A program made the position numbers and the translations under genes. Source: Salinigranum marinum (GTDB lineage: Archaea > Halobacteriota > Halobacteria > Halobacteriales > Haloferacaceae). Taken from it: a stretch of 64,000 nucleotides of DNA. The stretch covers positions 3,531,398-3,595,397 of the forward strand of contig NZ_CP100461.1 in NCBI RefSeq assembly GCF_024228675.1, read 5' to 3'. Positions 1-64,000 of the stretch are shown in pieces (position 1 is the stretch's first letter; every line of letters starts with the position of its first letter). Below the pieces are notes generated by a model. It was not told where the DNA came from. It did not search any database and saw nothing but the letters and a program-made list of their open reading frames with translations.

Positions 1-1
1 C

Positions 2-88
2 CTCCACGTCCGCTTCCGTCTCGGTCGTCACGAGGTCGTCGTCACGGCCGACGGCGTCGTCAAGAGCCGGCCGATCAGCCGCGTCTGA
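2..88 (+). CDS. C-terminal fragment of an unidentified protein (cut by window edge)
   Basis: The plus-strand frame starting at base 2 is open from the window edge and stops at TGA 86-88. It gives 28 residues ending KSRPISRV. The fragment is too short to assign a family. Its stop lies 14 nt inside the 3' end of the convergent HAD gene, so the two genes overlap tail to tail. I call it coding only because the frame is open from the edge and its codon use (GTC, GAC, CGC) fits the neighbours. Confidence 0.4.
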   Translation, partial: LHVRFRLGRHEVVVTADGVVKSRPISRV

Positions 89-722
89 GTTCGTCGAACG
101 AGCGCACGCGGTAGTCCGCGAGGACGCAGTGACCGCGCTGGTCGGGGTCGTGTCGCTCCACGTGGATCCCGTCGAGCCCCGCGTTCCACGCCGCGCCGAT
201 GTCGCTCGTACCGTCGCCCGCGAGCACGCCACGCTCGCCGTCGGCGACGCCGAGTCGGGACAAGGTGTGCTCGACCGGTGCGGGGTTTGGCTTCCAGCCG
301 ATCTCCTCGGTGCAACAGTGGACGGTGTCGAACCAGTCGCGGATGTCGAGGTGGTCGAGGACGGGGCCCGCGAGGAACTCCTGACAGTGCGTCACGACCC
401 CCACCGGCACCCCAGCCCGGTGGACGTCGCGGACGAGCTCGGCGGCGTCGTCGTGGAGGTACGTCACCTCCGCGCGGGCCAGCGGGTCCTCCTCGTCGTG
501 GAAGACCGGCCAGAACTCCGCGGGGTCGATCCCCCACGCGCGCAGCTGTGGGTCGCGTGGGCCGTTGAGCCCGTGCCAGATGATCTCCGCCTCGCGGTCC
601 GTGAACGTCCGGTCGAGTCGGTCGCCGACACGGTCGAACACGTCGCGTGTGTACGCCCAGTCAGCGTCGACGAGCGTCCCGTCGAGGTCGAACAGCCAGA
701 CGTCGTACTCACCGACAACCAT
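75..722 (-). CDS. HAD-superfamily hydrolase, phosphoglycolate phosphatase-like
   Basis: This 215-residue protein has the four HAD motifs in order: DLDGT at 12-16 (nucleophile Asp12, acid/base Asp14), Thr111 after a hydrophobic strand, Lys144 in GWKPNP, and the acidic GDGTSD at 169-174. A helical cap of about 65 residues sits between motifs I and II. Members of this family remove phosphate from small phosphorylated metabolites using Mg2+ in the cytoplasm. The substrate cannot be read from sequence; phosphoglycolate or a sugar phosphate is the usual guess. The gene stands alone and its 3' end overlaps the gene cut by the left edge. Confidence 0.85.
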   Translation of the reverse strand: MVVGEYDVWLFDLDGTLVDADWAYTRDVFDRVGDRLDRTFTDREAEIIWHGLNGPRDPQLRAWGIDPAEFWPVFHDEEDPLARAEVTYLHDDAAELVRDVHRAGVPVGVVTHCQEFLAGPVLDHLDIRDWFDTVHCCTEEIGWKPNPAPVEHTLSRLGVADGERGVLAGDGTSDIGAAWNAGLDGIHVERHDPDQRGHCVLADYRVRSFDELRRG

Positions 723-867
723 TGGGGAGCATCCAATAGGGGGCGTGCCGGTAAGTTCCTTGTGCCCCGGCTCTCACCGACGAGAACTCCCCGCTCCCAC
801 CGACTCGTCGGCCATCGCCCGTCGACCGTCGTCCGTCGCCCGAACCACCGCGGGGCCCTGTCGGCGG

Positions 868-1239
868 TCACTCCACCACGCGAAGCGACGAGCCGAGGTG
901 GTTGTGTCGCACCTCGCGGGCGGTGTCGGCGTTGTAGCGGTCGACCTCCGCGGCGACCGCGTCGGTCCACGCGTCGAGATACGCCTCGTCGACGACGAGT
1001 TCGCTGAACCGCACGGAGACGACCGTGACCGAGAGCCACTCCTCGGCGATCGCCCGGAACCGCCGCTCGTCCGTCAGATCGCCGTGCCAGAGCCACTGCT
1101 CGAAGAAGCGCCACTCCTCTGCGTCGGCACCGGGTTCGGGTGCGGGGTAGCGCACGACCGTCTCGAACGTCGCCGGGTCGGTCTCGACCACGGCCGGGTC
1201 GAGGCGGAACCGCACGCGGAAGACGTACGTACCCTCCAT
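868..1239 (-). CDS. LWR-salt-like haloarchaeal protein
   Basis: This 123-residue acidic, soluble protein has no signal peptide or membrane segment. It starts MEGTYVFRVRF, a beta-strand-like opening, and has the central motif WLWHGDLTDERRF at about residues 48-60. From memory this resembles the haloarchaea-only LWR-salt family, named for a Leu-Trp-Arg motif; here the motif reads LWH. No function is known to me. It starts 9 nt from the stop of the pterin dehydratase gene, on the same strand, so the two are probably cotranscribed with the dehydratase gene first. Confidence 0.65.
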   Translation of the reverse strand: MEGTYVFRVRFRLDPAVVETDPATFETVVRYPAPEPGADAEEWRFFEQWLWHGDLTDERRFRAIAEEWLSVTVVSVRFSELVVDEAYLDAWTDAVAAEVDRYNADTAREVRHNHLGSSLRVVE

Positions 1240-1248
1240 GGGTTCCCC

Positions 1249-1524
1249 TTACCGTTCGGCGTCGAAGAGGTTCGCCAGGCGAACGTCCTTGTCCGTGATC
1301 CCGCCCTCCTCGTGGCTCGTCAGGCGGACCTCGACGGTCTCGTACCCGATGACGATCTCGGGGTGGTGGAACTCCTCTTCGGCAACTTCACCCACCTGGG
1401 TGGCGAACGCGACGCCGGCGAGGTAGTCGTCGAACCCGTACGTCCGGACGATCTCGTCCCCCTCGCGCTCCCAGCCACCGGGGAGTCGCTCCTCGATCTC
1501 CTCATCGGAGAGCAGTTCGGCCAT
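1249..1524 (-). CDS. 4a-hydroxytetrahydrobiopterin dehydratase (pterin carbinolamine dehydratase family)
   Basis: The 91-residue protein has the normal length and pattern of the PCD/DCoH family, including the active-site stretch EFHHPEIVIGYETVEVRL, where the paired histidines bind the pterin. The reaction dehydrates 4a-hydroxytetrahydropterin, which recycles pterin cofactors. I chose the ATG at 1524 (MAELLSDEEIEERL). The frame is open 23 codons further upstream, but that extension has no family similarity and would lengthen the protein beyond the usual size. The gene lies just before the LWR-salt-like gene in an apparent two-gene unit. Confidence 0.88.
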   Translation of the reverse strand: MAELLSDEEIEERLPGGWEREGDEIVRTYGFDDYLAGVAFATQVGEVAEEEFHHPEIVIGYETVEVRLTSHEEGGITDKDVRLANLFDAER

Positions 1525-1657
1525 ACCCGTCGCGTCGTCGCGGGCTCTGTTAACTGTTCGGACTCGGATCGTGTCGTCCGGCGCGGTACGCACGACCGAG
1601 CGCGCGGACAGCGCTGTCCTCGTCGGACAAATTAAAACAGTCGGCGTCCCGCCCGAG

Positions 1658-3004
1658 TCAGTCGTCGCTCAGCCGTTCGAGGACGTGGCTCGGGATGTCA
1701 GAGTCGTCGGGGATCCCCGCGGGCTGCTCGCCCGTCGGGGGATCCGGAAGCTCCGCCTCGAAGTCGGGATCGAACAGTTGCATGGCGGTGTGGATCGTCG
1801 TCCAGTCGTCCTCGGCGGCGGCCTCGCGGAGGCTCTTCGTCGGTGCCGAGAGCAACTGGTTGACGAGCGCGTCGGCCAGCGCGGCAACCGTCTCGCGCTG
1901 TTTCTCGGTGAACTCGCCCTGCGCTTCGAGCTTTCGGATCGCCGTCTCCAGTTCCGCCTGCTTCGTCCGCTCGGCGCTCTCGTACATCGCGCTGATCGCC
2001 TCGTCGGCCCGGTTGCGCTTGAACCGCTCCATCAGGTGCGTGAACTCCGTGTCGATCATCGCCTCGACCCGCGCCGCCGCCTCCTGTCGGCGGTCGTGGG
2101 TCTCGTCGGTCACGGACTCCAGCGCGTCGATGTCGCGGACGGTCAGCCCCGGCCGCGTCGACACGGCGGGGTCGATGTCGCGGGGCTGGGCGATGTCGAC
2201 GAGGAGGGTCTCGCCGGCGGCCGCGAGCGTCTCGTCGTCGAGGACGTAGTCGGGACTGGCGGTCGCGCTCACTACCAGACCGGCCCGGGCGGTGGCCGCT
2301 GACAGGGCGTCGAGGCCGATTCCGATCGCGTCACAGGAGACGTCCCGCGCGACGTGCTCTGCGTGCGGGACGGTCCGGTTCGCCACGATCACTCGCTGGA
2401 CGCCCGCGGCGTCCAGCGCACGGGCGGCGAGCAGTCCCATCTCGCCCGCACCGACGACGAGCGCCGTCGTCTCGGCGAGGTCGAGGTGACGCTCGGCGAG
2501 GCGGACCGCGGCGGAGCCGAGCGAGACGACGCCCTCGTTGATCGCGGTCTCCGCGCGGGCCCGCTCGCCGACGTGGAGCGCCTTCGTCAGCGCCTCGTCG
2601 AGCGTCGGGCCGATGCCGCCGACGGCGCGGGCCTCCTCGAACGCGGTCCGGAACTGCCCGAGGATCTGGTCCTCGCCGAGCACGAGCGACTCCAGACCCG
2701 AGGCGACGCGCATCAGGTGTCTGACTGCGGCCTCGTGTTCGAGGTCGATCACCGCGCCGTCGCGGACGTCGGGGGCGAACTCGGCGAGTGCGCGCCGGCC
2801 CGCGGCCGCGTCGTCGGTGACGACGTACGCCTCCGCGCGGTTGCACGTCCGCAGCGCGAACGCCTCTTCGACGCCGTCCCGCGCGAGGAGGTCCCGGACC
2901 ACTTCTCGCTCCGTGTCACCGGTGACGCACTCGATCTCCTCGACGCTCGCGTGGGTGTGCGAGACGCTCACGCCCGAAATGACGTTCGCGGCGCTCTCGG
3001 TCAC
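1658..3004 (-). CDS. hemA: Glutamyl-tRNA reductase
   Basis: HemA reduces glutamyl-tRNA to glutamate-1-semialdehyde with NADPH, the first committed step of tetrapyrrole synthesis. The 448-residue protein has the catalytic Cys54 in LRTCNRAEAY, the conserved SGLESLVLGEDQILGQ block at about 102-117, an NADPH-binding GAGEMG at 185-190, and a long helical C-terminal dimerisation region. The C-terminal tail after about residue 400 is acidic and Pro-rich. Its ATG overlaps the stop of the siroheme synthase gene by 4 nt, so the two are translationally coupled and HemA is downstream in the operon. Confidence 0.97.
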   Translation of the reverse strand: MTESAANVISGVSVSHTHASVEEIECVTGDTEREVVRDLLARDGVEEAFALRTCNRAEAYVVTDDAAAGRRALAEFAPDVRDGAVIDLEHEAAVRHLMRVASGLESLVLGEDQILGQFRTAFEEARAVGGIGPTLDEALTKALHVGERARAETAINEGVVSLGSAAVRLAERHLDLAETTALVVGAGEMGLLAARALDAAGVQRVIVANRTVPHAEHVARDVSCDAIGIGLDALSAATARAGLVVSATASPDYVLDDETLAAAGETLLVDIAQPRDIDPAVSTRPGLTVRDIDALESVTDETHDRRQEAAARVEAMIDTEFTHLMERFKRNRADEAISAMYESAERTKQAELETAIRKLEAQGEFTEKQRETVAALADALVNQLLSAPTKSLREAAAEDDWTTIHTAMQLFDPDFEAELPDPPTGEQPAGIPDDSDIPSHVLERLSDD

Positions 3005-3729
3005 GGCTCGCCTCCCTCCGACTCGGGGGTCCTCGTGGTGTCGGTTCCGATCACGTCTTCAGCTACTCGGCGAGCGTTTGTCGTGCCCGTACGTAAAGCC
3101 TTCCAAACGCGGGACGACCGGACGACGCGGCGGACCGCGTCGCGCCGCTCGGTCGGTGAGAGCGCCCGATCTCGGAGCTCCGCGCGGAGGTCGCGCGTCA
3201 GGTCGGCCATCGCCCCCGTCCCTTCGATCTCGGCTTCGAGTCGCTCCCGGAGGTGCTTCGAGAGCGCGGGGCTGGCACCGCCGGTGGTGATGGCGACGGT
3301 GACCGAACCGTCCTCGACCGTCGCGGGGACGACAACGCTCCCCACGTCCCCGCCGCGTCCGCCCGCCCTGTCGGTCCGGTTCACGAGAACGTCGCGGTCG
3401 CGTGCCGCGTCGGCCGCCGCGGCGTTGATCGCCTCGTCGTCGGTCGCCGCGACCACGAGCGCCGGATCGAGGCGGTCGATCCACCGCTCGACCCCCTCGG
3501 GGGTGGGTGCGTCGCACACGAGTTCCACGCCGGGACCGTCGCTCGTTTGCTGCCACGTCTCTGGGGTCGCCTCGGCCGCGTCGGCGGCGTCGAAGCCGTC
3601 GGCGAACGCCGGGCTCACGACGACGACGTGCGCCTCGCTGGCGAACCGCCGGGCCTTGCGTGCGCCGACCGCCCCGCCGCCGAGGACGAGGACGGTCCGG
3701 CCGGTGAAGTCGTGTACCAGTGGGATCAT
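3001..3729 (-). CDS. Siroheme synthase: precorrin-2 dehydrogenase / sirohydrochlorin ferrochelatase (Met8/CysG-N type)
   Basis: This 242-residue protein oxidises precorrin-2 to sirohydrochlorin with NAD+ and in many relatives also inserts iron to give siroheme. It has the N-terminal Rossmann motif VLVLGGGAVGARKARRF at about 13-29, an asparagine-containing NRTD segment after the cofactor domain, and the TGGASPALSKHLRERLE helix typical of the family, followed by a helical dimer domain. I start at ATG 3729 (MIPLVHDFTG); the frame is open well upstream but antisense to the next gene. It lies between the fused decarboxylase (8 nt upstream) and hemA (4 nt overlap). Confidence 0.92.
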   Translation of the reverse strand: MIPLVHDFTGRTVLVLGGGAVGARKARRFASEAHVVVVSPAFADGFDAADAAEATPETWQQTSDGPGVELVCDAPTPEGVERWIDRLDPALVVAATDDEAINAAAADAARDRDVLVNRTDRAGGRGGDVGSVVVPATVEDGSVTVAITTGGASPALSKHLRERLEAEIEGTGAMADLTRDLRAELRDRALSPTERRDAVRRVVRSSRVWKALRTGTTNARRVAEDVIGTDTTRTPESEGGEP

Positions 3730-3737
3730 GGGTTCGG

Positions 3738-4838
3738 CTACGTGTCGGCGTCCGTCTCGACGCTCGCGGTCGTGTCCGTCTCGGTGTTCGCGTCGGCGCG
3801 TTCGTCCAGCCTGATGCCCGTCTTCTTCAGGATCCGGGTCGAAAACAGGGTGTCCCAGTCGTCGTCGGTGACGTCCCAGTACTCGGCCATCGTCTCGCGT
3901 ACCTCCGCCACCCGCTCTTCGGACTCGGCCTCCGAGCGGCCGTGTGTCATCGCGAAGAAGTTGTACGGCCACACGCCCTCGTGGCGCGGCCGGCGGTAAC
4001 AGTGGGTGACGAACTCCAGCGACGCGACGGCGGGACCGACCTCCTCGACCAGCGCGTCGGGGACGTTCCAGACGGTCATGCCGTTCTCGGTGTAGCCGAG
4101 CGCGTAGTGGTTGGGGACGACACCGACCCGCCTGATCTTTCCCTCCTCGACGAACCGCTTCACCGTTCGAAGCACCCAGTCGACGTCGACGCCCAACTCG
4201 GCGGCGACGTCGCGGTACGGCGTCGCCGTCACCGGCAACCCGCCCTGGATCGCCATCACGAGGTCGCGTTCGTCCGGCGTGAGCGTCGTGCGACCGCCGG
4301 CGTCGACCGTCGGGCCGAGGTGTGAGAGATCGAGCTCCCCGTCCGGAAGGGGCCCGTCGACGAGGAACTTCGCCTCGACGCGGAACTCCCGTTCCTTGGG
4401 CATGTTGTACGTTGGCTGGCCCGTCTCGCGTTCGATGGCGTCGAGCACTTCGCGCACGCGACCTGCGTCGGCCACGCTCACGACGAACCACATGTTCAGG
4501 TGGGGGTGCTCGCGCTCGTAGTTGTGCGCCACCTCGCGGTGGTCGTTCACCTGTTCGGCCACCTCGTCGAACCGCTCGGGCGGGGCGTGCATCGCGACGA
4601 GCGTCGCGGTCCCGCCGATGGCCTCGGCGTTGACCAGCGGGCCGAACCGCGAGAGGACGCCTGCCTCGTCGAGTTCCCGGACCCGCGCGCAGAGCTCCTC
4701 GGCAGTGACGTCGAGACCCCGTTCGCCCAGCGCCGCGGCGGCCGGCTCGAACGGCCGCTCGACGACCGGGAACCCACCCTGAAAGGCGTTGACGATCGCC
4801 CGGTCGAGCGGTGTCAGATCCGCGTCCACCGTCTTCAT
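3738..4838 (-). CDS. ahbAB: Siroheme decarboxylase, AhbA-AhbB fusion (two Lrp/AsnC-like modules)
   Basis: The 366-residue protein has two tandem modules, each a winged helix followed by a ferredoxin-like domain. Module 1 (about 1-170) carries HNYERE at 105-110 and NMWF at 115-118. Module 2 (about 185-345) carries CYRRP at 280-284, WPYN at 290-293 and FAMTHG at 295-300. These are signature motifs of AhbA and AhbB, which together decarboxylate siroheme to 12,18-didecarboxysiroheme in the alternative archaeal heme route; most organisms encode them separately. The acidic tail (about 346-366) is low complexity. It is first in the operon with siroheme synthase and HemA, which supports the metabolic role over a plain Lrp regulator. 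Confidence 0.9.
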   Translation of the reverse strand: MKTVDADLTPLDRAIVNAFQGGFPVVERPFEPAAAALGERGLDVTAEELCARVRELDEAGVLSRFGPLVNAEAIGGTATLVAMHAPPERFDEVAEQVNDHREVAHNYEREHPHLNMWFVVSVADAGRVREVLDAIERETGQPTYNMPKEREFRVEAKFLVDGPLPDGELDLSHLGPTVDAGGRTTLTPDERDLVMAIQGGLPVTATPYRDVAAELGVDVDWVLRTVKRFVEEGKIRRVGVVPNHYALGYTENGMTVWNVPDALVEEVGPAVASLEFVTHCYRRPRHEGVWPYNFFAMTHGRSEAESEERVAEVRETMAEYWDVTDDDWDTLFSTRILKKTGIRLDERADANTETDTTASVETDADT

Positions 4839-4932
4839 GTTCGACCGTCAGGGCGAGAGGGAGTTAAGCGTCTCGTCCCCGTTCCGCCCCGTGAGAACGA
4901 GTGACGAACCGTCACACCCGGACGCGGTGCTC

Positions 4933-5340
4933 TCAGTCGTCGGTCCGAACGGTCGAGGCGCGTTCGACGTGATCGAGCGCCTCGACCGCGTCGACGACCG
5001 CCGCCTGGTCCACGTCGGCCTCGTAGTAGAAGACGAGGTCGAACGTCCCGCCGCGGAGGAGTTGCTGGCACTCCCAGACGAACGCGTCCTCGTCGAGCGT
5101 CAGCCCCTGGAACTGGTTCGAGGCGAAGTTCGTATTATCGTTGCCCGCGTAGATGTACGCCTCGCCCTTCCCGGCGTGGTCGGCGATGACGTCGTTGAGC
5201 GCGACGGTGAGTTCGTGCATCTCAAGGTCCTCCTCGCCCGCGAGGTCGGTGTGGACGATGAGTCCCACGAGTTCGATCTCGCCGGGTTCGAGGAGCGCCT
5301 TCGTCCGCCGGTGGAGGTCCTCGTCGTAGACGTCGGTCAT
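4933..5340 (-). CDS. Conserved haloarchaeal protein (DUF5778-like)
   Basis: This 135-residue soluble acidic protein starts MTDVYDEDLHRRTKALLEPG. It has alternating strands and helices (ELVGLIVHTDL, AYIYAGNDNTNFASNQFQG, FDLVFYYEADVDQ) and no membrane segment. I recall a haloarchaeal family of this length (DUF5778) with the same start, but cannot check it. I place the start at ATG 5340; an upstream in-frame extension would run into the divergent promoter region shared with the prenyltransferase gene. No function is assigned. A minus-strand TATA-like sequence lies near 5363-5370. Confidence 0.75.
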   Translation of the reverse strand: MTDVYDEDLHRRTKALLEPGEIELVGLIVHTDLAGEEDLEMHELTVALNDVIADHAGKGEAYIYAGNDNTNFASNQFQGLTLDEDAFVWECQQLLRGGTFDLVFYYEADVDQAAVVDAVEALDHVERASTVRTDD

Positions 5341-5456
5341 GTCTCGCCTTCGGTGGGACGAACATTTACTGCTGACGATAGCCGACGCCGCGATCGCGTC
5401 GGGGCCCGGGGTCACGAACACAAGACACATATTCCGGGGGAAGAGTATTGGACTGT
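5341..5456. promoter_or_regulatory. Divergent promoter region between the DUF5778-like gene and uppS
   Basis: This 116-nt gap separates two divergently transcribed genes. Read on the minus strand, a GTAAATG TATA-like element at about 5363-5370 lies about 26 nt upstream of the 5340 start. On the plus side, the AT-richer ACACATATTCC at about 5425-5436 lies 25-30 nt before ATG 5457. Both spacings fit leaderless haloarchaeal transcripts. Confidence 0.45.
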
Positions 5457-6395
5457 ATGCTGGGTTGGCTCCGAAGTCGAGTGCGGCAGGCGTACGTTCG
5501 CCACCTCGACCGGACCATCGGGGAAGGGCCCACCCACGTCGCCATCATCCAGGACGGGAACCGTCGGTACGCCCGCCAGCAGGGGAGCGACGCCCCCGAC
5601 GGCCACCGCGCCGGTGCCGAGACGACCGAGCAGGTGCTCAACTGGTGTCAGGAACTCGGCATCGAGGAGCTCACGATCTACGCCTTCTCGACCGAGAACT
5701 TCTCGCGCCCGCCCGAGGAGCGCGAGCCGCTGTTCGACCTCATCGAGTCGAAGCTGTACGAACTGGCCGACGCCGAACGCGTTCACGACAACGAGATGCG
5801 AATCCGCGCCGTCGGCGAGATCGATCTGCTTCCTGACCGACTGCGCGAGGCCATCGACTACGCCGAAGAGCGAACCAACGAGTACGACTCGTTCAACCTG
5901 AACGTCGCGCTCGCCTACGGCGGACGGGCCGAACTCCTCAATGCCGCACGCGACGTCCTCCGGGAAGTCGCCGCCGGCGACCTCTCCGCGGCGGAGGTCG
6001 GCGTCGACGCCATCGACGAGCGACTCTCGGGCCACCCCGTCCGCGACGTCGACCTCATTATTCGAACCGGCGGGGACGAGCGCACCTCGAACTTCTTGCC
6101 GTGGCACGCCAATGGCAACGAGGCCGCCGTCTTCTTCTGCGCCCCCTACTGGCCGGAGTTCTCCAAGGCCGACTTCCTCCGCGCCATCCGCACCTACGAG
6201 TCCCGCGAGGAGTCGTGGCGACACACCCGGACGGAGCGCGCGGTGGCGCTGGTCCGTGCGGTGGCCGAGACCGAACTCGCGGAGGCGCGTGCGGTGTCGG
6301 GTCGCCTGCGCGAGCAACTCTCCTCGGCCGGTGCGCGCGAACTGAACGCCGAACTCGATCGCCAGGGCGAGGGCGACCCCGGCTACGCGGACTGA
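5457..6395 (+). CDS. uppS: Polyprenyl diphosphate synthase (cis-prenyltransferase, UppS family)
   Basis: The protein condenses isopentenyl diphosphate units in cis to make the long polyprenyl diphosphate that becomes the dolichol-type lipid carrier for N-glycosylation. The 312-residue sequence has the catalytic Asp33 in QDGNRRYARQQG, FSTENFSRP at about 81-89, and the C-terminal diphosphate-binding DLIIRTGGDERTSNFLPWH. It is longer than bacterial UppS through a C-terminal helical extension, which is common in archaea. I prefer ATG 5457 to a TTG three codons upstream because it begins directly at MLGWLRSRV and fits the TATA spacing. Confidence 0.95.
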   Translation: MLGWLRSRVRQAYVRHLDRTIGEGPTHVAIIQDGNRRYARQQGSDAPDGHRAGAETTEQVLNWCQELGIEELTIYAFSTENFSRPPEEREPLFDLIESKLYELADAERVHDNEMRIRAVGEIDLLPDRLREAIDYAEERTNEYDSFNLNVALAYGGRAELLNAARDVLREVAAGDLSAAEVGVDAIDERLSGHPVRDVDLIIRTGGDERTSNFLPWHANGNEAAVFFCAPYWPEFSKADFLRAIRTYESREESWRHTRTERAVALVRAVAETELAEARAVSGRLREQLSSAGARELNAELDRQGEGDPGYAD

Positions 6396-6626
6396 CGGCT
6401 CGTTCGCTGACCCGCCGAGGCTGTCGAGCACTCCGGAGTGTGAGCGGTTTCGGGATCCGTGCCGAACACCGGGCGCGGCCCACGCAGGTCGGTCTCCCTT
6501 CGACCGAAACGGCCCGGCTATGGCGGTATGTGGATCGACCTCCCCCCGTATGAGTGAGCGTCGTATCATCGATGCTGGAGTCTGATGATAACAGCGTTTA
6601 TATGAACACGCAAACGACGTAGTATT

Positions 6627-7013
6627 GTGAAAAACTCACAAAACACTTTGGCGATTTGGATCGGATCACTCACCCGACTCCAGTGGGTCGCGGTCGCGTT
6701 GGTAGTCGTCACTGGCGTGCTCCACGTGTTCGCGGGCATCGTCGAGGGAAGACCGCCGGTGACGCTCGCGGGCGTTGGATACGCTGGTGCACTTGTACTT
6801 TTCTTCCTCGACTATCGCCGACGGCTGCTCTATCTCATCGGGATTCCATACACGGCTGTGCAGTTCCCGCTCTGGCTCGTGGCCAAGTCCGAATACGGGA
6901 CGGTCGACTACGTCGACAAAGCGGTTCAGGTCGCCCTGATCCTCGTACTGCTGTCTCTGTATCTGAACACGCCGTCTGACACGCGCAAAACAACGGCACC
7001 GGCTGCGGACTGA
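6627..7013 (+). CDS. Small multi-pass membrane protein, haloarchaeal
   Basis: The 128-residue protein has four predicted membrane segments at about 20-37, 46-60, 67-85 and 98-114. The second and third are separated by the basic loop DYRRRLLYLIGIPYTAVQFPLW, which places positive charge on the cytoplasmic side. The start is GTG at 6627 in an AT-richer stretch. I recall similar short membrane proteins with the DYRRRLxYLxGIPYT motif in other haloarchaea but know no function. It is not close enough to uppS (231 nt) to suggest an operon. Confidence 0.7.
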   Translation: MKNSQNTLAIWIGSLTRLQWVAVALVVVTGVLHVFAGIVEGRPPVTLAGVGYAGALVLFFLDYRRRLLYLIGIPYTAVQFPLWLVAKSEYGTVDYVDKAVQVALILVLLSLYLNTPSDTRKTTAPAAD

Positions 7014-7556
7014 ACGGGCGTTCCCAGTAGCGGACGCCGCGTTCGGTCGTCTCGGATGATCGTGGCCATCTCCTCGTTGACTCCACCGAAATCACGAGAT
7101 TCGCAGGCCAGTTCCCGCACTCGCTCACCGGTTCCCTGGCAAGGGGCTCGAGACACTCCCAGAGGGTGTCTGCGATATCGGCGAGCGCGGTCACGCCGAG
7201 TCCAGGCAGGAACGCCGCTACCAGTAGCCAACGGCGAACGGACCGAACCATCGCGTCTGAACCCGAAGATACCGTCCGTCGTCGTTCGACGATCGCTTTC
7301 ATGACCACCCTCGTTGTACCGTCGATAGCGCTTCGAGAAGGGAAGTAGACCCGTCGCTGCCTGCTTGCTGCATACACTCTCTCTGCTCAGCACGTGACGT
7401 TTGTCCGTCCCTGAGGGTTTCCGGAGGCCCGAGGTTCCGACAGTCACGCTCGTCCAACCCGCCGTCAGACCGAGTCTGACGAGCTTCGGCCGATAGGCCG
7501 AAGTTCCGAAACCCGGGCTCGCGCTCTGTTTTCGACGTTCGGACGGTCCCCACCGC
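7014..7556. other. 543-nt stretch without a supportable gene
   Basis: The open frames here overlap one another, lack family features, and read antisense into the flanking genes. A minus-strand frame around 7040-7305 begins with a plausible hydrophobic start (MVRSVRRWLLVAAFLPG) but degenerates into an arginine/serine-rich shadow antisense to the preceding gene, so it is at best a remnant. Two consecutive perfect hairpins lie at its right end (7464-7503), listed separately. Confidence 0.5.
7464..7503 (-). terminator. Two back-to-back perfect hairpins downstream of the UppS-like gene
   Basis: The first hairpin has 7-bp arms GTCAGAC (7464-7470) and GTCTGAC (7474-7480) around a CGA loop. The second has 8-bp arms CTTCGGCC (7484-7491) and GGCCGAAG (7496-7503) around GATA. 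They start 54 nt beyond the stop of the minus-strand prenyltransferase homologue, so they may form a structured 3' end or processing site. Archaeal termination usually depends on T-tracts, and no long T-tract follows, so the terminator label is tentative. Confidence 0.35.
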
Positions 7557-8174
7557 TCACCGGCCGAACCGCCGGTTTCGGTTCTGGTAGTCCAGCACGG
7601 CACGGAGGTAGTCCCGCCTCCGGAAGTCCCGCCAGTTGACGTCGGTAAAGTACAGTTCGGCGTACACCGACTGCCAGATCATGAAGTCCGAGAGCCGTTC
7701 GGCACCGGTCTTGATCACGAGGTCGGGTTCGTCGCGGAACACCAGCCGGTCTTCGATGTCGGTCTCGTCGATCTCGTCGACGAGTTCGGGCGCGATATCG
7801 TGTGTCTCGACCGTCTCGGCGAGCGCCCGGACGGCCTCGGCGAACTCGTGTTTCCCGCCGAGCCCGACGCTCACCTGGACGGGTTCGGTGGCGGGCTCGG
7901 TGTCGCCCACCTGCCGGACCGCGAGCGGTTCGGGCGAGTCGACCTCGCGGAGTTCGCGCTCGAGCGTCGGCACGACCGCTTCGTCGAGCACGCTCACCGA
8001 GATGGTGACGCGCTCGGCACCGTACTCGAACGCCCAGGCCAGGAACTCCTCGAGCGTCGCGTACGCCCCCTGTTCGAGCAGGTCCCGCTCGGTGATGATG
8101 ACGGCGACGTGCACCGGGGGGGCCTCGGGGTGGAGCCGGTGGCGGACGGCGAGGTAGCGGTCGTACAGGCCCAC
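7557..8174 (-). CDS. Cis-prenyltransferase homologue lacking the catalytic DGN motif
   Basis: The 205-residue protein aligns with UppS at both ends. The C-terminus [26 protein letters not shown] (151-176) and the terminal RRFG match the family diphosphate-binding and tail motifs. At the position of the universal catalytic HVAIIQDGN it reads HVAVIITER, so Asp-Gly-Asn is replaced by Thr28-Glu29-Arg30, and the Arg of IRTGG is Lys. It is also shorter than a full enzyme. I infer a non-catalytic partner or a changed function, as in eukaryotic NgBR/Nus1 subunits that pair with an active prenyltransferase. The active uppS is 1.2 kb away. ATG 8174 has a TATA-like TTTAGA (minus strand, about 8198-8205) 26 nt upstream. 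Confidence 0.85.
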
Positions 8175-8362
8175 GAGCCGATGGTCGGCGTCGAGGGTCT
8201 AAACCCCACCGCTCCGTCGACTCACGCCGGCGGCTCCACCGTCGCCACGGGGTCGGCCGCGCGGGTCGGCCGTCCGACACGCCGAGGGAGGGCCACGCCG
8301 TCGGTTGGTCCCGTCGCCCCCGTGTCGGGACCGTTAAGTGCGCGTCGGGGATACCGCACTGT
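8175..8362. promoter_or_regulatory. Divergent promoter region between UppS-like and DUF92 genes
   Basis: On the plus strand CGTTAAGTG (about 8331-8339) lies about 27 nt before the GTG start at 8363, which supports that non-ATG start and a leaderless transcript. On the minus strand TTTAGAC (8198-8204) has the same spacing to ATG 8174. The two genes may therefore be coregulated from one 188-nt region. Confidence 0.45.
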
Positions 8363-9736
8363 GTGACTTCGACGCTCCGGCGGGCTGGCGGCTTCGCCGC
8401 CGTGGGCACGCTCTCGCTGGCGGCCCCGGCGCTCGGTGTGGCCGCCGCCGCACCCTTCGCGGCCGTCGCCGTCCTCGCCGCGTTCGTCATCACCGACGGG
8501 CCGGTGTTCGAGTTGTTCGCCCGTCCCGGCGACCGCGAGGACGGCCGGCTCAACGGGCTCGCGAGCTTCGCCCTCGCGGCGACCGGCCTCGCGCTCCTCG
8601 CGACCGTTCCCCGAGTTCCGATGCCAGTCGGCGTCTTCGTGGCGACCGTCCTCGCCGTCACGTACGGGAACCTCGGGGCGCAACTCGTCACGACCCGCAC
8701 CGACGGCCCGCCCGTCTCCGTCGCCGGGTTCGCCGCGCTCGGATTCCCCGTCGGAATCGTCGGCCAGGTCGTGGTGGGGATCATCGCCGAGCCGACCGCG
8801 ATCGCGGCCACCTCCCTCGCGGCACCCGCGGCCGCCACGGCCGCCCTCCCCGCGTTCGCGTTCGTCGCCGCCTGTGTGACGCTGGTCGCCGCGCTCGTCC
8901 GCTCCGTGCTGCACGAGCGCGACGATCCGGTCGTCCTGCTGTCGGCCGGCCTCCTCGCGTGGGTGTTCGACGCGCTCGTCGTCGACGTCGGTGCGGTCGA
9001 GGTCGCCGCGGCTCTCGTCGTCACCGCCGCGCTCGGTTTCGCCTCCTACGCGCTGGGGACCGCCTCCGTCACCGGGATGCTCACCGGGGTGCTCCTCGGG
9101 CTGCTGACCATCGTGCTCGGAGGGTTCGGCTGGTTCGTCGTCCTCATCGCCTTCTTCTCCGTCGGCGGGCTCTCGACGAAGTTCCGCTACGACGAGAAAC
9201 GCGCCCGCGGCGTCGCCGAGGACAACGACGGCGCACGCGGCTCGTCGAACGTGCTCGGCAACGCCGCCGTCGCGTTCGTCGCGGTCGTCGGCTTCGCGAC
9301 CTCGACCCGGCTGTCGGCCGGTCCGGTGGTCGGCACCGCCTTCGGCTTCGCGTTCGCCGGCTCGGTCGCCGCCGCGATGAGCGACACGCTCTCCTCGGAG
9401 ATCGGCGGGCTCTACGACCGCCCGCGGCTCATCACGACGTTCCAGCCCGTCGCGCCCGGGACCGACGGCGGCGTCACGTGGCAGGGCGAGGTCGCCGGGG
9501 TCGTCGGTGCGGCGTTCGTTGCCGCGCTCGCGCTCTTTCTCATGCCGCTGTCGGGCCCCGACGAGGTCGTCGCGGGTGCGGTCGTCCTCGGCGGCGTCGC
9601 CGGCATGACCGTCGACAGCCTCCTCGGCGCGACGCTCGAAGGCGACCGCATCGGCAACGAGGCAGTCAACCTCCTCGCGACGCTCACCGGCGCGGCCGTC
9701 AGCGGCGGGGTGGCGCTCGCGGTCCTTCCGAGCTGA
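8363..9736 (+). CDS. DUF92 / TMEM19-family integral membrane protein
   Basis: The 457-residue protein has about ten to twelve Ala/Val/Leu-rich membrane segments. It has DUF92 landmarks: GGLSTKFRYDEKRARGVAED (about 273-292), the glycine-rich SSNVLGNA, AMSDTLSSEIGGLYDRPRLITTF, and GMTVDSLLGATLEGDRIGNEAVN near the C-terminus. Plant VTE6 of this family is linked to phytyl-phosphate kinase activity, so an isoprenyl-phosphate role is conceivable, but that is inference. The N-terminal third (about 1-200) is an extra hydrophobic domain. Start is GTG 8363, chosen from TATA spacing. The GNAT gene begins 5 nt after the stop. Confidence 0.88.
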   Translation: MTSTLRRAGGFAAVGTLSLAAPALGVAAAAPFAAVAVLAAFVITDGPVFELFARPGDREDGRLNGLASFALAATGLALLATVPRVPMPVGVFVATVLAVTYGNLGAQLVTTRTDGPPVSVAGFAALGFPVGIVGQVVVGIIAEPTAIAATSLAAPAAATAALPAFAFVAACVTLVAALVRSVLHERDDPVVLLSAGLLAWVFDALVVDVGAVEVAAALVVTAALGFASYALGTASVTGMLTGVLLGLLTIVLGGFGWFVVLIAFFSVGGLSTKFRYDEKRARGVAEDNDGARGSSNVLGNAAVAFVAVVGFATSTRLSAGPVVGTAFGFAFAGSVAAAMSDTLSSEIGGLYDRPRLITTFQPVAPGTDGGVTWQGEVAGVVGAAFVAALALFLMPLSGPDEVVAGAVVLGGVAGMTVDSLLGATLEGDRIGNEAVNLLATLTGAAVSGGVALAVLPS

Positions 9737-9741
9737 GGAAG

Positions 9742-10209
9742 ATGAGTGGACGCGTCCGACGCGCCGTCCCCGCGGACGCCGCCGCGCTGCGTGCGCTCCA
9801 GCGGTACCTTCCGAGCCCTGCACCGGCGCTGCTCGACGCCGCGCTCGCCGGCACTCTCGGCGACCTGTTCGTCGCCGTCGCGGACGCGCCGGTCGGCTAC
9901 GTGCTCGCGGTCGACGGCGACCCGCCCGTCCCGTCCGGCGCGAGGTCGATCGCGACTGGGGGGTCTCAGCGACACATCGCGGAACTCGTCGTCGCCCCGT
10001 CGGCTCGCCGCCGCGGCCACGCCTCGGCGCTCCTCGCGACGCTCCTCGCGGATCGACCCGACGCGACCCTGACGCTCACGGTCGACCCGAACAACACGGC
10101 GGCGCGGGCGCTGTACGACCGCTTCGGCTTCACGGTCGCCCAGGAGCTCCCGGGCTTTTTCGACGGCGACCCGGGGCTGTTACTCGTTCGCCGGCCGAGG
10201 GCCGAGTAG
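9742..10209 (+). CDS. GNAT-family N-acetyltransferase
   Basis: The 155-residue protein has the GNAT acetyl-CoA loop [18 protein letters not shown] at about 73-90, matching the R/Q-x-x-G-x-G/A pattern, followed by [20 protein letters not shown], the usual motif B with its Asn and Tyr. The family transfers an acetyl group from acetyl-CoA to an amine; the substrate is not evident, and RimI-like protein N-terminal acetylation is only one option. It starts 5 nt after DUF92 (ATG 9742), so the two form an operon. Its 3' end overlaps convergent dnaG by 30 nt. Confidence 0.85.
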
Positions 10210-11718
10210 CTGTTCGGCCGTCCGGATGCGGACGCTCACGGGCCGTTTGACGAACTCGGCGAGCGAGCGCCCGACGACGTGTTCGGTCCCCCGCTGGGCG
10301 GCCACGTCGAGTAGCCGCTGGGTCACCTCGCCGTCGACGAACACCGCGTACGGCACCTCGTCGGCCTCCTTCAGGAGGTCGAACGCCTCGTCGGTTGCGC
10401 CCGATGCGACCGTCCGGAACGAGTCGTCGGTCAGGCGGACCTCGCCGGTCCCGTCGCCGACGACGTCGCGGGCGATCCCGCGGAGCGTCCCGATGGGCTC
10501 GTCGGTCTCATCGCTCTCGTCCCCGCCGCCGCTCGAGACGCCGTCGGTCTTCTCGGCTGCGTCGGCCTCCTCGACCGCCTCGGCCGCGGCGCTCTCGGCG
10601 TCGTCGTCGACCTCGCCGGCGGTCTCGGCGGTGCCAGCGGTGTTCGCGGTTTCGGTGGTCTCGGTCGTCGTCTCCGTCCCGGCAGTATCGACTTCGCCGG
10701 CGGCCGCCGTCCCGGCACCGTCGGTCTCGGCGACCGTCGACCCGGTCTCGTCGCCCGCGTCGGCCGTCGAGGTGCTCGCTTCGCTTCCGTTGTCGATCCT
10801 GGCTTCGCCGCCCGACCCGGTCGCTCGCTCCGGTTCGTCGCTCGGCGTCGACTGGGGCTCGGACTCGCCGGGCGTCACGAGCGGTTCCTCCCCGAAACCG
10901 TCCGGTTGGTCCGTCGCGGTGAACGTCTCGTACGGGACCTTGTCGCGGAGTGCGGACATCACTTCCGGGCGACCGAGGTCCTCGACGGACCGTGACTTCG
11001 GGGCGAACGCGACGTAGTCGACGTCGCCTATCTGTACGAGTTCGCGCAGGATGAGTTCGCCGCCGCGGTCGCCGTCGAGGAACGTCGTGACCGTTCGGTC
11101 CTGCGTGAGATCCGCGATGGCGTCGGGGACGTTCGTCCCCTCGACGGCGACGGCGTTCTTGATGCCGTACTTCAGGAGGGTGAGTACGTCGGCCCGCCCT
11201 TCGACGACGATGATCGCGTCGGAGTCTTGGACTCTGGGACCGGCGGGGAGGCCCTCGTACTCGGTGATGTCCTCGACGCGGACGCTCTCGCGCACCTCGT
11301 CGAGGATCTCCGAGGAGGTCATGATGCTCTCGTCGAACGACTTCGCGAGCAGTTCCTTCGCCCGCTCGACCACCTCGCGGCGCTTGGCCTCGCGGACGTC
11401 CTCGATCTCGGTGACGCGGACCTCCGACCGGCAGGGGCCGACGCGCGTGATCGTCTCCAGCGAGGCCGCGAGGATCGACGTTTCGACCCGATCGAGGCTC
11501 GTCGCGATGGTGACGTGGCCGAACGACTGTCCGGCCTCGCTCTCGATCTCGACGTCTATCCGGCCGACTTTCGAGGCCTGCTGGAGATCCCTGAGGTCGA
11601 GGTCGTCGCCGAGGAGGCCCTCGGTCTGTCCGAAGATCGCGCCGACCACGTCGCTCCGTTCGACGACGCCGTCGGCCGTGATCGCTGCGTGAATGAGGTA
11701 TTTGGATGTGTCGTCCAT
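10180..11718 (-). CDS. dnaG: DNA primase DnaG, archaeal type
   Basis: This 512-residue protein has a conserved N-terminal domain (about 1-160), then a Toprim domain with EGRADV (Glu173) and FLDGDRGG (213-220) holding the metal-binding acidic residues, then a C-terminal block from about 425 ([15 protein letters not shown] to AEQLLGPRP). Archaeal DnaG is a Toprim primase-like protein that is also associated with the exosome. The segment from about 285 to 425 is a low-complexity Thr/Ala/Glu/Asp linker typical of haloarchaeal insertions. Start is ATG 11718. The C-terminus overlaps the convergent GNAT gene by 30 nt. Confidence 0.96.
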
Positions 11719-11845
11719 GTCTCGTGTGTTTCACTCATGAGTGGTGCCCTCAGTCCGAGGGCGGTGATGACAGTGATGATGGTGATGGTGACGTCATGGC
11801 CGCGTCCATGACCGTCTCGTTTGTAGAGCGCCAGCGTGGAAATAC

Positions 11846-12589
11846 CTATCGTGGTCCTGATGGCTCCGTCCGGAGCCAGGCCGCGGCGTCGCGTACCGAT
11901 TTCACAGGGTCGTCGGGTGCGTCGTGTTCGAAGACGACCCACTCGACCCCGGCCGCCTCGGCCGCGCGGAGACAGCCGCGCAGGTCGACATCGCCGACAC
12001 CGAGGTCGACGGGGTGGCCCCCCCGGGGTGCCGTCGGATCGACCCGGACGTCCTTCAAGTGGACGACCGGGACGCGGTGGCCCACGCGTTCGACGAGGGC
12101 GACCGGGTCGACGCCCGCTGCCGTCGCCCACCCGACGTCGATCTCGAAGCCCAGCCGCGTGGTGGCGGCGACGAGTCGGTCGAACGGCGTCTCATCGCCC
12201 GGGTCCCTCTCGCCGACTCCGGCGTCGGCCGCGAACTCGAACTCGTGGTTGTGGTACAGGAGTCGGCCACCCGCGTCCGCGACCGCGGCAGCGGTCTCGT
12301 CTAACCGTGCGGCCGTCTCGTCGATCCCGTCGGCCGCGAACGCCTCCGGGTCGAGGATCGGGACGACGAGCGTTCCCGTCCCGTTCGCGCGACACCGCGC
12401 GACGGTCCCGGCGGGGTCCGCCTCGATCTCGTCGAGACCGACGTGCGCGGCGGCGACCGAGCACGCGCCGACGTCGACGGGGTCGCATCCGACGAGCTCG
12501 ACGCCGTCGAAGCCCGCCGTGGCGATCGCCTCGACGCCGTCGGCGGCCGGGAGCGAGCGGAGGGTGTAGAGTTGCACGCCGTACTGCAT
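11846..12589 (-). CDS. Sugar phosphate isomerase/epimerase family protein (TIM barrel)
   Basis: The 247-residue protein begins MQYGVQLYTLRS and follows the xylose-isomerase-like TIM-barrel pattern: FDGVELVG, then YHNHEFEF in mid-sequence (the metal-binding His and Glu strand), then GFEIDVGWATAAGVDP, VPVVHLKDV, and the late strand VEWVVFEHD. The family includes inosose, xylose and hydroxypyruvate isomerases and epimerases that use a divalent metal; the substrate is not identifiable here. I chose ATG 12589 because the upstream open frame (30 codons) is Arg-rich and unlike the family start. It lies next to dnaG without a functional link. Confidence 0.85.
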   Translation of the reverse strand: MQYGVQLYTLRSLPAADGVEAIATAGFDGVELVGCDPVDVGACSVAAAHVGLDEIEADPAGTVARCRANGTGTLVVPILDPEAFAADGIDETAARLDETAAAVADAGGRLLYHNHEFEFAADAGVGERDPGDETPFDRLVAATTRLGFEIDVGWATAAGVDPVALVERVGHRVPVVHLKDVRVDPTAPRGGHPVDLGVGDVDLRGCLRAAEAAGVEWVVFEHDAPDDPVKSVRDAAAWLRTEPSGPR

Positions 12590-12714
12590 ACGCCACGACT
12601 CGGGCCAGGGCGGCAAAAAGCCGTCACTCCGGGCGGCGCGCCGCGCTCGCGTCCGCCGACGACCGGGCTCCACGACCACTATCTGAATATCTATATCCCT
12701 CCACAGACCGCATC

Positions 12715-12733
12715 CGAAGAAAATTTTTCTTCG
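12715..12733. promoter_or_regulatory. Perfect 9-bp inverted repeat upstream of the symporter operon (possible operator)
   Basis: CGAAGAAAA (12715-12723) and TTTTCTTCG (12725-12733) form a perfect palindrome around one T, in the AT-rich region before the start at 12796. A second small palindrome, AACCT-TT-AGGTT, lies at 12760-12771 and overlaps the expected TATA position. The location suggests a regulator site for the DUF3311/symporter operon; no regulator gene is adjacent. Confidence 0.45.
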
Positions 12734-12795
12734 ATATGACTATACGAATTAGAAACAACAACCTTTAGGTTCATCTGTCAGTTATTGGGTCGTGT

Positions 12796-13011
12796 ATGAG
12801 CCGAAAGCGAACGGATTACCTCTGGATACCCGTCTTCGCACTCCTGGTCGTGTTGGCGGTGCCGTGGTTCCTGTGGGGTGACGCGACGGTCGTCGCCGGA
12901 CTCCCGACGTGGCTGTGGTGGCACATCGGCTGGATGGTGCTCGCGGCGTGTGCCTTCGCGCTGTTCACGCGCGGTGCGTGGGACCGTGGGATGGGGGTGA
13001 AGCATGGCTGA
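12796..13011 (+). CDS. DUF3311 small membrane protein, symporter partner
   Basis: The 71-residue protein has two membrane segments (about 9-25 and 40-60), with the tryptophan-rich PTWLWWHIGWM in the second. DUF3311 proteins are typically encoded immediately upstream of a sodium:solute symporter, and here the stop overlaps the next ATG by 8 nt, so the two products probably form one transporter. Start is ATG 12796, preceded by AT-rich DNA with two inverted repeats. Confidence 0.85.
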   Translation: MSRKRTDYLWIPVFALLVVLAVPWFLWGDATVVAGLPTWLWWHIGWMVLAACAFALFTRGAWDRGMGVKHG

Positions 13012-14530
13012 GCTCGGAGTTTCGCTGGGGATCATCGGTGTGTATCTCGTCGTCGCGCTCGCGATCGGCCTGCTCGCGTACCGACTGACCGGCACCGACG
13101 CCGAGGACTACTACCTCGCCTCGCGGTCGATGGGGACGGTCGTCCTGTTGTTCACCACCTTCGCGACCCTGCTGTCGGCGTTCACGTTCTTCGGGGGGCC
13201 GAACCTCGCGTACGCCGCGGGGCCCGAGTGGATCCTGGTGATGGGTCTCATGGACGGCATCCTCTTCGCGCTGCTGTGGTACGTCATCGGCTACAAGCAG
13301 TGGCTCGTCGGCCGGGCGTTCGGCTACGTAACCCTCGGGGAGATGCTCGGCGACCGCTTCGGCTCCACGGGGCTTCGTGCGCTCGTCGCGGGCGTCTCGC
13401 TCTTCTGGCTCTTCCCGTACGTGATGCTCCAGCAGGTCGGCGGCGGACAGGCGCTCGTCGGCCTCACCGACGGCGTGGTGCCGTACTGGGCCGGTGCGGC
13501 GCTCATCACCGTCTTCATGATCGTCTACGTCGTCGTCGCCGGGCTCCGTGGCGTGGCGTGGACCGACACCCTTCAGGGCGTGTTCATGCTCGGCATCGTC
13601 TGGGTCGCGGCGGCGTGGGTCGTCACCAGCGCCGGCGGGCTCTCGGCCGTGGGCCAGCAGGTCGCCACGACCAACCCCGAGTTCGTCGCCCTCGGCGGGG
13701 GGCTCTACTCCGTGCAGTGGATGATCGCGAGCGCCGTCACCATCGCCTTCGGCGTTACGATGTTCCCGCAGATCAACCAGCGCTTCTTCGTCGCCAAGGA
13801 CGACCGCGTGCTGAAGCGGTCGTTCGCGCTCTGGCCCGTGCTCGTGCTCTTGCTTTTCGTCCCGGCGTTCCTCCTCGGGACGTGGGCCGCGGGGCTCGGC
13901 GTCACGGTCCCCGAGGGTGGCAACGTCATTCCCGCCCTCCTGACCGACTACACGCCCGCGTGGTTCGCGGCGCTCGTCATCGCCGGCGCGATGGCCGCGA
14001 TGATGTCCTCGTCGGACTCGATGCTCCTGTCGGGGTCGTCGTATCTCACCCGCGACCTCTACCGCCCGCTAGTGAACCCCGGTGCGTCCGAGACGCGCGA
14101 GGGGTGGATCGCCCGGGTCGGCGTCGTCGTCTTCGCGCTCGCGTCGTTCGTCGCCTCGCTGTTCGTCGCGGGCGGCGGCGGTGGCGGCGGCTTCGATGTC
14201 CTCGTCAGCATCGGCGACACCGCCTTCGGCGGCTACGCCCAGCTCGCCCTGCCCGTGATGGCCGCGCTGTACTGGGCGCGGACCACGCGACTCGGCATGG
14301 TCGCCGGCATCGGCGGCTCACAGCTGTTCTACCTCGCACACGTCTTCGTCCCGGCGACGACCGTCGGCGGCGTCGAACTGTTCACCGCCACGTACCTCGG
14401 GTGGGACTTCGCGCTGTACGGGATGGCGCTCTCGTTGGTGTTGACGGTCGGCGTCTCGCTCGTCACGACCGCCGCGCCCGAAGAGCGGGTCACACGCTTC
14501 ACCGACACCGAGGGGCTGCAGGCCGACTGA
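13004..14530 (+). CDS. Sodium:solute symporter family (SSS) transporter
   Basis: The 508-residue protein has about thirteen membrane helices. The early DYYLASRSMGTVVLLFTTFATLLSAFTFFGG block (about 36-66) is the SSS signature for the first unwound helix, and FPQINQRFFVAKD and GAMAAMMSSSDSMLLSGSSYLTRDLYRP are the later family motifs, with the serines expected to bind sodium. It imports an organic solute driven by sodium; pantothenate-, proline- or organic-acid-type substrates are all possible. It is translated from an overlapping start after DUF3311. A Gly-rich loop (about 390-396) is unremarkable. Confidence 0.93.
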   Translation: MAELGVSLGIIGVYLVVALAIGLLAYRLTGTDAEDYYLASRSMGTVVLLFTTFATLLSAFTFFGGPNLAYAAGPEWILVMGLMDGILFALLWYVIGYKQWLVGRAFGYVTLGEMLGDRFGSTGLRALVAGVSLFWLFPYVMLQQVGGGQALVGLTDGVVPYWAGAALITVFMIVYVVVAGLRGVAWTDTLQGVFMLGIVWVAAAWVVTSAGGLSAVGQQVATTNPEFVALGGGLYSVQWMIASAVTIAFGVTMFPQINQRFFVAKDDRVLKRSFALWPVLVLLLFVPAFLLGTWAAGLGVTVPEGGNVIPALLTDYTPAWFAALVIAGAMAAMMSSSDSMLLSGSSYLTRDLYRPLVNPGASETREGWIARVGVVVFALASFVASLFVAGGGGGGGFDVLVSIGDTAFGGYAQLALPVMAALYWARTTRLGMVAGIGGSQLFYLAHVFVPATTVGGVELFTATYLGWDFALYGMALSLVLTVGVSLVTTAAPEERVTRFTDTEGLQAD

Positions 14531-14603
14531 CGGTCCCCGTTCGCGCGCCGCCCGTGGGTCGTCCCACCGACGGATAGAAGCTGTCGACGCGCGTCTCAGT
14601 CGC

Positions 14604-15002
14604 ATGGCTTCGATCCCCGTGGCGGTCCACGACCTGTTCGAGAAGGCGACGTTCGCCCACTTCGCGACGATGACGCCGACCGGCTACCCCCACGTCACCC
14701 CGGTCTGGGTCGACTACGACGCGGAGACGGGTCATCTCCTCGTGAACACCGAGCGTGAGCGACGGAAGACGAAGAACGTCGAGGCGGACCCGAAGGTCGG
14801 CGTGAGCATGACCGATCCCGACAATCCGTACCGGTTCCTCTCCGTGTTCGGCGATGTCGACGAGATCACGACCGACGGCGCACGCGCGCACATCGATGTC
14901 CTCGCCCAGCGGTACATGGGCGAAGACGAGTACCCGAACCCGATCGAGAGCGAGCGGGTCGTCCTCCGCATCCGGCCGGAGCGCGTCTTCAGCGGACCCT
15001 GA
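14604..15002 (+). CDS. PPOX-class flavin/F420-binding oxidoreductase
   Basis: The 132-residue split-barrel protein has the pyridoxamine-phosphate-oxidase-like pattern HFATMTPTGYPHVTPVWVDYD near the start, LLVNTERERRKTKNVEADPKVGVSM in the middle, and the closing RIRPERVFSGP. This is the layout of the F420-dependent PPOX group in archaea and actinobacteria. It likely reduces an unidentified substrate using F420 or binds FMN. No operon partner is adjacent. Confidence 0.85.
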   Translation: MASIPVAVHDLFEKATFAHFATMTPTGYPHVTPVWVDYDAETGHLLVNTERERRKTKNVEADPKVGVSMTDPDNPYRFLSVFGDVDEITTDGARAHIDVLAQRYMGEDEYPNPIESERVVLRIRPERVFSGP

Positions 15003-15119
15003 GCGACGCCGACGCGCGTCCGCCCAGTGTCGGCCGCGCTCGATACAGAACCCCACGCACGTTTCTCGAATCCGGCTACCGTTCGAAGTACATTTGTCTT
15101 TCGCGCCGAACCTGAAGAC

Positions 15120-15932
15120 ATGAACGAACCGGGGCTCACCAGCCTGCTCGATCAGGAGACGCTCGACCGGCGCGTCTCCGCCGGCGAGTACCCCGACTGG
15201 GTCGCCGCCCACTGGCGCTCGTTTCGCGACGGTCTCCTGGGCGAACGCAACGGCTCGCCCTTCCCCTGTTTCTTCGGCGTCGAGTCGGTCGAGAAGGGGT
15301 GGCCGCTCTACTCGACCGTGCCGTCGACGACCGACAAGGACGCGCTGTTGGCCTTCCGCGACACTCTCCTCGAGTACCTCGCGACGTACGAGGACCACGC
15401 GCCCAACGCGTCGTTCGTCGTCTTCTTCCGGCCCGACGACGCCCGGAGCGAGAGCGAGTTCCACGAGCGCCTCTGGCACGTCCTGCAGTTTCTCCACGTC
15501 CACGACCCCGAACCGTGGCCCGACGACATCCCGACGGATCCCGACGACCCCCGCTGGGAGTTCTGCTTCGGCGGCGAGCCGATGTTTCCGACGTGTCGGG
15601 CACCCTTCTACGACCGGCGGAAGAGCCGCTACTGTCCGGTCGGACTGGAGATAACGTTCCAGCCTCGGAGCCTGTTCGACGGCATCACCCACGACACCGA
15701 CGCCGGCGCACGCGCCCGCGACGTGATCCACGACCGCCTGGAGGCGTACGACGGCGTCTGTCCCCACGCCGACATCGGCGACTGGGGCGTCGAGGGCGAC
15801 CGCGAGTGGGTCCAGTACATGCTCTCGGCGGACGACGCCGAGTTCCCCGACGAGTGTCCCCTCCGGATCACGCGCGAGCACCCCAAGGCGGTGTCGACGC
15901 CGTTCGATCCCGGGACGCCGGCGGACGACTGA
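15120..15932 (+). CDS. YqcI/YcgG family protein
   Basis: The 270-residue soluble protein has the YqcI/YcgG features PFPCFFGVESVEKG at about 43-56 and FGGEPMFPTCRAPFYDRRKSRY near 150-171, with three conserved cysteines in the region. The fold is reported as heme-oxygenase-like in some annotations, but I know of no established reaction. I start at ATG 15120 (MNEPGLTSLL), with the AT-richer GTACATTTGTCTTTCG 25-35 nt upstream. The next gene starts 4 nt after its stop, so the two are cotranscribed. Confidence 0.85.
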   Translation: MNEPGLTSLLDQETLDRRVSAGEYPDWVAAHWRSFRDGLLGERNGSPFPCFFGVESVEKGWPLYSTVPSTTDKDALLAFRDTLLEYLATYEDHAPNASFVVFFRPDDARSESEFHERLWHVLQFLHVHDPEPWPDDIPTDPDDPRWEFCFGGEPMFPTCRAPFYDRRKSRYCPVGLEITFQPRSLFDGITHDTDAGARARDVIHDRLEAYDGVCPHADIGDWGVEGDREWVQYMLSADDAEFPDECPLRITREHPKAVSTPFDPGTPADD

Positions 15933-15935
15933 CCC

Positions 15936-16502
15936 ATGCTTGCGCTCCCGCCCGACGCCGCCTTGCTCCTCGTCGACCTCCAGACGGGCTTCGACGACCC
16001 GCGCTGGGGCGCGCGGAACAACCCCGCCGCCGAAGCGAACGCCGCCCGACTCCTCGAACGGTGGCGTTCGGCGTCGATGCCCGTGGTTCACGTCCGCCAC
16101 GACTCCACCGAGGAAGCGTCCCCGCTCCGCGGCGACGCCCCCGGCTTCGCGTGGAAACCCGCCTTCGAACCGCGCGAGGGCGAGCAGACCTACGTCAAGA
16201 ACGTCAACAGCGCCTTCATCGGGACCGGCTTGGAGGCGTGGCTTCGCGACCGAGAGTACGAGACGGTCGTGGTCGTCGGTCTCACGACCGACCACTGCGT
16301 CTCGACGACGACCCGGATGGCCGAGAACCTCGGCTTTTCTCCCCTGGTGGTGAGCGACGCGACGGCGACCCACGACCGCGAACTTCGAGGAGAGGAGTTC
16401 GATGCCGAAACGGTTCACAAGACGGCGCTGGCGCACCTCTCGGGGGAGTTCGCGACGGTCGTGACGACCGACGAGGTGCTCGCGGCGACAGGCGAGGCGT
16501 AA
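15936..16502 (+). CDS. Isochorismatase-like cysteine hydrolase
   Basis: The 188-residue protein has the catalytic triad of the family: Asp14 in LLVDLQTGF, Lys88 in YVKNVNSAF and Cys121 in [12 protein letters not shown]. These enzymes hydrolyse small amides or ethers such as nicotinamide, N-carbamoylsarcosine or isochorismate; the substrate here is open. It follows the YqcI/YcgG gene by 3 nt, so the two may act in one unknown pathway. Confidence 0.9.
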
Positions 16503-16810
16503 GGGTACTCGCTCGCCGGGGCGGTGGCGCGCGCTGGCGCGTGCGAGGTCTTCGTGAGTGAGCGACGCGAGCGAACGGCTCGAAGCGACGCAGTCGCTTC
16601 GGTGGATGAGCGATCGAGCGGAGCGAGGGAGCGAATCGGCTGGGGAGAATGTGGCTTCACCGCCCTGGCGCTCGTTCTCTCGCCTCGTGCTCACCTCCGG
16701 GCACCTCGCCACACTCACACCGGACCCACCCTCGTCCACTCCCAGTCGCTCACGAGGCCCGCTCGGACCGACGCACGTCACTTAAGAACGTCTCCGGTCT
16801 ACACGTCCTC
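16503..16810. other. 308-nt intergenic region rich in GAGCG-type repeats
   Basis: No gene is supportable here. The left half is built from short GC-rich motifs such as GAGTGAGCGACGCGAGCGAACGG and GAGCGATCGAGCGGAGCGAGG, a common haloarchaeal intergenic pattern that can fold on itself. The right end holds a CTTAAGAA TATA-like box at 16781-16788, at -27 from the ATG of the next gene. Confidence 0.55.
16781..16788 (+). promoter_or_regulatory. TATA-like box for the CARF-like/wHTH gene
   Basis: CTTAAGAA is centred about 27 nt before ATG 16811. It supports that ATG, rather than the longer open frame, as the start of a leaderless transcript. Confidence 0.5.
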
Positions 16811-17731
16811 ATGCAGACGCACATCGTCCCGGTGGGGTTCGATTACGACCGCCTCATCGCGCCGCTCATCCGGGACCAGTTCGACGTCGACCGCGTCGTG
16901 CTCCTCGAAGGGGCGGTGGGGAGCGAGGCCAACGTCGAGTACTCGCGTCACCTGTCGAAAAAGCTCGAAAAGGACTTCCGGAACCTCCTCGGTGCCGAAA
17001 CCGGGCGCGTGATCGTCGAGGACGTCTACGACTACGACACGGCGTTCGAGCAGGCGTACGACCTCATCAACACCGAACTCGACACCGGCGCGGAGGTGTG
17101 GGTGAACGTCAGCGCGATGCCGCGGCCCGTCTCCTTCGCCTTCGCGACGGCCGCCCACTCGATCATGGTCGAGCGTCAGGAGGACAGGGACAGGATCCAC
17201 ACCTACTACACCGCCCCCGAAAAGTACCTCGAAACCGAACTCGCCGAGGAACTCCGTGCGGGGCGGGACCTCCTCGCCGACCTCCTCGACGCCGCGGAGG
17301 CCGAGACCGGGGACACCGGCGTCGACCTCGACCGCGGTCGACTCGAAGAACGGCTCGGCGCCGCCTCCGACCTCCTAGAGGAGTTCGACGAGCGCGGGAC
17401 GACCATCGGCGCGAAACGGATCGGCGCGAACCATATCGTCGAACTGCCGGTCGCCTCCTTCTCGAACGTCAAGCCGTTCGAGGAGGTCATCCTCTTCGAG
17501 CTCGGCGAACACGGCGAGTTCGAGTCCGTGTCCGAGTTGGCCGAGGCCCTCTCGAAAGAACTCGACGAGGAGTACACCGACTCCTTCCGGTCGAAGGTCA
17601 TCTACAACGTCGACCGGCTCGGCCCCGGCGGAAAGGGGTATATCGAGCAGGAAGAACACGGCAAGTCGTACCGTACGAGGCTGTCGCGCATCGGCGAACT
17701 CTGGGTGCGCGCACACGCCAATCACGACTGA
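16811..17731 (+). CDS. HFX_2341-type transcriptional regulator: CARF-like domain plus winged helix
   Basis: The 306-residue protein starts MQTHIVPVGFDYDRLIAPLI, the first strand and loop of a CARF/Csa3-like Rossmann domain (about 1-150) with VWVNVSAMPRPVSFAFATAAH (about 98-118) as the second conserved element. The C-terminal part (about 215-306) looks like a winged helix (FEEVILFELGEHGEFESVSELAEALS, VIYNVDRLGPGGKGYI). Such proteins are expected to sense a nucleotide and regulate transcription; the ligand and targets are unknown. No CRISPR array or cas gene is in the window. Confidence 0.8.
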   Translation: MQTHIVPVGFDYDRLIAPLIRDQFDVDRVVLLEGAVGSEANVEYSRHLSKKLEKDFRNLLGAETGRVIVEDVYDYDTAFEQAYDLINTELDTGAEVWVNVSAMPRPVSFAFATAAHSIMVERQEDRDRIHTYYTAPEKYLETELAEELRAGRDLLADLLDAAEAETGDTGVDLDRGRLEERLGAASDLLEEFDERGTTIGAKRIGANHIVELPVASFSNVKPFEEVILFELGEHGEFESVSELAEALSKELDEEYTDSFRSKVIYNVDRLGPGGKGYIEQEEHGKSYRTRLSRIGELWVRAHANHD

Positions 17732-17877
17732 ACCGGCACACGATCCCGAGCGCCGGGACCGAGCCGACGCGCGACGCACGGCACACGACCTACGTCCCGC
17801 CGTCTCGCTTTTCCCCGTCCCGCCGTCCCGCGGGCGCGCTCTCGTACCCTCGCAGCTTCGCACTTTCGCACCTTCGC

Positions 17878-18936
17878 TCAGAAGCCGAGCCCGGCCGGTT
17901 CGCCGGGGTCGAGCGGGCTCGTCGGGAGGTCGTCGGGGAGGTCGGGATCGTTGTAGACGCCCGGGGCGACGTCGTTCGGCCCGTCGGGGTAACACAGCGA
18001 TGCGAGCGCCTGGATCTGCGGGCGGCCGACGTCGAGTTCGAACTGGCCGCCGCCGTACAGCGCTATCCCTCTCTCGTCGGCGTACGCCAGCGTCTCGAAC
18101 AGCGACTCGACCGTGCCGAACCGCGAGGGCTTGATGTTGAGCCAGTTCGGCGGGTAGGGGAGCGCTTCGACCGACTCGACGCCCGTGATGGGGACGTCCC
18201 ACGAGAGCCGCTCGGCGTGGGCTTCGACGATCTCTTCCGTCTCCGGGACGAGCGCCGGGTCCTCGACCACGGCGTCGGGGAACCCCTCGAAGACGAGGCG
18301 GTACAGTTCGGGGTCGGGCTCTTGGTCGACCTCGGTCCCCTCGTACCGACCCTTGATGTCGAGGATCCGAACCGCGTCGGTCGCCGCGAGCGACTCGACG
18401 ATCTCGGGCGTCCACTCGGTGGTGGGGTCGAGTTTGAACTCGGTGTTCGGCACGCGGTCGAGGATCGCGTCGACGCGGTCGGTCGACGGCGGCTCGCCCA
18501 GCCGCGTCGAGGCGACGAATCGTACCGGCGAGTACTCCCGTCCCAGGACGGAGCCGAGGCTCTCGCCGGCCTGCCGGAGTGCCAGGTCGAGCCCCGCCGA
18601 CTCCAGCCCCCACCGGCGGTAGTGGTGGCCCGTGTCGCGCTCGGGCTCCTTCGCGGGGAAGAGGTCGATCTCGTCGAGTCGGTTCGAGAAGGACGCGAAC
18701 GTGTACTCGCCGGCGAGGTCGAACGCGTCGCCGAACGCCTCGGAGTCGGGATCGGGCAGGGCGTCGTGATCCGGCGTGTCGTAGGTGACGTCCTCGCCGC
18801 GGCCCGTCTCGTCCCCGTCGGAGAGGACGAACGTGGTCGATTTGCGGACGAAGCCGCTGGAGGTGTCGCGCTCCTGTTGGGTGTAGCCGACTCCCTCGAC
18901 GGTGAGCGGGAAATCGGCGACGCGTGAGAAGTCCAT
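17878..18936 (-). CDS. Enolase-superfamily (mandelate racemase-like) protein
   Basis: The 352-residue protein has an N-terminal capping region and a barrel with DIKG (about 194-197), the VVEDPA segment with an acidic metal ligand (about 224-229), and NIKPSRFGTVESLFETLAYA (about 271-290). This resembles the muconate/mandelate group, but the Lys/His acid-base pair is not obvious, so the reaction is uncertain. A minus-strand TATA-like CTTAAC near 18959-18965 supports ATG 18936. It is convergent with the CARF-like gene and 147 nt from it. Confidence 0.75.
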   Translation of the reverse strand: MDFSRVADFPLTVEGVGYTQQERDTSSGFVRKSTTFVLSDGDETGRGEDVTYDTPDHDALPDPDSEAFGDAFDLAGEYTFASFSNRLDEIDLFPAKEPERDTGHHYRRWGLESAGLDLALRQAGESLGSVLGREYSPVRFVASTRLGEPPSTDRVDAILDRVPNTEFKLDPTTEWTPEIVESLAATDAVRILDIKGRYEGTEVDQEPDPELYRLVFEGFPDAVVEDPALVPETEEIVEAHAERLSWDVPITGVESVEALPYPPNWLNIKPSRFGTVESLFETLAYADERGIALYGGGQFELDVGRPQIQALASLCYPDGPNDVAPGVYNDPDLPDDLPTSPLDPGEPAGLGF

Positions 18937-19290
18937 AGCGTGGGTACTGCCGGCGTCGGGTTAAGCGTCGGGTCGACGCGGCAGGGACGACGGCGGATCG
19001 AGTGCGTTCACCGAGGGCTCGATCCGTCTGTCCTCGATCCGTCTGTCGTCGATCAATCCCCGGGGAGCCGGGGAGCCGGGGGGACGAGCGCGGCGACGAG
19101 GCGAGAGCCAGAGCCAGACCGCGGAGGCCACCTCCTCCCCAGCCGACTGCGGGACTCGGGCACTCGTTTCACTCGTCCCCTCCGTCCTCATCCTTCGCGC
19201 GCGGGTCGCGGCCACGGAGGCCGCGACGCCACGCGCCACCGCCCGCGTGGTTCGACCCAGCGTCGCCGTGGCCCCTCGCGTCCGCCGAAC
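18937..19290. other. 354-nt intergenic region with short tandem repeats
   Basis: No gene is supportable here. It carries a perfect 15-bp tandem pair, CTCGATCCGTCTGTC at 19018-19032 and 19033-19047, followed by a short CCGGGGAG repeat at about 19060-19080. The left end holds the promoter of the enolase-superfamily gene (CTTAAC on the minus strand near 18962). The right part is GC-rich without clear structure. Confidence 0.5.
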
Positions 19291-20007
19291 TCACCGCGTC
19301 GCTTCGAGCTTCTTTACCCGTGTCGACAGCGCGAGGAACGTCGCCGCGAGCGTCAACACGACCGCCCCGGCGGCGGCGAGTTCGTGCGCCGGAGAGACGT
19401 GCTGGACCGTCTGGTCCACGATGGGCTCGGCGGGGATGAGTGTGTGGTGCGGGGTTCCAACGAGCGGGACGAAGTAGTCGACGAGGTCGTTGAAGCCGTA
19501 CCAGACGACGGCGACGAGGACCGCCCGGACCGGGAAGCCCGAAAAGCGGTGGATGACGAATGCCTCAACGACCATGGCCAGGTGACTCCAGAAGAGGAAG
19601 TTGTACATCGCCGGGTGGAGATACGAGAAGTCCTCGGCGAACACGAGGAGGACGTACGGCGTCCACGCGCCGAGTTTGAGACAGCCGAAGAAGGCCAGGG
19701 CGTTGAGGTACTCGTTCGTCCGGCCCAGATACCACGCGCCGAACGCGCACGCGATAAACAGTGTCGCGACCGGCGAGTCGGGGACGAACGGCCACATCAC
19801 GGCGGGTTCGAGCGAGAACTGAAACCCGTAGTACCAGAAGCCAAAGGCGGTCCCGACGAGGTTCGTGACGACGACCAGCGGGACGAGGTTGAGTCCGAGG
19901 TTTTCGACTGCTCGGGGAAGGGGAGCGAGCCACCGAGGGAGGTCTGTCGGGGCGGGGAGACCGTCGCCGTCGAACAGTCGGGCGAGGCGGCGTCGAGCCG
20001 TGGCCAT
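19291..20007 (-). CDS. DUF1405 family membrane protein
   Basis: The 238-residue protein has about six membrane helices. It contains the family-like stretches VTNLVGTAFGFWYYGFQF, ATLFIACAFGAWYLGR, LVFAEDFSYLHPAMYNFLFWSHLAMVVEA and VWYGFNDLVDYFVPLVGT. Aromatic and acidic residues lie within the helices, but there is no known function. Start is ATG 20007; an upstream extension of 39 codons is Arg-rich and discarded. It diverges from pdxS with 170 nt between starts. Confidence 0.85.
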   Translation of the reverse strand: MATARRRLARLFDGDGLPAPTDLPRWLAPLPRAVENLGLNLVPLVVVTNLVGTAFGFWYYGFQFSLEPAVMWPFVPDSPVATLFIACAFGAWYLGRTNEYLNALAFFGCLKLGAWTPYVLLVFAEDFSYLHPAMYNFLFWSHLAMVVEAFVIHRFSGFPVRAVLVAVVWYGFNDLVDYFVPLVGTPHHTLIPAEPIVDQTVQHVSPAHELAAAGAVVLTLAATFLALSTRVKKLEATR

Positions 20008-20148
20008 AGGCGTCGAAAGAAGGGCGGTGACAAAGCGATGGCGGTCCCGTGCGAGTGGTCCGGCGCGCCGAGCGGTACGACGTGACGGGCGGCGGATCAC
20101 GGGAGCCCCGCGCCGTCGTCTCACCCGACGTTTCGCCCGAAAGCACGG

Positions 20149-20155
20149 CTTAAGT
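20149..20155 (+). promoter_or_regulatory. TATA-like box of pdxS
   Basis: CTTAAGT sits 26 nt before ATG 20178. The spacing selects that ATG over an in-frame ATG eight codons upstream, which would lie on the box itself, and implies a leaderless mRNA. Confidence 0.55.
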
Positions 20156-20177
20156 GCGTCCGGTCCAAGGCCACAGT

Positions 20178-21086
20178 ATGGCCGAAGAGACCGACCTGAA
20201 GGAACTCAGACGCGGGACCGACCTCGTCAAGCGCGGCTTCGCGCAGATGCAGAAGGGTGGCGTCATCATGGACGTGGTGAACGCCGAACAGGCCCGGATC
20301 GCCGAGGAGGCCGGTGCCGTCGCCGTCATGGCGCTGGAGGCCGTCCCCGCCGACATCCGCAAGCGCGGCGGCGTCTCGCGGATGCCCGACCCGGAGAAGG
20401 TGTCGGAGATCATCGATTCGGTTTCGATCCCGGTGATGGGGAAAGCCCGGATCGGCCACTACACCGAGGCGCAGATCCTCGAAGCGCTCGGCGTCGACAT
20501 GGTCGACGAGAGCGAGGTGCTCACGCCCGCGGACAACGAGTACCACATCGACAAGCGCGAGTTCACCTCGCCGTTCGTCTGTGGCGCGCGCGACCTTCCA
20601 GAGGCGCTCCGCCGCATCGATGAGGGCGCGGCGATGATCCGTACGAAGGGCGAGGCCGGGACGGGCGACGTCAACCAGGCCGTCACCCACCAGCGGACGA
20701 TCAAACACCAGATCCGCTCGGTCATGGGACTGCAGTACGACGAGCGCGAGAAGTGGGCCCGCGAGCACGAAGCGCCCGCCGATCTCGTCCACGAGACGGC
20801 GGAGATGGGCCGACTCCCCGTCGTGAACTTCGCCGCCGGCGGCATCGCCACCCCCGCCGACGCGGCGCTCATGATGTACCACGAGTGCGACGGCATCTTC
20901 GTCGGCTCCGGTATCTTCGGCGCGGAAAACCCCGAGGCGATGGGACGCGCCGTCGTCGAGGCCGTCAACAACTGGGACGACCCCGAGGCGCTCGCCGAGA
21001 TCGCCACCAACACGGGCAAGGGGATGAAGGGCGAGTCGAACGTCGACATGCCCGAAGAAGAGAAGCTGCAGGGTCGCGGCGTCTAA
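20178..21086 (+). CDS. pdxS: Pyridoxal 5'-phosphate synthase, PdxS subunit
   Basis: PdxS forms PLP from ribose 5-phosphate, glyceraldehyde 3-phosphate and ammonia; the ammonia comes from glutamine via PdxT. The 302-residue protein is full length. It has the catalytic Lys89 in VMGKARIGH, Asp32 in [23 protein letters not shown], the phosphate-binding GEAGTGDV, and [16 protein letters not shown]. pdxT is not in this window, so the glutaminase subunit must be encoded elsewhere. Confidence 0.97.
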
Positions 21087-21140
21087 CGCTCGCTACTCGT
21101 TTTGCCGGCTGACGACTCGACCGAGGACGTCTCCACCCGG

Positions 21141-21623
21141 ATGGTCCACGACGCGGCCGCACACACCACTCCAGACGACGGCGGCGCGCGCGTCCGGACG
21201 TTGCTCGACCGGACCGTCTCCGCCGCCGACGCGCGAGGCGACGCGGCGCTCCGCTATCTCGCGTGCGTCCGTGCGGTCGCGGCCGCCGCCGACTGCGGAC
21301 CCGAGTGGCTCCCGTGGCTCGTCGGCGACGCGCTCGCCCGGACCGTTCGAACGACGAATTCCCCGTTCGGCGACCGCGACGCCCAGGTCGATCTCGTCGC
21401 CCGCGTCGCGGCGCTGGCGGTGCACCACCGCTGGAAGCGACCCGCCGCGCTCGAAGCCACGGGCGACCCGTCCTTCGAGCGGATCGTCAGAGGCGTCCGG
21501 ACCGTCGAGAGCGACGACCGCCAGTTCTTCGAGCGCGTCGTCCGCGAGACGGCAACGCTGCTTGACGAGGAGTTCGTCGACAGCGCCGCCCTCGACTGGC
21601 AGGACGCGTTCGACGCGGCGTGA
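21141..21623 (+). CDS. Haloarchaeal helical protein of unknown function
   Basis: The 160-residue soluble protein looks mostly helical and Ala/Arg-rich (LRYLACVRAVAAAADCGPEWLPWLVGDALAR, VARVAALAVHHRW, FFERVVRETATLLDEEF). I recognise no family. I choose ATG 21141 (MVHDAAAHTTP); a TTG at 21102 is possible and would begin 15 nt after pdxS, in which case it could be cotranscribed with it. Codon use matches the surroundings. Confidence 0.65.
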   Translation: MVHDAAAHTTPDDGGARVRTLLDRTVSAADARGDAALRYLACVRAVAAAADCGPEWLPWLVGDALARTVRTTNSPFGDRDAQVDLVARVAALAVHHRWKRPAALEATGDPSFERIVRGVRTVESDDRQFFERVVRETATLLDEEFVDSAALDWQDAFDAA

Positions 21624-21739
21624 TCCGAGAGCGGATCGTTCCACGGCGTTCCGTTCGTGGCCGGTGTCTCGTTGCCGACGACAGGCCCGTTCGGGCGAGT
21701 GACAAGACACATACCCCGGCCCGTCGAACCGCCGTCCGA

Positions 21740-21901
21740 ATGGTTTCACTCGCGGACTACTGGGACGAACTCGAACCGACTGCGCTCGTCGTCGTCGGCT
21801 TCGTCCTCTTCGTCATCCCCGAACCGGCGACCTCTACCCTCGGCATCGGCCTCATGCTCCTCGGCATCGCCTGGTGGTTCTACCAGTGGGGACGGCCCTG
21901 A
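21740..21901 (+). CDS. Small single- or two-pass membrane protein (53 residues)
   Basis: The protein reads MVSLADYWDELEPTALVVVGF... and ends LGIAWWFYQWGRP, with hydrophobic segments at about 14-27 and 35-48 and an acidic N-terminus. The short length, aromatic end and ATG 21740 25-30 nt after an ACACATACC stretch make it plausible as a real gene. No function is known. Confidence 0.55.
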   Translation: MVSLADYWDELEPTALVVVGFVLFVIPEPATSTLGIGLMLLGIAWWFYQWGRP

Positions 21902-21932
21902 GGCGCAAGAAATCGAGGGCGTGGTCGGCTGG

Positions 21933-22067
21933 CTATGCACCCGCGGCGGAGACGACCGGGGTCGGGTCGTTACCGCCGTTGAGGATTCGGTCGACGATCT
22001 CGCCGAAGTCCGGCGTCTCCTCGTCTTCTTCGGGTTCGTCGGACGGATAGTGCGGGACGATCGGCAT
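21933..22067 (-). CDS. Possible small acidic protein (44 residues)
   Basis: From ATG 22067 the frame reads MPIVPHYPSDEPEEDEETPDF... and ends PTPVVSAAGA. Its acidic composition and codon use look haloarchaeal. A strong TATA-like TTTAAAAAT (minus strand, about 22135-22143) lies about 70 nt upstream, which would give a short 5' leader. The frame is open further upstream through ELAWWYT but without a usual start codon. I cannot exclude a chance frame. Confidence 0.35.
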   Translation of the reverse strand: MPIVPHYPSDEPEEDEETPDFGEIVDRILNGGNDPTPVVSAAGA

Positions 22068-22160
22068 CGTGTACCACCACGCCAGTTCCAGTATCGACTC
22101 GCCTACTGAATAATGGTTGCGCCGGTCGGCGTCGATTTTTAAATCGCGCGCCGTGGCACC

Positions 22161-23039
22161 TCACCCCAGCAGTTCGGCTCCCCGGCCGATCTCCGTCTGG
22201 TAGGCTCGGGCGTCGACACCGACGTCCGAGAAGGCGTCGACCATCGCGCCCGCCACCGCCCGACGGTCGGACTCGTAGCAGGCGGCGATGATCGAGGGAC
22301 CGGCCCCGGAGACGGTCACGCCCGTCGCGCCGGCGTCGAACGCCGCCGTCCGGACCTGGCCGTACCCCGAGATGAGGCTCGCGCGGGCAGGGGTGACGAT
22401 CTCGTCGCTCATCCCCTCGCCGACGAGCGCGGGATCCGACCGACACATCCCGACGGTGAGCGTCGCGGCGCGTCCGACCGTGTCGACGAGATCCGTCATC
22501 TCGGCCGTCGACGGGACGACCCGGCGCGCGTCGCGGGTCGAGACGGCGATCTCGGGGAGGCAGGCGACGAGCGGGATGGCGGCGTCGACGGTGGTGATGT
22601 CGCCGCCGGCGGCGATGGTGAACCCGCCCAACAGGGAGGGAGCGACGTTGTCGGCGTGGGGTTCGCCGGAGACGACCGCCTCGCCCTCCGCGGCGATGGG
22701 GACGAGCTCCTCCTTCGTGAGGCCGCGGTCGTACAGTTCGTTCAGCGCGAGCGCCGCGGCGGCCGCCGAGGCCGCCGACGACCCCAGGCCGGAGGAGGGT
22801 CGAACGCCCTTGTCGATGCGGATGTGCGCCGGCGCGTCGAGCGCCTCGGCGACCGCGCCGACCGTGTTCCCCTCCGGGTCGGTCGGGATGTACGTCGAGC
22901 CGATGCCGGTCACCTCGATGGTCGTCTCGTCGGCCTTCTCGACGCGAACGACGTCGGCCGGACGGTCGAGGGCGACGCCGAAGACGTCGAAGCCACTCCC
23001 GAGGTTCGCGCTCGTCGCGGGGGCCCTGACCGTCAGCAT
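22161..23039 (-). CDS. thrB: Homoserine kinase
   Basis: ThrB phosphorylates homoserine in threonine synthesis. The 292-residue GHMP kinase has APATSANLGSGFDVFG at the N-terminus, the ATP-binding PSSGLGSSAAS at 81-91, HADNVAPSLLGGFT in mid-sequence and the C-terminal GVTVSGAGPSIIA motif. ATG 23039 has a minus-strand TATA-like TTTTTACTC 26 nt upstream (about 23061-23069). No other threonine genes are adjacent. Confidence 0.96.
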   Translation of the reverse strand: MLTVRAPATSANLGSGFDVFGVALDRPADVVRVEKADETTIEVTGIGSTYIPTDPEGNTVGAVAEALDAPAHIRIDKGVRPSSGLGSSAASAAAAALALNELYDRGLTKEELVPIAAEGEAVVSGEPHADNVAPSLLGGFTIAAGGDITTVDAAIPLVACLPEIAVSTRDARRVVPSTAEMTDLVDTVGRAATLTVGMCRSDPALVGEGMSDEIVTPARASLISGYGQVRTAAFDAGATGVTVSGAGPSIIAACYESDRRAVAGAMVDAFSDVGVDARAYQTEIGRGAELLG

Positions 23040-23206
23040 GCCCCGCTGTTTACGAACGGCGAGTAAAAAGGTAGCGAAGGGACAGAGTCCGTCTCAGTCC
23101 CGTGATTCGGCTCTCGTCCACCACCGTGGCCTTCCCCGGCCGTCGGCCGCGACGTGGCCTCACGTGGCTCTCCCCGCCGGATGACCTTCCCGACGACCGA
23201 CGACGC

Positions 23207-23410
23207 TCACTCCTCGACCCTGAACCCGATGTTCACCTTCGTCTTGTACACGGGTGAGCCCCCCTGCTTGAGGTCGAGCCACTGGTCTTCGACGACCGCC
23301 CACTGGAGACTGTGGACGGTCGCCTCCGTGCGGTCGACGGCGGCCAGCGCCGCCGCCTCCCACGAGTCGGTGCTCGTCGCCGTGATGGTTACCTCTTTGT
23401 CGACTGACAT
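23207..23410 (-). CDS. Dodecin family flavin-binding protein
   Basis: The 67-residue protein has the dodecin pattern TATSTDSWEAAALAAVDRTEATVHSLQWAVVEDQWLDL, including the conserved Trp37 that stacks on flavin and the closing strand YKTKVNIGFRVEE. Dodecins form hollow dodecamers that store riboflavin or FMN and limit flavin photochemistry. Start ATG 23410 is chosen because it gives the standard length; the frame is open 45 codons further upstream. An FAD oxidoreductase lies divergently next to it. Confidence 0.92.
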   Translation of the reverse strand: MSVDKEVTITATSTDSWEAAALAAVDRTEATVHSLQWAVVEDQWLDLKQGGSPVYKTKVNIGFRVEE

Positions 23411-23579
23411 CCCACCGAACCGATTCGCACCGACACATGTTAACCATTTGCACTGAACCGTGACGATCGTCCGAGACACTGGGTGGGACCGCCTCGTGGC
23501 CGAGAGCCGCCGAACGGAGCCACACGTCGGCGGTCGGTGAACCACAAAGTCCTAACACGCGCGTCTCGAACTCAGTCCA

Positions 23580-24953
23580 ATGATCCACGTCGTCGGCGGG
23601 GGCATCGCCGGCCTCGCCGCCGCCTACCGCCTCCGACAACACGGTCACGACGTCCACGTCTTCGAGGCCTCGGACGCCGTGGGCGGACTCGCGGCGACCT
23701 ACGAGACGCCGGGCGACCGCATCGAGAAGTTCTACCACCACCTCTCGAAGTCCGAGGAGACCATCGTCGAACTCGCCGACGAACTCGGCGTCGGCGATCG
23801 CCTGGAGTGGCTCGTCGGCGAGAACGCCTACTACGTCGATGGCGTCGTCCACCCGCTCGACACGCCGTGGGAGATCCTCGCGTATCCACACCTCTCGATC
23901 TACGACAAGTTCCGGCTGGGCATGCTCACGCTCGGCGTCGACCTCCGCGGCGGGCGGCCACGGTTCGACTCCTACGAGTCGCTCGAGGCGTACGAGAACG
24001 TCCCCATCCGCGAGTTCATCGTCGACCACACAACCGAAGGCGTCTACGAACACTTCTTCGAGCCGTTGCTCGACGCGAAGTTCGGCTCGCGGAAGGAGGA
24101 CGTGTCGGCGGCGTGGCTGCTGGGGCGGATCAAGTTCCGCGGCGAGCGTGACCTCCTCCGCGGGGAGATCCTCGGCTACTTCGACGGCGGTTTCGCTCCG
24201 TTCATCGAGGCGCTCGTCGACGCGGTGGGCCGCGACACCGTGACGACCGAGGCACGCGTCACCGACCTCGGCGTCGAGGACGGCGCGGTGTCGACGCTCA
24301 CGGTCGAGTGCGGGCAAACCGCGGAGACGCACGACACCGACGGGGTCGTCGTCGCGGCGATGCCGAACGTACTCGAAGCGCTCTGCGGCTACGAGTGCGA
24401 TATCGACTTCCAGGGCGCGGTGTGTGCGGTCGTCACGATGGACGAACCCCTCACGGACACGTACTGGCTGAACGTCGCTCACGACGCTCCGTTCGGCGCG
24501 CTCATCGAGCACACGAACTTCGTCTCCCCCGACAGGTACGGGGGCAAACGTCTCCTCTACGTCGCCAGCTACATCCAGGAGTACGACGAGGAACTGTGGC
24601 AGTCGACCGACGAGGAGATCGAGGAGCTGTGGCTCGCGGGGATCGAGGAGATGTTTCCCGGCTTCTCCCGGGCGTCGGTCGAGGAGTTCCGGGTCGCACG
24701 CAACCCACGCGCCGCGCCGATCTACGAGCGCGGCTACCTCGAGCAGGTCGTCCCGTACGACCTGAGCGAGGTGGCCGACGGCCTCTACTACGCGGGGATG
24801 GCCTCGCGGGCGCAGTACCCCGAGCGCTCGCTCAACGGCGGCATCGTCGCCGGCTTCGAGTGTGCCGACCGCATCGACGCGCGGGCGACGGCCGACGTGC
24901 GGGGAGCGCGCGACTCCGACCAGGTCGTCGCCGACGGCGCGGGCGACGAGTGA
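23580..24953 (+). CDS. NAD(P)/FAD-dependent amine-oxidase-like oxidoreductase
   Basis: The 457-residue protein begins MIHVVGGGIAGLAAAYRLRQ with the FAD-binding GxGxxG and continues EASDAVGGLAATYE, the amine oxidase/protoporphyrinogen oxidase layout. It contains FYHHLSKSEETI and a C-terminal GLYYAGMASRAQYPERSLNGGIVAG flavin-contacting segment. Related proteins handle UDP-galactopyranose, carotenoids or sterol-like isoprenoids, so the substrate is open. No signal peptide. Divergent from dodecin with 169 nt between. Confidence 0.88.
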   Translation: MIHVVGGGIAGLAAAYRLRQHGHDVHVFEASDAVGGLAATYETPGDRIEKFYHHLSKSEETIVELADELGVGDRLEWLVGENAYYVDGVVHPLDTPWEILAYPHLSIYDKFRLGMLTLGVDLRGGRPRFDSYESLEAYENVPIREFIVDHTTEGVYEHFFEPLLDAKFGSRKEDVSAAWLLGRIKFRGERDLLRGEILGYFDGGFAPFIEALVDAVGRDTVTTEARVTDLGVEDGAVSTLTVECGQTAETHDTDGVVVAAMPNVLEALCGYECDIDFQGAVCAVVTMDEPLTDTYWLNVAHDAPFGALIEHTNFVSPDRYGGKRLLYVASYIQEYDEELWQSTDEEIEELWLAGIEEMFPGFSRASVEEFRVARNPRAAPIYERGYLEQVVPYDLSEVADGLYYAGMASRAQYPERSLNGGIVAGFECADRIDARATADVRGARDSDQVVADGAGDE

Positions 24954-25083
24954 GCCGCGCTCGACCCACCGGTCAGGGAGCGTCGAACGCGACCCGGACG
25001 GACGGGCGTCACACACCGCCGCCGAGGTGCGTCAGCGCCGCGCCGAGGAAGGGACCGAGTGGGACGACGACTCCGAGAACGAG

Positions 25084-25701
25084 TTAATCCGCTCTCGCGT
25101 CCTCGTCGACGTCGGTGTCGACGTTCTGCATCCCCGGTGCGGCCGTGACGTCGACCTCGTCGTCATCGGGGTCGATCGCGTCGCCGACGTGGAGGTTACC
25201 CTCCTGGTCCTCGACGTAGACGTCGTCGGCGAAGCCGCCCTTCGCGTGGGGGTGTTCGGGCGCGTCCAGTTTCTCGGGCGTCGACGGCGCGCTCGGGATC
25301 GTCCGCGTGCGGAAGTCGCCGAGCGGGTCGTCGATGGTGATCTCGTACCGCTCGAAGAACCCCTCGTAGCGCTCGTAGTGGGCTTCGAGTTCGTCGCCGG
25401 GGAACTCCATCATCTCGGTCCAGCCGTGGTTGAAGAAGTCGAAGTTGGCCTGGACGTGGGTAATTTCACGCGCCTCAGCCTCGGTGAAGCCGGCGTCGAG
25501 CGCCGCGACGTACGTGTCGAACGTACAGTGGAAGAAGTCGGCCATGTGTGCCTCGCGCTCCTCGCGACGACCCTCGTCGGCCTTGCGGCCGAAGACGTCG
25601 ACGTGGAGGTCGACGAGTTTGTCCCGGGCGATGTCACCGACGACCGGGGTGGTGAGTGCCTTCTTCGCCGCCCAGTGGCGCAGGTTCTGGCGGATCTTCA
25701 T
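25084..25701 (-). CDS. DUF6149-like haloarchaeal protein
   Basis: The 205-residue protein begins MKIRQNLRHWAAKKALTTP. It has a helical core with aromatic/His-rich stretches HVDVFGRKAD, MADFFHCTFDTYVAALDAGFTEAEAREITHVQANFDFFNHGWTEMMEFP and an acidic tail after about 160. I recall this as DUF6149. The His/Asp/Glu spacing in the helices could bind metal, but this is inference. I place the start at ATG 25701; the longer open frame is Arg-rich. Confidence 0.72.
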   Translation of the reverse strand: MKIRQNLRHWAAKKALTTPVVGDIARDKLVDLHVDVFGRKADEGRREEREAHMADFFHCTFDTYVAALDAGFTEAEAREITHVQANFDFFNHGWTEMMEFPGDELEAHYERYEGFFERYEITIDDPLGDFRTRTIPSAPSTPEKLDAPEHPHAKGGFADDVYVEDQEGNLHVGDAIDPDDDEVDVTAAPGMQNVDTDVDEDARAD

Positions 25702-25868
25702 CTCGTTCGGGGCTTGGAGCGAACTCGGGTAAGCGTTGCGGCGGGGGGTCGTGAGGCGAGTCGCCGGCGGACGAGTCCCGAGCGCTGGCCCCAGAGCCCG
25801 CTTCCGACACACACACGGACGGTGCCGGCCCCGGATCCGTCTCGCTCTCGACCGGGACCACGCCAACG

Positions 25869-25874
25869 CTTATC
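25869..25874 (+). promoter_or_regulatory. TATA-like box of the aldehyde:ferredoxin oxidoreductase gene
   Basis: CTTATC lies 26 nt before ATG 25898. It supports that start over an open frame that extends 54 codons upstream. Confidence 0.45.
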
Positions 25875-25897
25875 GCCCGGTCGGCACTACACACGCC

Positions 25898-27586
25898 ATG
25901 CGCCACGCGAAGGGTCCGCTCCTCTCGATCGACCTGACCGACCGGACGGTCGCCGAAGAGAACGTCACCGACGTCCTCGCGTCGTTCATCGGCGGTCGCG
26001 GCGTCGGGACGAAACTCGCCCACGACCGCGTCCCGTTCGACGCCGATCCGCTCGGCCCCGACAACCGCCTCTACCTCACCACGGGGCCGATGCAGTACTC
26101 GCAGATGTCTTTCACCGGGCGGATGAACGCCACGGCCGTCTCGCCTCTGACGGACGGACTGCTCTCGTCGAACGCCGGCGGCTTCCTCTCGCGCAACTTC
26201 GTCGCGACGGGCTACGGCGCGGTCGAACTCCACGGCGCGGCCGACGAACTCCTGGCTGTCCACGTTTCCGACAAGGGTGTCGAGTTCGAGCCCGTTCCCG
26301 ATCTCGTCGGCGCGACCACCTCGGAGACGGTCGCCTCCGCCGAAGAGACGCGGGACCTCGCGGCCGAACACACCGCCTGTATCGGCCCTGCGGGCGAAAA
26401 CCGCGTCCGCTTCGCCTCGATCATGACCTCCGAGACCAGGGCGTTCGGACGGGGCGGGCTGGGAGCCGTCCTCGGCGCGAAGAACGTCAAACTGCTCACG
26501 TTCGACGGCGCCTCCGCCCCCGAGGTCGAGATCCCGCCCGTCCAGATGGACGTTCACCGCGAGGCGGCTACGGACGATCACATCATGAAGCGACAGGGCA
26601 CCGCCTCGGTTACGGACCTCGGCAACGAGGTGTCGGCGCTCCCGACGAGATACTTCTCGGAGACGCAGTTCGAGGGCGTCGAGGGAATCAACGGCGACCG
26701 CGTCGAGGAGAAGAAGTTCAAGAAGGGGACCTGTTCGTCGTGTGCGTTCGCCTGTAAGCTCCCCACCAGGGACGAGGAGGCGGGGCTCGAAACCGAGGGG
26801 CCGGAGTTCGAGACGGTGATGTCGTTCGGCTCGAACTGCGCGGTCGACGACATCGTCGACGTGATGCGGTCGAACGAACTGTGCGACGAACTCGGGATGG
26901 ACACCATCTCCGCCGGCGACACGGTCGCGGCGTACCTCGCGAGCGAAGACGAGTTCGGCAACGCTGATCTCGCCCACGAGATCGTCGAGAAGATCGCCCG
27001 CCGCGAGGGCGTCGGCGACCGCCTCGCCGAAGGGGTCGACCGCGTGCACGACGAGCTGGGGGTGGAGAACTGGAGCGTCAAGGGCCTGGAGTTCCCCGGC
27101 CACGACGGCCGCACGCTCCAGGGCCAGGGGCTCTCGTTCGCCGTCGCCAACCGCGGTGCCGACCACATGTACGCCACCTTCTACGCGCTCGAATACCCGC
27201 TCGTCGACAAGGACCAGGCGATGGACCCCGCGGGGCTGGGCTCGAAACCGGCACGACTCGTCGGCCGGGAGAACCACCACGCGGTGCTCGACTCAGGCAT
27301 CGTCTGCAAGTTCTCGCGGGGGTTCGTCACCGACGACCGCCTCGCGGAGCTCCTGGGAGCGTCGTTCGACGACCTGCTGGCCGTCGGGTCGACGATCGTC
27401 GACCTCGAACGGCACTTCAACAACCAGCGGGGGTTCGACCGCGACGACGACCGCCTGCCGTACGACCTGCCGGGGTTCGACGCCGCGCTCGACGACTACT
27501 ACCGCGAGCGCGGCTGGACCGCCGAGGGGAGGGTCCCCGACGCCCGCCTCGGCGGGGCTGGCGGTGCCGCACCCGCCGACGACTGA
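25898..27586 (+). CDS. Aldehyde:ferredoxin oxidoreductase family protein
   Basis: This 562-residue protein belongs to the tungsto- or molybdopterin aldehyde oxidoreductase family, which oxidises aldehydes to acids and reduces ferredoxin. It has FIGGRGVGTKL near the start, the pterin-binding TTGPMQYSQMSFTGRMN, ACIGPAGEN and AFGRGGLGAVLGAKNVK stretches, and the [4Fe-4S] ligands Cys279, Cys282, Cys286 (CSSCAFAC) and Cys470 in IVCKFS. It is full length, and its aldehyde specificity cannot be told. MobA lies 1.9 kb downstream, but AFOR enzymes use a bis-pterin without nucleotide, so that link is weak. Confidence 0.92.
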   Translation: MRHAKGPLLSIDLTDRTVAEENVTDVLASFIGGRGVGTKLAHDRVPFDADPLGPDNRLYLTTGPMQYSQMSFTGRMNATAVSPLTDGLLSSNAGGFLSRNFVATGYGAVELHGAADELLAVHVSDKGVEFEPVPDLVGATTSETVASAEETRDLAAEHTACIGPAGENRVRFASIMTSETRAFGRGGLGAVLGAKNVKLLTFDGASAPEVEIPPVQMDVHREAATDDHIMKRQGTASVTDLGNEVSALPTRYFSETQFEGVEGINGDRVEEKKFKKGTCSSCAFACKLPTRDEEAGLETEGPEFETVMSFGSNCAVDDIVDVMRSNELCDELGMDTISAGDTVAAYLASEDEFGNADLAHEIVEKIARREGVGDRLAEGVDRVHDELGVENWSVKGLEFPGHDGRTLQGQGLSFAVANRGADHMYATFYALEYPLVDKDQAMDPAGLGSKPARLVGRENHHAVLDSGIVCKFSRGFVTDDRLAELLGASFDDLLAVGSTIVDLERHFNNQRGFDRDDDRLPYDLPGFDAALDDYYRERGWTAEGRVPDARLGGAGGAAPADD

Positions 27587-27629
27587 GCCGTCGCGCGCCA
27601 TCGGTCGCTCGAAGGCGATCGCTCTCGCT

Positions 27630-27661
27630 CGCTCGCAAACGCTCGGTCAAACCCTACCGGA
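27630..27661. repeat. Dispersed repeat copy 1 (GCTCGCAAA...CTACCGGA type)
   Basis: About 32 nt that match 28150-28182 with a few changes: both contain TCGCTCGCAAA, GCTCGG and CCTACCGGA in the same order and orientation. The pair flanks the small zinc-protein gene. Confidence 0.5.
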
Positions 27662-27804
27662 TGCTCTGTCGAAATCCTTGATGGCTGATCGGTGTGGCGC
27701 GCTGAATCTATAGGATGGGTGCAGCACTGTGCGGTTGTTCGCTTCGGGACGCCCGCTCTGACTGAACTGTTGGGGGCCTTTTAGCGTGCGGCTGAACCGT
27801 AGGG

Positions 27805-27978
27805 CTAGAACTCGACGACGCTGATCCACGCCTCGTCGCCACAGCGCGGACAGTGATCTTCCTCACGCTCCGCCAGGCATGCTCGATGACACCAGATATG
27901 ACAGTGCTCACACTTCACCATGTCGTCGTCCCGCGCGAAGGCTTCGCCGCAGACGTAACATCGTTTTAACCCGACCAT
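27805..27978 (-). CDS. 57-residue zinc-binding (RING/PHD-like) protein
   Basis: From ATG 27978 the minus strand encodes a 57-residue protein starting MVGLKRCYVCGEAFARDDD and ending EAWISVVEF. The Cys/His order is C7-x2-C10, C23-x2-C26, C30-H31, C34, H42-C43-x2-C46, a cross-brace-like arrangement able to bind two zinc ions as in RING or PHD fingers. Such tiny zinc proteins in haloarchaea are thought to mediate protein contacts or regulation; there is no direct function. It lies between two similar GCTCGCAAA-type repeats and has somewhat lower GC than its neighbours. Confidence 0.7.
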   Translation of the reverse strand: MVGLKRCYVCGEAFARDDDMVKCEHCHIWCHRACLAEREEDHCPRCGDEAWISVVEF

Positions 27979-28149
27979 AGCCGAGTGGACGACGAGGAGC
28001 GAGAAAACTCTTCAGTGGCTGTATAGAGGGTAGCAGAGTCGGGGTGAAAGCAGCAAACCCGTCGGACTGCAACAGCGCCCTACCGGCGGAACCCGACCGC
28101 CGCACTCTGGCGCGACGACCTTCTTCATCGCTCCCTCGCTCTGGCTCGG

Positions 28150-28182
28150 TCGCTCGCAAATGCTCGGCCGAGACCTACCGGA
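28150..28182. repeat. Dispersed repeat copy 2, reaching into the thiolase 3' end
   Basis: Second copy of the TCGCTCGCAAA...CTACCGGA sequence. Its right end overlaps the last codons of the thiolase gene (stop at 28175-28177 on the minus strand). Confidence 0.5.
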
Positions 28183-29308
28183 CGAACTCGACCGCCGCAC
28201 CCTGTCCGAAGCCGACGCAGAGGGTCGCGAGCCCCCGCGAGGCGTCTCGCTTTCGCAGTTCGTGCAGGAGCGTCACCGGGAGCCTCGCCCCCGACGCGCC
28301 CAACGGGTGGCCGATGGCGATCGCCCCGCCGTTGACGTTCAGTCGATCTGGATCGATCCCGAGTTCGCGCCGGCAGTAGACGGTCTGCGACGCGAACGCT
28401 TCGTTGAGTTCGACGAGGTCGTAGTCGTCGATCTCGGTGCCGGCGCGGTCGAGCAGTCCCCGGGTCGCCGGAACGGGGCCGATGCCCATGACGGTCGGGT
28501 CGACCCCGGCGACGTGGTTCGTCCCGACGCGGGCGAGGACGTCGAGGCCGTAGTCGGCGGCGAACGACTCGCTCGTGACGACCAGCAGCGCCGCGCCGTC
28601 GGAGATCTGTGAGGCGTTGCCTGCCGTCACGGTGCCGTCCTCGCGGAAGACGGGTGGGAGCCTCGAGAGCCCCTCGATGGAGGTGTCCCGACGGATCCCT
28701 TCGTCCGCCCGTACCACTCCCTCCGCCGTTTCGACCGGCACGAGTTCGTCGTCGAACCGTCCCGAGTCGGTCGCCTCGGCGGCCCGTCGCTGCGACCGGA
28801 GGGCGTACTCGTCCTGTGCCTCCCGCGAGACGTCGTAAACCTCGGCCACCTTCTCGGCGGTGGCTCCCATCTCCAGGTCCCCGAGGTCGTACGCGTCGGT
28901 GAGCCGGGGATGGAGGTCGCCGTAGGGCATCGACGACAGCGGCACGCGCGACATGCTCTCGACGCCCCCGGCGACGACGCAGTCACGGTTCCCCGCGGCG
29001 ACGGCGTCCGCGGCCGAGACGACCGCCTGCATCGACGACGCACACCAGCGGTTGATCGTCGCCGCCGGCGTCCCCTCCCCCAGGCGAGAGAGGAGCGCGA
29101 CGACGCGGGCGACGTTGGCATCCTGTTCGGAGCGTTGCTGGGCACAGCCCCACAGCAGGTCGTCGACGACCGCGGGGTCGAGCCCCAGCGTGTCGAGGGC
29201 GTGGTCGATCAGCGTGACCGAGAGGTCCTCGCTGCGGACCGTCGACAGCGCGCCCCCGTCTTTCCCCTGTGGCGTGCGATGAGCGGCCGCAACGACGGGT
29301 GTTGTCAT
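28175..29308 (-). CDS. Acetyl-CoA C-acyltransferase (thiolase)
   Basis: The 377-residue thiolase has the nucleophilic Cys in [11 protein letters not shown] (near residue 90), the catalytic NEAF and [10 protein letters not shown] segments, and the C-terminal [12 protein letters not shown] with the second Cys. It cleaves or condenses acyl-CoA with acetyl-CoA. I chose ATG 29308 ([16 protein letters not shown]); the upstream frame adds 26 Arg/Pro-rich residues. No acyl-CoA dehydrogenase is adjacent; an enoyl-CoA hydratase sits 22 kb away. Confidence 0.94.
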
Positions 29309-29466
29309 ACCACGTCCTCGGTGGGCCGCGGGGATAAATCCGGGCGACCTCTCCGGGCAGTCCCGTCGCTCGCGCGGAACGGCCACGCCTGCACGTCTCC
29401 GGACGGTCGACGCACTGGGAACACGTCACGTAGACGAGGGGGATGCCCGTCCACGCCGGCCCCCGA

Positions 29467-30171
29467 CTACCTGCTGTTCGGCCGCATCTCCCCGCCGTCC
29501 CGGGAGCCGTTCGACCCGCCCGACGGGCCGGTCGCGTGTGCGAGCAGCCGTTCGGCACGCGCGAGGTCGGCGCGGGTGTCGACGTCGAGCAGTCGGTCCG
29601 CGCCGACGGCCGCCCGAACGGCACGCTCCGAGATCACCACCGGCGCGAGCGACTCGATCACGTCGCGGAGCGAGCCGCTGTCGACGAGCGTCTCCGTGCA
29701 GGCGGCGGCCGCGGCCCGGACGTTGACCGCCATGGGGAGCGGCTGTACACGCTCACCCGCCTCGGTGACGACGCCGGCCGTCGTCGCCCCCTCGACTCGG
29801 TCGAGCAGGTGGCCGAGGAACGCCGACGGGACCAGTGGCGTGTCACACGCCGTGACGACCGCGGTGACGCGGTCGGTCTCCCGAAGCGCCGTCTGGAGCC
29901 CGGCGACGGGGCCGAGTCCGTCGATCGGGTCGACGGCGAACGACACGTCGTAGCCGTCGAGGACGGCCGCGAACCGCTCCGTCTGGTCGTCCCGACAGCT
30001 GACGACTACCTCGTCGACGACCGGGTCGACGGCCCCGACCGCGTGCCGGAGCAGCGCCGTCCCCGCGAGCGTCGCCAGCGCCTTGTCGCCCCCCTCGAAC
30101 CGTCTCGACCGTCCGCCGGCGAGGACGACTCCAGCCCGGCCCGTGTCCGGTTTCAACGCGTCGGCTGGCAT
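29467..30171 (-). CDS. mobA: Molybdenum cofactor guanylyltransferase-like protein
   Basis: MobA attaches GMP to molybdopterin. The 234-residue protein has the nucleotidyltransferase signature VVLAGGRSRRFEGGDKAL near the start (LAGGxSxRxGxDK), GLGPVAGLQTAL and the metal-binding ACDTPLVP. The family also includes MobA-like enzymes for other nucleotide-linked cofactors, such as CofC-like proteins, so specificity is likely but not proven. Start ATG 30171 follows from the normal N-terminus; the frame extends 32 Arg-rich codons upstream. Confidence 0.85.
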   Translation of the reverse strand: MPADALKPDTGRAGVVLAGGRSRRFEGGDKALATLAGTALLRHAVGAVDPVVDEVVVSCRDDQTERFAAVLDGYDVSFAVDPIDGLGPVAGLQTALRETDRVTAVVTACDTPLVPSAFLGHLLDRVEGATTAGVVTEAGERVQPLPMAVNVRAAAAACTETLVDSGSLRDVIESLAPVVISERAVRAAVGADRLLDVDTRADLARAERLLAHATGPSGGSNGSRDGGEMRPNSR

Positions 30172-30696
30172 TGACAGTCGTCGTCGAGGAACCGGCCGGA
30201 CCCGCCCCGCGAGCGGGACCCAGGCTCGTCGTGCCCGACGTATCGCCGCGAACCGACCCGGGGCCATCGCCGCTGTCGATCCCCTGCGGGACGTGTCGCC
30301 GGTCCACCGCGCGTGTCCGTCCCCCGAACGGGATCACCCACAACTCGTCACCTCTCGGCCGTCGCAGTGTGTGGGTGGATGTTCGTTCATATATTCTCTG
30401 TATTCGTAGCGCTTCGTTCCATGTACTCGACAAAACGTGCACTAGCGGAGGGATATAACTCTAACTGTTACGCAATTCGAATTCTACACGCTTATACCGG
30501 ATGATAGTCAGATATACGAGGGAATATAAGGAATTAACACGCGTAATTCGAAGTTATTCTGCCTCATTAGTGGACGAACGTCGATAGAGGGAGGAGCGGT
30601 CTTGTCGATCGTACGGGGCGATCCGAGGCGTGACCGCGCGCCACGAACGGACGCCCTTCGACGGTCTTATGCGCCTGTGGTGGCAACGCGGAACGG
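30172..30696. other. 525-nt intergenic region with an AT-rich island
   Basis: No gene is supportable here. The left 200 nt are GC-rich and hold only arginine/proline-rich shadow frames. The stretch about 30375-30565 is markedly AT-rich for this genome (for example TTCATATATTC and GATATAACTC) and carries several TATA-like sequences on both strands. A TCTTAT box at about 30664-30670 lies 27 nt before the AAA ATPase start. Confidence 0.5.
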
Positions 30697-32097
30697 ATGA
30701 GTGACCGGCCCCTCGACGTGGTTGAGTTCCTTCTGACTGCCCACATCTACAGCGAGAACCGGCAGTTGGACGCGAACGATCTGCCACCGCGGTATCGGCG
30801 CGTGTTCTGGGCGGAGTCGGACGACGACGAGATCGGCGGGGTCGAACGCCCGCTGGTCGCGACCGAGGAGACGACGCGGCAGGCAACGGGCGTCGACGAT
30901 CCCTGGGAGAGCGTCTCGGACCTCATGTTCACGCAGAAAGAGGAGTTCTCGGGCCGCATCTCGCTGACGCAGCCGGAGATGGCGCTCGACTGGCTCGTCG
31001 AGCGTGCCGACCGGGAGCGGTTCGCGACGAACCCGACGCTCGCCGCCGCGGTCGAGGACCGGACCGACCTCGACGTGACCCACGCGGAGGCGCGCGACTC
31101 GAACCGGCCGATCCAGGCCGATCGGGTCTGGATCGACAGCCTCCTGGAATCGTACTTCGACGAGGAGGAGGACGCGGAGATGCTCGATCTCGTCTCGGTC
31201 CGCGCGCCCGAGGAGATCGAGATGACTCTCGACGATCTCGTGCTCACCGCCGACCAGGAGGGCGAGATCGAGAAGATCGTCAAGGCCATCGAACACCGCG
31301 ACTACCTCGCCGAGATCGGCCTCCGGGAGATCGGCAAACTGCTGTTCGTCGGCCCCCCCGGTACGGGAAAGACGACGGTCTCGCGGGCGCTGGCGCACGA
31401 ACTCGGACTTCCCTTCGTCGAGGTGAAGCTCTCGATGATCACGAGCCAGTACCTCGGCGAGACGGCCAAGAACGTCGACAAGACGTTCGAGGTCGCCCGC
31501 CGGCTCTCCCCCTGCATCCTCTTCATCGACGAGTTCGACTCCGTGGCGAAGACCCGGCGCTCGGACGAACACGCCGCGCTCAAGCGCGCCGTCAACACCC
31601 TGCTCAAGTGTATCGACGAGATCTCGCTGATCCGCGACGACGTGCTCCTCATCGGGGCGACGAACCACCCCGATCAGTTGGACTCGGCGGCCTGGCGGCG
31701 CTTCGACGAGATCGTCAACTTCCCGAAGCCAGACTACCAGATGCGCGCCGACATCCTCCGCATCGTCACCCGGCGGATGGAGATCGCGGAGTTCGACCCC
31801 GAGGCGGTCGCCGAGAAGACCGAAGGGCTCACCGGGAGCGACCTCAGGCTGGTGCTGCGCGAGGCTGTCCTCGAGGCGCTGACCGAAGAGCGAATGAGTC
31901 TCACTCAAGAGGACATCCTCGATGCCGTCGCCGACTTCGAAGAGCGGGACAACCTGAAGAACATGGACATGATCGACGGCGACCAGGAGACGCTTATCGC
32001 CGGCGACGGCGGCTCGGCGGGCGGCGACGGCGGCTCGACGGGCGACGACGGGAACAGTCACGACCACAGCCACGGACACACCCACACCCACGACTAA
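30697..32097 (+). CDS. AAA+ ATPase with novel N-terminal region and His-rich tail
   Basis: The 466-residue protein has a single AAA+ module (about 175-400): Walker A GPPGTGKT 219-226, Walker B ILFIDEFD 274-281, a sensor-1 GATNHPDQLD segment and a C-terminal four-helix lid. It is in the classical clade (Cdc48/PAN-like) but lacks the OB and coiled-coil parts of PAN and the double-psi barrel of Cdc48. The N-terminal 170 residues are unrecognised. The C-terminus is a Gly/Asp linker ending in a His-rich tail (HDHSHGHTHTHD), which could bind Ni, Zn or Cu. It stands alone, so the substrate is unknown. Confidence 0.85.
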   Translation: MSDRPLDVVEFLLTAHIYSENRQLDANDLPPRYRRVFWAESDDDEIGGVERPLVATEETTRQATGVDDPWESVSDLMFTQKEEFSGRISLTQPEMALDWLVERADRERFATNPTLAAAVEDRTDLDVTHAEARDSNRPIQADRVWIDSLLESYFDEEEDAEMLDLVSVRAPEEIEMTLDDLVLTADQEGEIEKIVKAIEHRDYLAEIGLREIGKLLFVGPPGTGKTTVSRALAHELGLPFVEVKLSMITSQYLGETAKNVDKTFEVARRLSPCILFIDEFDSVAKTRRSDEHAALKRAVNTLLKCIDEISLIRDDVLLIGATNHPDQLDSAAWRRFDEIVNFPKPDYQMRADILRIVTRRMEIAEFDPEAVAEKTEGLTGSDLRLVLREAVLEALTEERMSLTQEDILDAVADFEERDNLKNMDMIDGDQETLIAGDGGSAGGDGGSTGDDGNSHDHSHGHTHTHD

Positions 32098-32549
32098 GCG
32101 CAGAGGCGGCATCGAGCGCTCGACGACACGACTGACTTTCGACAAGACACTTGTCGACCCCTTCACGACGCCGACGTATGTCACCGACCAGTCGACGGAC
32201 CCTCCTCCAAACGGCGGTGACAGAGACGACCGCCGAACGGCCCGGTCACGACGAACTCGACGCGTCCGTGGGCGTCACATCACGCGGAGGCGTGCCCAAC
32301 CGTCGTCGTGGCGCGGACCGTCACCTACGACCGACAGGGGACCCGAGTCTCGGCGACCGAGGTGCCCTTCGACGACCTCGTAGCTGCGGCTCCACGATGG
32401 GTCGGCGCGACCGTCTCACTCGCAACGCGCGAGTACGGGACGACGGTTCCCGTGTGGGCGACGTTCTTCGAGCAGTGGCAACAGCGAGACCGACACTGCG
32501 TGGGCGCTTCGCCCAGGCTTAAGCACCGCCGTCCCCTGCCCCAGCATAG
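32098..32549. other. 452-nt region without a supportable gene; possible gene remnant
   Basis: Two overlapping plus-strand frames each look coding for part of their length: one from about 32217 (VTETTAERPGHDELDASVG) and another from 32308 (MARTVTYDRQGTRVSATEV...FFEQWQ). Neither runs cleanly to a stop before the next gene. This could be one small frameshifted gene, or chance. The CTTAAG box at 32518-32523 belongs to the downstream gene. Confidence 0.4.
32518..32523 (+). promoter_or_regulatory. TATA-like box of the PhnP-like hydrolase gene
   Basis: CTTAAG is 27-32 nt before ATG 32550, the standard distance for a leaderless haloarchaeal transcript. Confidence 0.5.
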
Positions 32550-33374
32550 ATGCGCGTCACCCTCCTCGGTACCGGCGACACGACCGGGACCCCGACCGTC
32601 GGCTGCGACTGCGACACCTGCGCTCGTGCCCGCGAACTGGGTGTCGAACGCTCGCGCTTCGCGGTGCACGTCGAGAACCGTCGGACCGGGGGGTGCCTCC
32701 TCGTCGACCTCAGCCCGGACTTCCGCCAGCAGTTTCTCACCCACGACGTCGCCCTCCCGGACGAGGCCGTCGTGACGCACATCCACTTCGACCACCTCGA
32801 CGGCCTCGGCAACGCCTACCGCCTCTTCGACGACCTGCCGGTGCACGCCGCCGACGAAGTCGACCCCGTCACGGGCGAATCTGTCGCCGGAACGGTCCGG
32901 TCGAAGTACGACTACCTCGACCGTATCACGGTCGTCGACCACGCGCCCTTCGAGCGGTTTTCGGCGTGCGGTTTCGACTGTACGCTAGTCCCGGTCGACC
33001 ACCCGCCGCTCGTCTGTTACGGGCTCGTGATCGAGGACCCGCAGACCGGTGCGAAGCTCTCCCTGACGGGCGACACGAGCTACGGCGTTCCCGACGACTC
33101 GCGCGCGGCGCTCGCGGAGCCGGATCTCCTCTTGGCGGACGCCATCGTCCCCGCGTCGCTCTGTGAGTACCACCCGCTCGGCGGGAAACACGAGAACAGC
33201 GACGGCGTCCCGCGCACGTTCGGGACGAAACACATGACCCGCGAGGGGGCGCTCGACCTCGCGCGGGAACTGGACGCGGCGGAGACGCGGCTGGTGCACA
33301 CGGCGCACTTCTACCCCGCCGAAGAGGCGTTCGAGGAGCCGCTGGCGGTCGACGGCGAACAGTACGACCTCTGA
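32550..33374 (+). CDS. PhnP-like metallo-beta-lactamase-fold hydrolase
   Basis: The 274-residue protein has the metal-binding HIHFDHLDG (77-85) of the metallo-beta-lactamase fold and, before it, the PhnP-type structural zinc loop GCDCDTCARARE with Cys19, Cys21 and Cys24. Later His and Asp ligands occur in LTGDTSYG and HTAHFYP. PhnP cleaves ribosyl 1,2-cyclic phosphate in phosphonate breakdown; archaeal relatives may act on other cyclic phosphodiesters. No phosphonate genes are nearby. Confidence 0.88.
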   Translation: MRVTLLGTGDTTGTPTVGCDCDTCARARELGVERSRFAVHVENRRTGGCLLVDLSPDFRQQFLTHDVALPDEAVVTHIHFDHLDGLGNAYRLFDDLPVHAADEVDPVTGESVAGTVRSKYDYLDRITVVDHAPFERFSACGFDCTLVPVDHPPLVCYGLVIEDPQTGAKLSLTGDTSYGVPDDSRAALAEPDLLLADAIVPASLCEYHPLGGKHENSDGVPRTFGTKHMTREGALDLARELDAAETRLVHTAHFYPAEEAFEEPLAVDGEQYDL

Positions 33375-33478
33375 GTCGCGTCCGCCCGCGGCCGAACTCG
33401 TGAGGGGTATCACGCCCGTGTCGGTCGTTCACTCGTCACAATACCTAATACGATGATACGATTAGTCTAACCGGTCTC

Positions 33479-34909
33479 ATGTCAGACAGTGATCCACTTC
33501 GGGCCGTCCGGACCGCGGCCGAGACGTACGGCTTCGACCTCGACGACGAGACGGCCGACGGCTACGTGACCGAACTCACTGAGACGGCCGATCTCTTCGG
33601 CACGCTCGACGCGGTCGACCCCGACGACGACCCTGCGACCGACGTGCGCGCGGGCGACGACGCGCACAACGCGCTCCTGTACACGTTCTCGCTCTCGCCC
33701 GGCGACGGACCGCTCGCGGGCGTCCGACTCGGCGTGAAAGACAATCTCGCCGTCGCGGGCGTCCCGATGACCTGCGGGTCGGCGGCGCTGTCGTACACGC
33801 CCGCCCACCACGCGACGGCCGTCCACAGACTCCACGAGGCGGGCGGGGACGTCCGCGCGACGACCAACATGGACGAGTTCGCCTACTTCACCACGAGCGA
33901 GACGTGCGCGCACGGCCCCGTCGAGAACCCCACGGTCGAGGGGGCGGTGCCGGGGGGCTCCTCCAGCGGCAGCGGTGCGGCGGTCGCCGCGGGATCGCTC
34001 GACGCCGCGCTCGGCAGCGACACCGGTGGGAGCGTCCGGATCCCCGCGTCGTACTGCGGCGTCGTCGGCCTCAAGCCCACGCACCGTTCGGTTCCCCGGT
34101 TCGGCTTCGTCGACCTCGCGCCCTCGCTCGATCACGTCGGAGTCCTGGCTGCGTCGGTCGCGCTCGCGGGGGACGTGTTCGAGGCGATCGCCGGTCCGGA
34201 CCGGCTCGACCTGTCGACCTGGGGACAGCCGACGCCGTCCGTAACGGTCCCCGACGCCGTCGACGGCTCCCGCGTCGGGGTCGTCGAGGAGGCGATGGCC
34301 GACGCGGACGAGGGGGTCGAAGCGGCGGTCGCCGACGCGACCGAGGCGCTCGGGGAGAGCGGCGTCGCGGTCGACCGCGTCTCGCTCCCGACGTTCGGGG
34401 CGACGCCGCTTTCGGGCCTGGCGACCGCGGGTGCCGAGTTCGCCCGTCTCCTCGCCGACGACGGACAGGTGTACGGAACGGGGACGGGATACAGCGAGGG
34501 GCTCCGGGCGGCGCTGGCCGACCTCGACGTCGACCGACTGGGCGACAACGTCACCGACCAGCTGATCGTGGGTGGTGCGCTCTTGGAGACGTCGGGCGGC
34601 CGTCACTACGTGGCGGCCCAGCGCGTCCGCGAGGCGTTCGTCGCCGAGGTGGACGACCGCCTCCGGGAGTACGACGCGCTCGTCCTCCCGACGACGCCGA
34701 CGACCGCACCCGACTTCGGGGCGGTCACCGACGACGCGTCGTTCGTCCGGACCGTCTCACACACCCTCCCGTTCAACCTCACCGGCCACCCGGCGCTGTC
34801 GGTTCCCTGTGGAGCCGCCGACGGGCGGCCCGTGGGCTGTCAGGTCGTGACCGCTCGACACGACGAGGCGACCGCGCTCGCGCTCGGAGCGGTCGTCGAG
34901 TCGTCCTGA
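33479..34909 (+). CDS. Amidase-signature family hydrolase
   Basis: The 476-residue protein has the amidase Ser-cisSer-Lys triad elements: Lys87 in VKDNLAVAG, the GGSSSGSGAAVAAG serine run at 159-172 and Ser185 in SDTGGSVRIP. It resembles GatA and bacterial amidases. Without gatB or gatC near it, and with a length above GatA, I prefer a stand-alone amidase hydrolysing an unknown amide. It starts at ATG 33479 after an AT-rich stretch (AATACCTAATACGATGATACG). Confidence 0.88.
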   Translation: MSDSDPLRAVRTAAETYGFDLDDETADGYVTELTETADLFGTLDAVDPDDDPATDVRAGDDAHNALLYTFSLSPGDGPLAGVRLGVKDNLAVAGVPMTCGSAALSYTPAHHATAVHRLHEAGGDVRATTNMDEFAYFTTSETCAHGPVENPTVEGAVPGGSSSGSGAAVAAGSLDAALGSDTGGSVRIPASYCGVVGLKPTHRSVPRFGFVDLAPSLDHVGVLAASVALAGDVFEAIAGPDRLDLSTWGQPTPSVTVPDAVDGSRVGVVEEAMADADEGVEAAVADATEALGESGVAVDRVSLPTFGATPLSGLATAGAEFARLLADDGQVYGTGTGYSEGLRAALADLDVDRLGDNVTDQLIVGGALLETSGGRHYVAAQRVREAFVAEVDDRLREYDALVLPTTPTTAPDFGAVTDDASFVRTVSHTLPFNLTGHPALSVPCGAADGRPVGCQVVTARHDEATALALGAVVESS

Positions 34910-34950
34910 CGATCGGTGGCGACGGCGCGTGCCGGGCGGGCCCGAGCGCG

Positions 34951-35910
34951 TCAGGAGAACCGATCGAGGCCGGTCTGTCGGCGGGCGACGCCGTCGGGGT
35001 CGGCGACCCATGGTGTCCGTTCGTCCCGGAGCGCCGCGCGGTCGACGGCGGGCGGGTCGGCGGCCGCGAACGCCGAACAGCCGTCGCCGCAGTCCGTGGC
35101 GGGGTCGACCACGCGGTCGAACCGCTCGCAGTACGGGCGGCCGTCGTCGGTGACGGTCGCGTGGGCACAGCCCGGCGGGGCCGGCCGCCATCCCTTGCCG
35201 TAGGCGCGTTCGGCGACGCGACGCCTGATCCGGGCCTTCTCGTCCGCGGTGACGAACGCGACGTCCGTTCGTAAGGGGTGTGAGTCGACGGGTTCGACGC
35301 CCGTCGCCGCCGTCGGGAGCGACTCGGGGTCGCGGACGACCTCCCTGTCGCTCGTTTCGGGGTCGAACCGCCAGACGCCCACGGCGTCGGGGATGCGGTT
35401 GAGGTGCGCCCGCGTCACGTAGCTCTCGGTGGCGAGGACGACGCGGTCGAACAGCGCGAGGCACGCGTCCGTTCTGAGCTGGGATTCGAGGTCGCCGGGC
35501 GAGCCGAGATCGGGTTTGTTCTCGACGGCGACCAGGCGCGAAAACCAGTCGTTAGGGTACCGCGCTGCCCGGCGGACGAGTCGGTGGCCGCCGCGCTGGT
35601 CGGTCTCGAAGAAGCCCACGTCGACGGCGTCGTCGGTGATCCGGCGGGCGAGTTCGGGCGCGCACGGGAAGGCCCGTTCCGGCCGCACCGCCGAGCCGAC
35701 GCCGACGCGGCTCTCGATGGCGAGCGGGGGGATCGCCTCGGCGGTGATGGCCGTCCGTCGGTCGAACCCGCCGCCGGGCACCACGCCGACGACGTCGACG
35801 ATCCGGCCGCCGGGTGCGGCCACGCTCCCGCCTAACTGTCGCGAGACGACCCAGTCGGTCTCGCTCTCGAGGTGCGAACAGAGCGCGAGTTCGAAGGCGT
35901 ACTCCCGCAC
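34951..35910 (-). CDS. DUF5787-like protein with possible nuclease core and four C-terminal cysteines
   Basis: The 319-residue protein starts at GTG 35910 ([15 protein letters not shown]), the start I recall for this haloarchaeal family; the longer frame adds 32 residues of unlikely sequence. It contains [10 protein letters not shown] with Asp39, then [24 protein letters not shown] with Glu130-x-Lys132, resembling the PD-(D/E)xK nuclease pattern, and a C-terminal cluster Cys248, Cys261, Cys274, Cys278 that could hold iron-sulfur or zinc. This layout is reminiscent of Cas4/AddB-type nucleases, but that is inference. It is divergent from aif2g. Confidence 0.7.
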
Positions 35911-36169
35911 GGGCGATGGTGGGGCGTCGAGCGAGAAAACGACACCGACACGCACGGCCCGTGCGGTCGGCACCGCCGTCCGCCTCCGTGGCGTCGTCCG
36001 GACCACTCCTCTCCGTCACCGTCCCGCGGTCACACCCCTCTCGGTAATCGTCCCGCGGCCACAGGTCCTCGCGCTCGCGCCCCCGACCGCGGTACGACGC
36101 CACAGGGGGACGCCGAGAACAGCACCTTTATCAGTCGTTCGGGGCGAAACTTCCCCAAGATTACTCTCA

Positions 36170-36175
36170 GGAGGT
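36170..36175 (+). promoter_or_regulatory. Strong Shine-Dalgarno sequence before aIF2-gamma
   Basis: GGAGGT ends 2 nt before ATG 36178. Good SD sequences are uncommon in this window, where most genes look leaderless, so this transcript probably has a 5' leader. It settles the start within a frame that is open 102 codons further upstream. Confidence 0.7.
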
Positions 36176-36177
36176 CA

Positions 36178-37410
36178 ATGGTGACGGACACAACACAACA
36201 ACCGGAGGTGAACATCGGACTCGTCGGCCACGTCGACCACGGGAAGACGACGCTCGTCCAGGCCCTGTCGGGGTCGTGGACCGACCAGCACTCGGAGGAG
36301 ATGAAGCGCGGGATCTCCATCCGACTGGGCTACGCGGACGCGACGTTCCGCGAGTGCCCAGGGCTCGACGAGCCCGAATGTTACACAGTAGACGAAGAGT
36401 GCCCAGATGGCTCGGAAAGCGAAGCGCTTCGGACCGTGTCGTTCGTCGACGCGCCCGGCCACGAGACGCTGATGGCGACGATGCTCTCGGGAGCCGCGCT
36501 GATGGACGGCGCGGTCCTCGTCGTGTCGGCGACGGAGGAAGTCCCGCAGGCCCAGACGGAAGAGCACCTGATGGCGCTGGACATCATCGGCATCGAGAAC
36601 ATCGTCGTCGCGCAGAACAAGATCGACCTCGTCGATCGCGAGCGCGCGGTGGCGAACTACCAGCAGATCCAGGAGTTCGTCGAGGGGACCGTCGCCGAGG
36701 ACGCGCCAATCGTCCCGATCAGCGCCGGCCAGGAGATCAACATGGATCTCCTCATGGACGCCATCGAGACGGAGATCCCCACCCCGGAACGCGACGCGGG
36801 CGAGGACGCGCGGATGTTCGTCGCCCGGAGCTTCGACATCAACCGCCCGGGGACGACGTGGGACCGGCTGTCGGGAGGCGTCGTCGGGGGCAGTCTCGTC
36901 GCCGGCGAGCTGTCGGTCGACGATGAGATCGAACTCCGTCCCGGCCGCGAGGTCGACGAGGGCGGACAGTCCGAGTGGCGACCCATCGAGACGACGGTCC
37001 GGTCGCTCCAGGCCGGCGGGAGCCAACTCGAAACCGCCCACCCTGGCGGCCTTCTCGGCGTCGGCACGGGGCTGGACCCCGCGCTGACGAAAGGCGACGC
37101 GCTCGCCGGACAGGTCGCCGGCGAGCCGGGGACGCTCCCGCCGACGCGCGAGTCGTTCACGATGAGCGTCGACCTCCTCGACCGCGTCGTCGGTGCCGAC
37201 GAGGGGAGCGTCGAGGAGATCTCGACGGGCGAACCGCTGATGCTCACCGTCGGGACGGCGACGACGGTCGGCGCGGTGACGAGCGCGCGCGAGGGCGAGT
37301 GTGAAGTGAACCTCAAGCGGCCGGTGTGTGCCCAGTCGGGCGCGAAGATCGCGATCAACCGACGGGTTGGCGCGCGCTGGCGTCTCATCGGCATCGGGAC
37401 CCTGGAATAA
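36178..37410 (+). CDS. Translation initiation factor 2 subunit gamma (aIF2-gamma)
   Basis: The GTPase subunit that delivers initiator Met-tRNA to the ribosome. The 410-residue protein has GHVDHGKT (17-24), the switch II DAPGHE, the NKID guanine-specificity motif and two C-terminal beta-barrel domains. In the zinc-knuckle insert I see only Cys60, Cys68 and Cys75 ([16 protein letters not shown]), so one ligand of the usual four is missing, which I believe is common in haloarchaea. It heads a run of information-processing genes; the PIN gene starts immediately after its stop. Confidence 0.97.
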
Positions 37411-37809
37411 GTGACGACGGTCGTGCTGGACACCAACGCGCTCATGATGCCAGTCGAATGCGGCGTCCGCGTTTTCGACGAACTCGCTCGCCTGCTCGGC
37501 GAGAGCGTCGCCGACACGGACTCGAACGCGGATCTGGTCGTCCCGCGCGCCGTCGTCGCCGAACTCGAGGCGCTCGCCGAGGGTGCGGGCGAGGAGGGCG
37601 TCGCCGCGAGCGTCGGGCGCGACCTCGCCGACCGGTGTCGGATCGTCGACACCAGTGCCTCGTACGCCGACGACGCCGTCGTCGAACTCGCCGCCGAGGC
37701 CGACTACGTCGTCACCAACGACAGACCCCTCCGGGGCCGACTCCTCGACCGGAACGTGCCGGTCGTCGGCCTGCGGGGCCGCAACACACTTGCGATTACG
37801 GAACCGTAG
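37411..37809 (+). CDS. PIN-domain protein (Fcf1/Utp24-like), aIF2-gamma-linked
   Basis: The 132-residue PIN domain has Asp7 in VVLDTNALMMP, the middle acidic residue in VPRAVVAELEAL and YVVTNDRPLRGRL late in the chain, so the metal-binding acids of the nuclease are kept. In archaea this gene is typically fixed next to aIF2-gamma and is thought to act in RNA processing rather than as a toxin. It starts at GTG 37411 directly after the aIF2-gamma stop (no gap) and is followed by rpo7 after 20 nt. Confidence 0.88.
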   Translation: MTTVVLDTNALMMPVECGVRVFDELARLLGESVADTDSNADLVVPRAVVAELEALAEGAGEEGVAASVGRDLADRCRIVDTSASYADDAVVELAAEADYVVTNDRPLRGRLLDRNVPVVGLRGRNTLAITEP

Positions 37810-37829
37810 CAGGAACTCAACAACAACGC

Positions 37830-38399
37830 ATGTACAAACGGGTACGACTCAAAGACACGGTCGAAGTGCCGCCCCGCCACCTGGCTGATGTCACCCCACA
37901 GCGGGTGAAGCGGCTGCTCCAGGACAAACTCGAAGGACGGATGGACGAGGACGTCGGGAGCGTCGTCAGCGTCGCGAAGGTGCACGACATCGGAGAGGGC
38001 TCCGTGCTCCCCGGACGGCCGGGCGTCTACTACGAAGCGGAGTTCGACGCGATCACGTTCGATCCACAGATGCAGGAGATCGTCGACGGCAACGTCGTCG
38101 AGGTGGTCGAGTTCGGCGCGTTCGTCGGCATCGGCCCCGTCGACGGACTGCTCCACGTCTCGCAGATCTCCAACGAGTATCTCGCATACGACGGCGAGAA
38201 CCAGCAACTCGCCTCCACGGAGTCGAACCAGACGCTCGGCGTCGGCGACTCCGTCCGGGTGCGGATCGTCACGAAGAGCATCGACGAGCGCAACCCGCGC
38301 GACTCGAAGATCGGGCTCACGGCGAAACAGCCCGGACTCGGCAAGCACGGCTGGCTCGAGGCCAAGCGCCGCGAGAGCGAAGCGGAGGCCGGTGACTGA
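37830..38399 (+). CDS. rpo7: DNA-directed RNA polymerase subunit Rpo7 (E')
   Basis: Stalk subunit of archaeal RNA polymerase. The 189-residue protein has the N-terminal tip domain (MYKRVRLKDTVEVPP, LEGRMDEDVGSVVSV) and a C-terminal S1/OB domain (VVEVVEFGAFVGIGPVDGLLHVSQIS) that binds emerging RNA. Its stop shares one base with the ATG of the Spt4 gene, so the two are coupled. Start ATG 37830 gives the family length. Confidence 0.96.
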   Translation: MYKRVRLKDTVEVPPRHLADVTPQRVKRLLQDKLEGRMDEDVGSVVSVAKVHDIGEGSVLPGRPGVYYEAEFDAITFDPQMQEIVDGNVVEVVEFGAFVGIGPVDGLLHVSQISNEYLAYDGENQQLASTESNQTLGVGDSVRVRIVTKSIDERNPRDSKIGLTAKQPGLGKHGWLEAKRRESEAEAGD

Positions 38400-38596
38400 T
38401 GGCGAAGAAACGGCTCGCCTGCCGCGAGTGTCACCACATCAACGAGCCGAACAACCAGACCTGTGACCTCTGTGGCTCCTCGTCGCTGACGGAAGACTGG
38501 GCGGGGTACGTCTACATCACACACCCCGAGGAGAGCGAGATCGCCGCGGAGATGAACGTCGCCGACCCCGGCGGCTACGCGCTGAAAGTCCGCTGA
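38399..38596 (+). CDS. spt4: Transcription elongation factor Spt4 (Rpo E'')
   Basis: The 65-residue protein has one four-cysteine zinc site: Cys8-x2-Cys11 and Cys22-x2-Cys25, followed by the WAGYVYITHPEESEIA core. Spt4 binds Spt5 and supports RNA polymerase processivity. Spt5 is not in this window. ATG 38399 overlaps the rpo7 stop by one base. Confidence 0.95.
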   Translation: MAKKRLACRECHHINEPNNQTCDLCGSSSLTEDWAGYVYITHPEESEIAAEMNVADPGGYALKVR

Positions 38597-38601
38597 CGGC
38601 G

Positions 38602-39144
38602 ATGCTCCGGCTCCGGCTCCCACGAGCGCTCCGAAGCGCGTTCAAAGAGCCCTTCGGCCCCGTCTACACCGACGCCGACGCGCTCCTCGACGCGGTCGAC
38701 GGCCCCGTGATCGCCGTCGGCGATGTCGTCACCGCCCACCTCGTCCGCGCCGGGCGCGTCCCCGACGTCGCCGTCGTCGACGGCCGGACGAAACGGGAGG
38801 CGATCTCGACGGCGACCGCGGACGCGCTCGACGGGCTCCCGGACGGTGAACGGGTCGAGAACTCCGCCGGCGAACTCACGGAGGGACTGCTCCGGGCGCT
38901 CACGGAGGCGATCGCCGCGGCGGAACCGCGGGTGCTGGACGTCGACGGCGAGGAGGACCTCGCGACGCTTCCAGCGGTGGTCGCCGCGGCCGATGGGGCG
39001 AGCGTCGTCTACGGCCAGCCCGACGAGGGGATGGTTCTCGTCCGCGTCACGCCCGAGACGCGGGCGGAGATGGCCGCTCTGCTGGAACGGTTCGAGGGTG
39101 ACGCCGACGCCGCGCTGTCGCTTCTCCGTGGGGCCACCACGTGA
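38602..39144 (+). CDS. GTP-dependent dephospho-CoA kinase (DUF359)
   Basis: This archaeal enzyme performs the last step of coenzyme A synthesis using GTP. The 180-residue protein has the family signature stretches GPVIAVGDVVTAHLV, PDVAVVDGRTKRE and LDVDGEEDLATLPAVVAA, with the conserved Asp residues and the GEEDL motif. It sits 5 nt after spt4 in the same operon, which is its usual archaeal neighbourhood. Confidence 0.92.
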   Translation: MLRLRLPRALRSAFKEPFGPVYTDADALLDAVDGPVIAVGDVVTAHLVRAGRVPDVAVVDGRTKREAISTATADALDGLPDGERVENSAGELTEGLLRALTEAIAAAEPRVLDVDGEEDLATLPAVVAAADGASVVYGQPDEGMVLVRVTPETRAEMAALLERFEGDADAALSLLRGATT

Positions 39145-39294
39145 CGGTCGGGGCGACGGGAGCCAGTGAGCCGGGTGGGTCGTGTTCCCACCCCGCCGGT
39201 CGTTCGAGGCGACGGACGGCGTCTCGCCGGCCAGCACGGTCACGTCCTTCGAAATCCTTTTGGTCGCATCGGGGGGAGTTAGGGGTAACTGACC

Positions 39295-39609
39295 ATGGAA
39301 ATCGAAATCATCGACGAGGACGAGAACCCGATGTTACACCGAACGGACGTCCGCTTCGAGGTCGTCCACGAGGAAGCGACCCCCTCCCGGCTCTCCGTGC
39401 GTGACAGCCTCGCCGCCAAACTGAACAAGGACTCCGCGGAGGTCGTCATCCACGCGCTCGACACCAAGTTCGGTATGCGGAAGACCGTCGGCTACGCGAA
39501 GGTGTACGACAACCCCGCGTTCGCCCGCGACGTCGAACAGGAGTACATGCTCGAACGGAACAAGATCACGAGCGGCGACGAGCCCGAAGTCGAGGCCGAA
39601 GAGGCCTGA
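39295..39609 (+). CDS. rps24e: 30S ribosomal protein S24e
   Basis: The 104-residue protein has the S24e fold motifs EIEIIDEDENPMLHRTDV, the basic loop and FGMRKTVGYAKVYDN, with an acidic tail (GDEPEVEAEEA) typical of haloarchaea. It starts at ATG 39295 after a 150-nt gap containing AAATCCTTTTGG. In most archaea I know, rps27ae follows directly; here only 11 nt separate its stop from kae1-bud32, so S27ae must be elsewhere. Confidence 0.95.
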   Translation: MEIEIIDEDENPMLHRTDVRFEVVHEEATPSRLSVRDSLAAKLNKDSAEVVIHALDTKFGMRKTVGYAKVYDNPAFARDVEQEYMLERNKITSGDEPEVEAEEA

Positions 39610-39620
39610 CTTCCGAACCG

Positions 39621-41246
39621 GTGCGCGTTCTCGGTATCGAAGGAACGGCGTGGGCAGCGAGTGCTTCGGTCTTCGACACCGAGGCCGACGAGGTCTTCAT
39701 CGCGTCGGACCCGTACGAACCCGAGAGCGGCGGCATTCACCCCCGCGAGGCGGCCGAACACATGGGTGATGCCATCCCGTCCGTCGTCGAGGAGGCGCTC
39801 GCATACGCGCGGGGCCTCGCTTCTTCCCACGACGACGGTGAACGGGCGGCACCGATCGACGCCGTCGCGTTCTCACGCGGCCCCGGCCTGGGACCGTGTC
39901 TTCGGATCGTCGGGACCGCGGCGCGCGCGCTCGCCGGCTCGCTCGGGGTCCCGCTCGTCGGCGTCAACCACATGATCGCACACCTCGAGATCGGTCGCCA
40001 CCAGTCGGGGTTCGAATCCCCCGTCTGTCTGAACGCGTCGGGGGCGAACGCACACCTCCTCGGGTACCACAACGGCCGGTACCGCGTCCTGGGCGAGACG
40101 ATGGACACCGGCGTCGGCAACGCGATCGACAAGTTCACGCGCCACGTCGGCTGGGCACATCCGGGCGGGCCGAAGGTCGAAGCCGCGGCGACGGAGGGGA
40201 CGTACCTCGATCTCCCGTACGTGGTCAAGGGGATGGACTTCTCCTTTTCGGGGATCATGAGCGCCGCGAAAGACGCGTACGACGACGGCACCCCGGTCGA
40301 GGACGTCTGCTGTGGGCTCCAGGAGACGATCTTCGCGATGCTCACCGAGGTCGCCGAGCGGGCGCTCTCGCTGAGCGGGACAGACGAACTCGTCCTCGGC
40401 GGCGGCGTCGGGCAGAACGCTCGCCTGCGCGCGATGCTCCGTGAGATGTGCGACGCGCGCGGTGCGGACTTCTACGCGCCCGAGCCGCGCTTCCTCCGGG
40501 ACAACGCCGGGATGATCGCCGTCCTCGGTGCGACGATGTACGCAGTGGGCGACACTCTCCCGATCGCCGACTCCGCCGTCGACCCGAACTTCCGGCCGGA
40601 CGAGGTGCCCGTCACCTGGCGGGGCGGTGCGGAGTCGATCGCGCGGACCCCGGACGACGGGGACGATCGGGAGATCCGCGGCGCGGAGGCGACGGTGACG
40701 ATGGGCGACGACCACGTGACGAAACGTCGGCTCCCGAAGGGATACCGCCATCCAGACCTGGACGACCGACTGCGGCGGGAACGGACGGTGGCCGAGGCTC
40801 GGCTGGTGAGCGAGGCCCGGCGGGCCGGCGTCTCGACGCCACTCGTCCGCGACGTCGACCTCGACGAAGCGACGCTGACGCTCCAGCGCGTCGGCGAGGC
40901 GGATCTGGCCGCGCGGCTCTCTGCCGACGTGGTCCGCCGGGTCGGCGAACTGCTCTCGGCGCTTCACGACGCCGGCGTCGTCCACGGCGATCCGACGACG
41001 CGGAACGTCCGCGTCGGCGAGTCGAAGGTGTTCCTCGTCGACTTCGGCCTCGGCTTCCACACGGGTCACGTCGAAGACCACGCAATGGACCTCCACGTCT
41101 TCGGACAGAGCGTCGTGGGCACCGCCGAGACGCCCGGGCCGCTGCTCGACGCGTTCGAGTCGGGCTATCTCGACGCGGGCGGTGACGCCGCGCGGACGGT
41201 CGTCGACCGACTCCGCGAGATCGAAGGCCGCGGCCGATACCAGTAA
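39621..41246 (+). CDS. kae1-bud32: Kae1-Bud32 fusion: tRNA N6-threonylcarbamoyladenosine synthase subunit with KEOPS kinase
   Basis: The 541-residue protein joins Kae1, which transfers threonylcarbamoyl to A37 of ANN-decoding tRNAs, to the Bud32 ATPase/kinase that supports it. Kae1 (about 1-325) has the iron-binding HMIAH (His117, His121) and SGANAHLLGY, plus GGGVGQNARLR. Bud32 (about 345-541) has KRRLPKGYRHPDLD, the catalytic HGD at 455-457 and DFGLG from Asp474. The start is GTG 39621. The fusion is the usual state in many Euryarchaeota. It closes the operon begun by aif2g. Confidence 0.97.
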   Translation: MRVLGIEGTAWAASASVFDTEADEVFIASDPYEPESGGIHPREAAEHMGDAIPSVVEEALAYARGLASSHDDGERAAPIDAVAFSRGPGLGPCLRIVGTAARALAGSLGVPLVGVNHMIAHLEIGRHQSGFESPVCLNASGANAHLLGYHNGRYRVLGETMDTGVGNAIDKFTRHVGWAHPGGPKVEAAATEGTYLDLPYVVKGMDFSFSGIMSAAKDAYDDGTPVEDVCCGLQETIFAMLTEVAERALSLSGTDELVLGGGVGQNARLRAMLREMCDARGADFYAPEPRFLRDNAGMIAVLGATMYAVGDTLPIADSAVDPNFRPDEVPVTWRGGAESIARTPDDGDDREIRGAEATVTMGDDHVTKRRLPKGYRHPDLDDRLRRERTVAEARLVSEARRAGVSTPLVRDVDLDEATLTLQRVGEADLAARLSADVVRRVGELLSALHDAGVVHGDPTTRNVRVGESKVFLVDFGLGFHTGHVEDHAMDLHVFGQSVVGTAETPGPLLDAFESGYLDAGGDAARTVVDRLREIEGRGRYQ

Positions 41247-41479
41247 CGATCGGGAGCACAGAGAGGGGCTCGCGGACGGCACCCGCAGCGACCGTGCGGG
41301 ACTTCGTGCCGCCACGTCGCGATGCGCCCCGCCGTCGTCGTCAGCGCACACGATCCGTGGCCGCGGTCTCCGATTTCAACCCTCGGACGGATCGGCCCCG
41401 GGAGAACCCCCCGCGGTCGGGACGGGCCCCACGGCGGTCCGGCAGACGGCGGTTTCGACACCGCGGAGAGGCTAAACCA

Positions 41480-41485
41480 TTTATC
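41480..41485 (+). promoter_or_regulatory. TATA-like box of the DUF5808-like gene
   Basis: TTTATC lies about 25 nt before ATG 41508, which supports that start in a frame open far upstream. Confidence 0.45.
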
Positions 41486-41507
41486 GGGCGGCGTTGTACG
41501 AGTGAGT

Positions 41508-41783
41508 ATGGCTGAGAAACCCCAGTCCGGAACCATCTTTGGCGTCCCGTACAATTTCGAACGACCGAGTGTCGGCCGCCTCGTCTCGTCGTACTGGCAA
41601 CCCGGAAAGGGGATGCTCGTGAAGAAGCCCTTCGGCATCGGCTACACGATCAACCTCGCGTCGTGGCGCTCGTGGGTCGTCCTCGTCGTCGTCGCGGTTC
41701 TCCTCTGGCAGGAACGACAGAGCACCGACGCCGAGGAGTCGGTCACCGACGACCCCGTCGAAGTCATCATCGACGACGACTGA
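41508..41783 (+). CDS. DUF5808-like protein with one membrane segment
   Basis: The 91-residue protein starts MAEKPQSGTIFGVPYNFERPSVGRLVSSYWQPGKGMLVKKPFGIGYTINLASW and has a single membrane helix (about 56-70, VVLVVVAVLLW), then a short acidic tail. I recall the FGVPYNFE...KPFGIGYT pattern as DUF5808. No function is known. It sits between kae1-bud32 and the XTP pyrophosphatase gene. Confidence 0.78.
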   Translation: MAEKPQSGTIFGVPYNFERPSVGRLVSSYWQPGKGMLVKKPFGIGYTINLASWRSWVVLVVVAVLLWQERQSTDAEESVTDDPVEVIIDDD

Positions 41784-41829
41784 CCCGCGAAACCGAACCT
41801 GCTTTCTTCCTCGCCGGCCGACGCCGGAT

Positions 41830-42462
41830 ATGCTCGCTTACGTCACGACGAACCCCGGGAAGGTCCGTGAGGCGGTCGACTACCTCGGCGACGATGTCGC
41901 GCAACTCGATTTCGACTACGCCGAGATCCAGAGTGCCGACCTCGGACCGATCGCCGCCCGAGGCGCGCGGGAGGCGTACCGCCACGCCGACGGGCCGGTG
42001 CTCGTCGACGACGCGGGGCTGTTCGTCGACGCGCTCGAGGGGTTCCCGGGTCCGTACTCGTCGTACGTCGAGGAGACGGTCGGAATCGAACGCGTTCAGA
42101 CGCTCGTTGCCGCCGAAGACGAACACCGTGCCGCCTTCCGGTGCGTGCTCGCGTACTGCGACGGGGAGGGCTTCGATGCGAGCCCAGACCCGATCGACCG
42201 CGCCGACCGGACCGAAGCCGCCGCGACCGGGCCCGACGACGGTTCCTCGGCGGAGCTCCCGGTGAAACTGTTCGAGGGTGTCGTCCGCGGTCGAATCGTC
42301 GAACCGCGGGGCGACGGCGGCTTCGGCTACGATCCGATCTTCGAACACAACGGGAAGACGATGGCGGAGATGACGACCGAGGAGAAGAACGCCGTCTCAC
42401 ACCGCGGGCGGGCGCTCGCGAAGTTCGCCGAGTGGTATCCGGAACGGAGCGATGCGGAGTGA
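41830..42462 (+). CDS. XTP/dITP pyrophosphatase (RdgB/HAM1 family)
   Basis: Removes deaminated purine nucleotides by hydrolysing XTP and (d)ITP to monophosphates. The 210-residue protein has YVTTNPGKVREAV at the N-terminus, VLVDDAGLFVDALEGFPGPYSSYV with the acidic metal residues, and GDGGFGYDPIFEHNGKTMAEMTTEEKNAVSHRG. An insert of about 25 residues (about 115-145, Asp/Pro-rich) lengthens the usual sequence, a typical haloarchaeal insertion. It often lies near kae1-bud32 in haloarchaea, as here. Confidence 0.94.
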   Translation: MLAYVTTNPGKVREAVDYLGDDVAQLDFDYAEIQSADLGPIAARGAREAYRHADGPVLVDDAGLFVDALEGFPGPYSSYVEETVGIERVQTLVAAEDEHRAAFRCVLAYCDGEGFDASPDPIDRADRTEAAATGPDDGSSAELPVKLFEGVVRGRIVEPRGDGGFGYDPIFEHNGKTMAEMTTEEKNAVSHRGRALAKFAEWYPERSDAE

Positions 42463-42502
42463 CGGTGGTTTGCTGAGCGGTAGCGAAGCAAATCTCGGGA
42501 GA
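42461..42502. repeat. 42-bp direct repeat, copy 1
   Basis: Begins GACGGTGGTTTGCTGA and ends CTCGGGAGA. It pairs with 42526-42567 at a 65-bp period; outer parts are identical and the inner 15 bp differ. Inside copy 1, TTTGCT and AGCAAA form a 6-bp inverted repeat. It begins at the last codon of the pyrophosphatase gene. Confidence 0.6.
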
Positions 42503-42525
42503 CTCGCGTCGGGCGCGGAGCGTCC

Positions 42526-42567
42526 GACGGTGGTTTGCTGAACCACAGTGAAGCGAGCCTCGGGAGA
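42526..42567. repeat. 42-bp direct repeat, copy 2
   Basis: Second copy of GACGGTGGTTTGCTGA...CTCGGGAGA, with an altered inner segment. Only two copies exist, so this is not a CRISPR array. It lies downstream of the convergent PIN-like gene's 3' end. Confidence 0.6.
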
Positions 42568-42627
42568 TGGCTCGCCTCCTGATCGCCCGGGCCCCCGCAC
42601 GTCGGTCCACGGTGGTCCTGGGCCGCG

Positions 42628-43101
42628 TCACGCCCGCGGGTCACGGTCCGGCCCGGGGTACGAACCGCCGACGACCTCGCGGTAGAGGCTCTCGGCGTCG
42701 AACAGGGTCGCGAAGGCGCGCGGGTGGCGGACGCTGAGCGGGACGTATCCCTGCAGCGACGCGCCGGCTTTCGCGCTCGCGAGCCGGTCGTCGAACGAGA
42801 GCAGGTGCATCGCACCGCCGCGGTACGCCGAGGCGAGTCCCGGATGGTCGCCGTCGGGGTGGTCGACGGGCTCGCGCCACGCCTCGACGTGTGCGCGCCA
42901 GTCGGTCGCCAGCGCGTCGTCCGCGACCGCCGAAACGACCGCCTCGGCGTCGTCGAGGAGCGCGTCGCTGGCGACGAGCGTCACCCACGAGTGCTGCCTG
43001 ACGTGGTCGAGCGCCGCCCGCGAGGGGCCGCCGACGAGGAGATCGGCCGCGAGGACGTCCGCGTCGGCGACGACGCGGGCGGGGCTGGGCTCAGTCGGCA
43101 T
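42628..43101 (-). CDS. PIN-like protein (possible DUF7384-type)
   Basis: The 157-residue protein has the PIN opening VVADADVLAADLLVGG (Asp in VADADV), a helical middle and the late SFDDRLASAKAGASL containing a possible second acidic pair. It could be an RNase; the catalytic acids are only partly convincing. Start ATG 43101 lies 11 nt inside the 3' end of a 36-residue frame on the same strand, which resembles a small-partner/PIN pair of vapBC type. The target is unknown. Confidence 0.65.
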   Translation of the reverse strand: MPTEPSPARVVADADVLAADLLVGGPSRAALDHVRQHSWVTLVASDALLDDAEAVVSAVADDALATDWRAHVEAWREPVDHPDGDHPGLASAYRGGAMHLLSFDDRLASAKAGASLQGYVPLSVRHPRAFATLFDAESLYREVVGGSYPGPDRDPRA

Positions 43102-43201
43102 CCGAACCCCCGCCGTCGCGGACGGTCGCCAGTGCCGCACGCACGTCCGCTTCGGTCGTGTCGTACGCCGCCGCCCGCTCGAAGAGGTCGTCCCAGGTCA
43201 C
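43091..43201 (-). CDS. 36-residue partner protein of the PIN-like gene
   Basis: From GTG 43201 the frame gives MTWDDLFERAAAYDTTEADV... ending GGGSDAD, a likely helix-turn-helix-sized acidic peptide. It overlaps the PIN-like ATG by 11 nt. The tight overlap suggests cotranslation and an antitoxin-like role, inferred from layout alone. The frame extends upstream to an ATG at 43288, but that part has no haloarchaeal codon bias. Confidence 0.45.
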   Translation of the reverse strand: MTWDDLFERAAAYDTTEADVRAALATVRDGGGSDAD

Positions 43202-43381
43202 GGCCGAGGATACGTGGGGTCGTGACAAGAGGGTTGTCGATTCGAGGCGTCGACCGGAAACGACCCTGCCGAAGCCCCGCGGCTTCACCGGCCGTTCATA
43301 TGTTGGTCGTTGGCTACCGTGTCCGCGCCGAAGCGGCGCAGTCTGTCGGTCTCACCGGTGAGTCACACGCTCGTCTGACGC

Positions 43382-43390
43382 GGATTTAAG
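43382..43390 (+). promoter_or_regulatory. TATA-like box before the RNA candidate
   Basis: GGATTTAAG with no plausible start codon or coding frame 25-30 nt downstream. If used, transcription would start near 43413, exactly at the first hairpin. Confidence 0.5.
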
Positions 43391-43412
43391 TGTACGTCTA
43401 CGGTGAATCCTT

Positions 43413-43615
43413 GTGGGCGCGCACTACGGCCTCAGTTCCCATCCTCCCACCCGCGCGCCCGGCACACCCCACCGTTTACCTGCGGTGTGCGGCACCATCG
43501 AACGACGGTGCCGTCAGCGCTCCACCTCTCCCGGTCGCTCCCGTCAGCGGCGCACTGTCGCCGCCGTCGGGAGTGCCGATTCGCCCGCTCTCCGTGCACT
43601 CAACCGTCGTTTAGC
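43413..43615 (+). ncRNA. Candidate structured non-coding RNA
   Basis: Consecutive stems can be drawn. Stem 1 pairs GGGCGCGC 43415-43422 with GCGCGCCC 43453-43460. Stem 2 pairs GCACACC 43462-43468 with GGTGTGC 43484-43490. Stem 3 pairs GGCACC 43491-43496 with GGTGCC 43507-43512. Stem 4 is nested: CTCCCG 43538-43543 with CGGGAG 43568-43573, and inside it GCGGCG 43547-43552 with CGCCGC 43559-43564. I do not recognise RNase P or SRP RNA signatures. The 3' limit is a guess from the T-richer CGTCGTTTAGCC near 43605-43616. Confidence 0.5.
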
Positions 43616-43668
43616 CTCGATTCGGCTTCGTGACCGTCCCCGCGGCAGACGAACCGCGGGACCCCGTC

Positions 43669-44340
43669 TCAGGACGCCTCGGCGGCCTCGCCGAGCAGCG
43701 CCGTCTTGACCTCGTCGACCCCATCGAGGTCGATGATGAGTGCGAGCTGGTCACCCGCCTGTATCTCCGTCCCGGGCAGTGGGATCGTCATCTCCTCGCG
43801 GTTGTGGCTGTGCGCGTAGATCCGAGCTTTCGGCCCGAGATCGACCTCAGTGATGCGTTTGCCGACGACGGGCGCGTCGGCCGGAACGGTGACCGTCGAC
43901 AGCTGGAGACGCTCGGTGAGGTCGCCGAGCGCGTTGAAGTTCCCCCCGAGCAGCGCCGTCTTCGCCCCCGCCGCGCCGAGCCGTTCGGGGTAGATGACCT
44001 CGTCGACGTCCTCGGCGTACTGTTCGTAGATCTCCTCGCGGTAGTCCTCGCTGATCCGCATGACGGCGCGGCAGCCGAACTCCTTGCCGATCATGCAGGC
44101 CGCGAAGTTCACGTTCGGGTCGCCAGTCAATCCCCCGACGGCGTCTGCGTGTTCGATGTCGGCGCGCACGAGCACCGCCTCGTTGGAGCCGTCACCTTCG
44201 ACCACCTCGAACCCGGCTTTCTCGGCCCGCTCGACTTTCTGTTCGTCGTTCTCCACGACGAAGACGTCGTGACCCTCCTCGGAGAGCACACGCGCGGTCC
44301 GGGCACCGACGCGGCCGTACCCGACGATAACGAATCGCAT
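43669..44340 (-). CDS. TrkA-family potassium channel/transporter regulatory protein (RCK)
   Basis: The 223-residue protein has an N-terminal RCK_N Rossmann domain (MRFVIVGYGRVGARTARVL, then VVEND as the nucleotide-binding acidic end) and a C-terminal RCK_C domain (LQLSTVTVPADAPVVGKRI to LIIDLDGVD). Such proteins gate potassium transporters in response to NAD(H) or ATP. No transporter gene is adjacent. ATG 44340 is preferred to a GTG two codons upstream. Confidence 0.9.
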   Translation of the reverse strand: MRFVIVGYGRVGARTARVLSEEGHDVFVVENDEQKVERAEKAGFEVVEGDGSNEAVLVRADIEHADAVGGLTGDPNVNFAACMIGKEFGCRAVMRISEDYREEIYEQYAEDVDEVIYPERLGAAGAKTALLGGNFNALGDLTERLQLSTVTVPADAPVVGKRITEVDLGPKARIYAHSHNREEMTIPLPGTEIQAGDQLALIIDLDGVDEVKTALLGEAAEAS

Positions 44341-44464
44341 ACCCACGTGTACGCCGCCCCGAACTTAAAAGATGGACCCCGCACCCGTCGCCGACGGTCC
44401 CGACCTCGGACCGCTACCACGGGGCACGACAGGGTTTTTTCCTGGCGCCGCGTACAAGAGGCCC

Positions 44465-45085
44465 ATGATGGCAACTACCCACGCCCTCGCCGGCGTGGCA
44501 CTCGCCGTCGGCGTCTCGCTCGCCGTCCCCGAGGCCGGTGGGCTTCCGGTGGCCGCGGCGGCGCTCGGGGGGTTCTTCCCGGACTTCGACCTCACCGGCG
44601 ATCACCGCAAGACGCTGCACTTCCCGGTGTACTACACCGTCGCGGCCGTCGTCGCGGCCGCCGTCGCGACCGCCGTCACGACGACGGCGACGCTCGCAGT
44701 CGCGCTGTTTCTCGCCGCCGCCGCGCTCCACTCCGTGATGGACGCCGCCGGTGGAGGGCTTGAACCGCGCCCCTGGCTCGGTCGGTCGGACCGGGCGGTG
44801 TACGACCACGCCCGGCGGCGCTGGATCGCCCCACGGCGGTGGATCCGGTACGACGGCGCGCCCGAGGACCTGCTCCTCTGTGTCGCGCTCGCCGTGCCCG
44901 GCCTCGCGGTGCTCGACGGTCAGGGCCAACTCGCGATCGCCGCGGCGCTCGCGATCTCGACGCTGTACACGCTCGCCCGCAAGCCGCTCGTCGCGGTCGC
45001 CGATCGGGTCGTCCCGCGGATCCCACAGGACGTGTTCGACCGGCTCCCGGTCCGCGTCGTCTCGTTCGTCGCCGCCTACCGCTGA
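44465..45085 (+). CDS. Membrane-bound metal-dependent hydrolase (YdjM/DUF457-like)
   Basis: The 206-residue membrane protein begins MMATTHALAGVALAVGVSLA and has GGFFPDFDLTGDHRKTLHFPVYY and LHSVMDAAGGGLEPRPW. The His and Asp residues (HAL, PDFD, DHR, HSVMD) form the metal-ligand pattern of this family, placed near membrane helices. The reaction is unknown. Two adjacent ATGs (44465, 44468) are equally possible. Confidence 0.82.
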   Translation: MMATTHALAGVALAVGVSLAVPEAGGLPVAAAALGGFFPDFDLTGDHRKTLHFPVYYTVAAVVAAAVATAVTTTATLAVALFLAAAALHSVMDAAGGGLEPRPWLGRSDRAVYDHARRRWIAPRRWIRYDGAPEDLLLCVALAVPGLAVLDGQGQLAIAAALAISTLYTLARKPLVAVADRVVPRIPQDVFDRLPVRVVSFVAAYR

Positions 45086-45154
45086 TCATCGCTCGTTCTG
45101 CCGTCACCCGCAGACCCTCACTCGTTCTGGCGTCACCCGCCGACCGTGCCAACG

Positions 45155-45160
45155 TTTATC
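45155..45160 (+). promoter_or_regulatory. TATA-like box of the methyltransferase gene
   Basis: TTTATC is 25-30 nt before ATG 45185. It supports this ATG rather than an upstream GTG at 45146, which precedes the box. Confidence 0.5.
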
Positions 45161-45184
45161 GCTCGCCCGTCCGACTCCCTGGCC

Positions 45185-48100
45185 ATGCCTCCGGGGGGCG
45201 GCACAGACGGCATCGTGCGACTCGGCGAGGAGCTTCCCACGCGTGTCGGCGACTGTCGGGTCCGTCTCCGGACGCTGCCGCCCGACCACGCCCGGACGGG
45301 GACGTGGTTCGTGGAGTTCGTCGCCGGTGGCGCACGGACGACGCTCGTCCTCTCGGACGGGAGTGACCGCACGGAGGGTGATCCGGCGTCGGACGCCAGA
45401 CGGGCGGCCGTCGCCCTTGACGGGAGCTATCTGTACGGGGTCGTGACCGACGGGACGGTGCGAGTCAGGCGAATCGAGTGTCGGTCCGACCCCGGCCGCG
45501 ATCGGGCCGTCTGTACGGCCGTCCCGGTCGGTCGACTCCGGAGCGTCCTCGCGCTCGTCGCCTGGCGCGTCCGGACCGACACGGCCGTCTGCGACGCGGC
45601 GTTCGACGCACTCCGCCGGGCCGTCGAGCCGCTCGCGCGGGCTCGGCTGGACCACCGCCTCGAGGATCCGGCGTTCGCCGACCGGCTCCGCGACTCGCTG
45701 CGGGCCGCCGGGCCCGCTCCCGACGAGGTCGCGCTCGGCGCGGACGAACGGGCGGCGCTCGCGTCGCAGGCGAGTTGCCTGTTCGTCGACGCGCTCGTCG
45801 CGGGCCGCGACGGGCAGCCGACGGTCGCCGACGGCGTCACGGGGGAACGGTCCCGCTCGGCCTGGTCGGCGCTCGCGGCCCGGGTTCGTCACCGCGTCGA
45901 CGACCCGCTGTTCGATCCGGCGGAGACACCGCTGGCCGACGCCGCGCTCCGCCCGCCGCCGTCGGCCCCCGAGCCGGCGTTCGCCGCGGCCGTCGACGCG
46001 GTCGAGGCGACCCTGTCCGCGCTCGACGGGTCGGCGCTCTCGCGGTCGGCGTCGACCCTCGCGCGGCTGTTCGAGCGACTCGTCCCCGTCGACCGGCGCT
46101 GGCGCTGGGGACAGGTGTACACGCCGACGGCCGTCGCACGGCTCCTCGCCGACTGGGCGGTCGGTGGCGACGTGACCGCCACAGCGCGCGTGACCGCCGC
46201 CGCCGGAGCGACCGCCGCCGACGCGAAGGCAGACAGCGGCTCGGTTGACGTGGTGCTCGACCCCGCCTGCGGGACCGGGCGGCTCCTCCGCGCCGCCGTC
46301 GAGAGCTGTCGGGACCGCGGAGAGTCGCCGCCGGCGGTGTACGGCCGTGACGTGTTCGCGCTCCCGGCCGCGCTGGCGACCCGGTCGCTCCCCGACGGCG
46401 TCACCGCCGAGATCGCCGCGGGTGACTTCTTCGACTGCGTGCCCGCGGCGGCGGACGCCGAAGACCGGAGTCGGCGAAATGGTTCGGACGGACCGACGCG
46501 GGACGCGGCGTCCGACGACCCCACGCCACCCGACCCCCTCCCGCTCGCGGACGCCGTGCTCGTGAACCCGCCGTACACCCGGCGCGAGGCGCTGGACGAC
46601 GACTACGTGGCGTTCGTCCGCCGGGCGATCGCGTCCGGGGAGACCGTCGATCGGACGGCGGGGCTCGCGTCGTACTTCATCAGACACGCCGCCTCATTCC
46701 TCCGCGACGGCGGACGGATGGGGGTCGTCGTCGGGAGCTCCTGGCTCGACGCCGACTACGGTGCCGGCCTCAAATCGTTCCTCCTCGACACGTTCCGGAT
46801 CCGGGGGGTCGTCGGCGCGCCCCGCCACCACCTCGTCGACACCGCCGACGTCAACGCCGTGTTGTTGCTCCTCGAACGGACGGACGACGCCCGCGAACGC
46901 GACGACGGCCTCGTCTCGTTCGTCCGACTCCGCGCTCCGCCGGCGACGTTCCTCGACGGCGACGACGTCCTCGCGACGCTCCTCGACGGGGACGCCGCCG
47001 GCGACGCGGCGGCCGGCGAGGGGGACGGATCGGCTGACAGCCACGGCATCCCGGACGCCGAGGTCGTCCGCAGACGGCAGTCGACGCTCCGGCAGGCGGC
47101 CGCGGGCGACGGCCGAGCGCGGGCGTGTGGGGGTGAGACCGGACAGTGGGGGCGGTACGTGCGCGCCCCACGGGTGTACTGGACCGTCGCCGAGCGGTGC
47201 GGCGACCGGCTCGTCGACTTCCACGACCTCGACGCGGCCGGCTGGGCGCGGCTCTCGTACGGGACGCGTTCGGGCGCGCCGGACTTCTTCTACCTTCCCA
47301 ACCCGCACCACGACGTCGCCGTCGACGGCGACGCGCTCCGCGTCGTTCCGCGCGACGGGACCGGTCTCTCCGAACCTCGTCGCCTCCCACGACGGTACTG
47401 GATGCACGCGACGGACGACGCCGAACGGGGCCGCACGGACCGCCCCGACGGCTGGCGGCCGAACTACCTGTTGAAGCGCACGACGGGCGTCGACCGGCTC
47501 CGCTTCGACGTCGACGATCTCGACCTCGGTACGCAACTGCGGTACGTGCTGCGGTTCCCCGAGGCGCGCGACGACCTGGACCCGGCGGCGCGGGCGTACG
47601 TCGAGTGGGGAGAGCGACACGACGTGACCGACTGTCCTCACTGCCGACGCGCGAAGTCGTTCCCCGCCTACTGCTCCGGCAAGCGGTGGTACGACATCAC
47701 GGGACAGCTCACCCGGGGATCGCTGCTGCCGAACAAGGACGTCCACGCGACGCACGCTTACTGGGCCCCGTCGACGCCGCTGTGGGTCCACCAGTCGCTG
47801 TACGGCATCGACGCCGCGGATCCGCCCCTTCTGGCGGCGCTCGTGAACTCGACGCTCGGCCTGTTCCTGCTCGAACTCGCCGGGCGCGTCAGCCTCGGTG
47901 AAGGGGCGCTCGACCTGATGACCGGCGACCACCGCTCCGTCCCCGTCCCCGACCCTCGGACGGTCGACGTGGCCGCGAGAGACCGCCTCGTGGGCCGGTT
48001 CGAGACGGTCGCGTCGCGGCCGATCGGGTCGGTGTTCGAAGAGTGCGGCGCGCGGCGACGGGCTCACGTGTCGCTCGACGGCGTCCGAGCTGACAGGCGG

Positions 48101-48223
48101 GCCCTCGACGAGGCCGTGATGGGCGACCTGCTCGGGCTGTCAGCGGCGGTGCAGGCGGAGGTGTACCGGGGGCTCGTCGGGCTGGTCGACGACCGGCTGA
48201 CGAAGGCGGCGCGCGGGCGGTGA
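45185..48223 (+). CDS. Large orphan adenine-specific DNA methyltransferase (Eco57I/PglX-like)
   Basis: The 1012-residue protein has the methyltransferase motif I in VVLDPACGTGRLLRA (Asp359) and motif IV NPPY (Asn461), the N6-adenine type. The N-terminal 300 residues are unrecognised and I find no clear PD-(D/E)xK nuclease motif in them. The C-terminal 550 residues resemble a target-recognition region and contain a C-x2-C knuckle (Cys817, Cys820). The size matches type IIG/PglX enzymes, but no restriction, BREX or DISARM genes lie near it. It may be a solitary methylase or a single-gene restriction-modification enzyme with an unseen nuclease. Confidence 0.82.
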   Translation: MPPGGGTDGIVRLGEELPTRVGDCRVRLRTLPPDHARTGTWFVEFVAGGARTTLVLSDGSDRTEGDPASDARRAAVALDGSYLYGVVTDGTVRVRRIECRSDPGRDRAVCTAVPVGRLRSVLALVAWRVRTDTAVCDAAFDALRRAVEPLARARLDHRLEDPAFADRLRDSLRAAGPAPDEVALGADERAALASQASCLFVDALVAGRDGQPTVADGVTGERSRSAWSALAARVRHRVDDPLFDPAETPLADAALRPPPSAPEPAFAAAVDAVEATLSALDGSALSRSASTLARLFERLVPVDRRWRWGQVYTPTAVARLLADWAVGGDVTATARVTAAAGATAADAKADSGSVDVVLDPACGTGRLLRAAVESCRDRGESPPAVYGRDVFALPAALATRSLPDGVTAEIAAGDFFDCVPAAADAEDRSRRNGSDGPTRDAASDDPTPPDPLPLADAVLVNPPYTRREALDDDYVAFVRRAIASGETVDRTAGLASYFIRHAASFLRDGGRMGVVVGSSWLDADYGAGLKSFLLDTFRIRGVVGAPRHHLVDTADVNAVLLLLERTDDARERDDGLVSFVRLRAPPATFLDGDDVLATLLDGDAAGDAAAGEGDGSADSHGIPDAEVVRRRQSTLRQAAAGDGRARACGGETGQWGRYVRAPRVYWTVAERCGDRLVDFHDLDAAGWARLSYGTRSGAPDFFYLPNPHHDVAVDGDALRVVPRDGTGLSEPRRLPRRYWMHATDDAERGRTDRPDGWRPNYLLKRTTGVDRLRFDVDDLDLGTQLRYVLRFPEARDDLDPAARAYVEWGERHDVTDCPHCRRAKSFPAYCSGKRWYDITGQLTRGSLLPNKDVHATHAYWAPSTPLWVHQSLYGIDAADPPLLAALVNSTLGLFLLELAGRVSLGEGALDLMTGDHRSVPVPDPRTVDVAARDRLVGRFETVASRPIGSVFEECGARRRAHVSLDGVRADRRALDEAVMGDLLGLSAAVQAEVYRGLVGLVDDRLTKAARGR

Positions 48224-48263
48224 GTCGGCTGTTTGGCCGACTCACCGCCCGCGGATTCGCCTG

Positions 48264-48977
48264 CTAGAGGAAGTCGCCGGGATCGATGCTCGGACCGTCG
48301 CCGCCGTCGCCTTGATCACTGCTCCCGGTTGCGGCCCGGAACACCGCGGGGTCGCGGGTCTGGATCCACACGCGGCCTCGCCCGGAGAACTTCGAGACGA
48401 TGCCCTCGCCACCGAGCATCGTCGACTTGATGCTCCCGTCCTGTTCGCGGGAGACCGAGAGGCCGTCGGTCCACGCGATCAGGTGGTCGGTGTCGACGAT
48501 CGTCGCGTCGTCGGGGGTGACCTCGGTTTCGATGATGGAGCCGTACGCCGAGAGGAACGCCCGCCCCGAGAGTTCGAGGACGCGAAGGCTCCCCGAGGAG
48601 AAGAAGCCCCCGGCGTCGTTGAACGCGCTGGACCGCTCGACGGTCGACTCCCAGGCGAGGGTCGACCCCGAGTTGACCTTTATCGGACCGTCCTGCCCCA
48701 CGTCGACGCCGAACACGTCGCCGGGATGGTCGGGGGCCAGTGTGAGTTCTGCCCCGTCGGTCTCGGCCTCGAAGGCGTTCTCCACCAGGTCCTTGCTCGA
48801 ACTCACCGCCGACTTGATCATCCCGCCGATCCCGTCCCCGCCGCCGACCTCGGCGTCGGCGCGGACGCTCTCGCTCCGACTGATCATCGCTCCGGTCTCC
48901 GCCATGAGTCGGTCTCCCCGGTCCATCGTCGTCCGGAGCACCGCGTAGCTCGGGCCGTTCTCGATATTGTAGTCCAT
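48264..48977 (-). CDS. AIM24 / TIGR00266 family protein
   Basis: The 237-residue protein has the family beta-rich repeats: NGPSYAVLRTTMDRGDRLMAETGAMISRS near the start, DVGQDGPIKVNSGSTLAWESTVE, FFSSGSLRVLELSGRAFLSAYGSI, DDATIVDTDHLIAWTDGL and LGGEGIVSKFSGRGRVWIQTRD. AIM24 proteins are trimeric beta-barrels, often membrane-associated, with no defined reaction. The C-terminal Gly/Asp tail is haloarchaeal. Start ATG 48977. Convergent with the methyltransferase gene. Confidence 0.9.
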   Translation of the reverse strand: MDYNIENGPSYAVLRTTMDRGDRLMAETGAMISRSESVRADAEVGGGDGIGGMIKSAVSSSKDLVENAFEAETDGAELTLAPDHPGDVFGVDVGQDGPIKVNSGSTLAWESTVERSSAFNDAGGFFSSGSLRVLELSGRAFLSAYGSIIETEVTPDDATIVDTDHLIAWTDGLSVSREQDGSIKSTMLGGEGIVSKFSGRGRVWIQTRDPAVFRAATGSSDQGDGGDGPSIDPGDFL

Positions 48978-49128
48978 AGTATGATTTCGAATACCTGACT
49001 TTTTGTAAATACTTACCGGATACATCTCTGCCGAGGAGGTCGCTCAGCGGAACGCTGGGGGTGCGCGACGGGGATCAGCGCCCGACACCGTCTCGCGAGA
49101 GGCGCATGGACTGAACGAAGTGAAGGAC

Positions 49129-49190
49129 ATGCGCCGTCCGGGAATTGAACCACGGTCGCTCACTCCGTTCGCTCTCTGATTCAATTCCCG
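49129..49190. repeat. Palindrome with a copy of the tRNA-Gly 3' end
   Basis: The 23-nt segment at 49129-49151 repeats the tRNA-Gly 3' end (49227-49249) perfectly in the same orientation. It includes CGGGAATTGAA (49139-49149), which pairs with TTCAATTCCCG at 49180-49190 across a GAGCG-type core. The layout matches the element after tRNA-Ser. It could be an integration footprint or a haloarchaeal repeat built from T-arm sequence. Confidence 0.65.
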
Positions 49191-49228
49191 AGAGTGCATC
49201 CGCCCGTCACGTCCGTTCCTCGCAGGAT

Positions 49229-49298
49229 GCGCCGTCCGGGAATTGAACCCGGGCTATTGGCTTGGGAAGCCAATGTCCTACCACTGGACCAACGGCGC
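49229..49298 (-). tRNA. tRNA-Gly (anticodon CCC)
   Basis: Read on the minus strand, the 70-nt cloverleaf has a 7-bp acceptor stem (GCGCCGT/ACGGCGC), a D arm with AGTGGTA, the anticodon loop TTCCCAA (anticodon CCC) between TTGGC and GCCAA, and the T arm CCGGGTTCAATTCCCGG. No CCA is encoded and no intron is present. A minus-strand AT-rich stretch (CTATTTTCAAG, about 49335-49345) may be its promoter. It is followed by a palindrome carrying a copy of its 3' end. Confidence 0.96.
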
Positions 49299-49444
49299 GT
49301 GGTGGAGCATGAGTCACTATCAGACCGCCGTACTTGAAAATAGCGCTTCGGCCGACCGGCGGGCTCGGACGCGGAACTGAGCGCACGTCCATCGCGCGAT
49401 CGTGAGACGTGGATATTAGTCGCTCCCGCCGGTATCGACGAACG

Positions 49445-50278
49445 ATGAGTCAGGACACGTCCGTTCTCCGCGACACCGCACCGCTCGACCTCCGACTCTC
49501 CGAAGCGGAACTCGACGCGACGCGCGAGCACGTCGTCGACTTCGTCCGCGGCGTTGTCGACGACGCCGAGGCCGACGGCGCGGTCATCGGACTCTCGGGC
49601 GGGATCGACTCGACGACGACGGCCGCGGTCGCGGTCGAGGCGCTCGGTTCTGACGGCGTTCACGGCCTCGTGATGCCGAGCGAGGTGAACACCGACGAGA
49701 ACATGAGCGACGCCGAGCGCGTCGCCGAACGCCTGGGGATCGAGTACGACGTCGTCGACATCAACCCGATCGCCGACGCGGTGTTCGACGCCTACCCCGA
49801 CGCGACCGAAAGCCGGATGGCGGCCGGCAACGTCCGCGTTCGGCTCCGGGGGGTGCTCAACTACTTCGTCGCCAACCACGAGAACCGGGTCGTCCTCGGG
49901 ACCGGAAACCGAAGCGAGGCGCTGACGGGCTACTTCACCAAGTACGGTGATCAGGCGGTCGACTGCAACCCGATCGGCAACCTCTACAAACAGCAGGTCC
50001 GCCAGCTCGCCGCCGCGCTCGGCCTTCCGCACGACTTGGTGATGAAGACACCCTCCGCGGAGATGTGGCTCGGCCAGACTGACGAGGAGGAGATGGGCCT
50101 CGACTACGACACGCTCGACGCGATCCTCGCGCTCCACGTCGACGGCCCGCTGTCGAAGATGGCGACCGTCCGCGAGCTCGGCGTCGAGCCCGCGCAGGTG
50201 GAGCGGGTCGTCGACCTCTACGAACAGAGCGCGCACAAACGACGCATGCCGCCGGCCCCCGAGCCGCTGTTCCGATGA
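49445..50278 (+). CDS. nadE: NAD+ synthase
   Basis: Makes NAD from nicotinic acid adenine dinucleotide, ATP and ammonia. The 277-residue protein has the PP-loop GLSGGIDSTTTAAVA, NVRVRLRGVLNYF, VVLGTGNRSEALTGYFTKYGD and the C-terminal KTPSAEMWLGQTDEEEMG. No glutaminase domain, so it uses ammonia. ATG 49445 follows a GGATATTAGTC stretch at -30. Confidence 0.95.
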   Translation: MSQDTSVLRDTAPLDLRLSEAELDATREHVVDFVRGVVDDAEADGAVIGLSGGIDSTTTAAVAVEALGSDGVHGLVMPSEVNTDENMSDAERVAERLGIEYDVVDINPIADAVFDAYPDATESRMAAGNVRVRLRGVLNYFVANHENRVVLGTGNRSEALTGYFTKYGDQAVDCNPIGNLYKQQVRQLAAALGLPHDLVMKTPSAEMWLGQTDEEEMGLDYDTLDAILALHVDGPLSKMATVRELGVEPAQVERVVDLYEQSAHKRRMPPAPEPLFR

Positions 50279-50291
50279 GTTCGCGTCGGGT

Positions 50292-50933
50292 TCAGGCGGC
50301 CGTGACGACGATGCGGACGTGGTCGCCCTGTGACCCCGCCGCCGCGGCGTCCTGTGCACCCTGGAGGACGTACGTCGAGGGGTCGACGGGCTGACCGTCG
50401 ACCGTCACCGAGACGGCGTACTCGGAGTCGCCGTCGCGGTAGGTCGTCCCGTCGAACGTGACGGACGTTTCGGTGACCTCGATCCCGAGCGAGGCCATCG
50501 CCCACTCCAGCGTGACGCCCTGTGCGTGCCCGTGCCACACCTGTCCGTCGCCACCTTCGAAGTGGAAGGCGTTCGCCTGGAGCTGGTACTCCTCGCGCGA
50601 GAAGTCGACGCGGTCGCCGAGGACGACCATCTCCATCGTGCCGTGGGAGTGGGCCGCTCCGACGTTCGACGGCGTCCGGGCCGCGTCGCCCCCCGTGTCG
50701 GGCGACGACCCGCCGAGAAAGAACGTGACCACGACGACGATGCCGACGACGGCGACCGCGAGCCCCCCGAGCAGGAGCGCCGTGTTCGAGCCGCCGTCGT
50801 CCCCGTCGCCGCCGAGTTGGGCGAGCCGGCGTTCGTCGACCGAGCCGAACTCTGCCGGGTGGTCGTCGCGAAGATGTTCGAGCGAAGCGACCTCCGTGTC
50901 GAACGATTCCGCACAGTGAGGACAGTCGCGCAT
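50292..50933 (-). CDS. Membrane protein with N-terminal C2H2-type zinc finger and extracellular domain
   Basis: The 213-residue protein opens with MRDCPHCAESFDTEVASLEHLRDDH, a C2H2-like finger (Cys4, Cys7, His20, His25), then one membrane helix (about 52-72) and a Gly/Asp-rich domain of about 140 residues that should be outside the cell (DRVDFSREEYQLQANAFHFEGGDGQVWHG). No family recognised. The topology, zinc finger in the cytoplasm and folded domain outside, is unusual. Confidence 0.7.
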   Translation of the reverse strand: MRDCPHCAESFDTEVASLEHLRDDHPAEFGSVDERRLAQLGGDGDDGGSNTALLLGGLAVAVVGIVVVVTFFLGGSSPDTGGDAARTPSNVGAAHSHGTMEMVVLGDRVDFSREEYQLQANAFHFEGGDGQVWHGHAQGVTLEWAMASLGIEVTETSVTFDGTTYRDGDSEYAVSVTVDGQPVDPSTYVLQGAQDAAAAGSQGDHVRIVVTAA

Positions 50934-50963
50934 GCCGGCCGTCAGGAGGCCGAGAATAAAGAG

Positions 50964-51698
50964 CTACGCGTCGTCGCGACCGCCGTCGCCGGCGCTCTCC
51001 GAGTCCGCCGCGCGGGAGGCCGCGATGTCGTCGACGTGTGCCCGGTGGAGGTCGCCGAACGCCGCCGCCTCGGCGCGCTCTTGGCTCTCGCGGTCGTCCC
51101 GGGAGCGCACGCGTTCCTTGACGACGGCGAGTGCGTCCGGCGCGCCCGCGGCGAGGTCGGCGGCGATCCGCCGCGGGTCGTCGACGACGCGGGAGACGAG
51201 CCCCATCCGGAGGGCCTCGTCGGCGTCGACGACGCGGCCCGAAAGCGCGAAGTCGAGCGCCTCGCCCTCGCCGACGACACGCGGGAGGCGGACCGTCCCG
51301 CCCCAGGCACCGAACAGACCGAACCGAACGCCGGGTTCGGCGAACGTGGCGTCGGGCGTGGCGATCCGAAGGTCGCAGGCGAGCGCGAGTTCGACACCGC
51401 CACCCCGGGCCGCGCCGTCGACGCCCGCGACGACGACCGACTCGCTCGCTTCGAGCGCGCGTGCGACGCGCTGGCCGTGGCGGGCGAACGCCGCCGGGTC
51501 GTCGAGCGTCGAGACGGCGTCGAGATCCGCGCCCGCACAGAAACCCGGCCCGGCCCCGTGGAGGTAGACGACCGGCACGTCGGCGTCGACGACGGCCGCC
51601 TCCAGCGCGTCGAGATCGGACGGGCGAAGGGCGTTGCGGCGCTCCGGCCGCGAGAGCGTGACGGTTCGGACGGCGTCGTCTTCGGTGGTTTCGATCAT
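50964..51698 (-). CDS. Enoyl-CoA hydratase/isomerase family protein
   Basis: The 244-residue crotonase-fold protein has LSRPERRNALR, GAGPGFCAGADLDAV (oxyanion hole) and the second oxyanion element ARGGGVELALACDLRIATPDATFAEPGVRFGLFGAWGGTVRL. The catalytic Glu positions of true hydratases (usually AALNGxxxGGG...EF/E) are partly altered, so it could be an isomerase or hydrolase. Start ATG 51698; a TTG five codons upstream is less likely. Divergent from the next gene. Confidence 0.85.
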   Translation of the reverse strand: MIETTEDDAVRTVTLSRPERRNALRPSDLDALEAAVVDADVPVVYLHGAGPGFCAGADLDAVSTLDDPAAFARHGQRVARALEASESVVVAGVDGAARGGGVELALACDLRIATPDATFAEPGVRFGLFGAWGGTVRLPRVVGEGEALDFALSGRVVDADEALRMGLVSRVVDDPRRIAADLAAGAPDALAVVKERVRSRDDRESQERAEAAAFGDLHRAHVDDIAASRAADSESAGDGGRDDA

Positions 51699-51758
51699 GC
51701 CGTCCGATGTCAAGCGCTTTCCAAAGGTCTTTGGCTCTCCCGTCGCTACCCTCGGTTA

Positions 51759-52433
51759 ATGGACGATGCCGCGCGGGTTCGCGATGCCGCGCGCGAGGCA
51801 CTGGCCGACATCGAACCGCCACGTCTCCGCGATGCACTCCACGACAGACTGGACGACGCTTCGATGGCACCGGCCGTGTTCTCGCTCCTCTGCGCCCGAG
51901 CGCTCGGCCCGGCGGTGAACGTCGACGCGATCGCGGAGCGAGCCGCCGGCGTCCAGCTCATCTACGAGGGGCTCCGGCTGACGCGGACGTTGGCGCACGA
52001 CGAACCGTGGACCACCGCCGCGGGCGACAGCGACATCGCGGCCGACCTCGAGATGCTCGCCGCGTCCGTTCTCGTCTCGCGTGGCTTCTACGTCCTCGCC
52101 CGGACGGACGCCGCCGACCACGCCGTCGAGACGGTCCGCACGTTCGGCCGCGACCAGACGCTCCGCCGCGAAGCGGGGGCCGACGCCGCCGCGCTCGACC
52201 GCAACCTCGAAGCGTCGGTGTTCGTCCTCGCGACGATCGCCGGGGCGACCGCGGTCGACGTCGACCCGCCCACGGCGCTCGTCGAGTACGCGGCCACGCT
52301 CGCACACGACGGGGGCGAACTCCCCCCGGCCACCGTCGCGCTCGCGGAGACGACCCCGGAGAGGCTCGCCGCGCTCGCGCACTCGACCGACGGAGACGGC
52401 GACCGCGTCCCGCCCTCGGCGACCGACACGTAG
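51759..52433 (+). CDS. Conserved haloarchaeal helical protein (possibly DUF7114)
   Basis: The 224-residue protein starts MDDAARVRDAAREALADIEPPRLRDALHDRLDDAS and has AAGVQLIYEGLRLTRTLAHDEPW in mid-sequence. It is helical and acidic, with no membrane segment. I recall a haloarchaeal family with this opening (DUF7114) but cannot verify it. It lies 70 nt before tRNA-Thr on the same strand. No function. Confidence 0.7.
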   Translation: MDDAARVRDAAREALADIEPPRLRDALHDRLDDASMAPAVFSLLCARALGPAVNVDAIAERAAGVQLIYEGLRLTRTLAHDEPWTTAAGDSDIAADLEMLAASVLVSRGFYVLARTDAADHAVETVRTFGRDQTLRREAGADAAALDRNLEASVFVLATIAGATAVDVDPPTALVEYAATLAHDGGELPPATVALAETTPERLAALAHSTDGDGDRVPPSATDT

Positions 52434-52503
52434 GATGCGAGACTGACGCAGGGCGCCGCCGTATCGAAACGCCTAAAGACGAATCCGGCCTACGCGAAAA
52501 CGC

Positions 52504-52575
52504 GCCTGGGTAGCTTAGCGGTAAAGCGCGTCCTTGGTAAGGACGAGAGCCCGGGTTCAAATCCCGGCCTAGGCT
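52504..52575 (+). tRNA. tRNA-Thr (anticodon GGT)
   Basis: The 72-nt cloverleaf has acceptor GCCTGGG/CCTAGGC with discriminator T52575, a D arm with TTAGCGGTAAAG, the loop TTGGTAA (anticodon GGT) between GTCC and GGAC, and the T arm CCGGGTTCAAATCCCGG. No CCA encoded, no intron. A CCTAAAGAC stretch about 30 nt upstream may be its promoter. Confidence 0.96.
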
Positions 52576-52701
52576 TGAAGCTCTTCGGTCCCGCCGACCG
52601 GGCACGGATTCTTCGACTCGTCCTCGAACTCACCAGTCAGGTCGCGACCGGCGGTCGGGGACCGACAGTTCTTAGACACGCCTTCTCCTTCACCGGGGTG
52701 T

Positions 52702-52785
52702 GGTGGGATGGCGGAGTGGACTATCGCGCCTGCCTTGAAAGCAGGTGGCCCTACGGCCTCCTGGGTTCAAATCCCAGTCCCACCG
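52702..52785 (+). tRNA. tRNA-Ser (anticodon TGA)
   Basis: The 84-nt gene has a perfect 7-bp acceptor (GGTGGGA/TCCCACC), discriminator G52785, the loop CTTGAAA (anticodon TGA) between CCTGC and GCAGG, a long variable arm (TGGCCCTACGGCC) as expected for tRNA-Ser, and the T arm CTGGGTTCAAATCCCAG. A CTTAGACAC stretch about 35 nt upstream may be the promoter. Its 3' end is partly duplicated at 52921-52942. Confidence 0.96.
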
Positions 52786-52850
52786 CGTTCTGTCGCGAAT
52801 CAGCGGCGCGGAGCTCCGTCTCCGCGCACTCGTGAGCGACTGTCGTGAAG

Positions 52851-52942
52851 ACGACTGGAGTTGAACCCTGTCGGTCGCAGCGCCCGAGCGGAGCGGGGGC
52901 GACCGTCGGACTCCGGTTCGAACCCCAGTCGTACCGCGTTCT
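52851..52942. repeat. Palindrome with a copy of the tRNA-Ser 3' end
   Basis: The left arm ACGACTGGAGTTGAAC (52851-52866) pairs with GTTCGAACCCCAGTCGT (52916-52932), with an inner pair GGTCGC (52873-52878) and GCGACC (52899-52904). The right part (52921-52942) matches the tRNA-Ser 3' end and flank (52770-52791) in 19 of 22 positions and same orientation. The order, inverted arm, GAGCG-type core, direct tRNA-end copy, is the same as after tRNA-Gly. Confidence 0.65.
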
Positions 52943-52958
52943 CCGGTGACCGGTACGC

Positions 52959-53300
52959 TCACCCGGTTTCGTCGGGACGCTCGTCGGCCGTCCGCTCGTG
53001 GACCGTCACGGCCAGCGAGCGCGCGGTCGCCACCCGTTCCACGGCGGCTTCGTTGTCGAGGCCGTCGGCGTTCTCTAGGAGCCGATGGACGTGTCCGACC
53101 CGTTCGTGGACCACCGGGCGGTCGAGGTCGCCGCGAGCGAGGTCCTCGGCGACGGCGTGCGCCTCGCCGAGCCAGACGCTCGCCGAGGGGGCGACGGGGA
53201 GTTCCTCGGTCGCGCGAAGCTCCGACGCGAGCGCCGCGAGGAGGTCGTCGAGCGAGCGGTCGTCCGCCGGGTCGTCGGTCGGTCGATCGGAGCCACTCAT
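52959..53300 (-). CDS. Small haloarchaeal helical protein
   Basis: The 113-residue acidic protein starts MSGSDRPTDDPADDRSLDDLLAALASELRATEELPVAPS and is predicted to be helical. It has no cysteines, membrane segment or known motif. I do not recognise it. Codon use fits. It ends close to the tRNA-Ser-derived palindrome. Confidence 0.6.
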   Translation of the reverse strand: MSGSDRPTDDPADDRSLDDLLAALASELRATEELPVAPSASVWLGEAHAVAEDLARGDLDRPVVHERVGHVHRLLENADGLDNEAAVERVATARSLAVTVHERTADERPDETG

Positions 53301-53376
53301 CGTCGGCCGTAGACACCGGACCGATAGGTAGCTGTCGGTGGGCCCCCACGCGGGACACCCCGACCGAGCAACTCGC

Positions 53377-53829
53377 TCAGCCGTCGGCGGACTGGTCGCT
53401 CTGTGTCCGGCACTGACGCGGAGCCTGTTCGTACCAGACCCCGAGTGAACCCTGGTCGTTGACTCGGGCCTCGACGCCGTAGCAGTCCCCCTCGCGGCCC
53501 GCGAGGTCGAACACCTTCCACGTGTTCCGGTCGTCGATCCGGACCCGGACGACGAACTCGGCCTGCTCGTCGGCCCAGGTCCGATCCAGCGGCTGGGTCG
53601 TGATCTCCCCGTCCCGCGCGGCGAGGTCGTGCGACGACCAGTGGACGAGGTCTCCGTCGCGCTCGACGATCACGTGGACGGTGTGTGCTTCGGCGTGCCA
53701 GTTCGCCACCCGGACGTACGCGAGCCGCGACGTGGACGACCCAGCGGCGGAGCCACAGCCCGCGAGTGCTCCCACCCCAAGGACGCTCACCCCGGCGAGG
53801 AGTCGGCGGCGGCTCACTCGCTCGTTCAT
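53377..53829 (-). CDS. Tat-exported lipoprotein, haloarchaeal
   Basis: The 150-residue protein has a Tat signal with twin arginine (SRRRLLAGVSVLG) and a lipobox LAGC at about 22-25, so it is exported folded and anchored by a lipid. The mature part is beta-rich (YVRVANWHAEAHTVHVIVERDGDLVHWSSHDL), resembling small haloarchaeal secreted domains with an Ig-like fold, and has two later Cys. Function unknown. Confidence 0.75.
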   Translation of the reverse strand: MNERVSRRRLLAGVSVLGVGALAGCGSAAGSSTSRLAYVRVANWHAEAHTVHVIVERDGDLVHWSSHDLAARDGEITTQPLDRTWADEQAEFVVRVRIDDRNTWKVFDLAGREGDCYGVEARVNDQGSLGVWYEQAPRQCRTQSDQSADG

Positions 53830-53951
53830 ACGTCTCTCTCCGCCCAGTCGAAGATAAGTCTACGTCAGACAAATTCTGTTCCGTTGTAACGTCTCCCCGG
53901 CGGTCACGACCACAGCGACGGCGGACGAGGCGATCGCTCCCACTGGGCGGC

Positions 53952-54602
53952 CTACGCGACGGTGAAGCCCTCGGCCGTGAGCGCCGACTCGACGGCGGTG
54001 AACAGCCGCTGTCGGAGCTCGTCGTCGAGCGCGCCGACGGGGGCGTCCTCCTTCCACGGGGTCACGTCGCGGTCGGTCCCGTCCTCGACGTACCGGTAGC
54101 GGAGGCCGTACCTCTGACCGTTGTTCCCGTAGGCGACGACCGTCACGTACGGCCGGCCGCGGTAGATCACACCGGTGTCGTCGGCGTCGGGGTCGTACGC
54201 GTCCCAGCTCCCGACGGCGTGAACCGCGACCCGCGCGAACTCCGAGAGGTTCGTCGCGTAGTTGCCGACGACGAGCCCGCGTTCGACCCGGTCGCGGTCG
54301 AACTCGCGCCGGTCACCGCTCTTGGTGTGCTCGCCGACGACCCGGGTCGGGGTGATCTCCGTCACCCGCCACTCGGCGATGCGGGGCGAGGAGACGTCGG
54401 CGTCGGCGTCCTTGAGGTGGTCGCCGACGTGGACGCCGAAGTAGACGGGTTGGCCGGCCCGCCACTCGACGTACACCTCGTCGGGACGACGGTGGACGAG
54501 CGCCTCCTGGCCCTGGATGGTCTGTCGCTCGATGCTGAACCCGTCGTCCCCGAGCGGCCGCCGTCGGCCGTCTCCCGGCGCATCGCTCGTCGTCGGTGCC
54601 AT
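53952..54602 (-). CDS. Uncharacterised haloarchaeal protein
   Basis: The 216-residue soluble protein looks beta-rich in the middle (EALVHRRPDEVYVEWRAGQPVYFGVHVGDHL, EWRVTEITPTRVVGEHTKSGDRREF). It has no motif that I recognise and no membrane segment. It lies between the Tat lipoprotein and the Nmad3-like operon on the same strand; gaps of about 80-120 nt do not suggest one transcript. Confidence 0.6.
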   Translation of the reverse strand: MAPTTSDAPGDGRRRPLGDDGFSIERQTIQGQEALVHRRPDEVYVEWRAGQPVYFGVHVGDHLKDADADVSSPRIAEWRVTEITPTRVVGEHTKSGDRREFDRDRVERGLVVGNYATNLSEFARVAVHAVGSWDAYDPDADDTGVIYRGRPYVTVVAYGNNGQRYGLRYRYVEDGTDRDVTPWKEDAPVGALDDELRQRLFTAVESALTAEGFTVA

Positions 54603-54685
54603 GGGACAGACACGCTCGCTGACGGCTTAACATTTCGCGCGAACGGCACGCACAAACGGCCGCTCGCGGCCCGCTCGCGGCCGGA

Positions 54686-55411
54686 TCAGTCGGTTCGGTG
54701 TGCCGCGATGCGGTCGCGGAGCCGGCCGGTCGCGTCGGCGTCGAACCACAGCCGACGCCGCCACCACGGTCCCTTGCCCGAGTCGTTCGACAGCGCCGTC
54801 ACGAGCTCGTTCGGGGTGGTTCCGCCCGCGGGCGCGGAGAGGGGGACCGCGCGGTCGTACAGCGCCGAGCGCCCGTCGCCGGCGACGAGCACCTTCGCGT
54901 CGAACGGATCGCGGCGGACGTGCGCGTTGGTCGCGAAGCGGTCGCGTTCCGCCGGCGGGAGCGACGCGTACTCGTCGCCGGTCACGGCGCGTTCGACCCG
55001 AAACTCGCCGATGAGGTACGCACCCCAGTCGGGGACGACCCACTCCGCGGCCGCGGCCGGGTCACCGTGCAGGGAGAGCGTCGCGTAGAACAGCAGAATG
55101 TCGCCGGGTTCGAGCCGCGACAGCGGCCCGGCTTTCACCCCGTGTTCGTCGCCGTACGTGTACGTCGAACAGAACGGGTAGCCGGCGAACGACGGGTCGA
55201 GGTGGACCGGCAGATCGAAGAACCGGTCGGGGAGGTCGAACCGCAGGTGAGGATCGAGGTCGGCGTACGTCGGCACCGCCTCGGTCGTCGGCTGTCGCTC
55301 CGGGATCGGAACGTACTCGAAGCGGCCGTCGGGGTAGATCGGGCCGCGGACGCCCGGGAGGTTCGTGTTCGCGCCGACGTTGATCGCGATGGCCCGCGGG
55401 CTCCGGCTCAC
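54686..55411 (-). CDS. Nmad3-like putative nucleotide-modification protein
   Basis: The 241-residue protein has the Nmad3-like stretches INVGANTNLPGVRGPIYPDGRFEYVPIPE near the start, FCSTYTYGDEHGVKAGPLSRLEPGDILLFYATLSL in the middle and AYLIGEFRVERAVTG. The Nmad families were defined from their association with modified-base systems in phages and bacteria. I set the start at GTG 55411, which overlaps the stop of the upstream gene by 4 nt (GTGA); the longer frame would add 24 residues of unlikely sequence. No other modification genes are adjacent. Confidence 0.72.
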   Translation of the reverse strand: MSRSPRAIAINVGANTNLPGVRGPIYPDGRFEYVPIPERQPTTEAVPTYADLDPHLRFDLPDRFFDLPVHLDPSFAGYPFCSTYTYGDEHGVKAGPLSRLEPGDILLFYATLSLHGDPAAAAEWVVPDWGAYLIGEFRVERAVTGDEYASLPPAERDRFATNAHVRRDPFDAKVLVAGDGRSALYDRAVPLSAPAGGTTPNELVTALSNDSGKGPWWRRRLWFDADATGRLRDRIAAHRTD

Positions 55412-55794
55412 AGCTCGCGCGCGCAGTTCCAACAGAGCGTGAACGTCTCGTCGGACTCGTTTTCGACGCCGCAGTGCCGACACCGGCGGCTTCCGGCGCT
55501 CGTTCGGGCCGGCTCGGTCGCGGCGTGTTGGTCACTCCGCGGCCACGCGTCCAAGGACCGGGGCGGGACCGCTCCCCCGTCGGCGTCCTCACCCGTCCGC
55601 GACGGCCCGTTCGATTGCGACGGGTTCGAGCCGGAGGAGCCGCTGGACCAGGAGGAGTCGCGGTCGTTCTCGCCGAACGGCGTGCCGACGCGTCGCGTCA
55701 CCGACCCCCCGTTGTTGAGGAGGTAGCGGTAGACGAGCAACTGCAGGAGCGTCAGTCCGACCGCGTACACGACGATCCACCCCCAGACGTCCAT
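55408..55794 (-). CDS. DUF7577-like protein: membrane helix plus C-terminal zinc ribbon
   Basis: The 128-residue protein has one N-terminal membrane helix (about 5-22, WGWIVVYAVGLTLLQLLVY), a long Ser/Gly/Asp-rich linker and a C-terminal CRHCGVENESDETFTLCWNC zinc ribbon (two CxxC pairs). It overlaps the Nmad3-like start by 4 nt, so the two are translationally coupled. A GTG one codon upstream (55797) is also possible. The zinc ribbon faces the cytoplasm in the predicted topology. Confidence 0.72.
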   Translation of the reverse strand: MDVWGWIVVYAVGLTLLQLLVYRYLLNNGGSVTRRVGTPFGENDRDSSWSSGSSGSNPSQSNGPSRTGEDADGGAVPPRSLDAWPRSDQHAATEPARTSAGSRRCRHCGVENESDETFTLCWNCAREL

Positions 55795-55911
55795 CACCGT
55801 GTGGTATGGTGTCAGTACACTTGATTCTTCGGACGGACGGCCGAGAGTGTCGAGCGGAGCGACAGCTACCCGGCGTGTGACAGTGTTTCGACCGGTTCCC
55901 CACCGGTCCGT

Positions 55912-56823
55912 TCAGTCCGATCCCGACGACGGTGAGCCGCGGTCGCGTCCGAACTCGTCGAAGACGTCGAGGCTGTCGGGCAGGTCGTACTCGATCTGCC
56001 GTTCCGTCTTACGGTTCTCCCCGCCCGCGTCGAGCGGATCGGCGACGTCCTCCCAGCCGGGTTTGATCTTCACGCTTTTCGCGGGCGAACCGACCGCGAT
56101 GTGGTGGTCGGGGACGTCGCCGCGGACGATGGCCTTCGCGCCGACGATGGCGTTCTTGCCCACGCGAGCGCCCGCCGTGACCATCGAGTCGTAAGTGACG
56201 CGGGCGTCGTCGTCGACGATCGTGTGGTAGTTCTCCACCTGGGTCTGGTCGACCACGTCGTGGTCGTGGCTGTACACGTGGGCGCTGTCGGAGATCGAGA
56301 CGCGGTCGCCGATCGTGAGCTTCCCGCGGTCGTCGAGGTGGACGTCGTCGTGGATGACCGTGTTGTCCCCGACCGTGATGTTGTGGCCGTAAGTGAACGT
56401 GATGTCTTTGAAGAAGCGGCAGTCCTCGCCCACGTCCTCGAAGAGGTGTTCGGCGAGCATCTGCCGGAACCGCAGGGCGAACGCGACGTTGTCGGCCATC
56501 GGCGTCGCGTCGAACTGTCGCCAGAGCCACTGGAGGTACTTCGACCGCTTGAACGCCTTCTCGTCCTTCTCGGCGTAGTACTCGGATTCGAGCGTCGCGT
56601 TGCACGGATCGTACCCCTGCAGGCGGACGCGCTCGGCCGCCGAGATCGACTCCCCCGACTGCCACCGCTCGTACGCCTCGCGGTCGCCGAACAGGTCGAT
56701 GAGGACGTCTTTGACGACCTCACACGTTTCCTCGTCCGATGAGAGTCGCTCGTCGACCTCGGCGATGAACGCTCTGACCCCCTCCTCGGCGATGGGGGGA
56801 AGAGACACGTGGCGCTTTGTCAT
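55912..56823 (-). CDS. Hexapeptide-repeat (LbH) acyltransferase
   Basis: The 303-residue protein has an N-terminal helical domain (about 1-140) and a left-handed beta-helix (about 150-260) with hexapeptide-like turns (FTYGHNITVGDNTVIHDDVHLDDRGKLTIGDRVSISDSAHVYSHDHDVV) and the acceptor His loops. The layout resembles maltose/galactoside O-acetyltransferases. ATG 56823 (MTKRHVSLPPIAEEGV) is chosen over the 19-codon longer frame. Divergent from GH68 with a 126-nt gap, so joint control and sugar acetylation are plausible inferences. Confidence 0.82.
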   Translation of the reverse strand: MTKRHVSLPPIAEEGVRAFIAEVDERLSSDEETCEVVKDVLIDLFGDREAYERWQSGESISAAERVRLQGYDPCNATLESEYYAEKDEKAFKRSKYLQWLWRQFDATPMADNVAFALRFRQMLAEHLFEDVGEDCRFFKDITFTYGHNITVGDNTVIHDDVHLDDRGKLTIGDRVSISDSAHVYSHDHDVVDQTQVENYHTIVDDDARVTYDSMVTAGARVGKNAIVGAKAIVRGDVPDHHIAVGSPAKSVKIKPGWEDVADPLDAGGENRKTERQIEYDLPDSLDVFDEFGRDRGSPSSGSD

Positions 56824-56917
56824 CGTCGTTCGTTTGCTGCCATCGCTCAAATGGATTTGGATGTGCGAACCACCCGTCAAAGCGTCCGTCGTCGTGGCTC
56901 ACGACCGAAGTAGTGGT

Positions 56918-56927
56918 CTATTTTTAT
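56918..56927 (+). promoter_or_regulatory. TATA box of the GH68 gene
   Basis: CTATTTTTAT is centred 27 nt before ATG 56950 and chooses that ATG over an in-frame ATG at 56926 that overlaps the box. Confidence 0.6.
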
Positions 56928-56949
56928 GGGCGTCGTCGACGCAGTCACA

Positions 56950-58263
56950 ATGAGCGATCCGTCACGCGACACGGCCGCCTGGACGCGCGACCACGCCGCC
57001 GGACTCTCCCGCACCGATCGAAACACTGCACCGATCATCTACCCGCCGGATCGACGGACCGACCCCGACAACCACCTCTGGGACACGTGGCTGCTCCGAA
57101 CCCCGGCGGGCGAGATCGCCGACGTGGACGGCTACCGCGTCGTCGTCGCGCTCACCGCCTCGAACGACCTCCTTCCCGGCAAGCGCCACGACGTCGCGAC
57201 GCACCGCTTTTACTACTCGACCGACGGACGGAACTGGACCCCGGGGGGGTGCGTCTTCGGCGATTCCGTCCCCCTCGGCTCCCGACAGTGGGCGGGTTCG
57301 GCGATCTACGACCCCGAAACCGGTGACGTCTCGCTGTACTACACCGCCGCCGGGCACCGCGGCGAGGACGCGCTCTCGTACACGCAACGCCTCGCGGTCG
57401 CCCACGGGGGCTCCGCCCGCACCACCGCCGACGGCGTCCGGTTCGAGGGGCCGTGGACGCACAAGACGCTCGCCCGTCCCGACGGCGAGTGGTACGAGCG
57501 CGAGGAGCAGTCCCGGGGGATGATCTACACGTTCCGCGACCCGTGGTACTTCGAGGACCCCGAGACCGACGAGGCGTATCTGCTGTTCGAGGGGAACACG
57601 CCCATCCCCGAGGGCTCGAAAGCGTGCGGCGGCGACCCCGAACAGCAGGCGTTCAACGGCTCGGTCGGGATCGCACGGGCCTCGAAGACCGACCCGACGG
57701 CCTGCGAACTCCTGCCGCCGCTCGTCGACGCCGTCTGCGTCAACCAGGAACTCGAACGGCCCCACGTCGTCTACCGCGACGGCACGTACTACCTGTTCGT
57801 CGCTAGCCATCGACACACGTTCGCGCCGGGGATCGACGGCTACGACGCCCTCTACGGCTTCGCCGCCGACGCGCTGTTCGGCCCGTACGAACCGCTGAAC
57901 GGCTCGGGACTCGTCCTCACGAACCCCGCGAACGCGCCGTTCCAGGCGTACTCGTGGCTCGCGTACGGCCACTGCGAGGAGATCCTCGTCACCTCCTTTC
58001 TCAACTACCTCGACTACGACCGCCCCAGCCTCGACGACGTGGCGTATCTGCCCGAGGACGAGCAGTTCCGCCGGTTCGGCGGGACGCTCGCGCCGACGGT
58101 TCGGCTGGGCGTCGACGGACTCGACACCCGGGTTCGTGGGACGCTCGACCACGGCCACCTCCCGACCGCCGAGGAGGCCCTCCCCGAGACCGAGGACGAG
58201 CGGATCGCGCGGCTTCGCGGCGCTGACGGCGACGAGGAGCGCCCCGGCTACGGCGCTCGGTAA
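56950..58263 (+). CDS. Glycoside hydrolase family 68 fructosyltransferase (levansucrase/inulosucrase)
   Basis: The 437-residue protein has the five-bladed propeller motifs of GH68: the nucleophile Asp45 in LWDTW (43-47), QWAGSA 113-118, the stabilising Asp197 in FRDP, and Glu269 in ELERPH as general acid/base. It splits sucrose and transfers fructose, building levan or inulin type fructans, or hydrolyses it. No signal peptide is present, although known levansucrases are mostly secreted. It stands next to a GH32 fructosidase and a hexapeptide acyltransferase. Confidence 0.93.
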   Translation: MSDPSRDTAAWTRDHAAGLSRTDRNTAPIIYPPDRRTDPDNHLWDTWLLRTPAGEIADVDGYRVVVALTASNDLLPGKRHDVATHRFYYSTDGRNWTPGGCVFGDSVPLGSRQWAGSAIYDPETGDVSLYYTAAGHRGEDALSYTQRLAVAHGGSARTTADGVRFEGPWTHKTLARPDGEWYEREEQSRGMIYTFRDPWYFEDPETDEAYLLFEGNTPIPEGSKACGGDPEQQAFNGSVGIARASKTDPTACELLPPLVDAVCVNQELERPHVVYRDGTYYLFVASHRHTFAPGIDGYDALYGFAADALFGPYEPLNGSGLVLTNPANAPFQAYSWLAYGHCEEILVTSFLNYLDYDRPSLDDVAYLPEDEQFRRFGGTLAPTVRLGVDGLDTRVRGTLDHGHLPTAEEALPETEDERIARLRGADGDEERPGYGAR

Positions 58264-58351
58264 CGGCCTCGACAGGAGTGGTCGTCGTCCGTGTGAGCGG
58301 CCGTCGGCGTCCGTGTCGGTGACGTAGGTACGCCGCCGATCGTGTTCGCAC

Positions 58352-60565
58352 CTAGAACGCGCCGCCCAGTTCCCACGCCTCGCCGTCGACCGTCACCGCC
58401 CCGTCACGGGCGAGGAGGGAGACGCCGTCGGCGTCGGCGCGCGTTGGGTAGACGCGCGAGGTCAGACAGCGCGACCCGTTCGCGAACAGTTCGAGCACCG
58501 AGCCGTCGACGAACACCCGGAGCGACAGGTCGCGGTCCGCCGACTCGGTCGCCTCGTGTTCCGCTCGACCGCCGTCGGCGACCGACGCCCGTCCGCCGGC
58601 GACCTTCCCCGTCCCGCCGAGCGGCAGGCGCTGGTCGCCCTCCTCGGCGGCGTGGCCGTGACTGCTCCCCGACCGGTCGACCACCACCTCGTCGCCGGCC
58701 CACCGGACGACGGTTCGTTCGGTGCGCGCCGGCGACTCGAACAGCACGAGCTCGAACGTCGCGTCGGCCTCCCTGCTGACCGTCAGGTCGAGCTCGTACG
58801 CGTTGCCCGACAGCGGAAGCGCCCGCCGCTCGCCGGCCGCGAGGTCGACCGACGCCGGGACGCCCTCGGTTCGGAGCGCCGCCAACTCGGCTGCCGGTCG
58901 CTGTCGGAGCCGGCCCTCGTCGTCGAGGTCGACCACGCGGGGGAGGCTCATGACGCCGGACCAGCCGGCGTGCCACTGCGCCTCGACGCCGCGGGCCTCG
59001 GGCAGCCACGCCCACAGCAGCCGCCGACCGTCGGCGTCGGTCATCGTCTGTGGGGCGTAGAAGTCGCCGTGGTCGAGGAGACCGTGCTCCTCGACGAGAA
59101 AGCCCGGACTCGTCAGATCCGCGGAGCCGAGGAAGTACTGCACGTCCGCGTAGTTCGAGACGTGCAGGAGCTGTTTCGCGCCGAAGTCGAGCAGTTCGGG
59201 GCACTCCCAGACGGGGCCGGCACCCTCCCAGTCGCCCGTCAGCAGCGGGCCGACGTACTCCCACTCGTCGAGGCGCGCCCCCCGGTAGAGCAGGGCGGTG
59301 CCGCCGACGTCGGCCACGCCCGAGCCGATGAGGTGGTACCACGTCCCTCCCTCGCGCCAGACGCAGTGGTCGCGGAACTCCGCCTCCCAGTGGTCGGTCG
59401 CGAGGATCTCCAGGTCGTTCGGCGCGGCCTCGATGATCGGGTTGTCAGCGTGTTTGTGCCAGGTAGAGAGGTCGTCGCGCTCGGCCGTCGCGAGACACGG
59501 GAGCTGTCGGCGACCCCGGCCGCCCGTGTACAGAAGCCGCATCGTCCCGTCGTCGTCGACGGCACAGCCGGACCAGCAGCCGTCGCGGTCCGGCCCGTCG
59601 GGATCGGGCGTGAGCGCGACCGGTTCGTCCTGCCAGTGGACGAGGTCCTCGCTCGTCGCGTGGCCCCAGTGGATCGTTCCGTGGGCGGGGCCCGCGGGGT
59701 TGTACTGGTAGAACAGGTGGTAGACCCCGTCGTGGTGGACGAGGCCGTTCGGGTCGTTCAGCCAGTTCGCGGGGGGGCAGACGTGGTAGCGTGGTCGGTG
59801 GTGGTCGTCGTCGAGCGACCGGCGGAGTCGGTCGAACCCCTCGCGCGTGTCGGGCCGGTCGGTGAACGTCGGCGCGCGGTCCCCGCCGAGCGTGACGAGG
59901 AGGTTGCCGACGAACCGCTCCTGGTTCGCGGCGCACTCGAAGTCGCGGGCGTGGGCGAACGAGAGGCCGACGCCCGCGCCGATCACCCGACCGGCGCCGA
60001 CGTGCCACTCGACGAGCGGCTTCCGGTCGACGAGGTAGTCGTCGCCGCGGAGGCCGGCTGCGAGGACGACGCCGTCGGCGGGGACGAGGCGCTCGTACCG
60101 GGCGAACGCCGTGTCGGCGTCCGCCGCGCGGGTGTGGACAGGGAGGTCGTCGAACGTCTCGAACGCGGGGTGGTCGCGGTGGACGGCCTTCGCGAGATAG
60201 CCGACCCGAGCCGGCGCTGTCTCGTGGCCGGTCGCGTCGGGGGCGACGGGGTCGATCCCCAGATCGGCGACGGCCGACAGCGCGTGGAGCGTCAGGAGCA
60301 GGCCGCCGCCGCGCTCGAGATAGTCGTCGAACGGGGCGGCACAGGCGTCGAGGACACCCGGGGCGTCCTCCCAGTCGAGGGGGCGGTCGCGGTGCCACCA
60401 GCAGACGTCGTACGCGGCGAGGTCGACGTCGCCGGCGGCGACGGCCGCGAGGTCGACGCGGCCGACGGCACCGCCGGTCGCCTCGAGGGAGTCGTACGCT
60501 GCCGTCTGCTCCGGCGTTCGCTCCCCGAGCGCGAGGGTCGCGACGCGGAGCCCGGACAGGTTCAT
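58352..60565 (-). CDS. Glycoside hydrolase family 32 fructosidase with N-terminal GATase-like domain
   Basis: The 737-residue protein has an N-terminal domain (about 1-230) resembling class I glutamine amidotransferase/ThuA-like folds ([22 protein letters not shown]), then the GH32 propeller: WLNDPNG 268-274 (Asp271 nucleophile), FRDH 397-400 where most relatives have FRDP, ECPELL 454-459 (Glu454 acid/base), and a C-terminal beta-sandwich. It should hydrolyse fructans or sucrose. No signal peptide, so it is probably cytoplasmic like its GH68 neighbour. It ends convergently 88 nt from it. Confidence 0.92.
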
Positions 60566-60656
60566 AGCGCCGTCTCCGTGGGGTGGGTGAAAAAACGCTT
60601 GCTTCGGCGCTAGATTCGTCGACGCTTCCGCCCGGCCCACGGCCGGAGACGAGGGG

Positions 60657-60926
60657 TTACCCGGAAAAAAACTGCACCACCAGTCCGACGGCCCACAGCG
60701 ACGCGGCACCGACGAGCAGGTACGCTTTCGGGCCGTACTCGGTGACGGTCGGGCTCGTCTCGTACCGGAGGAGGCCGTACAGGCTACCGACGAGGAGGAC
60801 GATCCCGCCCACGAACCGGAGCACGGCCACGGCGGTGAGCCGTGGACGGTCGGCGATGCCGACCTGGAGCAGCGTCAGGAGGGCGACGACGAGGAGAGAC
60901 AGGGCGACCGCACGGGAGGGATGCAT
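60657..60926 (-). CDS. Small three-pass membrane protein
   Basis: The 89-residue protein has three hydrophobic segments (about 6-22, 31-48, 68-86), including [19 protein letters not shown] and [22 protein letters not shown] 60926 gives a haloarchaeal-like size; the frame is open far upstream but Arg-rich there. Function unknown. Confidence 0.68.
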
Positions 60927-61129
60927 CGGTCGGGCTGGTCCTCGCTCGGCGGGGGGATATAGCTTGCCCCACACGTCGTGCGTTCGGACCCGCGACCCGC
61001 GGCGTCGACGGCGTTCACCTCCGAGCCGGCGACACGCCCGACGAATCCGTTGTACACTCCCACACGGCCGGAACCCACGCACTGAGAGACAGCGGACGGT
61101 ATAAGTCGCCGGAACCCCCAGGGCCGAGT

Positions 61130-62182
61130 ATGAAGCACCGCGAACTCGGTGACTCCGGCGTCGAGGTCTCCGAAGTCGGCTTCGGCGCGTGGGTCGTCGG
61201 TACGGACTGGTGGGGCGACCGCACGGAGGAGCAGGCGATCGATCTGGTCCACCACGCCCTCGACTGCGGCATCACCTACATCGACACCGGCGACGTTTAC
61301 GGCCACGGCGACTCCGAGAAACTCATCGGACGCGCGCTGGACGGCAGACGTGACGAGGTCACGCTGTCGACGAAGATCGGCTACGACTTCTACAACAACC
61401 CCCAGGCGGGCCACGGCGAACTCCCCAAGGAGATCACGCCCGAGTGGATCCGAACCGCAGTCGAGCGGTCGCTCGACCGGCTGGGGACGGACCACATCGA
61501 GTTCCTCCAGTTGCACAACGCGAACGTCGACGAGGTGACGCCCGACGTCGTCGAAGCCTTAGAAGAACTCCGCGAGGAGGGGACAGTCGACGCCCTGGGC
61601 TGGGCGCTCGGCCCTTCGATCGGCTGGCTCGCCGAGGGCGACCGGGCGGTCGAACTCGACTTCGACGCGGTCCAGACCGTCTTCAACGTCTTCGAGCAGA
61701 CCCCCGGCCGGCACTTCGTCGAGACGATCCGCGCGACCGATGCCGACACCTCGGTCGTCGCGCGCGTCCCGCACTCCTCGGGCCTCCTGAACGAGCAGGT
61801 GACGCCCGACACCGAGTTAGGAAAGGGCGACCACCGGGCACACCGCCCCTCCGAGTGGTACGAGACGGGCTGGGAGAAGCTCGAACGCCTCCGGTTCCTC
61901 GAACGAGGGGGTGAGCGGACGATGGCGCAGGCGTCGATCCAGTGGCTCCTCTCACACGACGAGGTCGCCGCGGTGACCCCGACGTTCCGGACGAAAGCGG
62001 ACGTGACCGCGTGGGCCGACGCGCCCGAGACGCCGCCGCTCTCCGACGAGGAGGTCCGCCGGGTGGAGGAACTGTCCCAGGAGAACTTCGGCGTCGACCG
62101 CTTCGACGGGATGGACTCGCTCCGCTCGTCCGTGGGCGGAGCCGACCTCGAGGGCGTCGACAAGCAGGCGGCGGGTGACTGA
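61130..62182 (+). CDS. Aldo/keto reductase
   Basis: The 350-residue TIM-barrel protein has the AKR tetrad pattern: Asp and Tyr in YIDTGDVYGHGDSEKLIGRAL, Lys in TLSTKIGYDF and the FLQLHN strand in the His position. It reduces aldehydes or ketones with NADPH. A GGTATAAG box (61098-61105) at -28 supports ATG 61130. A small membrane protein gene follows after 2 nt. Confidence 0.92.
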   Translation: MKHRELGDSGVEVSEVGFGAWVVGTDWWGDRTEEQAIDLVHHALDCGITYIDTGDVYGHGDSEKLIGRALDGRRDEVTLSTKIGYDFYNNPQAGHGELPKEITPEWIRTAVERSLDRLGTDHIEFLQLHNANVDEVTPDVVEALEELREEGTVDALGWALGPSIGWLAEGDRAVELDFDAVQTVFNVFEQTPGRHFVETIRATDADTSVVARVPHSSGLLNEQVTPDTELGKGDHRAHRPSEWYETGWEKLERLRFLERGGERTMAQASIQWLLSHDEVAAVTPTFRTKADVTAWADAPETPPLSDEEVRRVEELSQENFGVDRFDGMDSLRSSVGGADLEGVDKQAAGD

Positions 62183-62184
62183 CG

Positions 62185-62400
62185 ATGTCGAAAGCGAAAC
62201 TGCTGAAGCTCACGCTTGCCGTCCACGCCGTGCTGGCGGCCGTCGTGGCCGTCGACGCGCGCCGCCACGGCCGCTGCGTCGGCAAGTGGGTGGCCGTCAC
62301 GCTCCTGACCGGTCTCGTGGGCGTCGCCGCGTACGTCCTCTCGGGGGGTGACGACGACGTCCCGCTGGACGAACTCGTCGATCAGGTCGAGCTAGAGTAG
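62185..62400 (+). CDS. Small two-pass membrane protein (71 residues)
   Basis: The 71-residue protein has two hydrophobic segments (about 7-24 and 34-52) and an acidic tail (DDDVPLDELVDQVELE). It starts 2 nt after the aldo/keto reductase stop, so it is probably in the same transcript, and overlaps the convergent kinase gene's 3' end by 9 nt. Function unknown. Confidence 0.68.
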   Translation: MSKAKLLKLTLAVHAVLAAVVAVDARRHGRCVGKWVAVTLLTGLVGVAAYVLSGGDDDVPLDELVDQVELE

Positions 62401-64000
62401 GAACTCGAACCGCGCCCCGCCCTCGCGTCCCTCCGTCAGCCGAACGTCCCAGCCGTGGGCGTCGGCGACCGCGCTGACGATGGCGAGCCCGAACCCGGTG
62501 CCGTCGGCGTCGGTCGAGTAGCCGTGTTCGAAGACCGTCTCGCGCTCGTCCTCGGGGATCCCGGGGCCGTCGTCCTCGACGAAGAACCCGCGGCGGTCGA
62601 CGTCGTCGCTCCCGCCGGCCCGGAGCGCGCCGATGCGGACCGTCGGCCCGGTGCCGTCGGCGTCGACGGTCCGCTGGCCCTCCGACGAGCCGTGTTCGAC
62701 GGTGTCACCGGACTGCACGGCAGTCCGGTTGCTCGTGGAGCCGTGCTCCACGCTGTCCTCACGAGCCGGCGAGTGAGGGCTCGTGGAGCCGTGCTCCACG
62801 CTGTTCTGCAGGAGGTTCTCGAGGAGTTCGCGCAGTCGGCTCCGGTCGGCTTCGACGGTCGGTTCGTCGTCCACGACGAGTTCGCCCGGTCCGAGTCCCG
62901 CCCAGCACGTCCGCGCGAGCGCGCCGACGTCAACGGCCTCGGTGTCGCCCGCGCCGCGGCCCTGCCGGGCGAGGGTGAGCAGGTCCGCGACGAGTTCCTC
63001 CATGCGGTCGTGGCTCTCGGTCACGGCGTCGAGGTGCTCCGCGGCGGCGTCGCGGGACGGGGCGTCGCGGGCGAGTTCGAGCCGGCCCTGCGCGACGTTC
63101 AGCGGGTTGCGGAGGTCGTGGCTGACCACGGAGGCGAACTCGTCGAGCCGGCTGTTCCGCTCGCGGAGTTCGGCCTCCTGTCTGCGGAGCGTCTCCTCTC
63201 GCTCGGCCCGTTCGAGCGCGGCCTCGACGTTCGCACAGAGCACCTTCGCCAGCGAGACGTCCGTCTCGTCGAACTGGGCGGGGAGGGACGAGCCGGCGAG
63301 GAAGACGCCGCGGTCGCCGAGCGGGACGATGAGTTCGCTGCGGACCCGCGTCGTCGGATCCATCACGCCCCGCGCCTCGTTCACGCGGTCGTACACGCGG
63401 GTCTCGCCGGTCTCGAACGCCTCGAACGTGAGGCTCTCGCCGCGCTCGAACGCCGGGAGGTCACCCCGGTCGCCGAGGAACTCGCGCGTCCGGTCGCTCG
63501 CCGCGGCGGGGACGAGTGCGTCCCGGTCGGGGTCGTACAGGTGGACGCCGCAGATGTCGTGGCTCAGGACGTCCCGTGCGGTCGTGATCGCGACATCGGC
63601 CACCTCCGTCTCGGTCTCGGCGTTCATGAGGCTCCGCGTCGTCTCGTGGAGCCGCTCGAGACGCTCCTCGCGCTGGACCCGGTCGAGCGCCGCCTGGGCG
63701 TTCGTCGCCAGCAGGCCGACGACCTCGACGCTCCCCTCGAGCGTCCCGTCGGGCTCCGCCGCGGCGACCAGCAGTCCGTGGTCGCCGAGCGGGACGACGA
63801 GCAGGTCGAGCGCCGCCCAGAGGTCGTGCTCCGCGGCGGGAACGACTCGGCTCTCTCCGGCCCGGAACGCTGCCCAGACCGCCTCGGTGGCGGGCGTGAT
63901 CGTGGTCGTCGACAGGTCCGCGGCGGTCTCGTCGATCATCTCCGGGGTGAGCGATCCCGCGTCGTCGGGGGTGTAGACGCCGACCAGCTCGGGATCGAGC
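62392..64000 (-). CDS. Sensor histidine kinase, GAF domains, 5' end cut by the window
   Basis: The coding frame is open to the right edge. Reading from the edge it has a GAF-like repeat, a second GAF-like sensor (ERLHETTRSLMNAETETEVADVA to VPLGDRGVFLAGSS), a coiled coil, the phospho-acceptor H box FASVVSHDLRNPLNVAQG, and the ATPase domain with ENLLQNSVEHGST (N box), FFVEDDGPGIP (G1) and GTGFGLAIV (G2). Between N and G1 boxes are three copies of a VEHGS segment; on DNA level there is a perfect 26-bp direct repeat (62731-62756, 62779-62804). No response-regulator gene is adjacent. No membrane segment is seen in the visible part. Confidence 0.9.
   Translation of the reverse strand, partial: LDPELVGVYTPDDAGSLTPEMIDETAADLSTTTITPATEAVWAAFRAGESRVVPAAEHDLWAALDLLVVPLGDHGLLVAAAEPDGTLEGSVEVVGLLATNAQAALDRVQREERLERLHETTRSLMNAETETEVADVAITTARDVLSHDICGVHLYDPDRDALVPAAASDRTREFLGDRGDLPAFERGESLTFEAFETGETRVYDRVNEARGVMDPTTRVRSELIVPLGDRGVFLAGSSLPAQFDETDVSLAKVLCANVEAALERAEREETLRRQEAELRERNSRLDEFASVVSHDLRNPLNVAQGRLELARDAPSRDAAAEHLDAVTESHDRMEELVADLLTLARQGRGAGDTEAVDVGALARTCWAGLGPGELVVDDEPTVEADRSRLRELLENLLQNSVEHGSTSPHSPAREDSVEHGSTSNRTAVQSGDTVEHGSSEGQRTVDADGTGPTVRIGALRAGGSDDVDRRGFFVEDDGPGIPEDERETVFEHGYSTDADGTGFGLAIVSAVADAHGWDVRLTEGREGGARFEFLL
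62684..62804. repeat. Palindrome-bearing repeat within the histidine kinase ATPase domain
   Basis: Two identical 26-bp copies (62731-62756, 62779-62804) at a 48-bp period (16 codons), each containing the palindrome GTGGAGC-CGT-GCTCCAC, and a third degenerate copy near 62684-62706. Between copies lies another perfect palindrome, ACCGGACTGC-ACG-GCAGTCCGGT (62707-62729). All lengths keep the reading frame. Confidence 0.75.

Follow-up and report, generated by a model that had tools for sequence, protein, structure and literature searches.

Why should the DNA behind a tRNA gene repeat, as a palindrome, the 3' end of that very gene? The question is raised by a 64,000-nucleotide stretch (the window, G000:C1:3531398-3595397) of a 4.9-Mb haloarchaeal genome (G000), in which a tRNA-Gly(CCC) and a tRNA-Ser(TGA) gene are each followed by such an element (Table 1). 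Read in the direction of the tRNA, a unit begins with a trailer hairpin (H1), continues with an inverted T-arm copy (I) and a structured core, and ends in a direct copy of the tRNA tail (D). Most units are gene-less and about 60-190 nt long. A first-pass annotation had described the far copy at tRNA-Gly as perfect, which it is, and had reported a less exact one at tRNA-Ser, which indeed lies where it had been placed, with inverted arms (52851-52862/52921-52932) matching at 92%. The motif CGTTCT follows both tRNA-Ser and its D copy, and the GAGCG and GCGACCGT motifs singled out earlier are found in both window elements. We aligned units of two structural types, A and B, and built them into covariance models, R1 and R2, respectively. 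The two window elements differ in core type, since the tRNA-Gly unit is type A (R1 match at G000:C1:3580533-3580590 (-), E 1.7e-12) and the tRNA-Ser unit is type B (R2 match at G000:C1:3584249-3584327 (+), E 2.2e-20). Among Rfam covariance models, nothing scored above the gathering score at these elements except the tRNAs themselves.

Table 1. Positions in the window of the two tail-copying elements, their anchor genes, and adjacent features.
Feature	Position	Strand	Basis
tRNA-Gly(CCC), anchor gene	49228..49298	-	ARAGORN and Rfam RF00005; nt 54-73 duplicated downstream
Trailer hairpin (H1), tRNA-Gly unit	49191..49227	-	Own unit 1 vs. G001 unit 2, identity 0.89/0.94
I, inverted T-arm copy, tRNA-Gly unit	49177..49190	-	Repeat search; 93% complementary to 49139-49152
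Type A core, AGAGAGCGAACGGAGTGAGCGACCGTGG region, tRNA-Gly unit	49150..49176	-	Covariance model R1
D, direct copy of tRNA-Gly nt 54-73	49130..49149	-	49129-49151 = 49227-49249, 23/23
Second hairpin, opposite polarity; acceptor-derived stem GGCGCATG...CATGCGCC, loop GAACGAAGTGA	49101..49135	+	Sequence and fold
tRNA-Thr(GGT)	52504-52575	+	ARAGORN and Rfam
tRNA-Ser(TGA), anchor gene	52702-52785/6	+	ARAGORN and Rfam
Trailer hairpin (H1), tRNA-Ser unit	52786..52850	+	Equals sequence after first D in G001 (0.87) and G003 (0.82)
I, inverted T-arm copy, tRNA-Ser unit	52851..52866	+	Repeat search
Type B core, tRNA-Ser unit	52867..52916	+	Covariance model R2
D, direct copy of tRNA-Ser nt 54-73	52917..52936	+	52915-52942 vs. 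52764-52791, 24/28

Such copies are a general feature of tRNA 3' ends in this genome. We sampled the surroundings of the 49 tRNA genes listed by Rfam (n = 45 after a tRNA-like cluster and one duplicate had been dropped) and queried 350-nt flanks with the last 20 nt of each tRNA, at a score of at least 13. An own copy was found within 350 nt downstream for 15/45 tRNAs and upstream for 0/45, while foreign tRNA tails reached this score in 7 of 1980 trials. Chance similarity is ruled out by this enrichment, which is both own-tRNA and downstream-only. The own tRNA was the best query in every case in this genome. When a 24-nt query was run over ~19 kb downstream of ~40 tRNAs (those of the window excluded), 20 of the 26 copies fell within the first 350 bp. 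Three of the six distant copies, at 11-12 kb, resemble the far borders of integrated elements, one of which has an integrase gene. A fourth is a hairpin unit situated immediately past the far border of such an element.

Matches to the core models also lie behind tRNA genes. All 10 R1 matches in the genome lie behind tRNAs and, in samples from across Halobacteriales, 39/40 and 29/30 matches are on the same strand behind a tRNA gene predicted by ARAGORN (minus-strand loci were judged by hand). One exception (L420) sits behind a tRNA-like gene that ARAGORN missed, and the other (L373) behind a truncated tRNA-Gly tail resembling the far border of an integrated element, so that each of the 70 matches checked has a tRNA gene, or the displaced tail of one, upstream of it. 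An apparent R2 orphan in the genome proved to lie behind a tRNA-Pro(CGG) gene, which is predicted by ARAGORN (L254:14853-14925, about G000:C1:3490452-3490524) and absent from the whole-genome Rfam list of tRNAs.

The family is widespread within a narrow taxonomic range. An 18-mer from the type A core is present in 28/40 relatives, its reversed control being nearly absent. It occurs in 112 stretches of the GTDB collection and, among the 80 stretches listed, nearly all are from Halobacteria. These 80 loci hold 86 matches to the 18-mer, 74 of which have a tRNA upstream, and the remainder are mostly locus edges, missed or degenerate tRNAs, or chance bacterial matches. R1 identified units in 68/79 Halobacteriales genomes (60/64 among those of good quality), and R2 in 18/19 Halobacteriales and, weakly, in 1/101 other genomes of the phylum. 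Within the phylum, the family is thus essentially limited to Halobacteriales, where the core is found with at least 15 tRNA isotypes. These findings confirm in related genomes the enrichment near tRNA 3' ends expected of a repeat class linked to them.

What exactly is copied was determined using 122 pairs of a tRNA and its first copy. The duplicated stretch starts at T54, on the 5' edge of the T loop, and stops at the discriminator N73, the mature 3' end, without CCA. Identity is 0.98 at nt 54 and ~0.99 at nt 59-69, and falls to background on either side (0.25-0.47 at nt 49-51, ~0.35 beyond +6); since pairs were selected by their match over nt 54-73, the inner identity is inflated, but the drop at the edges is not affected. 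Because the copies lack CCA, they do not derive from mature tRNA, and reverse transcription of mature tRNA was rejected as their source. The duplication leaves out the 5' strand of the T stem, whose place the core occupies. Loop lengths between I and D are quantized at 32, 40, and 51 nt. Read on the tRNA-sense strand, the core alternates short Watson-Crick segments with purine-purine mismatches (GA/GA) and has GAA-like loops; on the opposite strand, pyrimidine mismatches would stand at the same places. In type B, 95.2% of cells are paired, against 15-45% in slid controls, and two-sided changes number 37, against 11 in shuffled alignments. These findings show that the structure of the unit is under constraint.

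Which molecule is constrained is a separate matter. The hairpins might be structured RNA trailers, transcribed with the tRNA and aiding 3'-end formation, termination, or protection, with stems under RNA selection and arrays made by unequal crossing-over. Units do sit directly behind tRNAs, and the covariation, a conserved G.T/G.U wobble in type A, and the sense-strand bias in folding would suit RNA as well as single-stranded DNA. Sense minus antisense fold energy averages -2.04 kcal/mol, against -0.67 in shuffles, so the bias is due in part to composition and in part not, and it fits an RNA hairpin equally well. We nevertheless consider RNA trailers rather unlikely because 1) units are missing behind more than half of the tRNAs of the genome and at many orthologous tRNA-Gly loci, 2) orthologous loci carry different core types, 3) D retains nt 66-73, which an RNA hairpin does not need, 4) G-U pairs are rare in type B (7/336 cells), and 5) unequal crossing-over is not expected to give a sharp T54 edge.

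Comparison of orthologous loci revealed turnover. Behind the tRNA-Gly(CCC) gene linked to nadE, which has a type A unit in the window, relative G001 has a B followed by an A, G003 has another A, and no unit is present in G002; farther out among the relatives, the units are A, B, or C-like or are absent. The single unit at this locus corresponds to the second unit of G001, where H1 recurs after the first D copy, and the unshared G001 unit adjoins the tRNA. Likewise, H1 of the tRNA-Ser(TGA) unit corresponds to what G001 and G003 have behind their first copy, and H1 behind tRNA-Pro(TGG) to what G003 has behind its first copy (0.93-0.96), the unshared unit again being tRNA-proximal in both cases. 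For these identities (Table 1), the baseline between unrelated units is mostly 0.55-0.75. Tandem units may also be near-identical, as behind tRNA-Gly(TCC) of G001 (0.98/1.00), or identical or near-identical, as at a locus with three units of 108 bp (L168). Since related species differ in their units and, in the clear comparisons, any additional unit adjoins the tRNA, the units look like a mobile cassette system that lands at tRNA genes, although the proximal extra units could instead reflect losses in the other species. Units are likely to be mobile, and we infer that mobility causes the turnover.

The turnover also bears on the three readings offered by the first-pass annotation. A repeat class tied to tRNA ends holds up, and so do integrase target footprints, insofar as the T54-N73 boundaries and the turnover between congeners support a site-specific integration process. 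RNA 3'-processing decoys do not, because many orthologous tRNAs have no unit behind them while others have one, and because the copies have neither CCA nor the 5' acceptor strand.

Footprints of integration might be scars, that is, related viruses or plasmids that integrated at tRNAs and were then deleted down to their two ends, leaving an attL trailer and an attR hairpin. Duplication of a tRNA tail is the classic att signature, and integrase-bearing elements are present at the same tRNAs, one of 11.8 kb at tRNA-Tyr and one of about 3 kb at tRNA-Val (L129). The former (L251, G000:C1:950000-969500) encodes a 347-aa tyrosine integrase. Immediately past its far border is a hairpin unit, so the element arrived between the tRNA and the array; its att core is ~13-15 nt at the acceptor end, and the hairpin unit has been displaced outward by it, which argues against scars. 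So do the quantized sizes and complete hairpins of the units, unlike what random deletions would leave, and no full-size parent with H1 and core as its ends was found. A viral or plasmid attP source was rejected, since a scan of viral contigs for the core word gave only three matches, none with a hairpin or a tRNA; blastn against phage and plasmid sequences returned short bacterial matches only. Scars are therefore an unlikely origin.

Genes between the copies are rare. A DUF433/DUF5615 (PIN-like) gene pair identified by Pfam lies between tRNA-tail copies at L124. At L217, a small gene pair between such copies, to which Pfam gave no match, resembles by eye a PIN-like toxin-antitoxin pair, and at L176 a 244-aa ORF, perhaps between copies, resembles by eye a metallo-beta-lactamase-fold protein. 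Ordinary integrated elements lie between tRNA and array or within the array at L129 and L180. Since genes within arrays are rare and other large gaps are integrated elements, we do not claim gene capture, and gene cassettes as a rule were rejected on the same grounds (L129, L180, and L251).

Other tRNA-related repeats were observed. A second class of hairpins, of opposite strand polarity, consists of an inverted acceptor-end copy, a hairpin rich in TC (in GA on the complementary strand), and a direct copy limited to about nt 61-73. It is found in the genome behind tRNA-Ala(CGC) (L040) and tRNA-Arg(TCT) (L038), and at L314, L313, and L193. The window hairpin of opposite polarity that overlaps the end of D at tRNA-Gly probably belongs to it. 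Behind tRNA-Arg(CCT) (L223), there are several tandem partial tRNA-tail copies, 2 nt apart, with no hairpins between them. At L051 (G000:C1:279000-284000), up to seven unusual tRNA-like genes lie together, several of them poor in quality, in what resembles a tRNA array of a virus or plasmid.

Taken together, our analysis points to gene-less, integron-like cassettes of about 75-190 bp that would be inserted site-specifically at the T loop of tRNA genes and stacked in arrays by a trans-acting recombinase working on a folded strand, a reading to which we give a probability of about 0.5. A cassette would insert into the T loop, bringing a copy of nt 54-73; because the incoming cassette supplies this stretch, the tRNA would stay intact, and the old tail (D) would be pushed downstream. 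The other end of the cassette would be a foldback site comprising the inverted T arm (I), the conserved structured core, and the T loop. When the tRNA-sense strand folds, I and D may pair into a double-stranded recombination site, as in attC of integrons. The anatomy of the units is that of a tyrosine-recombinase site, with the 7-bp T loop as overlap and the T stems as arms. A putative tyrosine-type recombinase provided in trans would exchange strands at the 7-nt T loop (TTCRAAT), and exchange at this point would let new cassettes enter beside the tRNA. We infer the recombinase, the folded-strand chemistry, and the direction of change, insertion or loss. The genome has 15 PF00589 genes, none of which could be linked to the arrays.

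An enzyme-free process might produce a similar layout. The T-arm palindrome could drive template switching, by which the tRNA end would be copied in inverted and in direct orientation and then amplified. Template switching can leave a foldback plus a direct copy and would account for I matching the same tRNA, but it does not explain a core conserved across many tRNAs and genera with compensatory changes, nor the confinement to Halobacteriales or the fixed T54-N73 edges, and we regard it as improbable. Where upstream and downstream copies differ, I (located without reference to the upstream copy) agrees with the upstream copy in 19 cases and with the downstream copy in 9, which is predicted by the insertion of cassettes, although decay of D would by itself produce the same; at L033, agreement favors the downstream copy. 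One observation argues against cassette insertion: a cassette from one tRNA entering another would damage the acceptor stem of the latter, yet the core occurs with at least 15 tRNA isotypes. Going further, haloarchaea might possess an integron-like system of their own, with tRNA T loops as landing sites, folded single strands as substrates, and a dedicated recombinase shared across the order, which we put forward only tentatively.

Whatever their mechanism, these units form a repeat family with integron-like anatomy, tied to tRNAs, that most genomes of this well-studied order of archaea carry. If mobile, they would 1) add, outside IntI integrons, a second example of cassette recombination guided by structure, 2) account for a source of variation beside tRNA genes, and 3) perhaps provide landing pads for haloviruses. 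In annotation, it would be unsafe to read every apparent att site behind a haloarchaeal tRNA as the scar of a virus, since many may have another origin. In the searchable open-access literature, we found no earlier description of the units, which therefore appear undescribed there, although this is weak evidence of novelty.

The attC box consensus is RYYYAAC/GTTRRRY. The T-loop box of the units is GTTCRAAT, with a nearly invariant C at position 4 that does not fit GTTRRRY, and the IntI integron integrase (TIGR02249) was over cut-off in 0/40 genomes. With neither IntI nor the attC consensus, and with few genes in their arrays, the units are not integrons, and integrons proper were rejected. With integrons (attI, attC, and IntI, including the archaeal ones; PMC9668308) they have in common arrays at one anchor in which the units next to it look newer, imperfect foldback sites whose ends are conserved, whose middle varies, and of which one strand folds better, and framing by copies of the crossover region. 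Unlike integrons, they are anchored at a tRNA gene that each unit site matches, nearly always gene-less, and confined to Halobacteriales. Archaeal integrons have been reported from metagenome-assembled genomes of nine phyla, and neither "Halobacter" nor "tRNA" occurs in the main text of that report (PMC9668308).

Other known systems resemble the units in part. Like haloarchaeal MITEs and the palindrome-associated elements of Haloquadratum (PATEs; PMC3119063), they are short, noncoding, and palindromic. PATEs, however, are related to IS605-type transposons (PMC3119063), whereas the units are linked to tRNA tails, which they duplicate; and unlike a MITE with terminal inverted repeats and target site duplication, they have no constant, target-independent inverted ends, since I and D follow the host tRNA. 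An array that grows beside a leader-like end while a short repeat is duplicated, as in CRISPR arrays and casposon target sites, would look similar, but the inserts here are a conserved structured family rather than unique spacers, and no cas genes are implicated. As in the integrative elements that archaeal tyrosine recombinases target to tRNA 3' ends (reviewed in PMC8371274), the tRNA 3' end is duplicated at both borders, the duplicated tail restores the gene, and the T loop is the likely overlap. Unlike those elements (PMC8371274), the units are ~100 bp long, stack in tandem, carry no integrase or other gene, and have a T54 edge and a foldback beside the distal copy. A unit of this size is too short to encode an integrase of its own, and the enzyme could act in trans.
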